A program made the position numbers and the translations under genes. DNA of 64,000 nt from Planctomycetaceae bacterium (GTDB lineage Bacteria > Planctomycetota > Planctomycetia > Pirellulales > Pirellulaceae), in the NCBI GenBank assembly GCA_002724245.1, contig PBOG01000064.1, positions 16,126 to 80,125 of the forward strand, read 5' to 3'. The notes under the pieces are model-generated. The model had not been told where the DNA came from, did not search any database, and was given only the letters and a program-made list of their open reading frames with translations. Shown here piece after piece: positions 1-64,000 of the stretch. The stretch's first letter is position 1. Each line of letters starts with the position of its first letter.

Positions 1-533
1 CGCAACAAACGTAGCAGCAGGCTTGCGGCCCGCTGCCCTGTCTCAAACTGATCGATGTGGGGGTAGGTGTGGAACGGCACCAGTATGTCAGCTGCGTTCA
101 CGAGGCGGTCCGTGATCACCGCGTGCAGGTCCAGCGAAGCAACCATGGGCAAATCGCCCAGTACTTCCCGCAATGCGCTAAGCAGACGTCCCTCTGGGTC
201 GTCTTCAGACACACCGGCCATTGCGCCGTGTAAGCAAACGTAGACACCGTCAAGATCACCGCAACCCTTTGCTGCGGTAACACATTCCGTCAACAACCGT
301 TCGAGATCCGCATCTACGACAGGCCCGCCAGAAACGGCAGCTGCTGCCAACGTCGGAACGATCTCAATCCCCTCCGGCTCCAGTACCTGCATCGCACCTG
401 CAAGTTCGGTACGTGTGTGACGGTAGGCGTCAATCATTCCGCTGCCGTGATGGACCTGAAAGTCGTCGTACCGACTCAGCATCGGATTAAAGGTCGCCGT
501 CTCCTGTTTCAATTCTGCCACCAGGACGCGCAT
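1..533 (-). CDS. M81 family metallopeptidase (MlrC-like), partial, C-terminus runs off window start
   Basis: Reverse-strand translation from ATG at 533 reads MRVLVAELKQETATFNPMLSRYDDFQVHHGSGMIDAYRHTRTELAGAMQVLEPEGIEIVPTLAA..., typical of MlrC/M81 N-termini; absent from the ORF track because it is truncated by the window edge. Confidence 0.75.
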   Translation of the reverse strand, partial: MRVLVAELKQETATFNPMLSRYDDFQVHHGSGMIDAYRHTRTELAGAMQVLEPEGIEIVPTLAAAAVSGGPVVDADLERLLTECVTAAKGCGDLDGVYVCLHGAMAGVSEDDPEGRLLSALREVLGDLPMVASLDLHAVITDRLVNAADILVPFHTYPHIDQFETGQRAASLLLRLL

Positions 534-657
534 CGCCTCTCCCTTCCTGTTACATCAGAACACCGCCGGAATTTTTCTTTCTTGGCTGGCCACAGTGTGA
601 CCTGACGCGCACCCATCAACTGGCGGATTGGCTGCCGCTCCGGGACGCTCGACGAGT

Positions 658-1677
658 TCAGGACTCATCCTCTGTCGCGAGTTCCTGCACATCTGCCTTC
701 GCCGCAGGCGTCTTCTTGTTCAATGCCTCTTCGGAGGCACCAGCTGTCGTCGTGGCGGGTGCTCGCTCGGGGGACGACACGTTGATCGGTCTTTGCAACG
801 GACCGGCAATTGCCAATGCAAGCGCTAAAGACATGGACACGATAACCGCGGCAGCGGCCAGATTTCGTTTCATCTCTACTTCGACCTCATAATTGACGCG
901 AGGCAGCACAAACAGTGTCGTGACCGTGTTCACTGCGGACAGCAACGCCAACCCCAGCACCCCCATGCAGACCGTTGACAACAACTCGCCAGCCAGCGGG
1001 AAATTGCCGGAACCAACCATGGCTGCCCGTACCACTAACCCCAGCCCGAGCAAGAATCCACCAAACCCGAGCCCGGCAGCGGCATTATCGTCGTACTGAA
1101 TCACGTGATGCACATCGTAACGGGCTAATTTATGGTAAACGAAACCAGCCAACGCCAACAAACCTTGCCCGATGAACCAGTACAAACTGATATCTCTCAA
1201 GCCTTCCCATATCCCGCTGCTATAGCCCGACAACGCGCCGTTGAGAATCAACCCACTCGCCAGGCAGGATCCCGCCACACAGAAGGCGGCACCGAGGTTC
1301 CGGTCTTCTCGAATTTCCTTCACTACTGAAAACGATCGCAGAATGACGACATCGTTCACCCAGATGCTTAATAGCAACAAGATGATAATCAAGACACCCT
1401 CAACCAGCATTTCCAAAGCATCGACCCATACCGGTACATCGGGTACACGCCCAAACAAGCAACCACTCACCGCCAAACCAACACTGAACATAAATCCACC
1501 GAACACCACACCGACGGCGGTATTCTCACCGGCCACGACATCATCATCAGATCCTAACGGAGTTGCCCAGACAAAAATCCAGCGGGCAGCAACCAGCAGA
1601 CCTATACCTGCCGCGATCAATGGCAGCGAACCAAAGGCGTAAAACAACACATCCCTTACGGGCAACAGCATTTCCAT
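658..1677 (-). CDS. DUF350 family multi-pass membrane protein (two repeats)
   Basis: 339 aa, several hydrophobic segments; repeated VVFGGFMFSVGLAVSG / LGFGGFLLGLGLVVRA motifs resembling DUF350. Confidence 0.65.
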   Translation of the reverse strand: MEMLLPVRDVLFYAFGSLPLIAAGIGLLVAARWIFVWATPLGSDDDVVAGENTAVGVVFGGFMFSVGLAVSGCLFGRVPDVPVWVDALEMLVEGVLIIILLLLSIWVNDVVILRSFSVVKEIREDRNLGAAFCVAGSCLASGLILNGALSGYSSGIWEGLRDISLYWFIGQGLLALAGFVYHKLARYDVHHVIQYDDNAAAGLGFGGFLLGLGLVVRAAMVGSGNFPLAGELLSTVCMGVLGLALLSAVNTVTTLFVLPRVNYEVEVEMKRNLAAAAVIVSMSLALALAIAGPLQRPINVSSPERAPATTTAGASEEALNKKTPAAKADVQELATEDES

Positions 1678-1833
1678 AACAATCAGACACCTTTGTCTCA
1701 GGTGCGCTCCAATAGTGGCTGAACAATTTCCATCATTCGTGGCACGAGCATTGTAAAGAATTCACAACCGGGGAGCCAATCGAGCCGCCGGGCCAGTTAC
1801 CACCAGGGCTCGACAAGAACTCTGTCTCCCGCA

Positions 1834-2685
1834 TTACTCAAGGGAACCGGGGGATGGGTGCATGGCGTCTGGCGTAGAATGGTCCGAGCCCGTCTGTCGC
1901 GACATCTGGTACAAAAAAATACCCGCAGACACGCCGACATTCAGCGAATCCACACCGGCCGCCATGGCAATCGTCACTTGCTGGTCACAGCTCTCACAAA
2001 TATTGGCCGGGAGCCCATCCCCTTCATTGCCAAAGACAACTGCCCAGCGGTCGCCCGGACGAACCTCTGCTAATCCCAAACCGCAATCGTCTATGACAGC
2101 TGCATAGCGCTGTACCCGATACTGCTCTGCCAGCTGTTGCAGGGCTTGCCTGCAATCGGTCATCTCGACCAGCGGCAACAGCAAGTTCGCTCCCATGGCA
2201 ACTCGGGTCACGCGGCGCGAGAAGGGATCGGCACAACCCTCCGTGAATACAATGGCCTGCACCCCAAACGCAGCCGCAGTACGTATGACAGACCCCACAT
2301 TCTCCGGGTCACAGATCTGGACACAGACGACCAGTCTCAATGGGCCGGATCGAGACAGGTCCAGGTCCTGCAGCGAGACCGTTTGCGCGCGTTTGCCGCA
2401 CGCCAGGACACCTCGATGGAAACGAAACCCTACCAGCTTGTTGATCAGTTCTCTCGGGGCGACATAACAATCCATCTGCGGCCCAAGGACCTGGTACTGT
2501 TGCGCCGCACGCCCCGCCTCGACCAGGACGGACTCAACCTCAAAACGGCTTGCTAGCAACCGATTAACCAAGTGTTGACCTTCCACAATAAACCGGCGCC
2601 GACGGCGCCAGTCCGCACCCGCGTGGAGATCCCGGTAGACGGCGATACGAGGATCTTCCAGGGAGTCAATCGGTATAAGTCCCAC
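1834..2685 (-). CDS. SpoU/TrmH family RNA 2'-O-methyltransferase
   Basis: N-terminal RRRRFIVEGQHLVNRLLAS substrate-binding region; VQICDPENVGSVIRTAAAFG and VVFGNEGDGLP / MAAGVDSLNVGVSAGIFLY SpoU motifs. Confidence 0.9.
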   Translation of the reverse strand: MGLIPIDSLEDPRIAVYRDLHAGADWRRRRRFIVEGQHLVNRLLASRFEVESVLVEAGRAAQQYQVLGPQMDCYVAPRELINKLVGFRFHRGVLACGKRAQTVSLQDLDLSRSGPLRLVVCVQICDPENVGSVIRTAAAFGVQAIVFTEGCADPFSRRVTRVAMGANLLLPLVEMTDCRQALQQLAEQYRVQRYAAVIDDCGLGLAEVRPGDRWAVVFGNEGDGLPANICESCDQQVTIAMAAGVDSLNVGVSAGIFLYQMSRQTGSDHSTPDAMHPSPGSLE

Positions 2686-2792
2686 GTTGACGCCTCTCCC
2701 GACGGACTGAAACAGTTACTGTAACGTGATGTTTGACCGCGCTGCGTTATGATAGGCAATACGGCCACAGGACCGCGACCACCGGTATCGCC

Positions 2793-4286
2793 ATGACAGC
2801 GCCACGCATCACTTCACTCTACAGATCCATCAGTTTCCGCGTAGCAACCGTGATACTCAGTTTGACCCCGTTTCTGATTTGCGAAGGGTTACTACGTCTG
2901 GCCGACTGGCAGCCACCACCACAACTTGACGACCCCTACCTCGGTATGCGCGAAACACGCCCCCTGTTTGTTCGCCAGCCCGCACAGAAAAGTGCTGTCA
3001 TTCCGGACTCCCGACAACTGTTATTTCGTCCCGAATCCTTCACGTGGCCAAAGCCTGAAGATGAATTCCGTGTTTTCTGCCTAGGCGGATCGACTGTCCA
3101 GGGACGTCCGTTCGCTATTGAAACCGCGTTTTCGACATGGCTTGAGCTGAGCCTGGAAGCATACGCACCGTCCCGCTCCTGGGAAGTCATTAACTGTGGA
3201 GGGGTTTCCTACGCAACCTACCGACTCGTCCCGATCGTGCGAGAGATCCTGCAGTACAAACCGGACTTGCTGATTCTCTACACCGGCCACAATGAGTTTC
3301 TCGAGGACAGATCATACGCGCACCTCAAACGCCAACCAACCATCGTGAGAAACATCCAAAACCAACTGTCACGTCTCCGAGTGGTGCAATTTCCACAATC
3401 ACTATTCAACGGCAATACCAATAATCAACCAGGCACAACACTCACCACTGAGGTTGATGCGCTGCTTGATTATCAGGGAGGCCTGGCAGACTATCATCGC
3501 GATCCAGAATGGCAGCAGACAGTAATCGAACACTTCCAATACAACCTCGACAAGATGCTACAGCTCACTCTCCAGGCAGGCATCCCTGTCATCCTGATCG
3601 ACCCTGTCAGTAACATCAAAGACACCCCTCCCTTCAAATCAGTCGTCGACACGAACTTGTCTACCGAGCAGCGGAAACGCTTTGAAGACTTGTGGTCCCG
3701 CGCTCGCAACCTGCCGTCAGGAAGTGAAGCCAACCAGCAAGACCTGCTTCGCCAGGCACTTGACCTGGATCCAGGCCATGCAGGTGCCCACTTCCTGATG
3801 GGACGGGTCCAGGAAAACCTGCGGCATTACGATCTTGCAAAAGCCAGTTACCTGCGAGCCAAGGATGAAGACATCTGCCCCTTACGCATGCTTGAGCCAA
3901 TGCACAACGCATTGCGTGCAATTGCCAAACGTTTGGATGTACCTCTACTGGAACTACGCCGCACCTGGGAAGCACAAGCTCGCCACGGACTGATCGGTGA
4001 CGAGCTCATGTTAGACCATGTCCACCCCAACATAACTGGACATCAGCAAATCGCTCAGATGCTGGTTGAGCAGATGACCAGCCTTTCCCTCGTCAAGCCA
4101 GAAGACGGTTGGAACAACCGACAAAAACAACGCTACGCAAAACACCTGAGCACGCTCGACACGGCGTATTTTGCCCGCGGCAAAGAACGACTCGAAGGTT
4201 TGCGACGTTGGACACAAGGTCGCTCGGGGAAATTAAAACCAACCGATGACAAGTCAGCCAATCCGGCCCGCGCCGCCACGCCCTGA
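2793..4286 (+). CDS. SGNH/GDSL-hydrolase-like membrane-anchored protein with TPR-like region
   Basis: Start at 2793 preferred over TTG at 2733; FRVFCLGGSTVQGRPF, LLILYTGHNEFLEDRSY and DHVHPNITGHQQIAQ match SGNH blocks; HAGAHFLMGRVQENLRHYDLAKASYLRAKDED resembles TPR. Confidence 0.75.
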   Translation: MTAPRITSLYRSISFRVATVILSLTPFLICEGLLRLADWQPPPQLDDPYLGMRETRPLFVRQPAQKSAVIPDSRQLLFRPESFTWPKPEDEFRVFCLGGSTVQGRPFAIETAFSTWLELSLEAYAPSRSWEVINCGGVSYATYRLVPIVREILQYKPDLLILYTGHNEFLEDRSYAHLKRQPTIVRNIQNQLSRLRVVQFPQSLFNGNTNNQPGTTLTTEVDALLDYQGGLADYHRDPEWQQTVIEHFQYNLDKMLQLTLQAGIPVILIDPVSNIKDTPPFKSVVDTNLSTEQRKRFEDLWSRARNLPSGSEANQQDLLRQALDLDPGHAGAHFLMGRVQENLRHYDLAKASYLRAKDEDICPLRMLEPMHNALRAIAKRLDVPLLELRRTWEAQARHGLIGDELMLDHVHPNITGHQQIAQMLVEQMTSLSLVKPEDGWNNRQKQRYAKHLSTLDTAYFARGKERLEGLRRWTQGRSGKLKPTDDKSANPARAATP

Positions 4287-4307
4287 CCCCAACGGACCTC
4301 CGCGCTG

Positions 4308-5303
4308 CTACCTCGCATCCAATGACGCAGCGTCTGCTCGTCTGGCCGGCGTCACAGAAAGTTCTTCAAGCCAATGCCGAAAATCACGATCGACGTCTTC
4401 CAGGTGCTGCTTGCCTAACACTTCCAGCAAAGTCCGTATGCCGTGTGGATCTACACTGCTCGCTCGCTTGAAACGCTGGTAGTACGTTTTCAACTGCTGA
4501 TTTTGCTGCAGGAACAGGCAAAAAAAACGGGCTTGCGCGTAGCGACGTGCTGCCCGGCCGGTGCTCGGCTTTCCTGCTGTGAGCAACGCTTCCAGCGTTA
4601 GCAGGCGATCGTTGTCCAGGAGCGACTGCATTGCCTTCCAGCGCCCTTTGCGCAAACCTTCGAGGGAAGTTCCCGCCGCTGTCTCACGTACGAATACGGA
4701 CTCGTGCAAAGCCGCTAGCCCTTCGCGAAACCAAAAAGGGGCCGTGGGAAAATCGAAGTCCATCAAGGCGTGTGTCAGTTCGTGTCCAATCCCCGCCACG
4801 CCATGTTCCAGATTGACAATCACCGTGCGCCGCGCAGGCTTGTAGTACCCCCACTTCGACACAGGCTCATCCGCAAATAGATGGCGTGCCAGATCGTGAT
4901 AGCTTGCAGTATTCAAGCACAAGAGGAAGGTAATCGGCCGATCGGGGACCATCTCGAAATAGCTCAACCGCATGGCCCGTGCCAGCGGTTCAATCTCTTG
5001 CTGATAACGTACAATCAACCCATCGGCCGTCTCGTCGCCGGCGAGCACAAATGGCGACCTCACGACCACTTCACCACGGTTACCGAGCTCGTCCCGCAGT
5101 CGTTGGGCCACCCGCTGACATTCAACCTCGATGTCGACCACGGTAGCTGGCGCTGGAAACTCGGGTTCCGTGGGAGTCCCACAACCGACGCACAGCAGCA
5201 GCAGCAGCAGACCAGAAACTTGTCCAGGAAACTCGCTACAGATCAATCGGACGGCATGGCTAGCGATTTGTTCCCAGTAACCCGTGTAACGCAACTGTGA
5301 CAC
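4308..5303 (-). CDS. Lipoprotein, putative zinc peptidase-like (HExxH)
   Basis: Signal with lipobox (LLLLLLCVGCG); GIGHELTHALMDFDFPTAPFWFREGLAAL zincin-like motif. Confidence 0.65.
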   Translation of the reverse strand: MSQLRYTGYWEQIASHAVRLICSEFPGQVSGLLLLLLCVGCGTPTEPEFPAPATVVDIEVECQRVAQRLRDELGNRGEVVVRSPFVLAGDETADGLIVRYQQEIEPLARAMRLSYFEMVPDRPITFLLCLNTASYHDLARHLFADEPVSKWGYYKPARRTVIVNLEHGVAGIGHELTHALMDFDFPTAPFWFREGLAALHESVFVRETAAGTSLEGLRKGRWKAMQSLLDNDRLLTLEALLTAGKPSTGRAARRYAQARFFCLFLQQNQQLKTYYQRFKRASSVDPHGIRTLLEVLGKQHLEDVDRDFRHWLEELSVTPARRADAASLDAR

Positions 5304-5377
5304 TTCCCTCTCCGTCTCGCAGGTCGGGTCGAATAACCGCTCTTGAAGGCAACATCTTCGCTCGTCATTCCCTTTTG

Positions 5378-6376
5378 CTACCAGTCGATCAACACTCCGA
5401 CCAGCGACGCATCACCACGATCCATCCGGTCATAAACCGCCGGTAGTTGTTCAGCAGGGACGCGGTCAGTCACCATGGGATTCAAGTTAAACCGCCCGCG
5501 TTGCAGAAAATCCAACGTCAACGCGACGCTGCGGTGCCGATCCCAGCGGTGGCCATCAGGTGGGTAACCATACGTGGTCACCACCTTTAGCCTCTTGCCC
5601 AGAAATGGGTGTCCCACCGGATTAAACTCGGGCCGCTGCGTATGACGCGACATCACCACGACGGTCCCATCCGACCTCGCAACCTGCAATGCGACACGAA
5701 TTGCTTCCCAGCATGAGCCCGCTTCAAACACCACATCTGCACCGACGCCGCTGGCAAACGCAATGGTCTGGGCGACGCAGTCGTCATCGTCTGGCGAGAG
5801 GACCATATCAGCGCCCATCTCGCACGCGATCGCGCGGCGCTCGGCATGACGTTCAACCACCACGGTACGAAAACCGCAAGCGACCGACCAGGCAAGCATT
5901 CCTAGGCCGACGACACCCTGCCCGATAATGGCGACATCCGCCCCCGGATCTGGGTTGGCTTGCCGCAACGCGCGATGGGCCACTTCAAGCACATTCAGCC
6001 AGACAGCGTTTTCTGCCGCCAGCGTCTCGGGTAATGGGTGCAACACATCAGGAGAAACAGTGGCCCACGCCGCATGCGCCGCGGTCGCAAAGACTCGAGT
6101 CCCGGGACGAAGCCCCGAGACCGCCGTGCCAGTTTCCCGCACCGTCCCCACCATGGAATAGCCGTTTGCAGCCGGCAGTTGAAAAGGAACCGCTTCGTGC
6201 AGGAACCGCCCTTCATCATCGACGGCAATTGCTCGAAACACACGTAGTTCCGTGCCAGTGCTGATCGCAGTCAGCCGCGCTTCAACCAGCACCTCTTCCA
6301 CGCCACAGGCAGGGCAGGGCACATCGCAGAGTGAGGCCTGTCTGGGCCCAGTAACCAATAGCTGCTTCATCTTCAC
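5378..6376 (-). CDS. Zinc-type alcohol dehydrogenase-like / MDR family oxidoreductase
   Basis: AIIGQGVVGLGMLAWSVACGFRTVVVERHAERRAIACEMGAD Rossmann fold; MDR family layout. Confidence 0.8.
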   Translation of the reverse strand: MKMKQLLVTGPRQASLCDVPCPACGVEEVLVEARLTAISTGTELRVFRAIAVDDEGRFLHEAVPFQLPAANGYSMVGTVRETGTAVSGLRPGTRVFATAAHAAWATVSPDVLHPLPETLAAENAVWLNVLEVAHRALRQANPDPGADVAIIGQGVVGLGMLAWSVACGFRTVVVERHAERRAIACEMGADMVLSPDDDDCVAQTIAFASGVGADVVFEAGSCWEAIRVALQVARSDGTVVVMSRHTQRPEFNPVGHPFLGKRLKVVTTYGYPPDGHRWDRHRSVALTLDFLQRGRFNLNPMVTDRVPAEQLPAVYDRMDRGDASLVGVLIDW

Positions 6377-6633
6377 CCAGCCACCCTAACCACTTTGATT
6401 CGTTGACCTTACACCGCAAATATGCTACCCTAAAATCCGGTTTTTGTGAAAACAGTTGCCCTTGTTTCCGCGGCGGAGCGAGATCGGCTGCCAATGCCCC
6501 CAGCAGTCGTGCCATCGGCTGTGTCCGTCTCCCGGCAAAACACCCTCCCGTGGTAAAACACAATGGCCGACCCACATGGGCCTGGCCCCAGTACTTCCGG
6601 TGCCTCCTCTCCTAAGAGATCAAGGATCCATCT

Positions 6634-8010
6634 ATGCTCCGCTTAACCGACCGCGGCACTGCACAAACCTGCGACGGCCTTAACCGACGCGATTTCATGC
6701 AAGTCGGGTCGTTAGGTGCTGTCGGGCTTTCGCTGCCCCAGCTCATGGCGGCCAAAGCGGCCGGTCAGGTCAAACAAGAACACGATGACCGATCGGTCAT
6801 TATGATTTTCAACCTGGGTGCTCCCAGCCAACTTGACACCTTCGACCCTAAACCAGACGCCGCAGCAGAAATTCGTGGCCCCTTTTCAACCATTGCGTCG
6901 GCTTCTCCTGACATACGTATCAGCGAAGTCCTGCCTCAACACGCCAAACATGCGGACAAACTCTCGCTGGTTCGCAGCTGCTTCCACACGGCTGCCGCGG
7001 TGCATGATACCGGTCACCAAATGATGCAGACGGGCCGACTCTTCACCGGTGGCATCAATACCCCCCACGCCGGTTGTGCTCTCGCCTATCTGCGTGGCCG
7101 CAAAACCGACCTGCCTGCGCACGTCATCCTGCCAGAACCCATGGGACCCACTGGTGGCAATCTGCCACACGGTCAGGATGCCGGATTCCTCGGCAAAGCA
7201 TTCGACCCATTTGTATTGAATACCGATCCCTCGAAACCGAACTTCAAAGTCCCCGATCTGCTCCCACCCCAGCAAATTGGGGAGGCGAGATTAGCGAGGC
7301 GGCGAAAGCTACGAGAAATCGTTGAAGAAACCGCCACCCAGTTCGAAAATAGCCAGAGTGCCGAGCTGCTGGACACAAACTTCGACGCCGCTTACCGCAT
7401 TATGACGAGTCAAGAAGCGCGCAACGCGTTTGATTTGTCGAAGGAACCGAAAAAACTACGAGACAAATATGGCAACAATCGATTTGGACAATGTTGTCTG
7501 TTGGCTCGACGCCTCGTGGAAGCTGGCGTCCGCTTTGTCACCGTCAATACATTCCTCACCGTATTCAACGAAATTACCTGGGACATCCATGGTTCTCAGC
7601 CATTTACTTCAATTGCCGGCATGAAGGACATCGTCTGCCCGATGTACGATCAGGCCTATGGCACTTTGCTGGAGGACCTGACAGAACGCGGACTCTTGGA
7701 AGATACGCTCGTCTGTAACTTGCAGGAATTTGGCCGGACTCCCCGCGTGAATCCCGCCGGCGGCCGCGACCATTGGCCCCAGTGCTGGTCAGTCTATTTT
7801 GCCGGTGGCGGAGTCCAAGGAGGACGCGTCGTCGGTCGTAGTGACTCCATTGGCGGTTATCCTGCGGAACGTCCAGTGGAGCCCGCCGAACTCGTCGGCA
7901 CGATCTACCATAGTCTGGGCCTGGACCTGGAAACCGAACTCCCCGGGCCGGCTGGCCGGCCATTCCCTCTGGTCGACTACGGCAAGCACGAAATTCAAGA
8001 GTTGTTCTGA
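6634..8010 (+). CDS. DUF1501 domain-containing protein
   Basis: NRRDFMQVGSLGAVGLSLPQLMAAKA Tat-like signal; VIMIFNLGAPSQLDTFDPKP and NLQEFGRTPRVNPAGGRDHWPQCWSVYFAGGGVQGG are DUF1501 signatures. Confidence 0.92.
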   Translation: MLRLTDRGTAQTCDGLNRRDFMQVGSLGAVGLSLPQLMAAKAAGQVKQEHDDRSVIMIFNLGAPSQLDTFDPKPDAAAEIRGPFSTIASASPDIRISEVLPQHAKHADKLSLVRSCFHTAAAVHDTGHQMMQTGRLFTGGINTPHAGCALAYLRGRKTDLPAHVILPEPMGPTGGNLPHGQDAGFLGKAFDPFVLNTDPSKPNFKVPDLLPPQQIGEARLARRRKLREIVEETATQFENSQSAELLDTNFDAAYRIMTSQEARNAFDLSKEPKKLRDKYGNNRFGQCCLLARRLVEAGVRFVTVNTFLTVFNEITWDIHGSQPFTSIAGMKDIVCPMYDQAYGTLLEDLTERGLLEDTLVCNLQEFGRTPRVNPAGGRDHWPQCWSVYFAGGGVQGGRVVGRSDSIGGYPAERPVEPAELVGTIYHSLGLDLETELPGPAGRPFPLVDYGKHEIQELF

Positions 8011-8043
8011 CTCGACATACTGGAACACTCAACTATCACGCGC

Positions 8044-8081
8044 GGCCGGGTACGTGCAAAGAAATTGCTGCGAACCCGGCC
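8044..8081 (+). promoter_or_regulatory. Intercistronic hairpin between DUF1501 and DUF1549/1553 genes
   Basis: GGCCGGGT (8044-8051) / ACCCGGCC (8074-8081), perfect 8 bp, with inner GCAA/TTGC (8056-8059/8065-8068). Confidence 0.45.
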
Positions 8082-8096
8082 TCAAGGAATCGCGCC

Positions 8097-10598
8097 ATGC
8101 GTTTATGCAAACCATGCTCCAGGATCGGTCCAGGTGCACTGCAACGGTTACCGTCACTCGACAAAACTGCGACCATCAGCAGCGACGCACCTCGCATTGT
8201 AATCCTGTTCATCACCCTGACGTTCGCGCAGGTCAACTCGCTCTGCGCTGCCGACGGAATCGCCCTTTTCCCTGGTACAATCAAGCTATCCACGCCACGT
8301 GCACACCAACAACTTGTGGTCGAACAGACGGTCGACGGGAAGTATGTGGGACAGGCTTCCGGGGAGATTGAGTGGATCAGTCACAATCCTGAAATCGTCA
8401 CCATTGAGAACCAACGCGCGGTTCCACAGTCCAATGGACGTACTCAAATTGAGGCCCGCTGGCAGGGCCATGCGGCGACTGCTGAAGTGATCATTGAGGG
8501 ACAAGAACAGACGTTTGTCTGGAATTTTCGCAATCATGTCGAGTCGGTTCTATCCAAGACTGGCTGTAACTCGGGAGCTTGCCACGGCGCCCGAGCTGGA
8601 CAAAAGGGATTCCGCCTGACGCTTTTCGGGTTCAACCTGGAAGCCGATTATGCGTATCTTACCCGTCAGGCCCGCGGCCGTCGCATTATTCCGGAAGACC
8701 CCGGCCGCAGCTTGATTCTCACCAAGCCAACAGGCCTGATCCCACACAAGGGCGGCATCCGGTTCGAAGTGGATTCGGCTGAATACCAGGTACTTGCAGA
8801 ATGGATCGCAGCTGGAAGTCCGGGACCGGCGGACGACGATCCAGTGATCGAGAGGCTGGAAGTCCTGCCTGCCGCATCACGGCAAAAGGCGGGCAGCACC
8901 CAACAACTCGTGGTACTCGCACATTTTAATGACGGGCATGTGGAAGACGTCACCAGGTGGGCGAAATACACCTCGGTCAATAGCAGTGTCGCCACGGTTG
9001 GTACACACGGCCAGGTTTCGGTTCACGGGTCGGGAGAAGGCGCTATCAAGGTCTGGTATCTCAACTTGAATGATATGGCCTTTGTCAGTGTGCCCTACGA
9101 AAACCAGACCCCGGCACAACAGTTCGCAGATGCCGCGAGTTCCAACTTTATCGATACGCTGATCACAGACAAACTGGCCAGCCTTCAACTGCCCCCCTCG
9201 CCTCCATGCCGCGACGAAGTTTTTATTCGGCGCGTCTTTCTGGATACCATTGGCACACTGCCGACGATCGACGAGACCCGTCAGTTCCTGGCAGATGACC
9301 ACCCCGCCAAACGGGATGCCTTGATCGACGCCCTACTGGCACGACCTGAATTTGTCGATTACTGGGCATATCGCTGGTCTGACTTACTACTGGTCAACAG
9401 CGAAAAACTCGATGCGGCTAGTGTAAAGTCCTACTACGGCTGGATCCGTGAGCGCGTCGCCGAAGATACGCCCTGGGATCAGATGGTGTCACAAGTCATC
9501 ACTGCCACGGGGAGTACGAAAGAATACGGCGCAGCCAATTTCTATACGCTGCATCAAAGCCCTGAAGAAATCGCTGAAACGGTATCCCAGGCCTTTATGG
9601 GCCTGTCGATCCAGTGCGCCAAGTGCCACAACCATCCTTTGGAAAAATGGACCAATGACCAGTACTACGGTTTCGCCAACATGTTTGCGCGGGTTCGTGC
9701 CAAGGGCAATCCCCGTGTTGTCTTTGCGGACACACGGGGTGAGTTGATCCAGCCGGCGACTGGCCGCGCCCAACCACCACGGCCCCTGGATGCCCCAGCG
9801 GTTCCGTTTAGTAACACCCAAGACCGGCGGATCCCGCTTGGGGCGTGGTTAACGGCCGCCGACAACCCCTATTTCAGTCGCTCCATCAGCAACCGCATCT
9901 GGGCCAATTTTTTTGGTGTTGGGCTGGTAGAGCCGATTGACGACATGCGGATAACCAATCCGGCCAGCAACGAACGCCTGCTCCAAGCGGTTTCCGATTT
10001 CCTGGTGTCACGCAACTTTCGTCTCAAAGAACTGATACGGACGATGGTGCAGTCGGCGGCCTATCAACGTAGTAGCCAGGCAAGCAAAGAAAATGCCGCC
10101 GACCAGCGTTTTTACTCACGTTATTATCCCCGCCGCATGAAAGCTGAGGTGCTATTGGACGCGCTTTCGCAAGTGACACAGGTCCCCACCGCGTTCAAGG
10201 ATCATCCACGCGGTTTCCGCGCTTTGCAGCTGCCAGATTCAAACATCAACTCTTACTTCCTGACCACATTTGGCCGCCCTGAACGTGTAATCACCTGTGA
10301 ATGCGAACGCAGCGATGAACCAAGTATCACCCAGGTTTTCCATCTCTACAACGGCGACACCGTCAACGGAAAATTACAGGCCGCGGACAGTATCGTCGGT
10401 CAAATTGGCTCTGACGTACCCGACACGATGCCAATTGAACAAGCCTATCTCGCCGCACTGTCACGCACTCCTTCGGAATCCGAGGCAAAGAAACTTTTAG
10501 AGGTGTTTCAAGCAACGCCTGCGGCAGACCGCAGGTTACTCATTGAAGACCTTTACTGGAGTATTCTTAGTAGTCGCGAGTTCCTGTTCAACCACTAA
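8097..10598 (+). CDS. DUF1549/DUF1553 domain-containing protein with N-terminal Ig-like region
   Basis: VRNHVESVLSKTGCNSGACHGA; FIDTLITDKLASLQLPPSPPCRDEVFIRRVFLDTIGTLPT (DUF1549); CAKCHNHPLEKW; FSRSISNRIWANFFGVGLVEPIDDMR (DUF1553). Confidence 0.92.
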   Translation: MRLCKPCSRIGPGALQRLPSLDKTATISSDAPRIVILFITLTFAQVNSLCAADGIALFPGTIKLSTPRAHQQLVVEQTVDGKYVGQASGEIEWISHNPEIVTIENQRAVPQSNGRTQIEARWQGHAATAEVIIEGQEQTFVWNFRNHVESVLSKTGCNSGACHGARAGQKGFRLTLFGFNLEADYAYLTRQARGRRIIPEDPGRSLILTKPTGLIPHKGGIRFEVDSAEYQVLAEWIAAGSPGPADDDPVIERLEVLPAASRQKAGSTQQLVVLAHFNDGHVEDVTRWAKYTSVNSSVATVGTHGQVSVHGSGEGAIKVWYLNLNDMAFVSVPYENQTPAQQFADAASSNFIDTLITDKLASLQLPPSPPCRDEVFIRRVFLDTIGTLPTIDETRQFLADDHPAKRDALIDALLARPEFVDYWAYRWSDLLLVNSEKLDAASVKSYYGWIRERVAEDTPWDQMVSQVITATGSTKEYGAANFYTLHQSPEEIAETVSQAFMGLSIQCAKCHNHPLEKWTNDQYYGFANMFARVRAKGNPRVVFADTRGELIQPATGRAQPPRPLDAPAVPFSNTQDRRIPLGAWLTAADNPYFSRSISNRIWANFFGVGLVEPIDDMRITNPASNERLLQAVSDFLVSRNFRLKELIRTMVQSAAYQRSSQASKENAADQRFYSRYYPRRMKAEVLLDALSQVTQVPTAFKDHPRGFRALQLPDSNINSYFLTTFGRPERVITCECERSDEPSITQVFHLYNGDTVNGKLQAADSIVGQIGSDVPDTMPIEQAYLAALSRTPSESEAKKLLEVFQATPAADRRLLIEDLYWSILSSREFLFNH

Positions 10599-10619
10599 AA
10601 CCCACGAACTTGCCTGCCC

Positions 10620-13600
10620 ATGTGGCAACACACATCCATGACAACAACCAGGCTACGGTACTCGATGTTCTCCACTTTTCTGGCTCAAGGCGCTCATCGA
10701 ATGACACCTCTTCTCGCACTTCGAAACCTTCTCTTGCTGGCTCTGCTCACCCCCTTACTGGCATTGCTGGAACCCACCCCCACGCGCGCCGAGGAGCCAA
10801 CGACCGGCGAGCAGGCGTTTGCACCCGTTATGCAGGTTCTGAAGAGGTACTGCGTCGGTTGCCATAACGCGGACGAGGCCGGAGGAGGCCTGCGACTCGA
10901 CAGTTACAGCGCGCTACTCAAAGGCAGCACACGCGGTTCGGTGATTACGCCGACACGTGGTGACCTCAGTCGGCTAATCCGCGTTGTCTCAGGCCAGGCA
11001 AAGCCAGCGATGCCGCCAGCCGACGAACCACAACCAACCGCAGCGGAAATCGCTTTGTTGACGACCTGGATTGACCTCGGAGCCAAAGGCCCGAGCGGAG
11101 ATTACGATCCCACACGTCTGATTACTCCACGTATCGAGTTGACGAATCCAGCACGAGCGCCGGTCAGTGCAGTCGCGCTAGCACCGGATGACGCTGAAGT
11201 TGCCATTGCCCGCTATGGCGCCGTCTCTCTGGGCCCACTGGAATTGTCTGAACCAAGACGTCAGCTTGCGGGTCCGCGCGGCAATGTAAACGACCTTGTG
11301 TACTCCGCTGACGGCAACCTCCTGGTAGCAGCCTCGGGAGAGCCCGGCTTGTTCGGTGAAGCGAGGTTGTGGGAACGCCAGAGCGGCCGTGAACTGCGGG
11401 TCTTTCAGGGACATCGAGACAGTATTTACGCCTGTGCCTTGAATACCAGTGGAACTTTGCTGGCAACGGGCGGTTATGATCGCCAGATCAAGCTTTGGGA
11501 CGTCGAAAGTGGCCAGACACGCTTTACCCTGTCCGGCCACAACGGAGCCGTGTTTGACCTGGCTTTTCGTCCCGACGGCAAAGTACTGGCTAGTGCCAGC
11601 GCTGATCGCACCGTCAAGCTGTGGGATGTCACCACTGGAGAACGTCTCGACACTCTCAAACAATCTACCAAGGAACTCTACACGCTGGCCTTTGCACCCA
11701 ACGGCAACCACCTGGCAGCCGGCGGCGTCGACAACCGCATTCGCTTATGGCAAGTCAGTCCTTCGGCACAAGAGGGCACCAACCCACTTCTTTACTCCGT
11801 CTTTGCCCACCAGGCAGCCATCCTGCGCATCGCCTACGCCCCACACGGCAAGACCCTGGTATCCGCTGGAGAAGATCACACTCTCAAACTCTGGGAGATG
11901 GAAAGCCTGACGTTGAATCGGCAGCTCGAAAAACAGCCCGACTGGGTTTCGGCACTCGCCGTGGCCCGTGACAACCAGACATTGCTGGTGGGACGCCTGG
12001 ATGGAAGTGTCGGCAAGTACTCACTGAAAGCCCGTGGGAACCAGGACGGGGCCGGCCACGATGTTCTCCCGGAAGTTCCCGATCCCGTCGACTACGGCGC
12101 CCAGCCGCCGCTCGAAAAACTTGAGAGAACGGCTGAGTCCGAACCCAACAATATGCCCGGCAACGCCACAAGTCTTGCCGTCCCAGGGGTAGCTACTGGA
12201 GAGCTTCAAGCTGATCTTGAACAAACCCCCGACGTCGATCTGTTCCGGTTTCAAGCCCGCCGTGGTGATCAATGGATTATCGAAACGAACGCAGCTCGGG
12301 CCAAATCTCAACTCGATTCCAAGATCGTCATTCTGGATGCCAATGGGAAGCCTGTCCCACGTGTCCTGCTGCGCGCCGTCCGTGACTCGCAGGTTACTTT
12401 CCGCCCCGTCGGTTCCGATGACATCCAGGCCCGGCTGGTCAACTGGGAAGAGATGGAAATCAACGAGTATCTGTATCTCAACGGTGAAGTCACGAAGCTG
12501 TTTCTGAAGCCTCGAGGGCCAGACTCGGGCTACCAGTTTTATCCCGGTGCCGGAGCCCGTACTGGGTTCTTTGACACCAGCGGCCGGGCCCAACCACTGG
12601 GCCAACCGTGTTACATCGTGGTTCCCTATCCCGTCGGCACTGAACTTCCCGACAACGGCTTGCCTACGTTCGTGCTGAATTATGAAAACGACGACGCCAG
12701 CTCACGCAAGCTCGGCAGTGATTCGCGACTCACCTTTGTGGCTCCCGCCGATGGCGAGTATCTGATTCAAATCAATGATGTCCGGAACTTCGGCGGCAAA
12801 CAATTCTCTTACGAGCTCATTGTGCGACGGCCCCAGCCCGACTTCACGATCAATCTGGGCGGTACCAATCCGACCGTCAATGCCGGTAGTGGCAAGGAAT
12901 TCACTCTCGAACTGACACGCATCGACAATTTTGATGGACCTGTCCGAATTGACATATCTGGTATTCCTGCCGGTTTTGCGGTCAGCACTCCGATCTGGAT
13001 CGAAGCCGGCCAACGCATGGCCAAGGGAGTCATCTATTCGCTCCCCCACGCTCCCCGAACAACCAAGGAGAACTGGTCCCAGACAAAAGTCACCGCCACC
13101 GCGGAGATATTCGGAAAGCCACGAAAACATGAAGTCGGTGGGCTGGGCACCATCAAACTGGCAGGTCGACCCAAACTAGTAACTCACCTTCGCACCCAAG
13201 GGGACAAAGGCCTGACACCAATCGTCGTGCCATCGCCACCAGAGCGGACTTGGCAACCCCTCGAACCGGGCATCCTTAAAACCAGCTCGGCTGCAACGCT
13301 ATCGCGCCAACCCGGTCAGGCAATCCTGGCAAGCGGCGCCAATCCTGATACCGGTAACTACACCATCGTTTGCTATACCGAGAGTCAAGACATTCGTGCC
13401 ATTCGACTCGATGCCATGGGGCATCCGTCGCTACCCCATAGCGGGCCCGGCCGCGCCGACAAGACTGGTAATTTTGTACTCTCGGAAATCAACGTCACTG
13501 CAGTATCCTTGGCCTCCCCAGAAAAATCACAGATCGGAACGTGGTCGGATGCCAGCGCGGATTACTCCCAAGGTGGATGGGATGTCAGAAATGCCATTGA

Positions 13601-14171
13601 TGGCAACGCGAAGACGGGCTGGTCCGTCGGGTCCCACGATGCTGATGCTGGCTACCCGGTGCAACGATCTGGCGACAATCCCGCACATTGGGCCGCCTTT
13701 GAACTGTCTGAACCGCTGGGTTTCGAAGGCGGCACGATGCTGGTAATTACACTTCAACAGGGTGTGGTTCAAAAGCAGCACAACCTGGGACATTTCCGAT
13801 TGAGCTATACAGCCACACCCAAACCGCCAGTGGCAATTGCTTTCCCCGAAATACCGGAGGTCGTCATTGCCCCTGGATCCATGGCCCAATGTGAATTACG
13901 AATCGAACGAAATGGCTTTGAGCAACGAGTCCAGTTCGATGTCAATAATTTACCACACGGCGTGATTGTGGAAGACATCGGTTTGAATGGCGTCCTGATT
14001 CCAGAGGGGCAAACGGAACGGACAATTTTCTTGCGTGCTGAAAACTGGGTCCCGGAAACGGACCGCCTGTTTCACGCGGTCGCCAAAGTCGAGGGAAACC
14101 TGGTCTCGTTTCCGATGCGACTGCGGGTTCGTCGCGTTCCCGCCGCTCCTCAAGACGCCGCGGCGGAATAA
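10620..14171 (+). CDS. Planctomycete cytochrome c-like domain + WD40 repeat protein
   Basis: CVGCHNADEAGGGLRLDSYSALLKG heme-binding motif; multiple WD40 repeats (LWDVESGQTRFTLSGHNGAVFDLAFRPDGKVLASASADRTVKLWDV); start could instead be 10701 (MTPLLALRNLLLLALL signal peptide). Confidence 0.88.
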   Translation: MWQHTSMTTTRLRYSMFSTFLAQGAHRMTPLLALRNLLLLALLTPLLALLEPTPTRAEEPTTGEQAFAPVMQVLKRYCVGCHNADEAGGGLRLDSYSALLKGSTRGSVITPTRGDLSRLIRVVSGQAKPAMPPADEPQPTAAEIALLTTWIDLGAKGPSGDYDPTRLITPRIELTNPARAPVSAVALAPDDAEVAIARYGAVSLGPLELSEPRRQLAGPRGNVNDLVYSADGNLLVAASGEPGLFGEARLWERQSGRELRVFQGHRDSIYACALNTSGTLLATGGYDRQIKLWDVESGQTRFTLSGHNGAVFDLAFRPDGKVLASASADRTVKLWDVTTGERLDTLKQSTKELYTLAFAPNGNHLAAGGVDNRIRLWQVSPSAQEGTNPLLYSVFAHQAAILRIAYAPHGKTLVSAGEDHTLKLWEMESLTLNRQLEKQPDWVSALAVARDNQTLLVGRLDGSVGKYSLKARGNQDGAGHDVLPEVPDPVDYGAQPPLEKLERTAESEPNNMPGNATSLAVPGVATGELQADLEQTPDVDLFRFQARRGDQWIIETNAARAKSQLDSKIVILDANGKPVPRVLLRAVRDSQVTFRPVGSDDIQARLVNWEEMEINEYLYLNGEVTKLFLKPRGPDSGYQFYPGAGARTGFFDTSGRAQPLGQPCYIVVPYPVGTELPDNGLPTFVLNYENDDASSRKLGSDSRLTFVAPADGEYLIQINDVRNFGGKQFSYELIVRRPQPDFTINLGGTNPTVNAGSGKEFTLELTRIDNFDGPVRIDISGIPAGFAVSTPIWIEAGQRMAKGVIYSLPHAPRTTKENWSQTKVTATAEIFGKPRKHEVGGLGTIKLAGRPKLVTHLRTQGDKGLTPIVVPSPPERTWQPLEPGILKTSSAATLSRQPGQAILASGANPDTGNYTIVCYTESQDIRAIRLDAMGHPSLPHSGPGRADKTGNFVLSEINVTAVSLASPEKSQIGTWSDASADYSQGGWDVRNAIDGNAKTGWSVGSHDADAGYPVQRSGDNPAHWAAFELSEPLGFEGGTMLVITLQQGVVQKQHNLGHFRLSYTATPKPPVAIAFPEIPEVVIAPGSMAQCELRIERNGFEQRVQFDVNNLPHGVIVEDIGLNGVLIPEGQTERTIFLRAENWVPETDRLFHAVAKVEGNLVSFPMRLRVRRVPAAPQDAAAE

Positions 14172-14230
14172 CGCTCAAGAGACCTGGCAACGCGGCCCTG
14201 ATTCTGTGGAACACCGCTCTGGCACAACCA

Positions 14231-15130
14231 TTAGCCGCTGAATCGCAGTTCCAGCCAATTGAGAACGGTCTCGATCAGCACCGGCGCTTGACCTGTATAA
14301 AAGTGGTCAGCGCCCGGAATAACTTGCAGATCCCGTCCCGTGTCCTCCGTCGATCGGATTGCCTCTGGCATACCAGCAAAGGCGATTCCGCCTTGTTCAA
14401 CTTCGGATTGCCCGAACACATACAGAGATGGGCACTTTATACGATCGACAAATTCGAGCACATTGTACCGCTCCGCGGGACCGTATTTGTCAACATAGCA
14501 TGCTGCGGACATTAAGGTCGGAAACGGAAATCGTGACAAGAACAACTCATCGGGCCGGCCGGCCGCGACCAATGACTCAGCCTCCCCTAGCGATTGCGAA
14601 AATCTCCCACTGTCTGCTGACTCGCGAAACGCAGCACAGGAAAGTCGCGGAGGCGAAACTGGAATCACGCAGGCAACTTGGGGAGGTGGCTGATGGGCCA
14701 TTGCGTAACAAGCCTTGACTGCTCCTAAACTGTGGCCCAGGACTCCGATTGTCCGGTGCCCTCGTGTTACTAAAAACTCTACCCATCCCGCAATATCCAG
14801 ACACGCATCAGCGACAATTTCATAGGCGGCGCCCACGCGTTTCACGCCATCTCCACAACGGGCGGTGCTTACCGTGTCATGTCCCCTTGTATTGACGCGC
14901 AACGCCGAAATCCCCATCTGTACCAATGCTCCCGCAAGCGATTCCATCAACATCGACCCATAGAAATTGCTGCCCACTCCGTGCAGCAGGATCATCGCAT
15001 CGAGCTGCCGCGGCGAACCGCTATCTACCACGACGGTTTGCAGCGCACCCTCGAGCCGCACCAGGTCTTCCGTCGTAGCCCGCACCAATTCCACCTGACT
15101 CATACAAGCACACCCCCTCAGAGCATTCAC
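14231..15130 (-). CDS. Alpha/beta hydrolase family protein
   Basis: MILLHGVGSNFYGSM; IGVLGHSLGAVKACY nucleophile elbow; PGADHFYTG catalytic His region. Confidence 0.8.
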   Translation of the reverse strand: MNALRGCACMSQVELVRATTEDLVRLEGALQTVVVDSGSPRQLDAMILLHGVGSNFYGSMLMESLAGALVQMGISALRVNTRGHDTVSTARCGDGVKRVGAAYEIVADACLDIAGWVEFLVTRGHRTIGVLGHSLGAVKACYAMAHQPPPQVACVIPVSPPRLSCAAFRESADSGRFSQSLGEAESLVAAGRPDELFLSRFPFPTLMSAACYVDKYGPAERYNVLEFVDRIKCPSLYVFGQSEVEQGGIAFAGMPEAIRSTEDTGRDLQVIPGADHFYTGQAPVLIETVLNWLELRFSG

Positions 15131-15321
15131 GTCACCGTCTACTCAACGTCATACCGCCGGCAACGATCATAGAACACGCTCCGTAATATCGAAACCGGGC
15201 GGTACTCTTCCGGACTCTCGAAGCTGGACACAGATCAACATCGCTACGCACGCTTTCACACATCGATATAATCTTTTCACGACAGAAACGATTCCCTGTT
15301 CACATCGATTCGAGGGTCAAC

Positions 15322-16788
15322 ATGAACTTCCTTTCCGTCTCCCGACCGCTGTTCTTGTTTGTTCTGCTCTGGACCGTCCCGCTATTTTCGCAACAGCAGG
15401 ATCCACTTCGTCAATCCCAGCAAACGGCGATTGACGAAATCATCAAACGCAGTGAAGACATTAAAGCAGTCAATCAGGCAATCTGGAATTTTGCCGAAGT
15501 CGGCCTTGAGGAACATCATTCGAGTGGATTACTAGTTGAAAAACTCAAAGCTTCCGGCTTCAGCGTCAAACGCGGCATCTCTGGAATGCCGACTGCGTTC
15601 GTGGCAAGCTATGGTGAAGGTCGACCGATCATCGGCATCCTGGCCGAATACGATGCGTTGCCAGGCATGTCTCAAAAAACGCTCCCACAACGTGAACCCT
15701 TGAAACCCGGAGCTGCCGGCCACGCCTGTGGCCATTCTGGCCTGGGTGCCGGCTCGTTGGGCGCGGTGCTCGGCCTCAAAGCCGCGATGGAAAAACACCA
15801 AATCCAAGGTACTATCCGACTCTACGGGACACCTGCCGAGGAAACCGTCATTGGCAAAGTCTACATGACACTGGATGGCCAGTTTGACGACCTGGACGCC
15901 TGCCTCCACTGGCATCCAAGCTCCAAGAACAGAGCCTGGGCGGGCAGTTCAAAAGCTCTCGTGTCGGCGAAATTCACTTTCGATGGGACGGCAGCCCATG
16001 CCTCAGTCAGTCCTCATAGCGGGCGCAGCGCCTTGGACGCTGTGGAGTTGATGAACATTGGCGCCAATTTCATGCGGGAACACATTAAAGAAGACGCCAG
16101 AATTCACTATGTGATCGTAGATGGTGGGGGAGCGCCCAATGTCGTCCCTCCCAAGGCGACAGTCTGGTACTTCTGTCGCGCCGACGTGCACGCCGACGTC
16201 GAATACAATTTTCGCTGGCTGCAGGACATCGCCAAAGGAGCCGCGCAAATGACACGCACCCGGCTCGCTATCCAAATCGACACGGATTGCCATGAAATCA
16301 TTCCCAATGGCCCCTTATCGGAACTACTAACCGCGAATCTGACAAGGATCGGCGCCCCGACTTTCACCGCGAACGAAATCGCGTTCGCACGACGTCTGCA
16401 GGCCCCGCTCACCGAGCAATTTGGTACCCAGTTTCCTCTCGCCATCGACGATCGAATTCATCGCACTGTGACCAACCCTCCTCCTGGGAAAGGTTCGACC
16501 GATGTCGGGGACATCAGTTGGCGCGTCGCCACCGGAGGGCTCGCAACCACCTGTCTGTGCGCTCAAAGTCCTGGACACAGCTGGCAAAATGTCGCAGCGA
16601 TCGGTTCGTCAATCGGTGAAAAAGGAATTCTCTACGCAGCCAAAACACTCGCCGCAACCGGTCTCGATCTACTTGAACACCCAACCTACTTGAATGCGGC
16701 CAAAGCTGATTGGACAGCTCGCATGGAAGGTCGCAAGTACTTCAGCTTCATTCCCGAGAAACAAGCGGTGCCCAAACAAATCCGTTGA
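15322..16788 (+). CDS. M20-type amidohydrolase (AbgB-like) with signal peptide
   Basis: IGILAEYDALPGMSQKT; GHACGHSGLGAGSLGAVLGLK; TPAEETVIGKVYM; AAHASVSPHSGRSALDAVEL. Confidence 0.88.
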   Translation: MNFLSVSRPLFLFVLLWTVPLFSQQQDPLRQSQQTAIDEIIKRSEDIKAVNQAIWNFAEVGLEEHHSSGLLVEKLKASGFSVKRGISGMPTAFVASYGEGRPIIGILAEYDALPGMSQKTLPQREPLKPGAAGHACGHSGLGAGSLGAVLGLKAAMEKHQIQGTIRLYGTPAEETVIGKVYMTLDGQFDDLDACLHWHPSSKNRAWAGSSKALVSAKFTFDGTAAHASVSPHSGRSALDAVELMNIGANFMREHIKEDARIHYVIVDGGGAPNVVPPKATVWYFCRADVHADVEYNFRWLQDIAKGAAQMTRTRLAIQIDTDCHEIIPNGPLSELLTANLTRIGAPTFTANEIAFARRLQAPLTEQFGTQFPLAIDDRIHRTVTNPPPGKGSTDVGDISWRVATGGLATTCLCAQSPGHSWQNVAAIGSSIGEKGILYAAKTLAATGLDLLEHPTYLNAAKADWTARMEGRKYFSFIPEKQAVPKQIR

Positions 16789-16875
16789 CCGCCGGGAACC
16801 CCATGCGATAGGCTTAAGTTGCATCAGCAGTCTGGCTTACCCTGCCTGAACCAACTTTAATTTACCGCCACTCCT

Positions 16876-18750
16876 GTGCAACCTTTCCACATCACTTGTC
16901 CTAGTTGTACATCCAGACTGCGCGTGTCCAGTGCGCATGCCCTGGGACAGATCTTGTGTTGCCCCAAATGTCAAAGCCTCGTTCAGGTCCCAGAGTCAGC
17001 ACCCGATTCAGTCGAAGATGCGGCGGTCGGGCAACCACCCCTTGCTGAACCGCTTACCACATCCAGAACGCACGACCTCCCATCTCACTCCCCACCGGAG
17101 ACCACGTCTGAGGAAACCGCCAGCGGCCGCAACCCAATCACGTCCACCTCATCGGAGACACAGAAAGAATTCAGTCACCAGGCGAACCCCACCCAGCAGG
17201 AACCTGGCCCGGCACACCGCCCGCTCTTGCCGCCGACCGGTGACTGGACACCAGCCAGTACACAACGAACGCGTCAGTGGGTCTTGTATGTGCTCGCGGC
17301 CGCGGCTGGAATTGCACTTGCTATCTTGACTGCAAGTCAATTCCCCGATTGGTCGTCGGATAATACCCCCATAGCAGCGCAATTACGTACCGACGATTCC
17401 CAGCAGGCCTCGTCAACAACCCATTCGACTGGTGAAAAAGCAGGGCCCGCGCCGTTGGATCCAGACCGCAGAGATTCTGCCACCGCCCCCGCCAGTGCCA
17501 TACCTGATGTGGTCACTGCAGAGTCCTCTGTCAATGCACCACCGGCGGCAGCACGCTCAGTTGAAGAACGAACGATTGCGGAGCCCAACGCAGATCCCCC
17601 TCCCCTGCCGGTCGCTATTGAAAACCAGGCGCCCCACGACACACCTGCGCCGATCCGCCCTCCAGCCAAACGCAAAGCAGCCACGCGCCACCTCGACATT
17701 GACACCCAAATTGCAAGATCACTCGAGTCTTTCGAAATCCATCGACAACCACTCGTCGACTTTGCCAGATTCGTCTCGGAATTCACCTACCTACCGGTAA
17801 CACTCGACGTCGTATCACTACGACAACACGAGATTTCTCCACTTGTCCCGGTATCCGCCGAACTGAACCAAACCACCTTTCGGGACTTGCTTCCGGCCCT
17901 CCTTGCGCCGCTCGAACTGAAGACGACGTTCGATTCACACCAAGGGATCATTATTCACCATCGCACCCACCATCCGGAGGCGCATGCCCGCAAAATTGAC
18001 GTCCGAGACCTCGCAACCAATCCAACCGAAACCGAACAACTTTGCAAACTTATACAAACTCTGGTCGCGCCCAGTACGTGGCGCACGCAAGGAGGGACTG
18101 GCAGCCTGCAGGGCGCCCGTGGAACGCTCATCGTTTATCAGACACACTCGATCCACACCGAAGTCGAGCGATTCTGCGGTCAACTTCGACGAGCCCGCAA
18201 GAAACTGCCCCCACTCAAACTGAATCCAGGCAATCACAATCCAGGAGCTGAACCCCAGTTCCCCCTGGTATCACTCACTTTCAGTCAACCAACCCGGCTG
18301 CTGCAGATGGTCAAACGCCTGGAACAAGAAACGGACAGTCGCCTGGTCGTTAATTGGGCATCGCTGGCACAACAAGGATGGTACGCCGACAGCACATCTA
18401 CGTTGGTCGCAAACGCGGACCCCTTGGATCATGTCTTGGAGCAACTATTCCAGCCAACTCCCGTTACGCTGTCAGCGTTGGGATCCACCTTGTATCACGT
18501 CACTACAGAGACGCCGAGCGAGGTCCGAATGCAGATTATGTTTCATCCCACCGGCCAGAAGCTAACCCTCGACCAGGCAAATCAGCAGATACGCTCCTTG
18601 GTCCAGATCATTGGCCCCGCGCATTTCCAGGATCCAGGAAGTAGTGGCGCGATCTGTTTTGATGCTCTATCCGACTGCCTGATCGTGCGTCTGCCGGCAA
18701 CGCTCCAATCTCTGGTCGAATCACAGCTGCGGCGTCCGCGGGATTTCTAG
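16876..18750 (+). CDS. Zinc-ribbon/transmembrane protein with C-terminal secretin/STN-like periplasmic region
   Basis: GTG start; ITCPSCTSRLRVSSAHALGQILCCPKCQSLVQVPE (CxxC...CxxC); single TM WVLYVLAAAAGIALAILTA; VDFARFVSEFTYLPVTLDVVSL...LIVYQTHSIHTEVERFCGQLRR. Confidence 0.6.
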   Translation: MQPFHITCPSCTSRLRVSSAHALGQILCCPKCQSLVQVPESAPDSVEDAAVGQPPLAEPLTTSRTHDLPSHSPPETTSEETASGRNPITSTSSETQKEFSHQANPTQQEPGPAHRPLLPPTGDWTPASTQRTRQWVLYVLAAAAGIALAILTASQFPDWSSDNTPIAAQLRTDDSQQASSTTHSTGEKAGPAPLDPDRRDSATAPASAIPDVVTAESSVNAPPAAARSVEERTIAEPNADPPPLPVAIENQAPHDTPAPIRPPAKRKAATRHLDIDTQIARSLESFEIHRQPLVDFARFVSEFTYLPVTLDVVSLRQHEISPLVPVSAELNQTTFRDLLPALLAPLELKTTFDSHQGIIIHHRTHHPEAHARKIDVRDLATNPTETEQLCKLIQTLVAPSTWRTQGGTGSLQGARGTLIVYQTHSIHTEVERFCGQLRRARKKLPPLKLNPGNHNPGAEPQFPLVSLTFSQPTRLLQMVKRLEQETDSRLVVNWASLAQQGWYADSTSTLVANADPLDHVLEQLFQPTPVTLSALGSTLYHVTTETPSEVRMQIMFHPTGQKLTLDQANQQIRSLVQIIGPAHFQDPGSSGAICFDALSDCLIVRLPATLQSLVESQLRRPRDF

Positions 18751-18794
18751 CCTCGGCCTCGCGGCATTACCTCGCCGAAACACTGAACCGCCAT

Positions 18795-19661
18795 TCAACT
18801 GCTGGCACTTCGGTAACTGCCAAGCGCGCGGGTGAAGACCCAGCGAGATCCAAGCACACTTGTTAAGGTCACGACCAACGCGAACACCGGCAAGAGAATG
18901 TCTAACATCCAGCTCGAGTTCGGGGAAAGCGGCTGAGCTACCAGACGCGCCGGCACATTTACCACAACAAGCACCGGAACGATGAAAGTAAAAAAGATCC
19001 GCAGCATGTTCCCCCACGGCCATCCCTGGTAGATATCCATTGGATACCGCGAAAAATTCGTGAGATAAAACCAGAAATTGTAGAGTGATTGATTGCGTCC
19101 AAGCCAGATACTGGTCGCTGCCAGAGCAATCATCAGGCTATACAAGATTGCGACACCCGTGATGATGTAAAGTGGATATAACAAGATCCGTATCGGTGAA
19201 ACAACAATCGGATTTTCCGGCCGCGTAACAAGCTGCCACGCACTCACTCCAAGCAAAATCAATCCCGCCAGAAAATTCGCAAACTGCGACCACTCGATCT
19301 TCTGCAATGAGATCAAGAATTGCGTATCGATCGGTTTGAGAAGGGCAAAATCGAGGTCGCCCCGTCGAATCAACTCGCTAAACTCCTGGGCGTTGGGCAT
19401 AAAGAGCGCCTGCACCGTACTGTTAATCAACATCGTGGTCGCCAAAAACACAAAGAACTCGTACTTGTGCCAGCCTGTACCGGGTCCAATCTCCTGCGCG
19501 TGGTTGAAGATGATCAGATAAAAGCCCACGTTCATCAACGTCCAGGAAAGTGAGGAAACACACTGGAGCGTAAAATTCAACCGGAAGGTCATCTCACGGA
19601 CCAGGCTGTTTCGGGCAAAGGTCAAAAACACCTTGCCATAAGGTGGGGTTTCTTGCGTCAT
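18795..19661 (-). CDS. ABC-2 family transporter permease
   Basis: Multi-pass membrane protein; FALLKPIDTQFLISLQKIEWSQFANFLAGLILLG typical of ABC-2 permeases; start at 19661 or 19673. Confidence 0.75.
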   Translation of the reverse strand: MTQETPPYGKVFLTFARNSLVREMTFRLNFTLQCVSSLSWTLMNVGFYLIIFNHAQEIGPGTGWHKYEFFVFLATTMLINSTVQALFMPNAQEFSELIRRGDLDFALLKPIDTQFLISLQKIEWSQFANFLAGLILLGVSAWQLVTRPENPIVVSPIRILLYPLYIITGVAILYSLMIALAATSIWLGRNQSLYNFWFYLTNFSRYPMDIYQGWPWGNMLRIFFTFIVPVLVVVNVPARLVAQPLSPNSSWMLDILLPVFALVVTLTSVLGSRWVFTRALGSYRSASS

Positions 19662-19789
19662 CCTGGGATCCATTCCGCGTTTCCGCCGGGCAACTCCGTC
19701 AGGCTGTGATAGACAGACTTTATTCTAGTTACCCGCAGAAACGCAACTAGCCAGACGAACCGCCAACGTAGTCCACTGGTAATCAGCGG

Positions 19790-21064
19790 TTACACCGTCA
19801 ACCAGCATCCTGAGGATTCAGGGTGCTCTGCAGGATCGTCCTTCCCTGTTTTATCCAACGCGCGGGCTACCAGGAACAAAGCCAGAAACATCACCGGCAT
19901 GACCCGCACAACAAGCATCAGAAACAAACCGGGGGCGGTCACCACCCGTTGCGGGTCGATCCCCTGCAACTGTTCAGCCAGTTCTGATGGCAAGGCGAAC
20001 AAATCAAGTTGCTTGAAGAGAAAATAGGGAGACGGCAAACAGGCAACAAGAATACACACGAGCGCGAACGGATGCCGCAAGTCACGTTGGGTCAACAATC
20101 CGAGCACCAGGAAAGGAATCAATGTTGTGTAGTGGTATTCGAACGCGCCACTATAAAAGAGCAGGTAGTAAGAGGTTGCCAGAAGCAGACCGCAAAACAG
20201 GGAAATACGAGGCACAAAGAACAAAGCCAACAACCCTATTCCTGCGCTGTATTTCAATAGTTCTGCCGCCGCGATGCCAGCACCCCAATGCAGAACAACT
20301 GCTTGCAAATTAAAGACCATTTCCCGATGAAACGCAGGCGCTTCCGTAGGCAGCCCGGCAAAACTAACCAGCAGTTCCAAGTACTGGCTACCGCCCTGAA
20401 ACAAGCACCCAATTCCGGTCAGCACCGCAAACCCGAGTGTCGCAGCTACCGCGACGCGAATCTTTCCACGCAGCATCAACAACGGCACCCACAGCAGGGC
20501 GATCGGTTTGACGAGCAATGACGCCAACAGCCAGCCTGTCAGCCAGGTATCTGAACGGTTTTCCACAACCCCGAGCAAGAAGAGATAGAGACTTGTATTC
20601 AGAAAGAAATGATACTGCCCGGACCCGATCTCAACACCTTGCACAAAAAACACCCACCACACAAATGCCGCCAGGACGAAGCGGGGCGTCTGGCCAGCGC
20701 GACGGTAGAGATCGACAAACAGCAGGCTACTGATGAGCAGCTTGACGAGGGAGAAAATGGCGAAACCAGTGGGAATACTCATCCCTTGCAACGGCAAGCC
20801 GATCAACAAAGTGAAAACAGGGTGGTACACATTACCGCGCAGCAACGGGTACTCGGCAGGCATTGTAAATGGACCACACAAATTCCCACCCTGACGCCAT
20901 TCCAGTACTGCGTGGGGAATCTGCGAATAGTCAAGCGTCTTCTCACTCTGGATTGCATCCCAAGGAAAAAACCAGAGGAGATGATCGGTACGCAATGCGG
21001 ATGCGTAATAGAACAAGTGGATCGCCACAAAAAGACCAATCCACCACCACTTCATCTTCTGCAA
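19790..21064 (-). CDS. Glycosyltransferase family 87-like multi-pass membrane protein
   Basis: About 10 hydrophobic segments; LLVKPIALLWVPLLMLRGK region characteristic of GT87/DUF2029 proteins. Confidence 0.65.
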   Translation of the reverse strand: MQKMKWWWIGLFVAIHLFYYASALRTDHLLWFFPWDAIQSEKTLDYSQIPHAVLEWRQGGNLCGPFTMPAEYPLLRGNVYHPVFTLLIGLPLQGMSIPTGFAIFSLVKLLISSLLFVDLYRRAGQTPRFVLAAFVWWVFFVQGVEIGSGQYHFFLNTSLYLFLLGVVENRSDTWLTGWLLASLLVKPIALLWVPLLMLRGKIRVAVAATLGFAVLTGIGCLFQGGSQYLELLVSFAGLPTEAPAFHREMVFNLQAVVLHWGAGIAAAELLKYSAGIGLLALFFVPRISLFCGLLLATSYYLLFYSGAFEYHYTTLIPFLVLGLLTQRDLRHPFALVCILVACLPSPYFLFKQLDLFALPSELAEQLQGIDPQRVVTAPGLFLMLVVRVMPVMFLALFLVARALDKTGKDDPAEHPESSGCWLTV

Positions 21065-21233
21065 TGCACCCTCCCGGCAATTCCCTGTTCACCCTCGCTG
21101 AAGCCCAACGAACCAGGATGCTTGTCCCGCTATGGACTGTCTCAACAGCACGGAACGCACAATGGATCTGTTTCGTTCAGAACAACTGCTAAGTCACACC
21201 AAAGGCAGTTTGCCATCAATCTGATTCCCTGCG

Positions 21234-22862
21234 TCAGCGAAGTTGATTTTCCCAGATTGTGATCATCCCGGGCAAGGGAGATAACCCGATCGCCCGCGGC
21301 GTAATCCCTTCGAGCGTAAAGTGACCTGTCAATAGATCCAGGTCACCGTCACCATCCACATCCGCACATTTGACGGTGGCATGGGAATAACGTCCTGTTT
21401 CCAGCACGTGTGTTTCAAACTGTCTTGGACTGGTCTGCTCAAGCCAAACCAGTGACGCAACTCGTTTACCGTCCAGTAAGTTCACCCCCGTCTGGGGATC
21501 GGTAATACCAAACGGGAGAAAGGCTGACGCGACAATATCCAGGTCGCCATCGGCGTCCAGGTCACCGCTGCTGACGGCCAGTCCCCCGGGGAGTGGCGTC
21601 AAAGCATGCCTCTGAAACGGGAAGCTGCCTTTGTTTTCCAGCCATTGAACCTGGTGGTAAGGTCGGTAGATCTGGAAGTCGAGTGTATCTCCATTCACCA
21701 GCAGAACATCCAAGTCGCCATCGCCATCCACATCCGTAAGCTCAATCCCAGCAGAGCCATACCCCGCATTATTTGCGTCGAACACGACTTCTTTGCGAAA
21801 CTTGCCATCACCCTGATTCAAAAAGGCCACAATTTTTTCGTGCTCCTGGCTGATCAACGCCATAAAATCCAGGCGTCCGTCACCATTCAGATCCGCAACC
21901 GGGACGTGTATCACGCCAGCGCGATCATCAAGCGTATGTACTTCAAAATGCGGCTCACGGTAATCGGTCGTCCGATTCTCCAAATACAACACATGACCGG
22001 AAAACTGTCCTCCAAATTCTGCGACCACCAAATCGCGATCACCGTCACTGTCGAAATCCGCCGCCCTGACATCCGCAACCCGCCCGACTCCGGCAAGCAA
22101 ACTCGTCATCTGGTAGGCGCCCGATTCGTCCGCATGCAGCCACAGCACCCGTCCCTTCTTTGCATCGGATGTCTGCAACGTCCCCAAGTCGGCAACTAAT
22201 GCGTCAGGACGTCCATCTTGATCCAGGTCGGTCGTCTCCAGGTGCCCCGGATGGGTGACTTTGCCCAGGAACGAGAGCGTATTTCGTCCCGTCCTGGGTT
22301 CCCAGACGAAAATCTGTCCCGTCGGCATATCTGTAATCAAACTTGCATTTTGTTTTTCCGCCCCCCAAGGTGACCACTGAATGTTGGAAACTCCCTGGTA
22401 CACAGGCAAAGCGAACTGTCCGGTGGTCTCTCGATCCACTTCGACCGCAAGATCACGTGTTTGGAAGACGAGTGGCGACGGTGTTCCCTGCGGTGGTTCA
22501 ATCTCGAAACGGTCGGGAGCACGATCCCGAAAAAATCGCAACGTTGGCGCAAAAGGGGGCACTTTCTGCGGATCAAAATCACTATGCTCCAGAAAGCCGT
22601 ACGCCTGCCGCAGCTCCTTTTCCCAGAATTCCTTCGGAATCGTCTGCGGTTCAGGGTACGCGTGGCAATAGGTGCATGCCTCACGTATCTGAGACTCCAA
22701 CAATTGCTTGTCGACGGCTGCAACTACTTCACCAAAGTCCTGTGCAGCGGTTGTCGTATTCGCCGTGTCGTGAGGCGGTACCACTGGAGATGGCCCGCAC
22801 CCAGTGGACAAGCCGAGGGCCACCAGGATCATTGTGGCCTGCACCCCGGTTTTCGTCAGCAT
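21234..22862 (-). CDS. FG-GAP/VCBS repeat lipoprotein
   Basis: Start placed at 22862 (MLTKTGVQATMILVALGLSTGCGPS lipobox); repeated DxDxDGDxDLxV motifs (FDSDGDRDLVVAEF, LNGDGRLDFMAL, VDGDGDLDVLLVNG, LDADGDLDIVASA); single CTYCH motif. Confidence 0.82.
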   Translation of the reverse strand: MLTKTGVQATMILVALGLSTGCGPSPVVPPHDTANTTTAAQDFGEVVAAVDKQLLESQIREACTYCHAYPEPQTIPKEFWEKELRQAYGFLEHSDFDPQKVPPFAPTLRFFRDRAPDRFEIEPPQGTPSPLVFQTRDLAVEVDRETTGQFALPVYQGVSNIQWSPWGAEKQNASLITDMPTGQIFVWEPRTGRNTLSFLGKVTHPGHLETTDLDQDGRPDALVADLGTLQTSDAKKGRVLWLHADESGAYQMTSLLAGVGRVADVRAADFDSDGDRDLVVAEFGGQFSGHVLYLENRTTDYREPHFEVHTLDDRAGVIHVPVADLNGDGRLDFMALISQEHEKIVAFLNQGDGKFRKEVVFDANNAGYGSAGIELTDVDGDGDLDVLLVNGDTLDFQIYRPYHQVQWLENKGSFPFQRHALTPLPGGLAVSSGDLDADGDLDIVASAFLPFGITDPQTGVNLLDGKRVASLVWLEQTSPRQFETHVLETGRYSHATVKCADVDGDGDLDLLTGHFTLEGITPRAIGLSPLPGMITIWENQLR

Positions 22863-22915
22863 CAAAGAGCCCTCCGAATCGATCATCTCACGTATCGCCA
22901 GCCCCATCACACTGT

Positions 22916-25900
22916 TCACGATCTCAATACCGTTTGAAGATGAGGCGTCTTGCGAGTCACGGGTGAGGCGCGGTCGCCGAAACGAACTGTACGCATTGCC
23001 ACCAGAAGACTGCAACCAATAATCAACCACCCCAGCCAACTAGGAGACAACCATAACCACCACACCAACCCCAGAACGATTCCACCAGTGGACGCATGCC
23101 AGGTCACTCGTTCCATGTTCCACTGCCGTGACATCCCTCTCCACGCAACGCACGCGACAACAACCGTCAGGACTACGGCCAGACTACGCCACATCAAGGA
23201 CCGATCAAACGCGACATGCCGGCCAAGCTCCAGAGTCGATTGGTCACCCGTGAATTGCAGGTAAATTCCTTCACGATAATCACCAAGGCGGGAAATCAGC
23301 GTCAGCGGCCCGGGCGCTGTCGTAAGAGTCGACTGCTGGGGCTCCACGATTTCAAGCCGCTGGCCGACATCCCGCCAGCGCGTGTTCATTTCCTCCCGAA
23401 CCGCCGTGTCTCCCGAAAGTCCCTCACCAGCATCAATCTGAGCGAGCCGTGTATGTGTTTCGGTATAGCGTTGCCACCAGGACAGATACCAGCGGCTGCG
23501 ATCTTGATAAGAATAACTCCGCGCGGTATCAGCAGCTGTAGTCAACAAATCCGTCAAACTGCGCAATCGCGCGACTCCGTGCTCCAACTCCGAAACAACC
23601 GCTCCTTCCACTACCTCTGGATCGCGAGACTTCTGACCAGCGACCTGCACGTACCAGAGTGTTTGCTCAACCGGAAAGCTGACCACGCGAGGAACGAATA
23701 ATGTCCTGTCTGTAATCGCTTTCTGTGGGACGTCGTAGATCACCTCGATCCGTTGTGGTAACGGCTGGCGTCCCAGGTTCACGCGCCACTCATACTTGCC
23801 TAAAGAGGTCAATTCGCCGGGATACCCGTCAACAGAGACACGTAACAACCGAAGTCCATCCGGAACTTCAAGTACACAATACTCTCGCCGGCCCGCTACC
23901 AGGTGAAAACTGCTCGCACCAAATCGATGCTGTGAATCGCAAATCACACGATGGTCTGCAAGTTGCACTCGCGCTTCAATACGGTCTTCCTGGCGTACGG
24001 GCGCCACTCGCGAACGCGCGGTAAGCTCAAACACGGTGTGACCGGGTTCTGCGCCGATTTCGCTGGGCGGCACAACCACGCGCCGCAAATCGATCCCCTT
24101 CCAGAACAGAGGCTCGCCCTCCAATATCTCCGGCACGATCAGGTAACGTTCGGTCTGCGTAACATCTCGAGGTACAATCGGCAACAACAAGTCACTACTC
24201 GTTGTTGCCGCCTTTACCAGACGCTCTATTTGAACGGTAAAGTTCCCCAGGCCCGTGGTTCCTGGATACAAGACCCATTCACGGCCATCTCGATCAGCTA
24301 GTACCCGGGACGTACTCTGTGTCCCCTCAGGCAAACTCAGGGAAGTACTCTCACTGTCGGGAATTTCAAGACGCAACGCATCTAAAGCCCCCTTTTCTCC
24401 TCGAAAAGAGACGTCGCTCTGGGCGGACCAGTCACCGTCCTTCGGCACAAGTCGAGTAATGATTTTAGCTTGGACTCGCGTCGTCCTTTTCTGGATACGC
24501 GCACGGCAGCGAGCCACACCGTCTTCAACCGCAGGTGTGCAAGCGTAACTACCAACTAACCTTCCCCACCCCGATCGATACCGGCCCCACCCCTCCTCGT
24601 CCGTTGCCTGCCAATGCAACGGAGACGCTAGGACGACTCGCAATTTGGGGTCACGGTAAACCCTTACGCGTCGTGTGTTCACCGTACTTGCTACAGGCTC
24701 GATGGACGGCAACTCGACTTCGGCGCCCACTTCCGTCATGCCACCGCGCAGTACCACCTGGACTGGATCCGCCGTCAGGTTCCTGAGAAACACGGAAACG
24801 CGCCCACTGGGCGCACGCGCCCAGTGAGAAAGCAGCGGCACACCATTCCCAGTCACCTCAACGTCATACAGCTTCATCTCCGGAGATGTTTCAACGTAAT
24901 ACTGCCACACCGATTCACCCGCCGTACGCAGCTGCGCTACCCACTCCATTTTCACTTCACGCTCACCAAACAGAATGTCTAACTGCGAATCCGCTGTCAC
25001 CGTCGCAGCCCGTAATTGTGTCATGATGCCCCACGTACCCTGCAGGTCACTCACCACGTAGGCAAGATCTGGAGACGCGACGTCGGCTGACCAGGCGGCG
25101 GTCAGATCGGCAGCATCCATAGAAATAAACCCGGGTACGTTTTCCGGCTGGCCTGATAACGAGTCGTCCAACGATACGGCAAATAAGTGTCGCGTCGCCT
25201 TGCCTGTACGCACCTCTAACTCCGGCAACGTCAGTTTTCCCACGCCAGTCGTTCCGGTCAGGTAAAAAGTCAACGGCAACACAAACTCGTCGCCTGCCTC
25301 CTCTGGTAAAGTTACGTTCAGTGTCTTGGTCCCTGGTCGCTCAGGATTCCCTACCTCCACCACTGTCCACTCAGTCTCCTGGTCGAGCAAACGCAAGCGT
25401 GAATCTACCTCCAATTGAACCGTCTTGACGCGCCCCGCGAGGACACGACCAAACAAACGCGATTCAAACAATACACGGCCCGGGCGAACACGTAACCAGT
25501 CAATCTGTTCAAACGTGACATCGACACCATCGGTCACATCCTGTCGCGTTGGCGACCAACGGAACGATAACGTTTTCGAAGGCCCTAATTCCACTGACGG
25601 GTTGCCAAACTCGTCAATTGTCGTTTGCCCTAACGCGGAGTCGACCCGGATACCTGGCACCGGCTCTGCGCTTTCCAGTCGAAAGCGGGATTGCGGAACT
25701 TCGGGAATCTTGATCTGGAATCGACCTTCGCCAGACTGCGTCTGGTCAAGTGGAAGCAGCGAAAGTTCAAGACGGTGTAACCCCTGAGAATTGACGGCAA
25801 ACTCCAGGCTGTCTCCCGTCAGCGACCAGCGTGTTTGAATCGCAACGCCATCCAGATGTGCATCCGCGATTTGCACCTCATTTTCAAGTAGCGGTATTGC

Positions 25901-28900
25901 AACCCGCTGTTGCTCGCGACGCGCTTCCAGGTCATAAACGGCGACAATCTGAGAAACAGCCAGCCGCTTCTCACGAGAACGCGCAACATCACATCGATAA
26001 TTCGCTGCCGTAACGACCCAATCATGTGCCAATGGTTGTGACGCCACAGCCAATGCCGTCAGACGTCGGTAAAACGCCTCTGGCAAATAGATCACATCAC
26101 CCACTGGCCGGCGTTCCGCATCGATCGGAAACAAAACTTCATAGATAACCGGCGCATCAACGCCATCACGCGGCTCATCCGCTCCACCAGCCACAGCCAC
26201 CAGGGCACCGAAAACTGCCACCGTCCCAGTCGACCAAAGCGGCCAGTCTTTCGAAAACACGCGCCGACGGTACCGCGTCTCGACCATTCCCGGCTGTAGC
26301 CAGAGCAAACGAACTCCGATTCCAGCGACAACACCAAGAAATACGGCTGCAGACACCAGATCCAGAATATCAGGTACCAGACAGGCTACCAGGACCGAAA
26401 ATGCGACCGCAACCAAACTTCCGCGTGGCGAGCGTGCGGCGCCCCAGATCGTGCCTCCGGTCGCCAAAAAGAACACTGCCCAGGCCCACGACTGAATGGT
26501 TCCAGGGCGATACACCTCCACTACGACATCACGCTGTTTTGGCCAATCCAACAAACGCACAAATGTACCTGCTCTTGTGTTGATAGCGGGTGATGCGTCA
26601 TGCACATGAAGCCAGGGACTACCTTGCGACCGATCGACGTTCCAACTCTGCGCCAGAACCGCCCCAGGCCTACGCTCGCTTCTGGCTCCCTCCGATTCGA
26701 GCTCCGACTGGAGACGACTGGAAACAACTACATCTTCACCGTGCTTCACCAGTCGCAAACCCCAGCGTCCCAGCACGCGGCTTGTCAGATCCCCCGGAGC
26801 TACGTTTCTCCATATCGGCAAACGCGTATCCGGCGTGATACCCACGGCTGCCAATTGCCAGCGATCGATCCATAAACGCGGCACCTGCTGCCCGCCGTAA
26901 GACCCGATCCACTCACCCCATGTCTGCGGATGAACCACTCCCTGGGAAGCGTCGAGTAACGCATTAAGTTTCCTGGTCGCCCGTTCAACCACATCCGTTT
27001 CATCAATGTCTGCAGGCGTCCTGGCAATACCAGACCATTCCATATCGAGGAGACGAAACGGCTTGATCTCGCCTGGTCGTAACAAGGGCCCCAGGAATCG
27101 ACGCAGCCAGTCACCTGTTCTAGACATAACGCCAATTTGTATGCCTTCCTGTCCGGGACGAGGGGCATACCCCGAGGGGAGCCAAACCAACCATTGGCGT
27201 TGTAATACAGGTGCGTCAATTGACGTGTCTGGCGGTGCCAATGACGCACGACTACCAAGCTCGGATCCAATCGTCTCAAACAGCAGTTGGACGACCGGGA
27301 AACGCACGCCCACTGGCAAACTCAAGACAACCGGCGCTTCGGTGGCAACCACCGCCGGCGGTGCCACCCGTTTGCCGTTGATCTGAATCCCATGCCAACG
27401 AGCCCCTTGCGGAATCCGAAAACTGGCTCGCCGACGTCCCCCGTTCTCAATAAGAAATGCCGCTTCGTGCAAGACATGGCCATTGCGTGCCCAATGAGAC
27501 ACAAGCTGGAACGACCAGGCGTGAAATGCTGCATCTATTGGACTGGAGATTTGCTGTCGTAACCAGGCCACGGTCTGGGTACCCGGATCGTATCGATAGG
27601 TACCTCGAATCGCCCGGTCACCTGTCCGTTTTCCCGGCTGCCGCGGAATGCGACTCAATGCAGGGCCTTCGATACGGCAACTCCGCAAACCGTGGTTGGA
27701 GAAAACAAGCGTGCCTGTTTGCTCCGTCGTTTCAGGTAACCGAATCAAACCTATTTGATGCTGCTCTCCAAACCGGCTACGGCGTGTCCCTACCACGACA
27801 AAAGGACCTGCCTGTGGTTCGACAATACCCAGGTTCCAAATGGCTCCCTGATTATCGTCCTGTGCGTACACCCGACGTGCTGTTAGTCCAAGTTGTCGGT
27901 TGCTCTCAAAACGCCATTCAACGTCTGCATCGATGCTACCGGGAAGACTTACTCGAAACCCACGCAGAGGCGTCGATTCGGGTAAACAACGAATCTCAAA
28001 TCTCTCGACTAGTTCGTCATCACGCAAGTCAACTTTGACTTCTATTTCCGCAGAGAAACGTGGTGGCTCAGTTCGCAAGAACACCGCGAGTTCTGGCGGA
28101 TAAACTTTCGCGGTCATAACCATGGCACTGGGACCCGCTTCCACCAGCTGCCGGTCTGTCGACAGCAGGTCGTCATACAGAATCCGCTCCACCCCACGAT
28201 CCCCGGTCAACTCGACTTGCCGAGTCGGTTCCACTGGCACACTCACTAGATCACGCCTGGTCACACCCTGATCAAATGCAATCAACGGCAATTGCAGTCC
28301 CTTAACCAACGGACCTTCGGCGCGCAACGCTTTCGAACAAGTCAAATGAAATGTCACAATACGGTCTCGTGGCAGAGATCGCGCAAGTTGCAGCACGACG
28401 CGGCGTTGCGGCAGTCGCTCGCGCGCCGCATCTGGCCGCAGCGCAGATACCACCTGAAAACTCTCCAGAAGGTCCGGTGGATCCGCCTCGACCAGCTCGA
28501 CACCCCAGTCAGCCGGAATCGAGGACGTCAATTGGAAAAGCTCCCCCTGCAACGCCTGCACTCGAGCCACCACATCGGCCCGCGCTGTTCCGGCACGGGA
28601 CCGCAACGTCGTCCCCAGATCCACTGTCACTGCAGCCGTCCGCCGAGCGACCACCACTGCAACGGCACTCTCCGCGGAATGAAATTGAATCACACGCGTT
28701 ATCGACGGGTCCGCCGACTCAACGAATACTTCATGGCCACCAAGAGGTGTAACTTGCAACAGCTGTAATGACTCGTTGTCGATTTCCAGTGTCGCCTGCC
28801 CTTCTCGCCAGATTCCTTCGCGCAGCCGCGCTACTGGCAAACGCCAGACCGTGCCGGTCTGCAGGGGCGCAGAGCCAGAAATTCGCAGCACGCTCTCTTC

Positions 28901-29983
28901 ACTTGAACCGGCTTGGGCCAAGACAACACGAAACGTGCGGATACCAGTTTCCGGGCCGGGAAGCTCGCTATAGGAAACCACTTGATCCTGCCAACGAAGG
29001 TCGTGAATTTCTACCTCACTCCCGATGTCCAACGTCACCGCCTCCAGAGGATCATCGCGGACGCGCAGGGGTATCTCAAAAGACACCTGTACATCAGACG
29101 CTCCGATTGCATAGTCAACACTGCCCGGGCCTAACTCGACTCGTTGTGGTCGCCTTGTCAACTGATCGCGAGACAGAACTCGCAAGCGAACCGGCGTCTG
29201 CCCGCCTGTTTGAACGGTCCAGAGACGCCGTTGCCCCATCACCCGTGGTTGCGATGCGTTTTGCGTGTCAGCACCTTCATCGGCGGTCGTTTCCTCATTG
29301 CGCCGTTGCACGAGGTCTTTCTGTAATAGAACCACCGCACCTTCGACTGCCGGTTCCAATTCCGAAGGCAAATCCAAATCAACACGCGTGATTGGCGATG
29401 GTGGCAACGCCAGCGAAAACCGGGTTTCACCGGCGGCATCCAATTGACCTCGACGCGACCAGTCAAATGTGAGCTCCCCACTCTGTGCAACAATCACCAC
29501 AAGGCTGCCATCACTATCCAAACCCAACACCGCAGGTTGCTCTTCGCCTCCAGCCAATAACCAGGCAGGGTCACGTATCGCAATGCTGCAGGGGTCCAAC
29601 TTGAGTGCAACGGGGTCGGCGCCCTTATGATAAATCTGCAGTCGCGCTTGACCATCGATCAACTGGCCGCGTTCGTAGCGGGCCGAATACTCGCATCGCT
29701 CGATAAACACTCGCTGGGTAGCTACCTCGCCAGCGTTACGGCGAACGGCAGCAAGCTTCTCCAGAAAATCGTTACGCCGCATTGGCAGATAGGACTTATC
29801 TGCCAACTTCTGCAATTGCTCTTCAACGACGAGAACACGGCGGAAACGCAATCCCTGAGACACACCGCTGCCAGACGTGGCAGCGGGTTCTTGTGCGACC
29901 ATCAAACCGCAGGGCGCAAAGCAGCCTCCAACGTAACTGGCCACGATCATCTGGCCTGCGATCCACAGGAATGCGGACCTCAT
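22916..29983 (-). CDS. Giant (2355 aa) secreted/membrane beta-rich protein, apparently two tandem modules
   Basis: Single long ORF with N-terminal signal; internal TM cluster (SWAWAVFFLATGG...AVFLGVVAGIGVRLLW) followed by a second N-terminus-like segment and a C-terminal TM cluster; overlaps the upstream gene by 4 nt (ATGA). Confidence 0.85.
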   Translation of the reverse strand: MRSAFLWIAGQMIVASYVGGCFAPCGLMVAQEPAATSGSGVSQGLRFRRVLVVEEQLQKLADKSYLPMRRNDFLEKLAAVRRNAGEVATQRVFIERCEYSARYERGQLIDGQARLQIYHKGADPVALKLDPCSIAIRDPAWLLAGGEEQPAVLGLDSDGSLVVIVAQSGELTFDWSRRGQLDAAGETRFSLALPPSPITRVDLDLPSELEPAVEGAVVLLQKDLVQRRNEETTADEGADTQNASQPRVMGQRRLWTVQTGGQTPVRLRVLSRDQLTRRPQRVELGPGSVDYAIGASDVQVSFEIPLRVRDDPLEAVTLDIGSEVEIHDLRWQDQVVSYSELPGPETGIRTFRVVLAQAGSSEESVLRISGSAPLQTGTVWRLPVARLREGIWREGQATLEIDNESLQLLQVTPLGGHEVFVESADPSITRVIQFHSAESAVAVVVARRTAAVTVDLGTTLRSRAGTARADVVARVQALQGELFQLTSSIPADWGVELVEADPPDLLESFQVVSALRPDAARERLPQRRVVLQLARSLPRDRIVTFHLTCSKALRAEGPLVKGLQLPLIAFDQGVTRRDLVSVPVEPTRQVELTGDRGVERILYDDLLSTDRQLVEAGPSAMVMTAKVYPPELAVFLRTEPPRFSAEIEVKVDLRDDELVERFEIRCLPESTPLRGFRVSLPGSIDADVEWRFESNRQLGLTARRVYAQDDNQGAIWNLGIVEPQAGPFVVVGTRRSRFGEQHQIGLIRLPETTEQTGTLVFSNHGLRSCRIEGPALSRIPRQPGKRTGDRAIRGTYRYDPGTQTVAWLRQQISSPIDAAFHAWSFQLVSHWARNGHVLHEAAFLIENGGRRRASFRIPQGARWHGIQINGKRVAPPAVVATEAPVVLSLPVGVRFPVVQLLFETIGSELGSRASLAPPDTSIDAPVLQRQWLVWLPSGYAPRPGQEGIQIGVMSRTGDWLRRFLGPLLRPGEIKPFRLLDMEWSGIARTPADIDETDVVERATRKLNALLDASQGVVHPQTWGEWIGSYGGQQVPRLWIDRWQLAAVGITPDTRLPIWRNVAPGDLTSRVLGRWGLRLVKHGEDVVVSSRLQSELESEGARSERRPGAVLAQSWNVDRSQGSPWLHVHDASPAINTRAGTFVRLLDWPKQRDVVVEVYRPGTIQSWAWAVFFLATGGTIWGAARSPRGSLVAVAFSVLVACLVPDILDLVSAAVFLGVVAGIGVRLLWLQPGMVETRYRRRVFSKDWPLWSTGTVAVFGALVAVAGGADEPRDGVDAPVIYEVLFPIDAERRPVGDVIYLPEAFYRRLTALAVASQPLAHDWVVTAANYRCDVARSREKRLAVSQIVAVYDLEARREQQRVAIPLLENEVQIADAHLDGVAIQTRWSLTGDSLEFAVNSQGLHRLELSLLPLDQTQSGEGRFQIKIPEVPQSRFRLESAEPVPGIRVDSALGQTTIDEFGNPSVELGPSKTLSFRWSPTRQDVTDGVDVTFEQIDWLRVRPGRVLFESRLFGRVLAGRVKTVQLEVDSRLRLLDQETEWTVVEVGNPERPGTKTLNVTLPEEAGDEFVLPLTFYLTGTTGVGKLTLPELEVRTGKATRHLFAVSLDDSLSGQPENVPGFISMDAADLTAAWSADVASPDLAYVVSDLQGTWGIMTQLRAATVTADSQLDILFGEREVKMEWVAQLRTAGESVWQYYVETSPEMKLYDVEVTGNGVPLLSHWARAPSGRVSVFLRNLTADPVQVVLRGGMTEVGAEVELPSIEPVASTVNTRRVRVYRDPKLRVVLASPLHWQATDEEGWGRYRSGWGRLVGSYACTPAVEDGVARCRARIQKRTTRVQAKIITRLVPKDGDWSAQSDVSFRGEKGALDALRLEIPDSESTSLSLPEGTQSTSRVLADRDGREWVLYPGTTGLGNFTVQIERLVKAATTSSDLLLPIVPRDVTQTERYLIVPEILEGEPLFWKGIDLRRVVVPPSEIGAEPGHTVFELTARSRVAPVRQEDRIEARVQLADHRVICDSQHRFGASSFHLVAGRREYCVLEVPDGLRLLRVSVDGYPGELTSLGKYEWRVNLGRQPLPQRIEVIYDVPQKAITDRTLFVPRVVSFPVEQTLWYVQVAGQKSRDPEVVEGAVVSELEHGVARLRSLTDLLTTAADTARSYSYQDRSRWYLSWWQRYTETHTRLAQIDAGEGLSGDTAVREEMNTRWRDVGQRLEIVEPQQSTLTTAPGPLTLISRLGDYREGIYLQFTGDQSTLELGRHVAFDRSLMWRSLAVVLTVVVACVAWRGMSRQWNMERVTWHASTGGIVLGLVWWLWLSPSWLGWLIIGCSLLVAMRTVRFGDRASPVTRKTPHLQTVLRS

Positions 29984-32900
29984 GACTTGGCCTCCAACTG
30001 CATTCCAGGCACGGTTGCAGTAGCAGTTGTTCCCGGTACAGGTATGACGTCCGGAAGTCCTGCTCCTTCCAACCCGACACCGTCACCATGGGGCTTTTCT
30101 GTCGTGGAAGGCGTGCTTCGGCGCCAGACAGCAATATGCAACAACTGCGCGAGCGCCACCAGCAATAACCCCGTCGCAGCAGCCTGACCAAGCAACAATG
30201 CCAAATCCGGAACCCACCCGGCCAACCCAACCAGGATTGCCCCAGCAAACACCAATAAAGCGGGATGCCGAAGCCTTTTGAAGTACACCATCAGCAACCC
30301 AACAGCGAGGATCCCACCCGAACCCAACAGCAACAGGAGGTGCCGACTAAGTGTCAGACAATCCAATTCACGTACCGCGCCGACGGTCGCGAACAAATAT
30401 CGATTTGTATCCACAGGAAGCGCATCCTGCTCGCTGGCCCCAATCCACCGTTCCAATGCCTGCTGGTCGCGCAACTCTTCTCTTCGCCATCCCCACCCTG
30501 TCCAATGCCAATGTGATTCTTCACTGAGCGCATCAGAACTCCACGTCAAGTGCTGATTCGCTGGCGTCACCAATTGCCAATACGAACGCCCGAACCTGGT
30601 AACGCCATCGATCTGGGGCGCCGCCACGCGGCGCCTGCCCTGAGCGCTGTCCAGCGGCAAGCTGTACCAGACTTCCAGCAAATGTTCTGCGGAGAGAGGC
30701 TCCAAGGAAACATCCAGCAGCCCGGATGGCTCTAACGCGGCCCCTTGAACAGGCTGCTGATTGATAGCAACCGGGCCCAAGTCAGCCCCCTCTGGAAAGC
30801 GCACTTGAATCCGAGACTGCCTCGTTTCAACCCGAACACTCATTCGATTCCAATAGTGTTCCGATGTGATCCAAGTTTGGAGCCATGTCTGCTTGACGAT
30901 CATCGGAATACCGCGTCCCGTTTCCGCCCGCCGAATCGCCAATTTGATTTGCGGGAGATCCGCTACTGCAATCGGCAACTCGAATTCACGCTTTCCTTCG
31001 AGACTGCTTCGCGCCGACACCACCAGATCTTCACCGGGAATCTGGACTTCCAGGGCGTCCTCGCACTGCAGGAATGATGGTGCCAGCGAAATCGCCCCCC
31101 CATCACCGACGACGGGCGCGACAAGTGGCACCGCGACGTCGACCTGTCCGTCAGATGCAATCGAGGGCAAAGGGATCGTATACTCGACCAGAATCCTGGT
31201 ACGGTCGAAAACTTCTCTGGGAAGCAACACTTCCACTAACGCTGTCTCTGCAGATCCAGGGGACACGGACTCACTTACGGGTGCCGGCAGTTTTTCTCCA
31301 TCCGCCCAGATCTCAAAACGTGCTAATGGTTCGTCAAAGATCACAGCAGGGACCTGCAGTGCTATTTCGGTTAGTGCCCCGAACGTCACTTGATAATTTG
31401 CACGCCGCTGCACACGCAATTGCCCGGCCTCCACTCCAACCGAGGTCGCCAATTCAACAGCGACCTGACGCTCCCGGATCTGGAAATCTGCGGCAAACCT
31501 CATAGACCGGGCACTCATATCCTGGCGAAACAACAACTCATCTCGCGGTTCTGGATTGGTAGCTGCAAGCGCGGCCAAAGGTACTAAACCGACAATTCTC
31601 TCCGTGATCGGTACTAGTTCCAGGTTTCTGGCGGTTTGCACCGTGACCTGGGTTGGGTTCACCGTCCGCTCCAAGGGTACCGGCAATTCGACCTCCAGAG
31701 GAGATTCCTCGGGCATTTCCTGATAACCACTCAATCGAATGGAAAACTGATCCAAATCGATTGCCGCGGGGGTCAGCTGAATTTGCAGGCGACCGTCTGC
31801 GAGCTGATGTTCCAACACAATCTCTTCCGGCCCCACCTGGTCGACGTGCCAGGCCCCCACATCGATTGTCAGTTCGGAAGTACGTGCCCCACGTACCTGG
31901 TAGTCAAGCAGTGCTACAAATTCAAGACGGGCTGGCTGCACGTCTAACTCAAGCTTTGGCTCGACTCTCACGTCCCGGGTTTTCTCACGTACCGCCATCG
32001 ACAGCTGGTAAGGAAACTGGTGATAGAGGAACTGCGCCACTAAACGAGTAGCACCATCCGCATCAACGCGTGGTGTCACACGTCGCACTGCGCGATCGTG
32101 CCGCCAATTCAATGTCCAATCACCATTTACGGCAAAGTCAATCTGCCCCCTCTGACGCACCGCCTGCGGCACGTCAAACCCCGCCATTTCAACCTCGACG
32201 GCGTCTACCTCCTGATTTTCCTCCTGCCCTTCGCGATCCCTCTGCATAACAGCCAGCAACCAGAAATTGAGTCCGTCCTCTGGTGCCTTGTTCTGTAGCG
32301 ATACCTGCGCATATTGAAACGCTTGATCAGGAGATTGGTCTGCTGGTAATGCCTCGATCGTGTAACCGCGCTGTTCCGAGTGCGACAACAACTCCATGCC
32401 GGGCGGCAAACGCACCAGAAACGACCGGTAATCACCACTGAAACTTCGCACCGTAAGATCAGCTCGGCTTGTTACATAGTCCGGTCCTTCAACTGTGACG
32501 CGAATCCGCGCGCGGACATCAAGTCGGGCGGGCAGGAGTGACTGCTTCTCGCCAGGCGAACGCCAGGCAACGCTCAGTCCACTGCGACCTTCAAACAGGA
32601 ATTCTGTGTCACCGTCGACTTCTCGAGTCGATCGAAGAACACTTGCTCCGCCTTCCACTGAACCTAGCACCCGTGTACCTGGTACACGTAGCCTGGCGGT
32701 AAACTCGACTGCTGGTGGCACACTCAACCGCAACTGTGAATCATTTGCTTTGTGGACCACCGGAACCTTGAGTTCAAACTTCCAAGTGTGGACAGAGTCC
32801 GCAGCCGCCTTGACCCACGCGACCAATTGGCCATCAACCGGACTGCGTGTAACAAACTGGTTCCCCACGCCAGCATACACAGGCAGCTGCTGCAGCGCGC

Positions 32901-33450
32901 CCTCGACAAGACCCAGTGGTATACGGGTCCAACGGTTGGCTTTCTGCTGATTCGACAATTGCCGATCTGTGGCAACCAGTCGCACTTGCAACTCGGCGGA
33001 AACTGAAGCGACATCTTCAACAACACGGGCGACAACTGTCGTCCTTTGGTGCACAAATGGCGGGGTTACTGGATCCCGTAAACGCTGGTCCTGCTCAAAC
33101 CATCGCTGCCACTGCTCAAAGGAAAAATTGGGAACCCAAATCGGTTTCCCTTTGTTGTCCAGCAAATAGAAAACCCGAGGTTCGACTTCGCGCACTGCCG
33201 TTTCCGCCGGGGGCGCCGATGCCTCAGGATCAGAATCCGGCTGATCTGCGTTGGGCACCTGGCACTGGGCAGGCAGTACGCACAACAGCTGGACAATGAT
33301 AGTGACCGCGCAGCACAGCGCAACGCGTATCAATCGGGTCGACCCCACGAGCTGGCTCCGCACAAGCTGGAAAAGAAAATCGGCATAAGACGAGAACGCG
33401 ATTTCTTCGTGAGATAGACCGTCCCACGAAGACCTCGCACAGAGACACAC
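29980..33450 (-). CDS. Giant (1156 aa) secreted/membrane beta-rich protein, paralogous in layout to the modules of the downstream giant gene
   Basis: Signal LIRVALCCAVTIIVQLLCVLPAQC; VFYLLDNKGKPIWVPNFSFEQWQRW; C-terminal TM cluster LLLLLGSGGILAVGLLMVYF...; start codon uncertain (the only Met lies at the ORF start; an internal GTG is possible). Confidence 0.82.
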   Translation of the reverse strand: MCLCARSSWDGLSHEEIAFSSYADFLFQLVRSQLVGSTRLIRVALCCAVTIIVQLLCVLPAQCQVPNADQPDSDPEASAPPAETAVREVEPRVFYLLDNKGKPIWVPNFSFEQWQRWFEQDQRLRDPVTPPFVHQRTTVVARVVEDVASVSAELQVRLVATDRQLSNQQKANRWTRIPLGLVEGALQQLPVYAGVGNQFVTRSPVDGQLVAWVKAAADSVHTWKFELKVPVVHKANDSQLRLSVPPAVEFTARLRVPGTRVLGSVEGGASVLRSTREVDGDTEFLFEGRSGLSVAWRSPGEKQSLLPARLDVRARIRVTVEGPDYVTSRADLTVRSFSGDYRSFLVRLPPGMELLSHSEQRGYTIEALPADQSPDQAFQYAQVSLQNKAPEDGLNFWLLAVMQRDREGQEENQEVDAVEVEMAGFDVPQAVRQRGQIDFAVNGDWTLNWRHDRAVRRVTPRVDADGATRLVAQFLYHQFPYQLSMAVREKTRDVRVEPKLELDVQPARLEFVALLDYQVRGARTSELTIDVGAWHVDQVGPEEIVLEHQLADGRLQIQLTPAAIDLDQFSIRLSGYQEMPEESPLEVELPVPLERTVNPTQVTVQTARNLELVPITERIVGLVPLAALAATNPEPRDELLFRQDMSARSMRFAADFQIRERQVAVELATSVGVEAGQLRVQRRANYQVTFGALTEIALQVPAVIFDEPLARFEIWADGEKLPAPVSESVSPGSAETALVEVLLPREVFDRTRILVEYTIPLPSIASDGQVDVAVPLVAPVVGDGGAISLAPSFLQCEDALEVQIPGEDLVVSARSSLEGKREFELPIAVADLPQIKLAIRRAETGRGIPMIVKQTWLQTWITSEHYWNRMSVRVETRQSRIQVRFPEGADLGPVAINQQPVQGAALEPSGLLDVSLEPLSAEHLLEVWYSLPLDSAQGRRRVAAPQIDGVTRFGRSYWQLVTPANQHLTWSSDALSEESHWHWTGWGWRREELRDQQALERWIGASEQDALPVDTNRYLFATVGAVRELDCLTLSRHLLLLLGSGGILAVGLLMVYFKRLRHPALLVFAGAILVGLAGWVPDLALLLGQAAATGLLLVALAQLLHIAVWRRSTPSTTEKPHGDGVGLEGAGLPDVIPVPGTTATATVPGMQLEAKS

Positions 33451-33618
33451 GGAAAATCCTTAAGTCCAGGCTAACCAAGGATTTGCTCGCTCACAGGTCT
33501 TCCTTGGGAAGGTCCTGGACTCTGTTACTTTATTTTAACCTAGACCCGGCCAGATTACAGTTGTTCCAGCTTTCAATATCCCCACCTACGGCCATTTTGG
33601 AGCGGAAACTCCGGTAGT

Positions 33619-34413
33619 TTATCGCTCAGGTAAATTGGTCAAGGCTGACATTAACTCTGCATGCAGTTCAGAGCTCGCTGCAGTCGCCAGGTTGGGCGCA
33701 TCTAAATCAAACGCATTTCCGCTCAATCCGGACACAACGCCCCCAGCTTCCTGGACGAGAAGAACCCCCGCAGCGACATCCCAGATCTTTACACTTGACG
33801 CCCAATAGCCATCCAAACGTCCCGCCGCCAGATAACTGAGATTAAGTGCAGCAGATCCCAGCCGGCGCACTGCTCGACTGCGGTGCAGTACTTCAATAAA
33901 CCCGGCAATTTCTTCACAGTCGCGGGGAACGTTCGCAGGAAAACTGACCGCCACCAGAGCCTCCTGCAACACGCGACAGCCACTCACAGCGATCGCCGTA
34001 CCATTGAGCCAGGCTCCCTGGCCTTGCACTGCGTTGTAACATTCGTCTCGAATGGGGTCATAGACAGTTCCCGCAACCACATCCGCACCACAACGCAGCG
34101 CGATCGATACCGCAAAGGACTGGAGTCCGTGCACGTAGTTAGCTGTCCCATCTAACGGGTCGACGACCCAGCAATATTCACCCTCTTGAGGCGGCCCCGC
34201 TGCCGCGTCCTGCGGATCCTCTTCACCCACGAACCCATGATTCGGAAACGCGTTCAAGAGAATTTCCTGAATGACTTCCTGCGACTCGATGTCTGCTTGT
34301 GTAACGAGATCTTTAGGGCCTTTTTCGCGCGCCTGAATCCGTTGCTGCCACTTCAACAGCACATCCCCACCCGCGCGGGCCGCCTGCTCACAGACCTTGA
34401 TGAAATCGGGCAT
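33619..34413 (-). CDS. Inositol monophosphatase family protein
   Basis: FVGEEDPQ, CWVVDPLDGTANYVHGL and KIWDVAAGVLLVQEAGGVVSGLSG metal/substrate motifs; start set at MPDFIKVCEQAARAGG. Confidence 0.92.
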   Translation of the reverse strand: MPDFIKVCEQAARAGGDVLLKWQQRIQAREKGPKDLVTQADIESQEVIQEILLNAFPNHGFVGEEDPQDAAAGPPQEGEYCWVVDPLDGTANYVHGLQSFAVSIALRCGADVVAGTVYDPIRDECYNAVQGQGAWLNGTAIAVSGCRVLQEALVAVSFPANVPRDCEEIAGFIEVLHRSRAVRRLGSAALNLSYLAAGRLDGYWASSVKIWDVAAGVLLVQEAGGVVSGLSGNAFDLDAPNLATAASSELHAELMSALTNLPER

Positions 34414-34746
34414 CCGAAACCTGTCGAAAACAGCTCGTAAAATGAACACAGACAACCTTACCCAGGATTATAGAATCGCGTCCACGGCGTGCAAATTGGC
34501 AGCACCACATTCCAGCAAACGCACAGGACAAATCACAATCGAAGGAACAATCCAGGAAATACGATTCCTGCAACAACCAATCGGAAAGTGGTAGACAGTC
34601 CGTGTGGACGTGGTATCATCGGCGGCGTAAATGGTCAGTCCGGGAGCGATGCACTCGACTAGCCTCGGCCCTGTAGGCAACCGTGCCGACTTGGGTGTAA
34701 CATCCACCCCGCATAGCGACTCTCTTGAAACGGTCATTCTTGCGCC

Positions 34747-35454
34747 ATGTGGCAACTGGACGGCACGATCGCGAGTTGGGAGTGTGAACACCTCACAGCC
34801 CAACTGGATCTGTTGGCACCGCACCTGGGTGTCCACGTTCAACGCTGGCATGGCCAGCTAATCGATCCGGAACCTGTTTTACAGTTAAGCCTGCGGACTC
34901 CCATTCACGCCAGCTCCCTGGATGCGTACATCCGTGTCGGAGATCTAATCGTCCAGTATCCGGAATGCGCAGACACCGGGTATCGACTTCAGCTACGCTG
35001 GTCTGTGCTCTCTGAACATCCACTCGCCGCAGTGGAACTTCTCGTCACCATGCACACCACGCGTCTCTCGATCACATCTTCATTAGATGTCGGCAACCGT
35101 TTTGAGCGGTCTCTTTGCCAGGGATACACACGAGCGGGCCTGCCAGTTCCAGCAGCGAGAGAACAGTCCCATATCGCAGCCCCATGCGGTCTGGTCCTCT
35201 GTCGGCCCCTCGACACCCCCTGGACTTACGCGGAAATGACCAACGCACACGGTACCACGCTCCACGATGTAACGCGGCCCGGCGAACCGCCAGTGGATGG
35301 CAACTGTTTGCGGGTATTCAGTGGGACCCTGGAGAAAGGTGTTACCCGTAGAATGAAGCTACGTGGCATATTCCTTCCCCGCGCTGAGGACGCAGCCCAA
35401 GCCACAGCATATTTCCAGCGTTTCCTCCAGACCCCCCCACAGCTGGACACCTGA
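34747..35454 (+). CDS. Hypothetical protein
   Basis: 235 aa ORF filling the gap between flanking genes, protein-like composition; family not recognised. Confidence 0.5.
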   Translation: MWQLDGTIASWECEHLTAQLDLLAPHLGVHVQRWHGQLIDPEPVLQLSLRTPIHASSLDAYIRVGDLIVQYPECADTGYRLQLRWSVLSEHPLAAVELLVTMHTTRLSITSSLDVGNRFERSLCQGYTRAGLPVPAAREQSHIAAPCGLVLCRPLDTPWTYAEMTNAHGTTLHDVTRPGEPPVDGNCLRVFSGTLEKGVTRRMKLRGIFLPRAEDAAQATAYFQRFLQTPPQLDT

Positions 35455-35645
35455 CAACCGCTGGCAAACTTGCCGGCCGCTGTGGTATATTAGGCGGCGG
35501 TATGACATCTCGAGTAAGGCGTACTGCCATCCCACGGGAAGCCGTACACCAACCCATGTCTGCCGCGGCACGCTGCGCCTGTTCACACTGGCAACGCTTG
35601 TGGAATTCGCATCAACATCGGAATTTTTCTTTTTGAGGCTGGAAG

Positions 35646-36863
35646 ATGTCACGACGAAATTTCTGCTGCCTGTTGTTTGTTTTTTCGGTCCTCGCGATGA
35701 GTTCCGGTATTCGTGATTCCTGGATACGGGTTACAGCGCAAGACACACCGGCAGAAAAACCGGCCGCGGCCACGCCCCCCCCCACAGGGCCGCCCGCAGC
35801 CGCCCCCACAGAAGCGGCACAACAGGCGATCGGTGCGTTCGTTGAGGGGCTGGAAGCGTGGAAGCAGGTCATCAAAGAAATGCGGTCCTTGCGGACACGT
35901 TTTCAAGTCGCCGACGAAAGCGAGCTCAAGCCACTCCAAGATGAGTGGCAGGCATTGGTTGACCGTGGCGAGAAATTGATTCCGGTGCTTCGCGATGCTG
36001 GCAAGCGTGCTTTCCTGGCAGCCCCAAATCAAGACCGCGAGATCATTCGCTTCCTCTACAGTCTGCTGCTGGATGATCTGAAACGTGACAACTATGAACC
36101 CGCTATCGACGTTGCCGAAGCGCTTCTCGAAAACAACGTCGGGATCGGTGAACTGTACGAGCTCGCCGGAGTGGCGGCGTTTGCTACGCACGATTTTGAG
36201 ACTGCAGAGCGTTATTTAAAGGAGGCCGACACACGAGGTGCCCTGACCCGAGACGACGCCCGCAAATTCCTGGCCACCGTTACCGAGTACAAACAACTAT
36301 GGGCTACGGAACAGGCGTTGCGGAAAGCAGAGGCTGAAGCAGATGATCTTCCGCGTGTCGAACTGAAAACGAATCGTGGCACAATCGTACTGGAACTTTT
36401 TGAGAACGAAGCCCCCGGCACGGTGGGCAACTTCATCAGTCTGGTCAAGGAGAAAAAGTTTTACGACAACCTGACATTCCATCGGGTACTAGGTGGTTTT
36501 ATGGCGCAAGGCGGCTGTCCCAAAGGCGACGGCACTGGCGACCCAGGCTACAGTATCAAATGCGAATGCGGCCAGGAAAATGCACGCAAGCACTTTCGTG
36601 GCAGCCTCAGTATGGCAAATGCCGGCCCAGATACTGGCGGTTCCCAGTTCTTTATCACCTTCCAGCCCCGCCCCTCATTGAACGGCAAGCACTCCGTCTT
36701 TGGCAGAGTCATCGAGGGCATAGAAGTCCTGGCAAGAATCCAACGTCGCGATCCTGCTGCCCAGCCTCCGCTCCCGGAGCCAGACCGAATCCTCAGTGCC
36801 ACGGTCATTCGTGATCGCGGCCACAAGTACGAACCGAACAAGGTCGCAGCCGGCGGCGAATGA
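35646..36863 (+). CDS. Cyclophilin-type peptidylprolyl isomerase with N-terminal helical extension, secreted
   Basis: [68 protein letters not shown]...[25 protein letters not shown]. Confidence 0.93.
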
Positions 36864-36911
36864 GAAGCCCTTAACCAGGCATCGGATCGTCCGCGGTCTC
36901 GGAGTCCCGCG

Positions 36912-36946
36912 GTGCCGCACGGGCACCTTCAGGGGCTGTGCGGCAC
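36912..36946 (+). terminator. Terminator-like hairpin downstream of the peptidylprolyl isomerase gene
   Basis: GTGCCGCAC (36912-36920) / GTGCGGCAC (36938-36946), perfect 9-bp stem, 17-nt loop; no U-tract. Confidence 0.5.
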
Positions 36947-37165
36947 TTAAGGTAGCCTTGTCGAGAGCTGGTGCAGCCCTTAACCGGCGCGTGTTCCACT
37001 CACGCGATACCTGCGCGCACCAGTGTCTTTACTAACAGGGGTATTGCACCAGTCACGCTCACCCCACCGTCAAATCAGGGTGGTTGACGACTCTCAAAAC
37101 CACCGTTAGCCTGCATTGGCTTTTCTAATTCTACGTCTTCTAATTATTCCCATCCCTGCATTCCC

Positions 37166-38101
37166 ATGCATTTAAAAACCCTCAAGGTCTTCTGCGATGT
37201 CGTTGGCAAGAAGAGCTTTTCCAAAGCTGCCGGCGAAAACGGCATTTCCCAGTCGCGGGCCAGTCAGGCAGTCCATCAGCTTGAAGAGCATTTGGGCGTA
37301 CAGCTTATCGACCGTTCCAAGCGTCCCTTCGTACTCACCGCCGCCGGGTCCCTGTTCTATGATGGCAGCCGTCAACTTTTGCAGCGTTACGATGCGCTGC
37401 AGGAACAAGTCCAACTGCTCTGGCAGGATGTCGGTGGTCGCGTGACCGTCGCCTCAATCTATTCTATTGGCCTCTATTACATGGACAACTTCGTCAAACG
37501 CCACCAAGATCAAGCGCCTCAAACACATGTACATCTCGAGTACCAGACCCCGGCTGGCGTGTACGACCTGGTGGAATCGGACCAGGCGGACTTCGGCCTG
37601 GTCAGTTATCCGAAAAAATCCCGCACAATCAGTATGACTCCCTGGTGGGATGAGCCAATGCTCCTGGTATGTACACCGGAGCATCCACTGGCCGGTACCA
37701 GCTCGATTGAGCTGAACGAGCTAGCCGGGCAACGGATGATCGGGTTCTCTCATGATTTGCAGATTCGGCGAGAACTGGACCGCCTGTTTCACACAGCCCG
37801 TGTCCAGGTCGACGTCGCCATGGAATTTGACAACATCGAGACTCTCAAGCGAGCGTTGGAAATTCACGCCGGATGTAGCATTCTCCCTGAACCAACAGTG
37901 CGTCGGGAAGTCGAATCGGGCTCGCTCATCGCCATCCCGATTCGGGACAAACAGCTGGTCCGTCCCGTCGGCATCATCCGACGCCGGGGGCGGATTCTCG
38001 GCAGCGCGGCACAGCACTGCCTCGAGCACCTGTTGAGTGCGACATCCGCGGACGCTGATGAAACTGCAAAGCGACCCGAACTTGTGCCCGTCGAGATCTG
38101 A
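37166..38101 (+). CDS. LysR family transcriptional regulator
   Basis: MHLKTLKVFCDVVGKKSFSKAAGENGISQSRASQAVHQLEEHLGVQLIDRSKRPFVLTAAG winged HTH plus LysR substrate-binding domain. Confidence 0.92.
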   Translation: MHLKTLKVFCDVVGKKSFSKAAGENGISQSRASQAVHQLEEHLGVQLIDRSKRPFVLTAAGSLFYDGSRQLLQRYDALQEQVQLLWQDVGGRVTVASIYSIGLYYMDNFVKRHQDQAPQTHVHLEYQTPAGVYDLVESDQADFGLVSYPKKSRTISMTPWWDEPMLLVCTPEHPLAGTSSIELNELAGQRMIGFSHDLQIRRELDRLFHTARVQVDVAMEFDNIETLKRALEIHAGCSILPEPTVRREVESGSLIAIPIRDKQLVRPVGIIRRRGRILGSAAQHCLEHLLSATSADADETAKRPELVPVEI

Positions 38102-38184
38102 AGACCGGCATCGAGTCCACGGCTCGCGAACTAGCGTTACCCAAACCAAACAATTTGATAACAGTTACCTGACTGGCAAAACTC

Positions 38185-41100
38185 ATGACTCACGCCTCCC
38201 GCTTCGGACCGCCGGAAAAACATGGACTGTATGACCCGAAATTCGAACACGACAGTTGTGGTGTGGGATTCGTGGCGAACATCAAAGGCCGGCGCAGCCA
38301 CCAAATCGTCGAAGATGCGTACATCATCCTGCAGAACATGGACCACCGTGGCGCCTGTGGGTGCGACCCCAACACCGGTGATGGAGCGGGTATTCTCACG
38401 GGACTACCACATGAGTTTCTGAAAAAAGTCGCGCGCCAGGAAATGGGACTTGAACTGCCACCAGCCGGCCAGTTTGGAGTCGGACTCGTCTTTCTTCCAC
38501 AGTCCCCGAATGAACGGCAGAAGTGTAAAGACGTAGTCGCCAACATCATCCTGGAACAAGGACAATCGTTGATCGGATGGCGTAAAGTCCCGCAAGAAAC
38601 AGCAAACGCCAATGTCGGGCAGGCGGCGCGCGACGCAGAACCACACATCGAACAATTATTTGTGGGCGCGGCTCAGACCGCGTCTGGAGAGACACTACCC
38701 GCCAAGGACTTCGAACGCCAACTCTACCTGATCCGCAAACGGGCGAGCCACACGTTACGTAGCGACAACACTCTCGCTGAAGCCAAGCTCTTCTATTGCT
38801 GCTCGCTGTCAACCCAAATCATGATTTACAAGGGAATGCTGACCACCACACAACTATTCCCTTACTTCCCTGATCTTTCGGACCCTGACTACCAGTCACA
38901 CCTGGCAATGGTGCACTCGCGTTTTTCCACAAACACCTTCCCGAGCTGGGACCGCGCTCAACCCAATCGGTTTATGTCCCACAACGGAGAAATCAACACA
39001 CTCCGCGGCAACATCAATTGGATGCGTGCGCGCGAAGGAATCATGCAAAGCAGCCAGTTTGGTGACGATCTGAACAAGGTATTTCCTGTCATGGAACCGG
39101 AATGCTCAGATTCGGGCAACTTTGACAACGCACTTGAGTTCCTCCTGCAGACAGGGAGATCACTTCAAGAAGCAGTCATGATGATGGTCCCGGAGGCGTG
39201 GCAGAAGCACGAGACGATGCCTGAAGCGAAACGCGCATTCTACGAGTTCCACTCTTGCCTTATGGAACCCTGGGATGGTCCCGCATCAATCGCCTTCACG
39301 GACGGCCATTACATCGGCGCCGTACTCGATCGCAATGGCTTACGCCCCAGCCGGTACTACATCACACATGACGATCGTGTGATCATGGCGAGCGAAGTCG
39401 GAGTCCTCCCGAGTGTCACACCTGACAACGTAAAACTCAAAGGGCGTTTGCAGCCGGGCCGTATGTTTCTCGTCGATTTTGAAGCAGGCCGCCTGATCCC
39501 AGACGAAGAACTCAAAGAACAATTTGCCAGTCAAAGGCCGTACGCCCAATGGCTCCGTGATCAACGACTGACGTTAGACGAAGTGGCCAGGCAATTCACT
39601 GGTGACGTCAATGAATTCGATTCCGAATCGCTCTTATCCCGCATGCAAGCATTCGGTTACACCACCGAAACAATGCAGTTTATGCTGATTCCACTGATCC
39701 ACGAGAAACGAGACCCCGTGGGATCCATGGGGAACGACTCCTCTCTGGCCTGTTTGAGCGACCAATCGAGGATGCTCTACGACTACTTCAAACAACTCTT
39801 CGCCCAGGTCACCAACCCGTCAATTGATTCGATCCGCGAAGACGTCATCATGTCCCTCGAGTGCTACATTGGCCCCGAACAAAATCTGCTCCAGAGCAGT
39901 GCAGAGCATTGCGCCCGCTTGCTGGTACCGCACCCTATCCTCACCAATCGAGAATTGGCCGGACTGCAGCACATGGACGACCGGGGCTGGCGAACACAAA
40001 CGATAGATACCACCTTTGTTCATTCCTCCGGGTCCGATGGACTCCAGGCGGCGCTCGACAGAATCTGTCAGGAGGCGGAGACCGCGATCGATGCAGGTTA
40101 CAGCCTGATCATCCTTTCCGACCGGGCTATCTCAGCCGACCGAGTGCCGCTGCCGGCGCTATTGGCGAGCGGCGCTGTACACCACCATCTCGTCCGCCAG
40201 GCCAAACGAAGTCGCATCGGGCTGGTGGTGGAAACCGGCGAAGCTCGGGAAGTTCACCACCACTGCCTGCTGATTGGTTACGGCGCAGATGCCATTAACC
40301 CGTATCTCGCATTCGAATCACTCCAACAGGCACATCTCGACGGCCTGCTGGATCCAGAGACGTTTACCACACAAGACAAGATTGTGGCCGCGTATCGCCA
40401 GGGTGTCGCCAAGGGCATGCTCAAAGTCATGGCAAAAATGGGGATCTCGACACTCCAGTCCTATAAGGGTGCCCAAATATTTGAGGCGGTCGGACTCAAG
40501 GACGAGATTATCGACCGCTGCTTCACGCATACCCCCAGTCGGGTTCAAGGAGTCACCTGGGAAGTACTGACCAATGAGCTTCTCCGACGTCATGCGATCG
40601 GCTACCCGCCCCACACCGGAAGTAGTTCCCAAAGCCTCCCTAATCCGGGTGAATTTCACTGGCGTGCCACCGGAGAACGCCATATGTGGGATCCTGCGGC
40701 CATCGCGGATCTGCAAGTATCAACGCGAGACTGGTCTCATTCGCTGAACGAACGCAACGATTCCACCGGGCAACATATTGACGCAGCACCAGAGCCTGCC
40801 CACGCTGCTTACCGTCGCTTTGCGGACCACGCGAACCAGGATGCCCGCACGCGATGTGCGTTGCGTGGCCTCATGAAATTCAAGGACGGAGTCAACGGCG
40901 GCCCTATACCAATTGAAGAAGTCGAACCCACCAGCGAAATCGTAAAACGGTTCTGTACCGGGGCCATGAGCTTTGGCTCAATCTCCGCCGAAGCGCATGA
41001 GACGCTCGCGCTGGCAATGAATCGCCTCGGAGGAAAATCCAACACTGGAGAAGGTGGCGAAGATCCCATTCGCTTTGAACCCTTAGATAATGGAGACTCG

Positions 41101-42852
41101 AAGCGGTCAGCGATCAAGCAGGTTGCATCCGGCCGCTTCGGTGTCACCGCCTGGTACCTGACAAACGCCGACGAACTGCAAATCAAGATCTCTCAAGGTG
41201 CCAAACCGGGAGAGGGGGGCGAATTACCGGGGAAGAAAGTCGACGAGAACATTGCCCGCATCCGCTATTCAACTCCTGGAGTTGGCTTGATCAGTCCACC
41301 TCCGCATCACGACATCTACTCAATCGAGGACCTGGCACAACTCATCCACGATCTCAAGAACGCCAATCCCTCTGCGCGCATCAGCGTCAAACTCGTCTCT
41401 GAAATTGGTGTCGGTACGATCGCTGCCGGGGTTGCGAAAGGACATGCCGACCACATCTTGATCTCCGGTGACGCGGGTGGAACTGGCGCATCTCCGCTCA
41501 CCAGCATCAAGCACGCAGGACTCCCGTGGGAACTGGGAATTGCAGAAACACACCAAACACTAGTGCTCAACGATCTTCGCAGCCGAGTCGTCTTGCAGAC
41601 CGACGGTGGTATGAAAACCGGCCGCGATGTCGTGATCGGTGGCTTGTTAGGTGCCGAGGAAATTGGATTTTCCACCGCCCCCTTGATCACGCTGGGTTGC
41701 ATTATGATGCGGAAATGCCACCTCAATACGTGCCCAGTCGGCATCGCCACACAAGACCCTGAACTAAGGAAACGCTTCTCTGGCTCACCGGACAACGTCG
41801 TCAACTACTTCTTCATGGTCGCGGAAGAAGCTCGCCAGTGGATGGCGCAACTCGGTTTCCGCTCATTTCAGGAACTCATTGGACGCAGCGACGTGCTCGA
41901 CATGTCGGATGCTATCCGCCACTGGAAAGCGGACGGAATCGATTTGACGCCGATCCTTCAGCCAGCCGAAAAACCGCATCCTGACACCGGTGTTGTCTGC
42001 CAAATAGCCCAGGACCACGGCCTGGAACATTCCCTCGACCAGACACAGATCCTGGAGGCCTGTCGGCCAGCGATCGAGGAACAGCAAACGGTGCGTCTGG
42101 AATTACCTATTCTCAATACAGACCGTACGGTTGGAACCATTCTCAGCCACCATGTTGTGCGGCAATGGGGTGAACTTGGATTACCTGACGGAACCATTCA
42201 TATCAAGTTCCGAGGTTCTGCGGGCCAGAGTTTCGGCGCTTGGCTGGCTGCTGGCATCACGCTCGAACTAGAGGGAGACGGAAACGACTATGTCGGGAAA
42301 GGGCTTTCGGGCGGGAGACTGCTAGTCTATCCCCCGCGAGAAAGTTCATTCAAAGCAGAAGAGAACATTCTGATCGGCAATGTTGCGTTATACGGCGCCA
42401 CTGGCGGAGAGGCCTTCCTGCGTGGCCGGGCCGCGGAGAGATTCTGCGTACGCAACAGCGGCGCACGTACGGTCATTGAAGGCGTAGGTGATCATGGTTG
42501 TGAATACATGACAGGGGGTTTGGTGGTGATACTGGGACCGGTAGGACGCAACTTCGCTGCCGGCATGTCCGGGGGAGTTGCCTACGTCTGGGCACCCGAT
42601 CGCGATGCATTTCGCCTCAACTGCAATCTCGGCATGGTCGCACTGGAGGATGTTGTCGATCAGAGCGATCTGGAAGAACTGGGAGAGCTGCTACAACAAC
42701 ACACGACACATACGGCATCGCCCGTGGCGCAAGATCTGGTCGCTGACTGGCCTGCGGCTGCGAGCCAATTCGTTAAGGTCATGCCCACCGATTACAAACG
42801 CGTACTGCAGGAACGAAAGCTCAGAGCCACTCAAGCCGGAGTCACCAGTTGA
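38185..42852 (+). CDS. gltB: Glutamate synthase large subunit
   Basis: 1555 aa; [15 protein letters not shown]-terminal amidotransferase Cys region, [53 protein letters not shown]-terminal GXGXG domain. Confidence 0.97.
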
Positions 42853-42875
42853 AGCCGGCTAAAGCACTGAGTAAG

Positions 42876-42899
42876 TGTCTGGCGGACTGCTGCCAGACA
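42876..42899 (+). promoter_or_regulatory. Intercistronic hairpin between gltB and gltD
   Basis: TGTCTGGC (42876-42883) / GCCAGACA (42892-42899), perfect 8 bp, 8-nt loop. Confidence 0.5.
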
Positions 42900-42949
42900 A
42901 GTCTCACTGCAGACAATCGGACTACATCAGCATTTCGAGAATACAAATA

Positions 42950-44533
42950 ATGGGTAAACCAACAGGATTCAAGGAATTTACCAGAGCGCCAGTACCTTAT
43001 CGCGAACCACTGGTCCGTCTGCAGGATTACGACGAGATTTTCACGACCGCAGACGCGGATCATCTCACCACACAAGGTGCGCGCTGTATGGATTGCGGTG
43101 TTCCGTTCTGCCAATCCAACCACGGGTGTCCTATCGACAATTTGATCCCGGAGTGGAATGACCTGATCTATAACGGTCGCTGGGAAGATGCATTAGAACG
43201 GCTCCACAAAACCAACAATTTCCCCGAGTTCACCGGCCGCACCTGCCCCGCCCCATGCGAAGGCTCTTGTGTACTGGGCATCACCGACCCACCGGTAACG
43301 ATCAAGAACATCGAAAATGCCATTATCGATCACGGCTTTGCCTCCGGCTGGGTTCGCCCCAGACCACCAGCCGTACGCACTGGGAAACGCGTGGCAGTCG
43401 TAGGTTCTGGACCGTCCGGGTTGGCCGCGGCCGCCCAACTGAATCAGGCCGGCCACCTGGTTACCGTTTACGAACGAGCAGACCGCATCGGCGGCCTGCT
43501 GATGTACGGTATTCCCAACATGAAACTCGACAAAGGCGTCGTAGAGCGCCGCATTAATCTGCTTCGCGAAGAGGGAATCCAATTCGTCACCTGTGCGCAT
43601 ATTGGCAAAAAAGAAGATTTCGCCAGCGGCCACATGACCCAAATCATGGAAGAACGAGGGTGCCCTGTTGAATACATCCCCCCCGATCAACTTCTCGAGG
43701 ACAATGACGCGTTGCTATTGTGCACCGGTGCGACACGACCGTTCGACCCGACTGCGAGATGCCCAGGAAGAGAACTCGGCGGCATTCACCTGGCGATGGA
43801 CTTTCTGACCAGAAACACCAAAAGCCTGCTCGACTCACAGCTGGAAGACCGGGCGTGCATTTCCGCTCAAGGTGCCAATGTGATTGTCATCGGTGGTGGG
43901 GACACCGGCGCTGACTGTATTGGGACGTCATTGCGACACGGTTGCAGCAGTGTCGTCAACTTTGAACTACTGGACACGCCCCCTGAAACGCGCGCCGCCA
44001 ACAACCCCTGGCCCCAGTGGCCTCGGATCTACCGTGTTGATTATTCGCACGCTGAAGCCAAAGCACACTTTGGATCGGATCCGCGCAATTACGCCATTCT
44101 GACAAAGGAATTCCTCGGAGATGACAATGGCCGCGTGCGAGGTGTGCGAACCGTCGCGGTCGATTGGTCGCAACCGGTACCCGGCGGCGCTCCATTCCAG
44201 GAAATCCCGGACAGTGAACACGACTGGCCAGCAGAACTGATTCTCTTGGCTACCGGATTCGTGGGCCCAGAGACGTCCATTGGAGAGATGCTGGATCTCC
44301 AAATGCAAAATCCACGAGGAAACTGGGAGACGTTCCAGGCAACACACGGCGAGTTTGCAACGAACGTACCGAAAGTTTTTGCTGCCGGCGACTGCCGCCG
44401 AGGGCAGTCACTGGTTGTCTGGGCAATCAACGAAGGCCGTGGCGCAGCTCGCGCCATCGATCTCTACTTGCAAGGAACAACGCAGCTTGCGGCACCGGGA
44501 ATTGCCCAGGGAGCCGCTGCCATATCAGTCTGA
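42950..44533 (+). CDS. gltD: Glutamate synthase small subunit (NAD(P)H-dependent)
   Basis: [12 protein letters not shown] start; [74 protein letters not shown]. Confidence 0.96.
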
Positions 44534-44559
44534 TTCGCAGGCCAGCAGGCCCGCCGCAA

Positions 44560-45906
44560 TTAGACCAATTCCTTGATCGGGCGTACTCCCGGATCGACCA
44601 GATACTGGGGGCGCCCGCGGAAATCAAACAGGCGTTGCGAATCCAAGTTAACACCGAGATTGTGGTAAAGAGTCGCGAACACTTCCTGGAACGACACCGG
44701 ACGATCCGCTGCTTCACCACCCAAACGGTCCGTGCTGCCCAGCACCTGACCAGTACGCATTCCCCCACCAGCCAGCAAAGCCGAACTGACTCGCGGCCAA
44801 TGATCCCGGCCAGCGTTCTTGTTGATCTTTGGCGTACGGCCAAACTCACCCCACGCCACCACGGTCACATCTTTGTCCAGTCCGCGTTCATGGAGATCCT
44901 CAACAAGCGCCGTGACCGCTTTCTCGAACACAGGAAATTCCTGTTTGGCATTACTAAAGTTGCCGCCATGCCAATCCCAAAAACTGTAGTTGATCGTCAC
45001 AACACGGACACCTGCCTCGACCAGCCGTCGGGCAACGAGAAAGTTCTGAGGTGCGCGTGGTGCCCCGTCACCCTTGGGCTGCTTTTCGTTATCGTGACCA
45101 TAGCGTTTGCGAGTCCGCTCATCTTCCTTGGAAATGTCGAGGGCGTCGAACAACTCTGAGGAAGTGAGTATTCCCATCGCACGTTCTGAAAAGACGTCCA
45201 TACCATCCATTTTTCCACTGCGATCCCAAGCGCGGCGAAAGGTATCAAACGAAGTCAACAGATGCTTGCGATCGGCCAGCCTGTCCGAAGTGACGCCTTG
45301 CAACACCATATCTTCGCGACTGGGTCCGGTGGGACGGAATGAAGAATGGCCCAGTCCCAGGAATCCCGCGGTGGGCTCATTGTAGGGCCGATGTTGCGTG
45401 GTATAGCAGAGACTGACGAAGGGCGGCACTCCCGCTTTCACGGGACCCTGAAAATGGCTCGCAGCGGAACCGAAGTGAGGCCATCCACCGGCAGGCGCAC
45501 CGCTGTTGTGATGCCCTGTCATACACTGGTAGGAGTAGTGGGAGTCCCGAGCGCCGACGAGTGAACGTATGGCGACAAGCTTGTCCATCGTCCCCGCCAT
45601 CAAGGGAAGTTTTTCACTAATTTGAATTCCCGGAACATTTGTCTCGATAGGAGAAAACTCGCCGCGAATCTCCTGTGGCGCTTCGGTTTTGATGTCATAC
45701 ATATCCTGGTGTGGAGGGCCGCCACAGCAGTAAATCATGATGACCGATTTGTGGGACCGGCTTACACCGGCCTGCGCTTCCAGCCGCAATAACTGATCGA
45801 GTGACAAGCCTCCCATGGAAAGCCCACCTACCTTGATGAAATTGCGACGGCTCACTCCGTCACAAAACGACTGCTGCGGCCGACCACCATTCAAGATCTT
45901 CAACAT
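44560..45906 (-). CDS. DUF1501 domain-containing protein
   Basis: RRNFIKVGGLSMGGLSLDQLL; VIMIYCCGGPPHQDMYDIK; WGEFGRTPKINKNAGRDHWPRVSSALLAGGGM. Confidence 0.92.
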   Translation of the reverse strand: MLKILNGGRPQQSFCDGVSRRNFIKVGGLSMGGLSLDQLLRLEAQAGVSRSHKSVIMIYCCGGPPHQDMYDIKTEAPQEIRGEFSPIETNVPGIQISEKLPLMAGTMDKLVAIRSLVGARDSHYSYQCMTGHHNSGAPAGGWPHFGSAASHFQGPVKAGVPPFVSLCYTTQHRPYNEPTAGFLGLGHSSFRPTGPSREDMVLQGVTSDRLADRKHLLTSFDTFRRAWDRSGKMDGMDVFSERAMGILTSSELFDALDISKEDERTRKRYGHDNEKQPKGDGAPRAPQNFLVARRLVEAGVRVVTINYSFWDWHGGNFSNAKQEFPVFEKAVTALVEDLHERGLDKDVTVVAWGEFGRTPKINKNAGRDHWPRVSSALLAGGGMRTGQVLGSTDRLGGEAADRPVSFQEVFATLYHNLGVNLDSQRLFDFRGRPQYLVDPGVRPIKELV

Positions 45907-46145
45907 ATTTCCCTCTCTGCCAGCGGGAATCGGCAATACCCGATCCACGGATCAACATCCGTTCAGTAATTCTAGCCTCTCAGGAAGTATCGGTACAGTT
46001 GAACTGCCTGATCCAGGACGAACCATAGCAACGACCAGGAGTTCGGCATTTCCCGTCAACAGCCTGAATGGCCCGGTTGCCGCGGATACTGGTGGTCGGC
46101 CAAATGCCTGCTTTGTCGCGATTTCCGAAAAATAAACAGCCAAAG

Positions 46146-47603
46146 TCAGCTAAATAGCACGTCAAGTGGACGACCGCTCTCCACCAATGGCACCGGTTGC
46201 CCCTGCGCATTCGGAATGCGGGTACCGGGAGCGATCCCCAGCGTCTGGTAGATCGTGGCCGCCAGATCTCCCATCGATACAGGATCGACCTCTGGATAGC
46301 CGGCGTTCGCGTCCGAAGTCCCGTGTAAGATTCCGCCCCGCACTCCGGCCCCGGCGAAAAGACATGGGTAGCAGTAACTCCAATGATCGCGCCCATCCTC
46401 AGCGCCACGATTCTGAAAACGTGGTGTCCGTCCCATTTCGCCGGCGACAAACACCAGGGTCTCGTCCAGCATGCCTCGATCTTCGAGGTCTTTGAGAAGT
46501 ACTGGAAGGCTACGATCCAAACCGGGAAGCAAATGATTCTTCATGACCCGTGTCAAGCTACGGTGACTGTCCCAACTACTGGTGTCATCGCCACGAATCG
46601 CCATGTCCCAGGCAACCGTCACAAAACGAGCCCCCGCCTCCACCATACGACGCCCCATCAACAACGACTGCCCAAACAAATCCCGTCCGTAATGGTCCCG
46701 CAATTGATCTGGTTCCTGCCGAATGTCAAACGCTTCAGCAATCCCCTGGGAGGTAAGCAGATTTATTGCCTGACTTCGGAGCGTGTCCAAACTCGCTGCC
46801 CAGCTCGGCGCGTCCAGAGACCGTCGGGTTCTGTCCAATTGCTCCATCAGAGACTGGCGGCGATGCAGGCGGTCAAGTGTGATCTGTGGAGACAGCCTCA
46901 AACCGGCCAATCGAAAATCGAGCTCCCGGTCATCACAATTACGAAAATACGGATTGTCATCCCAGGCTCGTTTTTCGATGTGGGTAGCCATAGGATCGTA
47001 TCCCTTGCCCAGCCAACCCGCATACTGTCCGTTGATATCGTAGCCCGCGAAATGCCCCAGCAAGCGAGGCAAGTAAACATACGGAGGAAAATGCAAGCCT
47101 GTGCCCTGGGCAGCAAGCTGGTCCAGGTAAGAAATCACCGAACCGTAAGCGGGCCAATCCTTGTCAGTCGCGGCGACATTGGCCGAACCGCGTTCCGCCG
47201 GAGGCAAGGGATGGCCTGTCTGGATAAAGTGCGTCCCGTTGTGGTCGTTCTGGGAATGGTGCACCGTGCGAACGACAGCATACCGGTCCGAACATGCTGC
47301 CAACCGCGGCAAGTGTTCGCAGATTCTCAAGCCGGGTGTGCGCGACGTGATAGACCTGAATGGCCCACGAATCGTCGTCGGCGCATCAGGTTTCATGTCG
47401 AACGTTTCAAGCTGACTCGGACCACCGTAAAGGAAGACGAACAAGACTGATTTGGCTCGCGCAGGCAGCTCTTGTGGCTGTAACTCCGCTGCCCAGGCTT
47501 TCGGTAAATTAACACCCAGCATCCCGGTGCCCGCCGCTTGCAAGACGGCTCGGCGGGTCCATCCAGAGCGAGTCTGCTGTGGGCTTCCCAGCACCGTAAA
47601 CAT
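46146..47603 (-). CDS. DUF1501 domain-containing protein
   Basis: TRRAVLQAAGTGMLGVNLPKAWA; VLFVFLYGGPSQLETFDMKP; VAGEMGRTPRFQNRGAEDGRDHWSYCYPCLFAGAGVRGG. Confidence 0.92.
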   Translation of the reverse strand: MFTVLGSPQQTRSGWTRRAVLQAAGTGMLGVNLPKAWAAELQPQELPARAKSVLFVFLYGGPSQLETFDMKPDAPTTIRGPFRSITSRTPGLRICEHLPRLAACSDRYAVVRTVHHSQNDHNGTHFIQTGHPLPPAERGSANVAATDKDWPAYGSVISYLDQLAAQGTGLHFPPYVYLPRLLGHFAGYDINGQYAGWLGKGYDPMATHIEKRAWDDNPYFRNCDDRELDFRLAGLRLSPQITLDRLHRRQSLMEQLDRTRRSLDAPSWAASLDTLRSQAINLLTSQGIAEAFDIRQEPDQLRDHYGRDLFGQSLLMGRRMVEAGARFVTVAWDMAIRGDDTSSWDSHRSLTRVMKNHLLPGLDRSLPVLLKDLEDRGMLDETLVFVAGEMGRTPRFQNRGAEDGRDHWSYCYPCLFAGAGVRGGILHGTSDANAGYPEVDPVSMGDLAATIYQTLGIAPGTRIPNAQGQPVPLVESGRPLDVLFS

Positions 47604-47765
47604 GCCGCGATCCTTTTGGTGTTTGTTCGGCGAAAGCGATCTTCCAGAGTTACAGGTTCAGGTCAACAAAAGCTGACCGTTAGCGACAGCCATGTGCTTC
47701 CACACAGCACGCACCTGAAATCACTGGCGCAACCGACGATCCTCCCCGGCGCGTTTGTGAATGTG

Positions 47766-48902
47766 TCAGGGCCGCGCCAAGTCACCGCTTGTGCGAACCG
47801 AAGAAACCGTCTCCGAGTCCAAGATCTGCCCCGAGTCCGTCCCCACCAACGCGCGCTGCCATTCTACGGCCATCATCAAACTGTTAATACCCGAACCAAT
47901 CCCCAGCATGCCCACGCGTTCCCCACGACTAACATGCCCCTGCTCCAGGCCGATTGCCATTGTCAACGGCAAGGCCACGGACCCGGTATTTCCGAGCCAC
48001 TCCAGTGTGGAAAAATCGCGTTCTGGCGTGATTCCCAGGGATTGCAACATCTGCCTGCGATGCATTGTCCCGACCTGATGGCAAAACACCTTGTCGACTT
48101 CCTCAACTTCCCACTCCAGCGTCTCCAGAAAATCGCTGAATGTCACCTGCCCCGTAGCAATCCCCTCAGCCATCAGCTTTTCCGAGTCCGTTTCCATCCA
48201 GGGCCGGCCTCCGCCACCGAGTGTCTGATGACGCTGACTGTGACAAAGGTGGTGGTATTTTGTTTCCGCTCGTGGTACGGCGGCCAGCAGACGGTTGTCC
48301 GTACGGCTAAGGTGGCGATCCACCAAGACAATGGCACAGCTTCCCGATCCAATCGTAAGTGATGCCACTGCCTGTTTCATTTGATCGCGACTCAACTGTG
48401 TATCGCGATTGAGGGTCTCAATCGTATTCTCCAATAGGGCACGACAGTCTTCAGTACCCACGACTAAACCAGCGCGAATTTGCCCCAACTCAATCATATT
48501 GGCAACTTGCACCAGGCCATTGAGTAGCCCCAGACAGGCGTTCGATACATCCTGTACGAGGCAATTCGCCCCCAAGCCCAGTTCATGATGAATTCGACAA
48601 GCAGTGGCTGGCTCCAAGTAGTCGCGACAGACGCTACCATGAACCACTGCACCTATTTCATGGCGTTCAATACCAGCAGCCTGAATCGCTCGCTCGGCAC
48701 TACGGATACTGGCCTGGCTTGGTAGCGCATCCACCGACCAGAGCCGTCGCTGGCGAACACCCGTAATCAGCTCTAACCGGCCCTCGGGAAGGCGCAGTCG
48801 CTCATACAATGGTGCCAGACGGCGTTCAATTTCAGCAGAATCAATGACTTCTGCTGGCAAACTATAGCCCAGTGACTCCAGGCAAACGACTTGATATTTC
48901 AT
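47766..48902 (-). CDS. Thiolase-fold ketoacyl synthase III / OleA-like protein
   Basis: RRLWSVDALPSQASI, GSVCRDYLEPATA, DVSNACLGLLNGL (active Cys), FCHQVG (His), LGNTGSVALP (Asn), MLGIGSGINS; the RRLW / S-V-x-RDYLEPxTA / NACLxxxNG pattern resembles OleA more than canonical FabH. Confidence 0.75.
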   Translation of the reverse strand: MKYQVVCLESLGYSLPAEVIDSAEIERRLAPLYERLRLPEGRLELITGVRQRRLWSVDALPSQASIRSAERAIQAAGIERHEIGAVVHGSVCRDYLEPATACRIHHELGLGANCLVQDVSNACLGLLNGLVQVANMIELGQIRAGLVVGTEDCRALLENTIETLNRDTQLSRDQMKQAVASLTIGSGSCAIVLVDRHLSRTDNRLLAAVPRAETKYHHLCHSQRHQTLGGGGRPWMETDSEKLMAEGIATGQVTFSDFLETLEWEVEEVDKVFCHQVGTMHRRQMLQSLGITPERDFSTLEWLGNTGSVALPLTMAIGLEQGHVSRGERVGMLGIGSGINSLMMAVEWQRALVGTDSGQILDSETVSSVRTSGDLARP

Positions 48903-49054
48903 CTCTGCTCGCCTATGACAGTGCAACCTCCACCATAGCCGGCAAGGTCAGTCCCGTAAACGGGTTTGCTCAATTTCGCGGCGGAGATCAGACTGCCTGC
49001 CCTGCCTCAAGAACTTCACCTCTACCAGCATTCCATATCAGCGGTGACGGATCG

Positions 49055-49750
49055 ATGAATTACCGGCGATGGCTGATCACCGTATTCCTCGCCTGGGGTG
49101 CCACGGTCCCCGGACCCGCGCAGATTACGCGAACGACAAACCGGCCCGAAAAGGAATCCCGCGCTCGACCAAGACGGTATCAGGAAGGTCCCCTGACAGC
49201 CCGTGATTTTCGTGGCAAAGTCCCACGGGACGCGGATGGCAAAGCGAATCCACTGCTGGCTTTCACGAAAACTGACTTTCGCTATGACTGGAAATCAACC
49301 TTTACGCGCCGCAACAGAAAACACTACCTCGTGGCGACAGAAATCGACCTCTACAGTGTGATGTTGCCTCAACATTCCTGGAACTGCACCCCACGAGATC
49401 GCCAACTTCTGGACCATGAACAGGGACACTTCGACATCACTGAAGCACAGATCCGCAAAGCGATCCTGCAGCTTAAAGCCCCATCATCGCGCAGACTGTT
49501 TCGGTCCAGTGGAAATAGTCGCACGCGGGCAGTGCAGCGATTTGAAGAAAATCTTACCCGCTTTCTTGAGCCCTTTGTCACGGCCAGCCGCAAGCATCAC
49601 CAACACTATGACAAGACCACCAGGCACGGCAGGATTCGATCGGCCCAAGAGCACGAGCGAAAGAAACAGAAACTTGAATTACAACGCCTTGCCCAACAAA
49701 TACGCTCCCGGGCCCCCTCATCAAACCGATCCCTGACGTCACCTGAATAA
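49055..49750 (+). CDS. DUF922-like putative zinc-dependent protease, secreted
   Basis: Signal MNYRRWLITVFLAWGATVPGPAQ; LTARDFRGKVP, DYSV-like LYSVMLPQHSW, LLDHEQGHFDITEAQIRK (HEQGHF). Confidence 0.7.
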   Translation: MNYRRWLITVFLAWGATVPGPAQITRTTNRPEKESRARPRRYQEGPLTARDFRGKVPRDADGKANPLLAFTKTDFRYDWKSTFTRRNRKHYLVATEIDLYSVMLPQHSWNCTPRDRQLLDHEQGHFDITEAQIRKAILQLKAPSSRRLFRSSGNSRTRAVQRFEENLTRFLEPFVTASRKHHQHYDKTTRHGRIRSAQEHERKKQKLELQRLAQQIRSRAPSSNRSLTSPE

Positions 49751-49813
49751 CCTGCCTCACTAATCCGTTTCGCTGCCCAGCAAGACACGCACCTCATCAC
49801 GACAGGTAGTCCG

Positions 49814-50779
49814 ATGGCCGACATCATCATCAGTGAGGAAATCGATGGCGCAGCGATCGACGCCCTGGGAAACCACTACGAGTTATGCCGGCGACGACAG
49901 CTCTGGAATTCTGCCGATGAACTGCAAACGGAGCTCCAGACAGCTCGTGCACTGATCGTGAGAAATCAGACTTGTGTTACGTCCAGTCTTTTGTCTGGCG
50001 CACCGCAACTCGAAATTATTGCCCGTGCCGGTGTGGGCCTCGACAACATCGATGTCGAGACCGCATCGCGACTTGGAATCGTCGTCACGTCAACACCAAC
50101 TGCAAACTCCATTGCAGTAGCAGAATTAACACTGGGCCTGATGTTTGCTCTGGCGCGACACCTGATTCCGGCTCATACCGCCACAGCACAAGGCACATGG
50201 CAACGTCAGAAGTTTACGGGAATTGAGCTTGCAGGCCGAACCCTTGGCATCGTCGGCTTCGGTCGAATTGGCAGACTCCTCGCAATCCGCGCCCGAGCCT
50301 GCGGCATGCACATTGCAGTACATGATCCAGTCCTGACCCAAACCGCGTCTGAAATCCAAGCCCACCAGGCAGAATGGCTGCCGTTTGAATCCCTGCTGTC
50401 GGCAGCTGACGTGATCAGTTGCCATGTCCCGCTAACCGCAGACACACATCATCTCTTCGACTACGAGCAGTTTGTCGCCATGCGCCAAACCGGATTTTTC
50501 ATCAACACTTCGCGTGGCGGTGTTGTCTGCGAGACCGGTCTCGCCCAGGCACTGCAAGAGGGGCGTCTGGCCGGCGCCGCACTCGATGTCCGGGAAACTG
50601 AACCACCTGGGCAAGGGCCACTAGAGGGCCAGGAGAATGTCATCCTTACGCCGCACATCGGCGCATTCACCCAAGCAGCCCAGCAACGTGTCGTCGAATC
50701 TGTTGCGCGCGACGTACAGTTGGTCCTCACAGGCCAACCTGCAGCCGAATATGTCAATTTCGACCGACCACGCAGATAA
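49814..50779 (+). CDS. D-isomer specific 2-hydroxyacid dehydrogenase (phosphoglycerate dehydrogenase-like)
   Basis: ARAGVGLDNIDVETASRLGIVVTSTPTANSIAVAELTLGLMF; LAGRTLGIVGFGRIGRLLAIRARACGM; FINTSRGGVVCETGLAQAL. Confidence 0.9.
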   Translation: MADIIISEEIDGAAIDALGNHYELCRRRQLWNSADELQTELQTARALIVRNQTCVTSSLLSGAPQLEIIARAGVGLDNIDVETASRLGIVVTSTPTANSIAVAELTLGLMFALARHLIPAHTATAQGTWQRQKFTGIELAGRTLGIVGFGRIGRLLAIRARACGMHIAVHDPVLTQTASEIQAHQAEWLPFESLLSAADVISCHVPLTADTHHLFDYEQFVAMRQTGFFINTSRGGVVCETGLAQALQEGRLAGAALDVRETEPPGQGPLEGQENVILTPHIGAFTQAAQQRVVESVARDVQLVLTGQPAAEYVNFDRPRR

Positions 50780-50856
50780 ACCCGTCACGGAGTCGAGAAA
50801 CCACAAAACGCTGGTTGAATTCCCGCAACAGACGACATCGACCAGCCAAAGGCGGT

Positions 50857-51849
50857 TTACTCGGAACTTGCGGCAGTCGTCTGTTCTGCGGTCGCAGCGT
50901 CGCCGTCTGGCGTTGCACCTTCTTCGCCGGCAGCCGACTCAGTCATTGCGTCTTCGAGATCGGCTGATTCTTCCGTACGCCCAAAGCGAGACAATCCTGC
51001 AGCTTCCCAGATAGAGTCCAAGGCGGCAGTCGCACGTTGCACTGTCTTGTCGCGAGTCCGGTTACGAAAGCGACTTGGGTAGGGGAATAAGCTCACCGGT
51101 CCTTCGTAGCCGATAGCTGCCAGCGCCCGCACGATTGCCGCACAATCCACCAGCCCCCCTTCACCCGGAGCAACGCGCTGGGAATCATCGATCGTCGCCA
51201 GATTCACGTCATCCGGAATATCAGCCAGTCGCACCGAGACAATCTGCTCTGGTTTCAGCTCCGCGAGTTGGTCCGCTCCACCGCCTCCCACGTGCCAGTG
51301 CCAACTGTCCAACACAATCCCGACGTTTTCTGCGGACACCGTCTTGATGAGCGTCAACAACGGTTCCACCTGGAAAACAAACTCGTATTCTTTGCCTTCA
51401 CGGTGTGACGGTGCCGATTCAAACGTGAGGCCTAACCGAATGTCATGCTGTGCGAGGATTTCGGCCATCTCCGCAAGTCGTTCGCGGTGGAGCTCAAAAT
51501 TCTCCTGGTAGGGCATACTCGCACTAGCCGCAACAACTGTCGTCACACAACCCTGCGCACCAACCATCGCCGCCATTTCAGCGACTTGCGGCAACTTTGC
51601 CAGGTCGGCCTTGTAGGTTGCCTCGTCATCGGCCCAGACCACGGGAAGATCAAATCCACCGATACGCAGTAACTTCTGCGCGCTCAGCAAGAAGCGGGTA
51701 GCGTGCTCAACGCCTTTGGACTCGGAACGGCCAATCATATCCTGGATATCGATGTCGATACCACGAAATCCATAGGTCAAAGCCAGTTCAATCAATTCAC
51801 TCTGGCGACCGGAAATACCCAGCGTCCAGGAATTCAGGTTCTTGTACAT
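50857..51849 (-). CDS. Sugar phosphate isomerase/epimerase (xylose isomerase-like TIM barrel)
   Basis: LALTYGFRGIDIDIQDM, LGLTFESAPSHREGKEYEFVF, NVGIVLDSWHWHVGG, VSVRLADIPDD. Confidence 0.85.
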   Translation of the reverse strand: MYKNLNSWTLGISGRQSELIELALTYGFRGIDIDIQDMIGRSESKGVEHATRFLLSAQKLLRIGGFDLPVVWADDEATYKADLAKLPQVAEMAAMVGAQGCVTTVVAASASMPYQENFELHRERLAEMAEILAQHDIRLGLTFESAPSHREGKEYEFVFQVEPLLTLIKTVSAENVGIVLDSWHWHVGGGGADQLAELKPEQIVSVRLADIPDDVNLATIDDSQRVAPGEGGLVDCAAIVRALAAIGYEGPVSLFPYPSRFRNRTRDKTVQRATAALDSIWEAAGLSRFGRTEESADLEDAMTESAAGEEGATPDGDAATAEQTTAASSE

Positions 51850-52140
51850 ACCATCTCCGCTGCAAATCGACGTCTTCGGCGAGGCGACCGGTCGCCCAGT
51901 TCCAAGTCATATGCGTGCCGGACAGAAACGCCCGGGCAAGGTCCCGAAGTATGGCAGATTCGCGCGGTCCGGCAAAGGGGAGTGCCCAGGCAAACTCGAG
52001 ACACCGCTGCCCACGGACCCGAAATACCACCCGTACCGCGGGCGCCCCCCACTGCTCGCTGGTCGACGGACTCCCAATCCCGTACAACAATGGGAATGTA
52101 CGGAGGCAAATGAACACGGAAAAGTTCGAAGGGGATGCCA

Positions 52141-53031
52141 ATGGCGGCACGAATCATGGATGGCAAGGGCATCTCCGCGGAAATCCGAGGGGAACTGGCG
52201 AGTTCCGTAACGGCGCATCTGGAGGCTGGGCATTCCAGGCCCTGCCTGGCTGCTATTCTGGTCGGTGAGGATGCCGCCAGTCAGGTTTACGTACGCAACA
52301 AACAGCGTGCTTGCGAGCAGGTTGGGATCGACAGCCAACTTCACCGTCTGGCTGACACAACCAGCCAAGATGAGTTAATGCGACTCGTCGACGACCTGAA
52401 CCAGAACGGCCAGGTACACGGAATCCTCATTCAGCTGCCACTGCCACCGCAGATTGACGCAACGCAAGTTTTGGACGCAGTGTCGCCGCTCAAGGACGTC
52501 GATGCATTTCATCCGGCGAATGTGGGGCTGTTATCCCAGGGACGGCCGCGATTCCTGCCATGCACCCCACACGGCGTCCAACAACTGTTGCATCGTTGCG
52601 AGGTAAGTACTGCTGGCAAGCACGCTGTAGTGGTCGGCCGCAGTGACATTGTTGGCAAACCAATGGCGATGCTGCTGGCAGCGCGTAATTCAACCTGTGG
52701 ACCAGATGTAGCTAATGCAACCGTGACGGTCTGTCATAGCCGCACTGCGGATCTGGCCGACATCACCCGTCAGGCTGACTTACTGGTCGCCGCGATCGGC
52801 CGTCCGCTGGCTATTACCGCAGACATGGTCAAACCGGGCGCGGTCGTCGTTGATGTCGGCATTAATCGCACCGCCGACGGACTTGTCGGTGACGTCGATT
52901 TCGCCACCGTACGTGAAGTGGCCGGACAGATCACACCCGTCCCCGGTGGCGTCGGTCCGTTGACCGTCGCGATGTTACTTTTGAACACCCTCACGGCGGC
53001 CCAACAGCAGGCTGGCGTCAGCACCCGCTAG
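52141..53031 (+). CDS. folD: Bifunctional methylenetetrahydrofolate dehydrogenase/cyclohydrolase
   Basis: LVGEDAASQVYVRNKQRACEQVGI; GILIQLPLPPQID; KDVDAFHPANVG; VVGRSDIVGKPMAMLL; GVGPLTVAMLL. Confidence 0.96.
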   Translation: MAARIMDGKGISAEIRGELASSVTAHLEAGHSRPCLAAILVGEDAASQVYVRNKQRACEQVGIDSQLHRLADTTSQDELMRLVDDLNQNGQVHGILIQLPLPPQIDATQVLDAVSPLKDVDAFHPANVGLLSQGRPRFLPCTPHGVQQLLHRCEVSTAGKHAVVVGRSDIVGKPMAMLLAARNSTCGPDVANATVTVCHSRTADLADITRQADLLVAAIGRPLAITADMVKPGAVVVDVGINRTADGLVGDVDFATVREVAGQITPVPGGVGPLTVAMLLLNTLTAAQQQAGVSTR

Positions 53032-53251
53032 CCCTCTTAGCAAACGACCAGGCCTCATCGCGACACAGTGCCTGCGGTCAACCAGAAATCGAGATTGGGC
53101 CGCACCGCTTAATTTGTCATCTGCCCTGAGCTGCCTCACTACGGTACACTCACCTGACTCTCGCGGGTCGGTTTAGTCTCTTTCCGACACCTGGTCCCGG
53201 CACCTGGTCGATTGAAACGCAGTATTCCCCATCTTGGATGCGCAGCTTCGC

Positions 53252-54298
53252 ATGTCTGAACTCGATCGTTACGACTACCAGCTCCCACCGGAACTGATCG
53301 CACAAGAACCGCTCGCATGCCGGAGCGATGCACGCTTAATGGTGATCGACCGTGCCAGGCAAACTATCGACCATGTACACGTGCGAGATCTCCCTGACCT
53401 GCTGCGTCCTGCCGACGTGCTAGTCCTTAACAACACGCGAGTCCTGCCCGCCCGCCTGATCGGAACCCGAACGCGCACAGGTGGGCGATGGACAGGACTT
53501 TTCCTGGAAACGGATGGGCGAGACGTGTGGAAAATCATGTCTCGCACACGTGGAAAACTACAGATCGGAGAAACCGTCACATTGCATGCACGGGAGTCAG
53601 GAGAGACATTGAACCTGGATTTACTGCACCCACTGGAGGATGGTCTCTGGGCAGTGCGGCCCGACTCGTCGACTCCCCTGGTAGAACTGCTAGACAAATT
53701 CGGACGGGTCCCATTGCCGCCCTACATCCGCGGCGGCAACATGGTAGACACCGACCACCAGACCTACCAGACCGTGTTCGCCAGTGAACCAGGCGCGGTC
53801 GCGGCCCCCACAGCCGGACTCCACTTTACGGCACCCCTGCTGGAACAAATCGCATCCCGTGGAATCGGCCTCGCCGAGATCACACTACACGTCGGCCTGG
53901 GGACCTTTCGACCGCTTCAAAGCGAAACGCTCGCCGAACACCACATGCATCGGGAATCTGGCGAGATCGACGAAACGACGTGTCAACTTCTCAACGATCG
54001 CCGCCGGGCAGGGGGACGTGTGATTGCCGTGGGCACGACCAGTGTACGCGTCCTGGAAACCGCTTCTCAAAGTGGCCAACTACAGCCCTGGGCGGACGCG
54101 ACCGATCTGTTCATCCGCCCCCCCTACACGTTCCAGTTTACGGATGCGTTATTCACCAATTTCCACCTGCCGCGCAGCACACTGCTGATCCTGGTGAAAA
54201 CACTAGGCGGAGATGCCTTAATTCACGAAGCCTACCAGCAAGCCATCGCCGAACGCTACCGTTTCTACAGTTACGGCGACGCCATGCTCATTCTGTGA
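53252..54298 (+). CDS. queA: S-adenosylmethionine:tRNA ribosyltransferase-isomerase
   Basis: YDYQLPPELIAQEPL; VLVLNNTRVLPARLIG; GAVAAPTAGLHFT; HVGLGTFRPL; IAVGTTSVRVLE; TNFHLPRSTLLILV. Confidence 0.96.
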   Translation: MSELDRYDYQLPPELIAQEPLACRSDARLMVIDRARQTIDHVHVRDLPDLLRPADVLVLNNTRVLPARLIGTRTRTGGRWTGLFLETDGRDVWKIMSRTRGKLQIGETVTLHARESGETLNLDLLHPLEDGLWAVRPDSSTPLVELLDKFGRVPLPPYIRGGNMVDTDHQTYQTVFASEPGAVAAPTAGLHFTAPLLEQIASRGIGLAEITLHVGLGTFRPLQSETLAEHHMHRESGEIDETTCQLLNDRRRAGGRVIAVGTTSVRVLETASQSGQLQPWADATDLFIRPPYTFQFTDALFTNFHLPRSTLLILVKTLGGDALIHEAYQQAIAERYRFYSYGDAMLIL

Positions 54299-54345
54299 AC
54301 GGGCCAGCCTGACGACGCTGGCGTGGTCAGGTGGTACCGCCACGT

Positions 54346-55617
54346 CTAGACCACGATTGCAAATGCTTCTCGTTGTTTCCGAGACAGCATGGACGAGGCC
54401 TGTTCGTCACCGACAAAATCCTCTTTGACTGGGTCCCAATCTAGTTTCCTGTCCAACGCCATCGCAATATTTGCCAGGTGACAAACGCTTACGGAGCGAT
54501 GATGGGAAAAGCAGTCGGAGATCGGTTGGTTTCGACTTTTCACACAATCAAAGAAGTTCTGCATGTGTGGAACAACCTTTCCACCGTAGAGCTTTTCGAC
54601 TTCCTGGTTCAGCCAGTCGGTGTCTTCTTTACTCGCCATAATCTCCTCAACCGGCTTGCCCGAAAGCCCCCCTCGATTCACACGAATCCGTCCCTTCTCC
54701 CCTTCGATGATCAACTCATTCCGTCCGCTATTGAGTACGATCTCATGACCGTTCGCAAATTTCATCGTGGTATCAAACGAATGCGCGACGTTGTAGCAGT
54801 CCGGCTCCTTATTGAATTCCCCTTTCCCCTCAACAGAAACCGGCCCCGTCTTTTCCATTCCCAGGGCCCACATGGCGATGTCTGTGTGATGCACTCCCCA
54901 ATCGGTTACCTGCCCTCCCGAGTACTCCTGCCACCAACGAAACTGATAGTGGGTCCGCTCCTTGATATAGGGAGTCATCGGAGCCTGTCCAAGCCATAAA
55001 TTCCAATCCAGGTGTGCCGGCGGATCTGATTCAGTAAACGGGCCACCCTTTTGTGCCCGCCCCACCGAAGAAATCGCCTTGAGTTTTTCACCAAGACGCC
55101 CGCTGCGGGCAATCACAACCGCTTTCAAGAATCGGCTCGCATACTCGCTACGCTGCTGGGTACCGACCTGCAAAATCCGTCCTGTCTGCTTGACGGCTTT
55201 CTGTGCCAGTTTTCCCTCATCAACCGTTAGCGTCAACGGCTTTTCACAATAGACATCTTTCCCCGCCTGCATGGCTTCGATGGCGATCTTGACATGCCAG
55301 TGATCGGGGGTCCCAATCGTGATGACATCGATGTCCTTTCGGTCGAGTACCTGACGGTAATCCTGATACACATCACAGCCAAACGGTTTGGCAAAGCCCA
55401 TGGCTCGGTTCTTGTCGGCATCACAGCAAGCCACCATCTGCCCCAGACGGGCTGCCTGTCGCCCAATCCCCGAACCGCGGCCCCCGACACCAATCGAAGC
55501 GACCTGCAGCTTGTCCTGTTCTGCCGCCGCGCGTGCCGCACTGGTCCACAAGTACGGTACCGTTACTGCCGGCGCTACGGCGGCGGCCTTCAGAAATTCG
55601 CGACGTTGGGTCGTCAT
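54346..55617 (-). CDS. Gfo/Idh/MocA family oxidoreductase with Tat signal
   Basis: TTQRREFLKAAAVAPAVTVPYLW; VASIGVGGRGSGIG; VITIGTPDHWHVKIAIEAMQAGKDVYCEKPLTLTVDEG. Confidence 0.93.
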   Translation of the reverse strand: MTTQRREFLKAAAVAPAVTVPYLWTSAARAAAEQDKLQVASIGVGGRGSGIGRQAARLGQMVACCDADKNRAMGFAKPFGCDVYQDYRQVLDRKDIDVITIGTPDHWHVKIAIEAMQAGKDVYCEKPLTLTVDEGKLAQKAVKQTGRILQVGTQQRSEYASRFLKAVVIARSGRLGEKLKAISSVGRAQKGGPFTESDPPAHLDWNLWLGQAPMTPYIKERTHYQFRWWQEYSGGQVTDWGVHHTDIAMWALGMEKTGPVSVEGKGEFNKEPDCYNVAHSFDTTMKFANGHEIVLNSGRNELIIEGEKGRIRVNRGGLSGKPVEEIMASKEDTDWLNQEVEKLYGGKVVPHMQNFFDCVKSRNQPISDCFSHHRSVSVCHLANIAMALDRKLDWDPVKEDFVGDEQASSMLSRKQREAFAIVV

Positions 55618-55800
55618 AACAAGATCCTTCTGTATTGAGTTCCAGTGCTTGAGCTATGTCAGGATGCCGCCCAACTTCCGCGTCAAATCACTGGACGGCC
55701 GCTGCCAGGTAAACCGGGTACGCGAGCCTAAAGCATAACCGACCCGCAGCGGAAAAACACGTCTTCGGATTGCGCCACCCAAATACCTGGCGTGGCTCCG

Positions 55801-55848
55801 CAGCGTTTCGCCTCGGCAGCGTTTCGCCTCGGCAGCGTTTCGCCTCGA
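55801..55848. repeat. Three tandem copies of a 16-bp unit (cagcgtttcgcctcgg)
   Basis: cagcgtttcgcctcgg at 55801-55816, 55817-55832 and 55833-55848 (last base a); direct reading. Confidence 0.95.
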
Positions 55849-55973
55849 TGGTACAACGACTCTCCAGTAAACCACGGCCCGCGATTGGACACCCAGCAGA
55901 CGAGATGATAGGGTGCCATTGTTGTCAAATACGAGTCGTCGCACCCCTACCTGCGACCCTGGGAGATCGAACC

Positions 55974-56573
55974 ATGCGAAAATTGATGCTTACTTGTGTG
56001 TTGGGACTGATTCTGTCAGCCGGCGGATACGACGCCAATGCGGCAGATTTGAAAGTTGGCGATCCCGCGCCCGAATTCACGCTTAAAGGAAGCGATGGGA
56101 AAACCTACAAGCTCTCGTCGTTCAAAGGCAAACAGGCCGTTGTACTCGCCTGGTTTCCCAAAGCATTTACCGGTGGCTGAACGCGTCAGTGCAGTTCGCT
56201 GCGTGTCAGCGAAGTCAAAGAGGCTTTCAGTATCGAGTTGCTTGGTGGACGCAAACTGGAAATCGCTGCTGCCAAAGGCTCAGGACTCGACAAATTTGAT
56301 GTAAGTTTCTTCACCGCCAGCTGTGATACCGTAAAAACCAATCCCCGGTACGCCAAGGAGCTCAAGCTGGACTATCCGATCTTGAGCGACCCTAAAAAGA
56401 ACGTCGCCAAGTCATACGGCGTGGTTCATGACAAACGCACGGTTCCAGAACGCTGGACTTTCTACGTCGGCAAGGACGGAACGATTAAACACATTGAAAA
56501 GAAAGTCAATGCCGGTAAGCACGCCGACCAAATCGTTACCACGTTGAAGAAACTCGGGGTTTCCCAGCGTTAG
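55974..56573 (+). CDS. Putative selenocysteine-containing peroxiredoxin (BCP/AhpC-TSA-like), UGA at 56178-56180 read as Sec
   Basis: [68 protein letters not shown][U][130 protein letters not shown]; same frame before and after TGA; TGA is at the peroxidatic Cys position. Confidence 0.88.
56195..56213 (+). promoter_or_regulatory. Candidate bacterial SECIS hairpin
   Basis: TTCGCTG (56195-56201) - CGTGT loop (56202-56206) - CAGCGAA (56207-56213), perfect 7-bp stem starting 14 nt after the UGA; G at loop position 2; UGA-to-loop distance 21 nt. Confidence 0.65.
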
Positions 56574-56723
56574 TCCCAGCCACCGCTGATTGGTTGCAAC
56601 TCCTCGACGTGGCGTAATCCTGACTGCAGTCGGCAGGATTGCCGCCACTGTTTCCGTGGCGTCACATGGCACGACACGCTCATGCGACGTCACGGAGCAC
56701 GTCTTTTCAAAACAGGTCATCGC

Positions 56724-57689
56724 ATGAACCCAATACGGTCACTCGTATCCTGGTCACTGACAACAAGTATCACGCTGGTGGCCTTGTCGCCCAATCTCGC
56801 CTCCGCGGCGGGTGAGGGTTGGCTGGTCGACTTCGCAGAAGCCAAAGAACTGGCCGCCAAGGAAAACAAGGATATCCTGATTGAATTCACAGGATCCGAC
56901 TGGTGTCCACCGTGCAAGGCCTTGCAGAAAAATGTCCTCAGCCAGGATATTTTCAAGCGGGAAGCGCCCAAACAGTTCATCCTGCTGTTCCTCGACAACC
57001 CACGCGACAAATCGCATCAAAGTGAAGAGGAAAAGGCTCAGTACAAGCGACTTGCCGAAGCGTTTCAGGTCACGGGAGTTCCCACCGTTTTTCTGGTCGA
57101 CGCAGAGGGACGGGCTTACGCCCGGCAGGTGGGCTACAACGGTGAAAAAGCCCCTCAATACGTTGCCAACCTGTCTGAAAAAACCAAAGCTCGTGAGACA
57201 AGAGATCAATTCCTTGCCAAAGCCGAACAAGCACAGGGCGTTGCCAGGGCGCAGTTTCTCCACCAGGCGATGCAACAGATCGACACTTCACTGGTTTTGA
57301 CAACCTACAAGCAGATCGTGCAGGAAATTGTCGAGCTGGACGAAAACAATCAAGCTGGATTAAAGAACCAGTATGCTGCCAAAATTGAGCTGGAACGCAT
57401 CAAGACTTCCTCACGAATCGCCGGCCCTGATGCAACTCTCAGAAGTGTCGACAAGCTGTTGGTAGAAATGAAGCCAGAGGGTCGTGATCTCCAGGAAGCA
57501 CTGTTTCTCAAGGCTCAGATAATCTACCGCCAGGATCGGGAAGGCTGCAAACAGGCGCTCATCACCGCCCACAAGGCAGCGCCAGATTCGGACACCGCCA
57601 AGAACATCTCACGGATCTTAATGCAAGTGTTCAAGACGGCGATCGAATCCAAACCCGAACCGCCAGAGAACGACGCCCCCCAACCTTAG
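56724..57689 (+). CDS. Thioredoxin-fold protein with signal peptide and C-terminal helical extension
   Basis: ILIEFTGSDWCPPCKALQKNVLSQDIF (WCPPC); VTGVPTVFLVDAEG cis-Pro region; signal MNPIRSLVSWSLTTSITLVALSPNLASAA. Confidence 0.92.
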   Translation: MNPIRSLVSWSLTTSITLVALSPNLASAAGEGWLVDFAEAKELAAKENKDILIEFTGSDWCPPCKALQKNVLSQDIFKREAPKQFILLFLDNPRDKSHQSEEEKAQYKRLAEAFQVTGVPTVFLVDAEGRAYARQVGYNGEKAPQYVANLSEKTKARETRDQFLAKAEQAQGVARAQFLHQAMQQIDTSLVLTTYKQIVQEIVELDENNQAGLKNQYAAKIELERIKTSSRIAGPDATLRSVDKLLVEMKPEGRDLQEALFLKAQIIYRQDREGCKQALITAHKAAPDSDTAKNISRILMQVFKTAIESKPEPPENDAPQP

Positions 57690-57734
57690 GCAGCAAACTG
57701 GTCGCGCAAGGGCTTGCAGGTCAGCCGCCTTGTT

Positions 57735-57764
57735 CGTACCAGCGCAGCATGCGGCGCTGGTACG
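57735..57764. terminator. Bidirectional terminator-like inverted repeat between convergent genes
   Basis: CGTACCAGCGC (57735-57745) / GCGCTGGTACG (57754-57764), perfect 11 bp with 8-nt loop; no clear U-tract. Confidence 0.55.
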
Positions 57765-57858
57765 GTTGACTCCCGTAGCCGCGCAGCCTGCCACGGTACA
57801 TTGCGCGCGCCCAGCCTTGTGAGCAACTGAGCTACCCTGGTGGATTACCCTGATGGAA

Positions 57859-59181
57859 CTACAGAGTCCATCCCTTGCGGTATTCCTTATGAATCAAGGA
57901 CTGCGCTGCCGCAGAGTTCGTGACTTTAAGATTGGCCGCATCCCATTCCAGTGTCTGGCCAGTGCGGTAAGCAACGGTTCCCAGCAAAACAGATTCGGTC
58001 AGCGCGCCGGAGTAACGGAAGTTACAAGTCGTCGTACCACCGTTCTTGATCGCATGCACCCACTCGTTGTGATGCCCGATCGACTTGGGAATCGAAGGGT
58101 CGGGGGCTTTGTAATCCGCAAAACGATCTTTTGGCAATAGACAACGCTGTCCGTAGTTCGCCAGAATCATCCCGTCGTCGCCGACAAATAACTGCCCACC
58201 GCCGGTCCCCATCGGCTTTCCATTCTGGTCACGTGGATCTTCCTTGAGAAGTGCGTCCAGTTGGGGAGGTTTCTTCCCGCTGTCATACCAGAACAGACGC
58301 AGTGGTGGATGCGTGCCTCGGGCCGGGTAATCGTAGGTTGCCTGGCAATAACGCGGTGTCGTCACCGCATCGACCGGTGGACCTGAAGCGGATACGCGAA
58401 CCGGATTCATCAAGTCCAGTGCCCAGTGTGCCAGATCCATATAGTGACAACCAAAATCCCCCAGCGTCCCCGTTCCATAATCCCAGAAACGCCGCCAGTT
58501 GAATGGGTGAACGCCTTCACTATACGGGCGTTTGACCGCTGGCCCTAGCCACAGATCCCAGTCCAGATGGGCCGGTGCCTGGGTATTCGTGGTGAACTTG
58601 CCGTCTGTGTAGACCGCCGACGCCCAGACGTGCGCTTCACGCACCTTGCCAATCGCGCCCGCTTGTACCAATTCAACAACACGTCGGTAATTATCACCGG
58701 CGTGAATCTGTGTCCCCATCTGGGTAACCAGTTTATGCTCCGCGGCCAGGTCCGCGAGCACACGCGCTTCATAGACCGTGTGAGTCAGTGGCTTTTCACA
58801 GTAAACATGTTTCTTCAGACGTAATGCCATCGCAGAAGCCGGGGCATGGGTATGATCTGGCGTACCCACAACAACTGCGTCAATGCGATCCGCTTCCCGG
58901 TCAAGCATGTCACGAAAATCAGCGTACTTCCGCGCCCCCGGGAAACGCGCGGCCCCCTTCTCGAGCAGCTGTTGGTCGACATCGGCAATCGCCACGATGT
59001 CCTGGCTGGCAACGCCAGCAATGTCAGCGCCGGCCCTTCCCGTCGCGCCAACCCCGGCAATTCGCAGACGCTCATTGGGCGAATCGGCCGCACGGGGCGC
59101 AGTACCGGAGACAAAAAAGCCTGCCGCAGCGCCAGCCGTCGCTCCTTGCAAAACAGTCCGTCGTGACAATTTACGGTTCAT
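57859..59181 (-). CDS. Gfo/Idh/MocA family oxidoreductase with Tat signal
   Basis: MNRKLSRRTVLQGATAGAAAGFFVSG; LRIAGVGATGRAG; VVVGTPDHTHAPASAMALRLKKHVYCEKPLTHTVYEAR. Confidence 0.93.
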   Translation of the reverse strand: MNRKLSRRTVLQGATAGAAAGFFVSGTAPRAADSPNERLRIAGVGATGRAGADIAGVASQDIVAIADVDQQLLEKGAARFPGARKYADFRDMLDREADRIDAVVVGTPDHTHAPASAMALRLKKHVYCEKPLTHTVYEARVLADLAAEHKLVTQMGTQIHAGDNYRRVVELVQAGAIGKVREAHVWASAVYTDGKFTTNTQAPAHLDWDLWLGPAVKRPYSEGVHPFNWRRFWDYGTGTLGDFGCHYMDLAHWALDLMNPVRVSASGPPVDAVTTPRYCQATYDYPARGTHPPLRLFWYDSGKKPPQLDALLKEDPRDQNGKPMGTGGGQLFVGDDGMILANYGQRCLLPKDRFADYKAPDPSIPKSIGHHNEWVHAIKNGGTTTCNFRYSGALTESVLLGTVAYRTGQTLEWDAANLKVTNSAAAQSLIHKEYRKGWTL

Positions 59182-59285
59182 GAACTGACCCCTTCTAAGG
59201 TTAATATTTCCAGCTGCTTTGACTCAAAGCGAATACTTGAAGCTCCTGCCCTGCTACAGCATCTGATAATGCGTCCCTCAAGCCA

Positions 59286-62246
59286 CTAGCGTAGACTCTC
59301 CAGAAAAGCCAGCAGATCGGCTACCTGCTCCTTGGTCATGTCTCGCAATAGCAAATCGGGCATGAGTGATTGTTGCTGCGGCACGAGCTGTTCGACATCA
59401 GCCGCATCGTACGTCATCACCTTGTTCTTGGCATCCTTCAGCACTACCGTCTCTGCATCCTTCTTGAGCAGCAACCCAGTGAAAACTTGCCCGTCCACGG
59501 TTTCCAACAGGTACGTTCGATACTTGGGCTCAATCTCGCGAGACGGGTACAGAATCGTATCCAGCAACTTGCCGCGGTCCTTGTACTTTTTGCCAATCTC
59601 GCTGAGATCGGGCCCTACATCGGCGCCTTTCGATTGGACTTTATGGCAATTGCGACATTGCACGCCAGCCGCTTCCAGGAAGAACTTCCGGCCACGTTGT
59701 GCATCACCTTCCAGTGCCAGGATGACTTCCGGACGGATCACACTCCCGAGTCGCTGCACACGTTGCTCTTCAGGCAAAAACTGTTCGAACAAGTCTCGCA
59801 CGTGCGCTGCCTGATGACCGGCACCCCGTGACACAACCTGCTCACCGACACGCTTGCCTAGCTGCTCTCGTTGTAACGCGTGCAACAACCGCAAAGCTCC
59901 GCCCGTGGTACCCAGGAGCTGGTCAATCAAACGCTGACGATCACTATCCTGCCTGGCCTGCCGGAGCTGCGTGAGCGTCGGAGCGGTGGGATCTGCCGGC
60001 TTCTCCGGTGCCGATAAACCGGCAATCCAGTCATGGAGCAAGGCGACGCCTTGTCGATCGACGACCAACGATCCGATGCGTGGCATTCTTCCTGGCCCCA
60101 ATTTAGACGTCCGGTATAACAGGACCGAGCGATAGGGGTGCCCCGGATCAATCAACTGTGCGTCTGAAAGGAAAAAACCACCTTGCTCAGGCTTCACATT
60201 GGCGACCCCCATTTCCTCGAGTTTGACTGTCGACAACAACAGAAATTCACCATTGCCGCCTCCCCACTTGCGGTGACAGTGTGAACAGTTGGCATGCAGG
60301 TAAGACCGGCCTCGCGCATTGAGCTCCTGCGAGTCATCATGGGGATCGACCAGATGCGGCAACTGCTCGGGCGTCGACGGCAAGTCCTCGCTAAACAGAC
60401 CCAAACGCTGGAACATCGCAAGCTGATTTTCGCGGCCGCCATCGTGCGCAATATCTCGATTGATCTGTAGTGTGTTGATCCCCAGTACATACTTGGCTGC
60501 CATATTGTGACAGACGGTACATTCCGCCCGACTCGGAAGACGCCAGGTCTGGGTGCGCACGCCATTCGGTGCGGCACGGTCTTTGATCTTCAATTTCAAA
60601 TCTCGCCCCAACGTATCTTCCAGCAATACGGCATCTGTCTGCTCGTCATTCCAGACATAGGTATATCCGCGCCAAAACTGGTCTCCGACATTCTCGTCGC
60701 CGCTCAGCTTTTCGTAATGCAAGATCCGCGTCTCTAACCGACGGCGACTGGCAGGTTTCCCCACCTCCATTTCCATCGAAATGGTCTCGACAGCGACTGT
60801 ACCATCAGGGAACTTCCAGCCATGCGGCGCACCGGGCGCCGGCTGCGGGTAAGTAATCCCATCGAATTCGATCTGTGAATCATGCGGCAGCGCCAAGAAA
60901 CGCTCCTTCGTAGCCCCGTCACTCCACTGTTCGGCGGCGACCTGGTAGGGAAGTACTCCAACCGCAGGGCGGTGTTCGGCGACCGAAGCAAACAACCCTG
61001 TTTCGCTGAGCTTCCGCGGAAAATCGACCCGGACACCAAAGTCCGGATTCTTCTCAAGCTGGTAGATGCGTCCACTGATGTGGTCCACCAGGAAAATCTC
61101 TCCTTTCCGGTCCTCAGCAAACCCCACTAACCGAAGCGTTGAATCAAGCAACTCGCGTTGCTCGGTGACCTGCTTCTTTTCCCGATCGTAACGCAACATC
61201 CAGATCTTCCCGGTGTCGTAATCACCGTAAATGTAAGCGCCACGCAATTCAGTCAACCGGCTGCCATGATAGACGTAACCCCCGGTAATCGAACGGAATT
61301 CCGCATGGTCATGCTCGACAATCGGCGGCACGAAAGGCGTTGGTCCCCGGCTGCGTTCGGGACGGAAAGGATGACTTCCCTCCATTACACTCCACCCGTA
61401 ATTGCCACCCCGTTGGATCACGAACACCTGTTCCCATAAATCCTGGCCCACGTTTCCTGTCCAGAGATCCCCGGTCTGACGATCGAATGCGAATTTCCAT
61501 GGCTGGCGTAGGCCATAGGCCCAGATCTCCCCACGCGCTCCCTCAACTTCGACAAAAGGATTGTCCGCCGGGATCCGATACCTGCGCCCCTCGTCCTGAT
61601 GATCTACATCGATCCGTAGAATCGCTCCCGAGAGATTGCTGATGTCCTGCCCGTTCTTATACTGATCGGCGATGCCACTGGAATCACCTGTGGCAACATA
61701 CAGGTACCCGTCCGGACCAAACCGCAAACAACCACCGTTATGCCCTCCGGAAGGCCACTCCAACAAAACCACTTCGCTGCCCAGTTCCGCACGATTTGAA
61801 TTGTCGCGTCGGACTTGAAATCGGGAAACGCGTGTCCCCTTCGGCTCCTCTTTTTTGTCATCGAGAACATAGGTCACATAAAAGTAACCGTTGCGCTGGA
61901 ACTGGGGATGAAATGCCAGACCATAAACGACCTTTCCCACGTCCAGCAGGAGATCCGAGGTCTGTGTTTGCCCCTTGTTTTCAAACGAAAAAATCTTTCC
62001 GTAGCGTTCTGCGACAAACAACCGGTCCGACCCAGGTGCTGACGTGACAGCGAGCGGTTCGTCGAACTTGAGTTCCGGAAACGCCACGCGGGTCCGATAC
62101 GGGGGTTGTGGATCCGGCGAGCCGGCAATCCGGGAAGTCGTCCAAAGCGGACGCTGCTGCGCAAGCCCCACCCCTGATATCACACTCCACATCACTGGCA
62201 ACAATACGGGAAGCAATTTTCCGCGCGACAAAAAGTGGCTATGCAT
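59286..62246 (-). CDS. PQQ-type sugar dehydrogenase beta-propeller fused to cytochrome c domains
   Basis: LFVAERYGKIFSFENKG, GGHNGGCLRFGPDGYLYVATGDSSG, GLRQPWKFAFDRQTGDLWTGNVGQDLWEQV; CTVCH, CSHCH and CRNCH heme motifs; C-terminal VGPDLSEIGKKYKDRGKLLDTILYPSREIEPKYRTYLLETVDGQVFTGLL. Confidence 0.9.
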   Translation of the reverse strand: MHSHFLSRGKLLPVLLPVMWSVISGVGLAQQRPLWTTSRIAGSPDPQPPYRTRVAFPELKFDEPLAVTSAPGSDRLFVAERYGKIFSFENKGQTQTSDLLLDVGKVVYGLAFHPQFQRNGYFYVTYVLDDKKEEPKGTRVSRFQVRRDNSNRAELGSEVVLLEWPSGGHNGGCLRFGPDGYLYVATGDSSGIADQYKNGQDISNLSGAILRIDVDHQDEGRRYRIPADNPFVEVEGARGEIWAYGLRQPWKFAFDRQTGDLWTGNVGQDLWEQVFVIQRGGNYGWSVMEGSHPFRPERSRGPTPFVPPIVEHDHAEFRSITGGYVYHGSRLTELRGAYIYGDYDTGKIWMLRYDREKKQVTEQRELLDSTLRLVGFAEDRKGEIFLVDHISGRIYQLEKNPDFGVRVDFPRKLSETGLFASVAEHRPAVGVLPYQVAAEQWSDGATKERFLALPHDSQIEFDGITYPQPAPGAPHGWKFPDGTVAVETISMEMEVGKPASRRRLETRILHYEKLSGDENVGDQFWRGYTYVWNDEQTDAVLLEDTLGRDLKLKIKDRAAPNGVRTQTWRLPSRAECTVCHNMAAKYVLGINTLQINRDIAHDGGRENQLAMFQRLGLFSEDLPSTPEQLPHLVDPHDDSQELNARGRSYLHANCSHCHRKWGGGNGEFLLLSTVKLEEMGVANVKPEQGGFFLSDAQLIDPGHPYRSVLLYRTSKLGPGRMPRIGSLVVDRQGVALLHDWIAGLSAPEKPADPTAPTLTQLRQARQDSDRQRLIDQLLGTTGGALRLLHALQREQLGKRVGEQVVSRGAGHQAAHVRDLFEQFLPEEQRVQRLGSVIRPEVILALEGDAQRGRKFFLEAAGVQCRNCHKVQSKGADVGPDLSEIGKKYKDRGKLLDTILYPSREIEPKYRTYLLETVDGQVFTGLLLKKDAETVVLKDAKNKVMTYDAADVEQLVPQQQSLMPDLLLRDMTKEQVADLLAFLESLR

Positions 62247-62372
62247 CGTCGGACCTCATCTTGGAAGACGATCGGCTGGAAACGGAAAGACCAGATTATA
62301 CGGCGAGCGGCCGCGCGGCAACCTTTGGGGGGCGACCTGGTAGCAGCCGTCCGCTTCCGGGACTGTAACCGC

Positions 62373-63164
62373 TTAACTCCGGCCAATAATGTAGCCCTGG
62401 GGATCGACACGCTCTCGCAAAATCTGCAGCTCCTCGTCGCTGGGTGCAGGTGTTTCACTCAGTTCGGGGCTGACCAGCAGTTCAAACCCGGTATTTGCAC
62501 GCACCTCCTCCAGAGAGACCTCGGGGTGCAATGCTTCCACACACATGCGTTTACTATCCTGGTCAAAACCCAGCACAGCTAGATTCGTCACGACCTTATG
62601 AGGCCCCGTCCCCCTGGGCAAACCGGCCGCCTCCCGAGCTCCCGGGCCATGGAGATAACCCGGCGTGGTAACAAAATCGACACGCTCCACAAAACGCCGC
62701 CGATCGTGGGGCGTTAAGACCAGGATCCGACGACAGAGTGACCCCAGGTCATTGGCACCTCCGCTCCCTGGCAACCGAACGCGTGGCTGCTGATAGTCTT
62801 CTCCGATCATCGTCGAATTCAAATTGCCGTACACGTCGATCTGCGCGCCTCCCAGAAACGTGTAGTCAACCAATCCTCGTTGGCACGTTTCCATGACGTC
62901 GTTCATACTCGTCGCCATCAACCCCTGGTAAAACGTGCGCGAGTCACCAACGCTGATCGGCATCCGTGGCAGGCGAGGCCCCACCCCTCCCGCTTCGAAC
63001 ATGAGCGTCAACCCTGGTGCAGCAGTCATCTGCGCCAACATTGCAGCCGCGCACGGTGCACCGGTACCGACGACGACCATGGCGTTGTCTTCCAGCAGGC
63101 GCGCCGCCACACAAATCATCAGCTCTTGTGCATTACAGGACGGCATTGACCCTTCCTTCGGCAT
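62373..63164 (-). CDS. CoA-transferase subunit beta (glutaconate CoA-transferase B-like)
   Basis: AQELMICVAARLLEDNAMVVVGTGAPCAAAMLAQ; FEAGGVGPRLP; GLVDYTFLGGAQIDVYGNLNSTMIG; LPGSGGANDLGSL. Confidence 0.88.
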   Translation of the reverse strand: MPKEGSMPSCNAQELMICVAARLLEDNAMVVVGTGAPCAAAMLAQMTAAPGLTLMFEAGGVGPRLPRMPISVGDSRTFYQGLMATSMNDVMETCQRGLVDYTFLGGAQIDVYGNLNSTMIGEDYQQPRVRLPGSGGANDLGSLCRRILVLTPHDRRRFVERVDFVTTPGYLHGPGAREAAGLPRGTGPHKVVTNLAVLGFDQDSKRMCVEALHPEVSLEEVRANTGFELLVSPELSETPAPSDEELQILRERVDPQGYIIGRS

Positions 63165-63185
63165 CCAGGCACTTCGGTATCTCGA

Positions 63186-63911
63186 CTAACTCCGTTTGAC
63201 ACGAGCCTGCAATTGCGCGACGGCCTCCATAAACTCACCTCGCAACGCATCGTACTGGACTATCGACTTCTCGCCGGGAGCCTTGACGTAATCCAACACA
63301 ATCTCCTCGGCAGCGACAAATTCGCCCGCAACATCCGCGACCTCGGCAGCCAGTTCGACAGGAATTTCAGAGACTCCATTGGCATCGGCGTGTAACAAGT
63401 CGCCTTGCCGCACCATCAACCCGCCGATCCTCACTGGAAGTCCAAGATGGAGCATGTGGCAATACCCGTGGGAACAAATGGTCGATCCGGTGAACACCGA
63501 ATAACCCAGTGCCCGCACTTGCTCTAAATCACGTCCCGCGCCATTCGTAATCAGTCCGGTAGAGCCAAACGCCTGGTACGTCGAGCACATGACTTCACCA
63601 AAGACGGCGGCAGCTGGTGCGTCATCAACATCCTGAAAAACGACCATCGCGGGCCCTGGCAGTTGCTGAAACTGTTCCAGCTGCGCCTGAATGCTGCCAT
63701 ATGCATCACCGCCTTCCGCAGGTGAATCTGAGCGAAATTGCGCAGTCGCTGCGAAGCCCACTACGGGGGCAAAGTCCGGAAAATTCGACCGGATACGGGC
63801 ATCCATATAGCCACGATTACGAGGCCTGACATCGAACAACTCAATTACGTTGCAAATCGTCGGGGTATCAAACTTTGCGAGTTTATCGAGACATGCCTGC
63901 GAGATCGTCAT
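63186..63911 (-). CDS. RraA family protein / HMG aldolase-like
   Basis: FDTPTICNVIELFDVRPRNRGYMD; GEVMCSTYQAFGSTGLITNGAGRDLEQVRALGYSVFTGSTICSHGY (RraA-type GxxxRD-like motif); GDLLHADANGVSEIP. Confidence 0.88.
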   Translation of the reverse strand: MTISQACLDKLAKFDTPTICNVIELFDVRPRNRGYMDARIRSNFPDFAPVVGFAATAQFRSDSPAEGGDAYGSIQAQLEQFQQLPGPAMVVFQDVDDAPAAAVFGEVMCSTYQAFGSTGLITNGAGRDLEQVRALGYSVFTGSTICSHGYCHMLHLGLPVRIGGLMVRQGDLLHADANGVSEIPVELAAEVADVAGEFVAAEEIVLDYVKAPGEKSIVQYDALRGEFMEAVAQLQARVKRS

Positions 63912-64000
63912 CGGTACTCTCCCTGAATTGCTTTCAGCTGATTTGTCGGGCCAACCTAACAGCCATAGACCGCGCAGACAAGCAGTTGCGAGTCCACGTC

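Follow-up and report, generated by a model that had tools for sequence, protein, structure and literature searches.

An in-frame TGA very probably encodes selenocysteine in a predicted exported peroxiredoxin of a planctomycete

Does the TGA at positions 56178-56180 of the window (the whole 64,000-nucleotide stretch analysed here) terminate a peroxiredoxin gene, or does it encode a residue within one? The two open reading frames listed for this region, 55770-56180 and 56238-56573 (the latter from a TTG start), share one frame, and translating 55974-56573 on the + strand with TGA as selenocysteine (Sec, U) yields a 199-residue protein with no other internal stop. The region is thus a single 199-codon gene, with its lone in-frame TGA at residue 69 and a terminal TAG at 56571-56573, confirming the proposal of a preliminary description that the two fragments belong together. 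A likely ribosome binding site (GGGAG, 55961-55965) lies 8 nt 5' of the ATG, and residues 1-23 (55974-56042, ending in DANA before AD) form a predicted signal peptide; the peptide was recognized by eye, in a part of the structural model that has low confidence, and the N-termini of homologues are hydrophobic too. A gene caller unaware of Sec would report a truncated protein and a fragment here, and would do likewise for the TGA-bearing relatives described below.

To place the codon in its family, we scanned 84,980 species genomes, which yielded 396 relatives, and kept the best 80; these came from Planctomycetota, Verrucomicrobiota and Acidobacteriota, and nearly all were metagenome-assembled. 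Among these best 80, the codon aligned with 56178-56180 was TGA in 53 and TGC or TGT in 27, with no other codon found, so the Cys and Sec homologues that the preliminary description had called for are both present. Two independent assemblies from the same genus retain the TGA (92% and 84% protein identity), which argues against both chance and a local sequencing error. Comparison of the window with these two same-genus members gave dN/dS values of ~0.02-0.04 3' of the TGA (0.0168/0.886 and 0.079/2.01) compared with ~0.14-0.15 5' of it, indicating that the part of the gene beyond the TGA is both translated and under selection. The residue three positions after U69 (56187-56189) is Gln in 32 of 54 Sec forms and in 2 of 27 Cys forms, in which Glu prevails; this split may reflect shared ancestry.

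These comparisons bear directly on the possibility that the gene is a pseudogene or an assembly error, with the TGA being a true premature stop or a miscalled TGC or TGT. TGA does serve as an ordinary stop elsewhere in the family, as 11 of the 80 relatives end their peroxiredoxin gene with it. Set against this are the recurrence of the same internal TGA in so many independent relatives, including the two of the same genus, the strong purifying selection 3' of it and a hairpin, described next, that is conserved only alongside TGA. For practical purposes the comparative data refute this reading, and the probability left to it is negligible.

Bacterial selenocysteine insertion sequence (SECIS) elements are stem-loops just 3' of the UGA with a small apical loop that contains a guanosine (PMC1088965), and the putative hairpin at 56195-56213 (UUCGCUG-CGUGU-CAGCGAA, loop G at 56203) agrees with this description. 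Sec forms have in common a 7-bp stem that starts 14 nt 3' of the TGA and a CGUGN loop, with 22 nt separating the UGA from the loop G. Across 47 distinct Sec sequences, 94.5% of stem cells were paired, 55 cells were doubly changed and double changes occurred in 5 of the 7 pairs. The covariation score was 0.466, compared with 0.205 for shuffled alignments (0 of 500 as good) and at most 0.105 when the register was slid. The Cys forms are an internal control for this signal: in the same register, 26 distinct Cys sequences had 55.5% of stem cells paired and a score at background (0.151 versus 0.147 shuffled). The loop Arg codon (+8) was also frozen as CGT in 52 of 54 Sec forms compared with 6 of 27 Cys forms (Fisher p 4e-12, which overstates the strength of the bias because related sequences are not independent). 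Folding of the window's RNA as a single sequence was indecisive, with an alternative pairing preferred in a wider 42-nt segment (z -0.84), and the SECIS assignment is therefore based on covariation and comparison. No family matched in an Rfam scan of the window, a scan whose reach does not extend to short SECIS elements of this type. By inspection, 6 of the 7 stem pairs are kept in two Cys genes, L038 and L053, that are nested close to Sec genes, which suggests that their stems may be relics of a recent change from Sec to Cys.

The decoding machinery is present in the same genome (7.79 Mb, 98.8% complete). We found selB at C55:9999 with selA next at C55:12088, a tRNA-Sec with anticodon TCA on C139, and selD on C89 (L097:1501-2487, minus strand), the active site of which (ASCAGUAGKL) itself requires a Sec TGA; the check for all four genes proposed in the preliminary description thus had a positive outcome. 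Use of Sec by planctomycetes has been reported previously (PMC4807772). In the same family, 23 of 149 genomes have the peroxiredoxin with one TGA (counted anywhere inside the match), and selA scored over the cut-off in 20 of these 23 compared with 65 of the 126 others (p 0.0013). The three exceptions are all draft genomes: G118 has selB and tRNA-Sec, G002 has tRNA-Sec only, and in G102 selA, selB and tRNA-Sec were all undetected; the latter two genomes count against the Sec reading.

An open frame by itself needs only read-through, and the TGA could in principle be decoded as another residue, either through a variant code (as Trp or Gly) or through near-cognate suppression. Nothing specific favours this. 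Cys is the sole sense codon found at the position among relatives, TGA serves as a stop within the same gene family, and both the Sec machinery and the SECIS covariation are in place; we therefore rejected a variant code, and give non-Sec read-through of any kind a very small probability, although not quite as small as that of a pseudogene. Because of the alternation of TGA with Cys codons, covariation confined to Sec forms, the machinery and purifying selection downstream, we conclude that 56178-56180 very probably encodes Sec. The early suggestion of Sec thus gained support from homologues and machinery, and from the Sec-only hairpin besides. Taken as a whole, the reading of the gene as an exported, Sec-containing peroxiredoxin with UGA decoded as Sec is one that we hold with very high confidence.

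The same genome contains other selenoprotein candidates. In another peroxiredoxin, a BCP-type protein (L003:219-707, on C22), an in-frame TGA takes the peroxidatic position (DDTPG-U-TREAC) and a stable hairpin lies directly 3' of it; this protein too is very likely a selenoprotein. At L002:1621-1623 (on C144), a TGA occupies the SFT-U-GPF position of a deiodinase-like protein (Pfam T4_deiodinase, E=7e-33), which is a likely selenoprotein belonging to the deiodinase-like family of bacteria.

Translation, Pfam, relatives and AlphaFold2 all point to a peroxiredoxin. The protein matches AhpC-TSA (PF00578, E=3.8e-27), and stretches on either side of the TGA are assigned to AhpC-TSA and Redoxin. An AlphaFold2 model based on 48 sequences, drawn from the window and from its loci, had a pLDDT of 92.7, and its top Foldseek matches were Bcp1 (3drn, E=4e-14) and AhpE. 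Invariant among the 48 aligned members are P62, T66 and U/C69 of the active-site motif P62-xxx-T66-xx-U69 (PKAFTGGU, 56157-56180), together with C73 (56190-56192) and R160 (56451-56453), the latter a candidate for the peroxiredoxin active-site Arg. In the model, U69, at the peroxidatic position, is predicted to start helix 67-75, with C73 one turn further along. A resolving role for the Cys four residues after Sec had been suggested early on, and the invariance of C73 in 48 of 48 members would fit such a role. The BCP-type xTPGCTxxxC motif named early on needs a minor correction for this protein: the motif reads TGGU rather than TPGU, and the Cys lies at +4 rather than at the +5 of the BCP paralogue in this genome.

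No NCBIfam equivalog covers this subfamily: the window protein scored 38.9 bits against the 270-bit cut-off of PrxU (NF040737) and 75.6 bits against the 140-bit cut-off of BCP (PRK09437). A text search by motif returned no paper describing the subfamily, although it covered only the open-access literature and is thus weak evidence of absence. The enzyme type is already known, and the branch to which the window protein belongs appears to be unnamed. That no named model reaches its cut-off leaves room for a Sec protein that uses the peroxiredoxin fold mainly as a thiol-disulfide oxidoreductase or a sensor, as do the predicted export of the family, a hairpin insert and a third cysteine, C117 (56322-56324), which ends beta-strand 110-116 and is mostly conserved, with V, T or R in some members. 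Yet the PxxxTxxU motif and the invariant Arg are retained, the motif differs from the UxxC of peroxiredoxin-like oxidoreductases (PMC13188914, PMC1088965), and the closest folds, Bcp1 and AhpE, are those of peroxidases. We therefore regard a mainly non-peroxidase function as unlikely, if less remote than the alternatives considered for the TGA itself.

For the inferred peroxidase, a working scheme can be outlined. The hairpin at 56195-56213 would recruit SelB loaded with Sec-tRNA(UCA) to decode the UGA, a step strongly supported by the comparative data, and the predicted signal peptide would direct export. In keeping with peroxiredoxin chemistry, Sec69, at the N-terminal end of helix 2, would attack a hydroperoxide and become a selenenic acid; condensation with Cys73 of that helix would then form a selenenylsulfide, and an extracytoplasmic thioredoxin-like protein would reduce the latter. 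The downstream gene (56724-57689) encodes a thioredoxin-domain protein (WCPPC) with a signal-like N-terminus, a possible electron donor. A dedicated donor is not supported, however: in a search for a conserved operon partner, this thioredoxin-like gene adjoined the peroxiredoxin only in the two same-genus loci.

On a maximum-likelihood tree with 81 sequences, 13 changes between Sec and Cys are required, 6 of which are forced by the well-supported branches alone. An insert of ~22 residues beside the active site (56214-56279, boundaries approximate), predicted to form a beta-hairpin (strands 85-88 and 94-97), is restricted to one Pirellulaceae-rich clade of 27 sequences in this tree. The new details are this insert in a single clade and the ~13 exchanges, at least 6 of them forced. 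The exchanges provide a clean natural experiment, in which one gene carries Sec or Cys and the SECIS hairpin is maintained only with Sec, and planctomycetes gain a well-supported selenoenzyme that is predicted to be exported. More tentatively, and with the odds against it, these proteins may constitute an exported selenoperoxiredoxin subfamily, as yet unnamed, that is shared by Planctomycetota, Verrucomicrobiota and Acidobacteriota. In its Pirellulaceae-rich clade, the insert directly follows the segment that encodes the SECIS and would shape the binding of partners or substrates near the selenium. If so, extracytoplasmic peroxides would be dealt with by selenium chemistry.

Sec-containing peroxiredoxins with a TxxU motif are an established bacterial selenoprotein family (PF00578, TxxU/PxxxTxxU), exemplified by the Eubacterium acidaminophilum enzyme (PMC13188914, PMC2398784, PMC1088965), which bears out the earlier statement that Sec at a peroxidatic position is a known bacterial theme. 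The window protein shares with them the fold family, the peroxidatic Sec, PxxxTxxU and a SECIS element directly 3', but differs in its TGGU, its +4 Cys, its predicted signal peptide, its 22-residue beta-hairpin insert, its score below the PrxU cut-off and the hosts of its subfamily, which are Planctomycetota and neighbours. Its best fold and PDB sequence matches are BCP/PrxQ proteins (E. coli Bcp type, Sulfolobus Bcp1 3drn and M. tuberculosis AhpE 1xxu), from which it is set apart by 24-29% identity to the top matches, by Sec in place of Cys and by a score below the PRK09437 cut-off. The BCP paralogue in its own genome (U-TREAC) has its Cys at +5, whereas that of the window protein lies one residue nearer, at +4. 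Peroxiredoxin-like thiol:disulfide oxidoreductase selenoproteins (PMC13188914) have the PF00578 fold and an active-site Sec in common with it, but carry UxxC, whereas the window protein combines TxxU with UxxxC.
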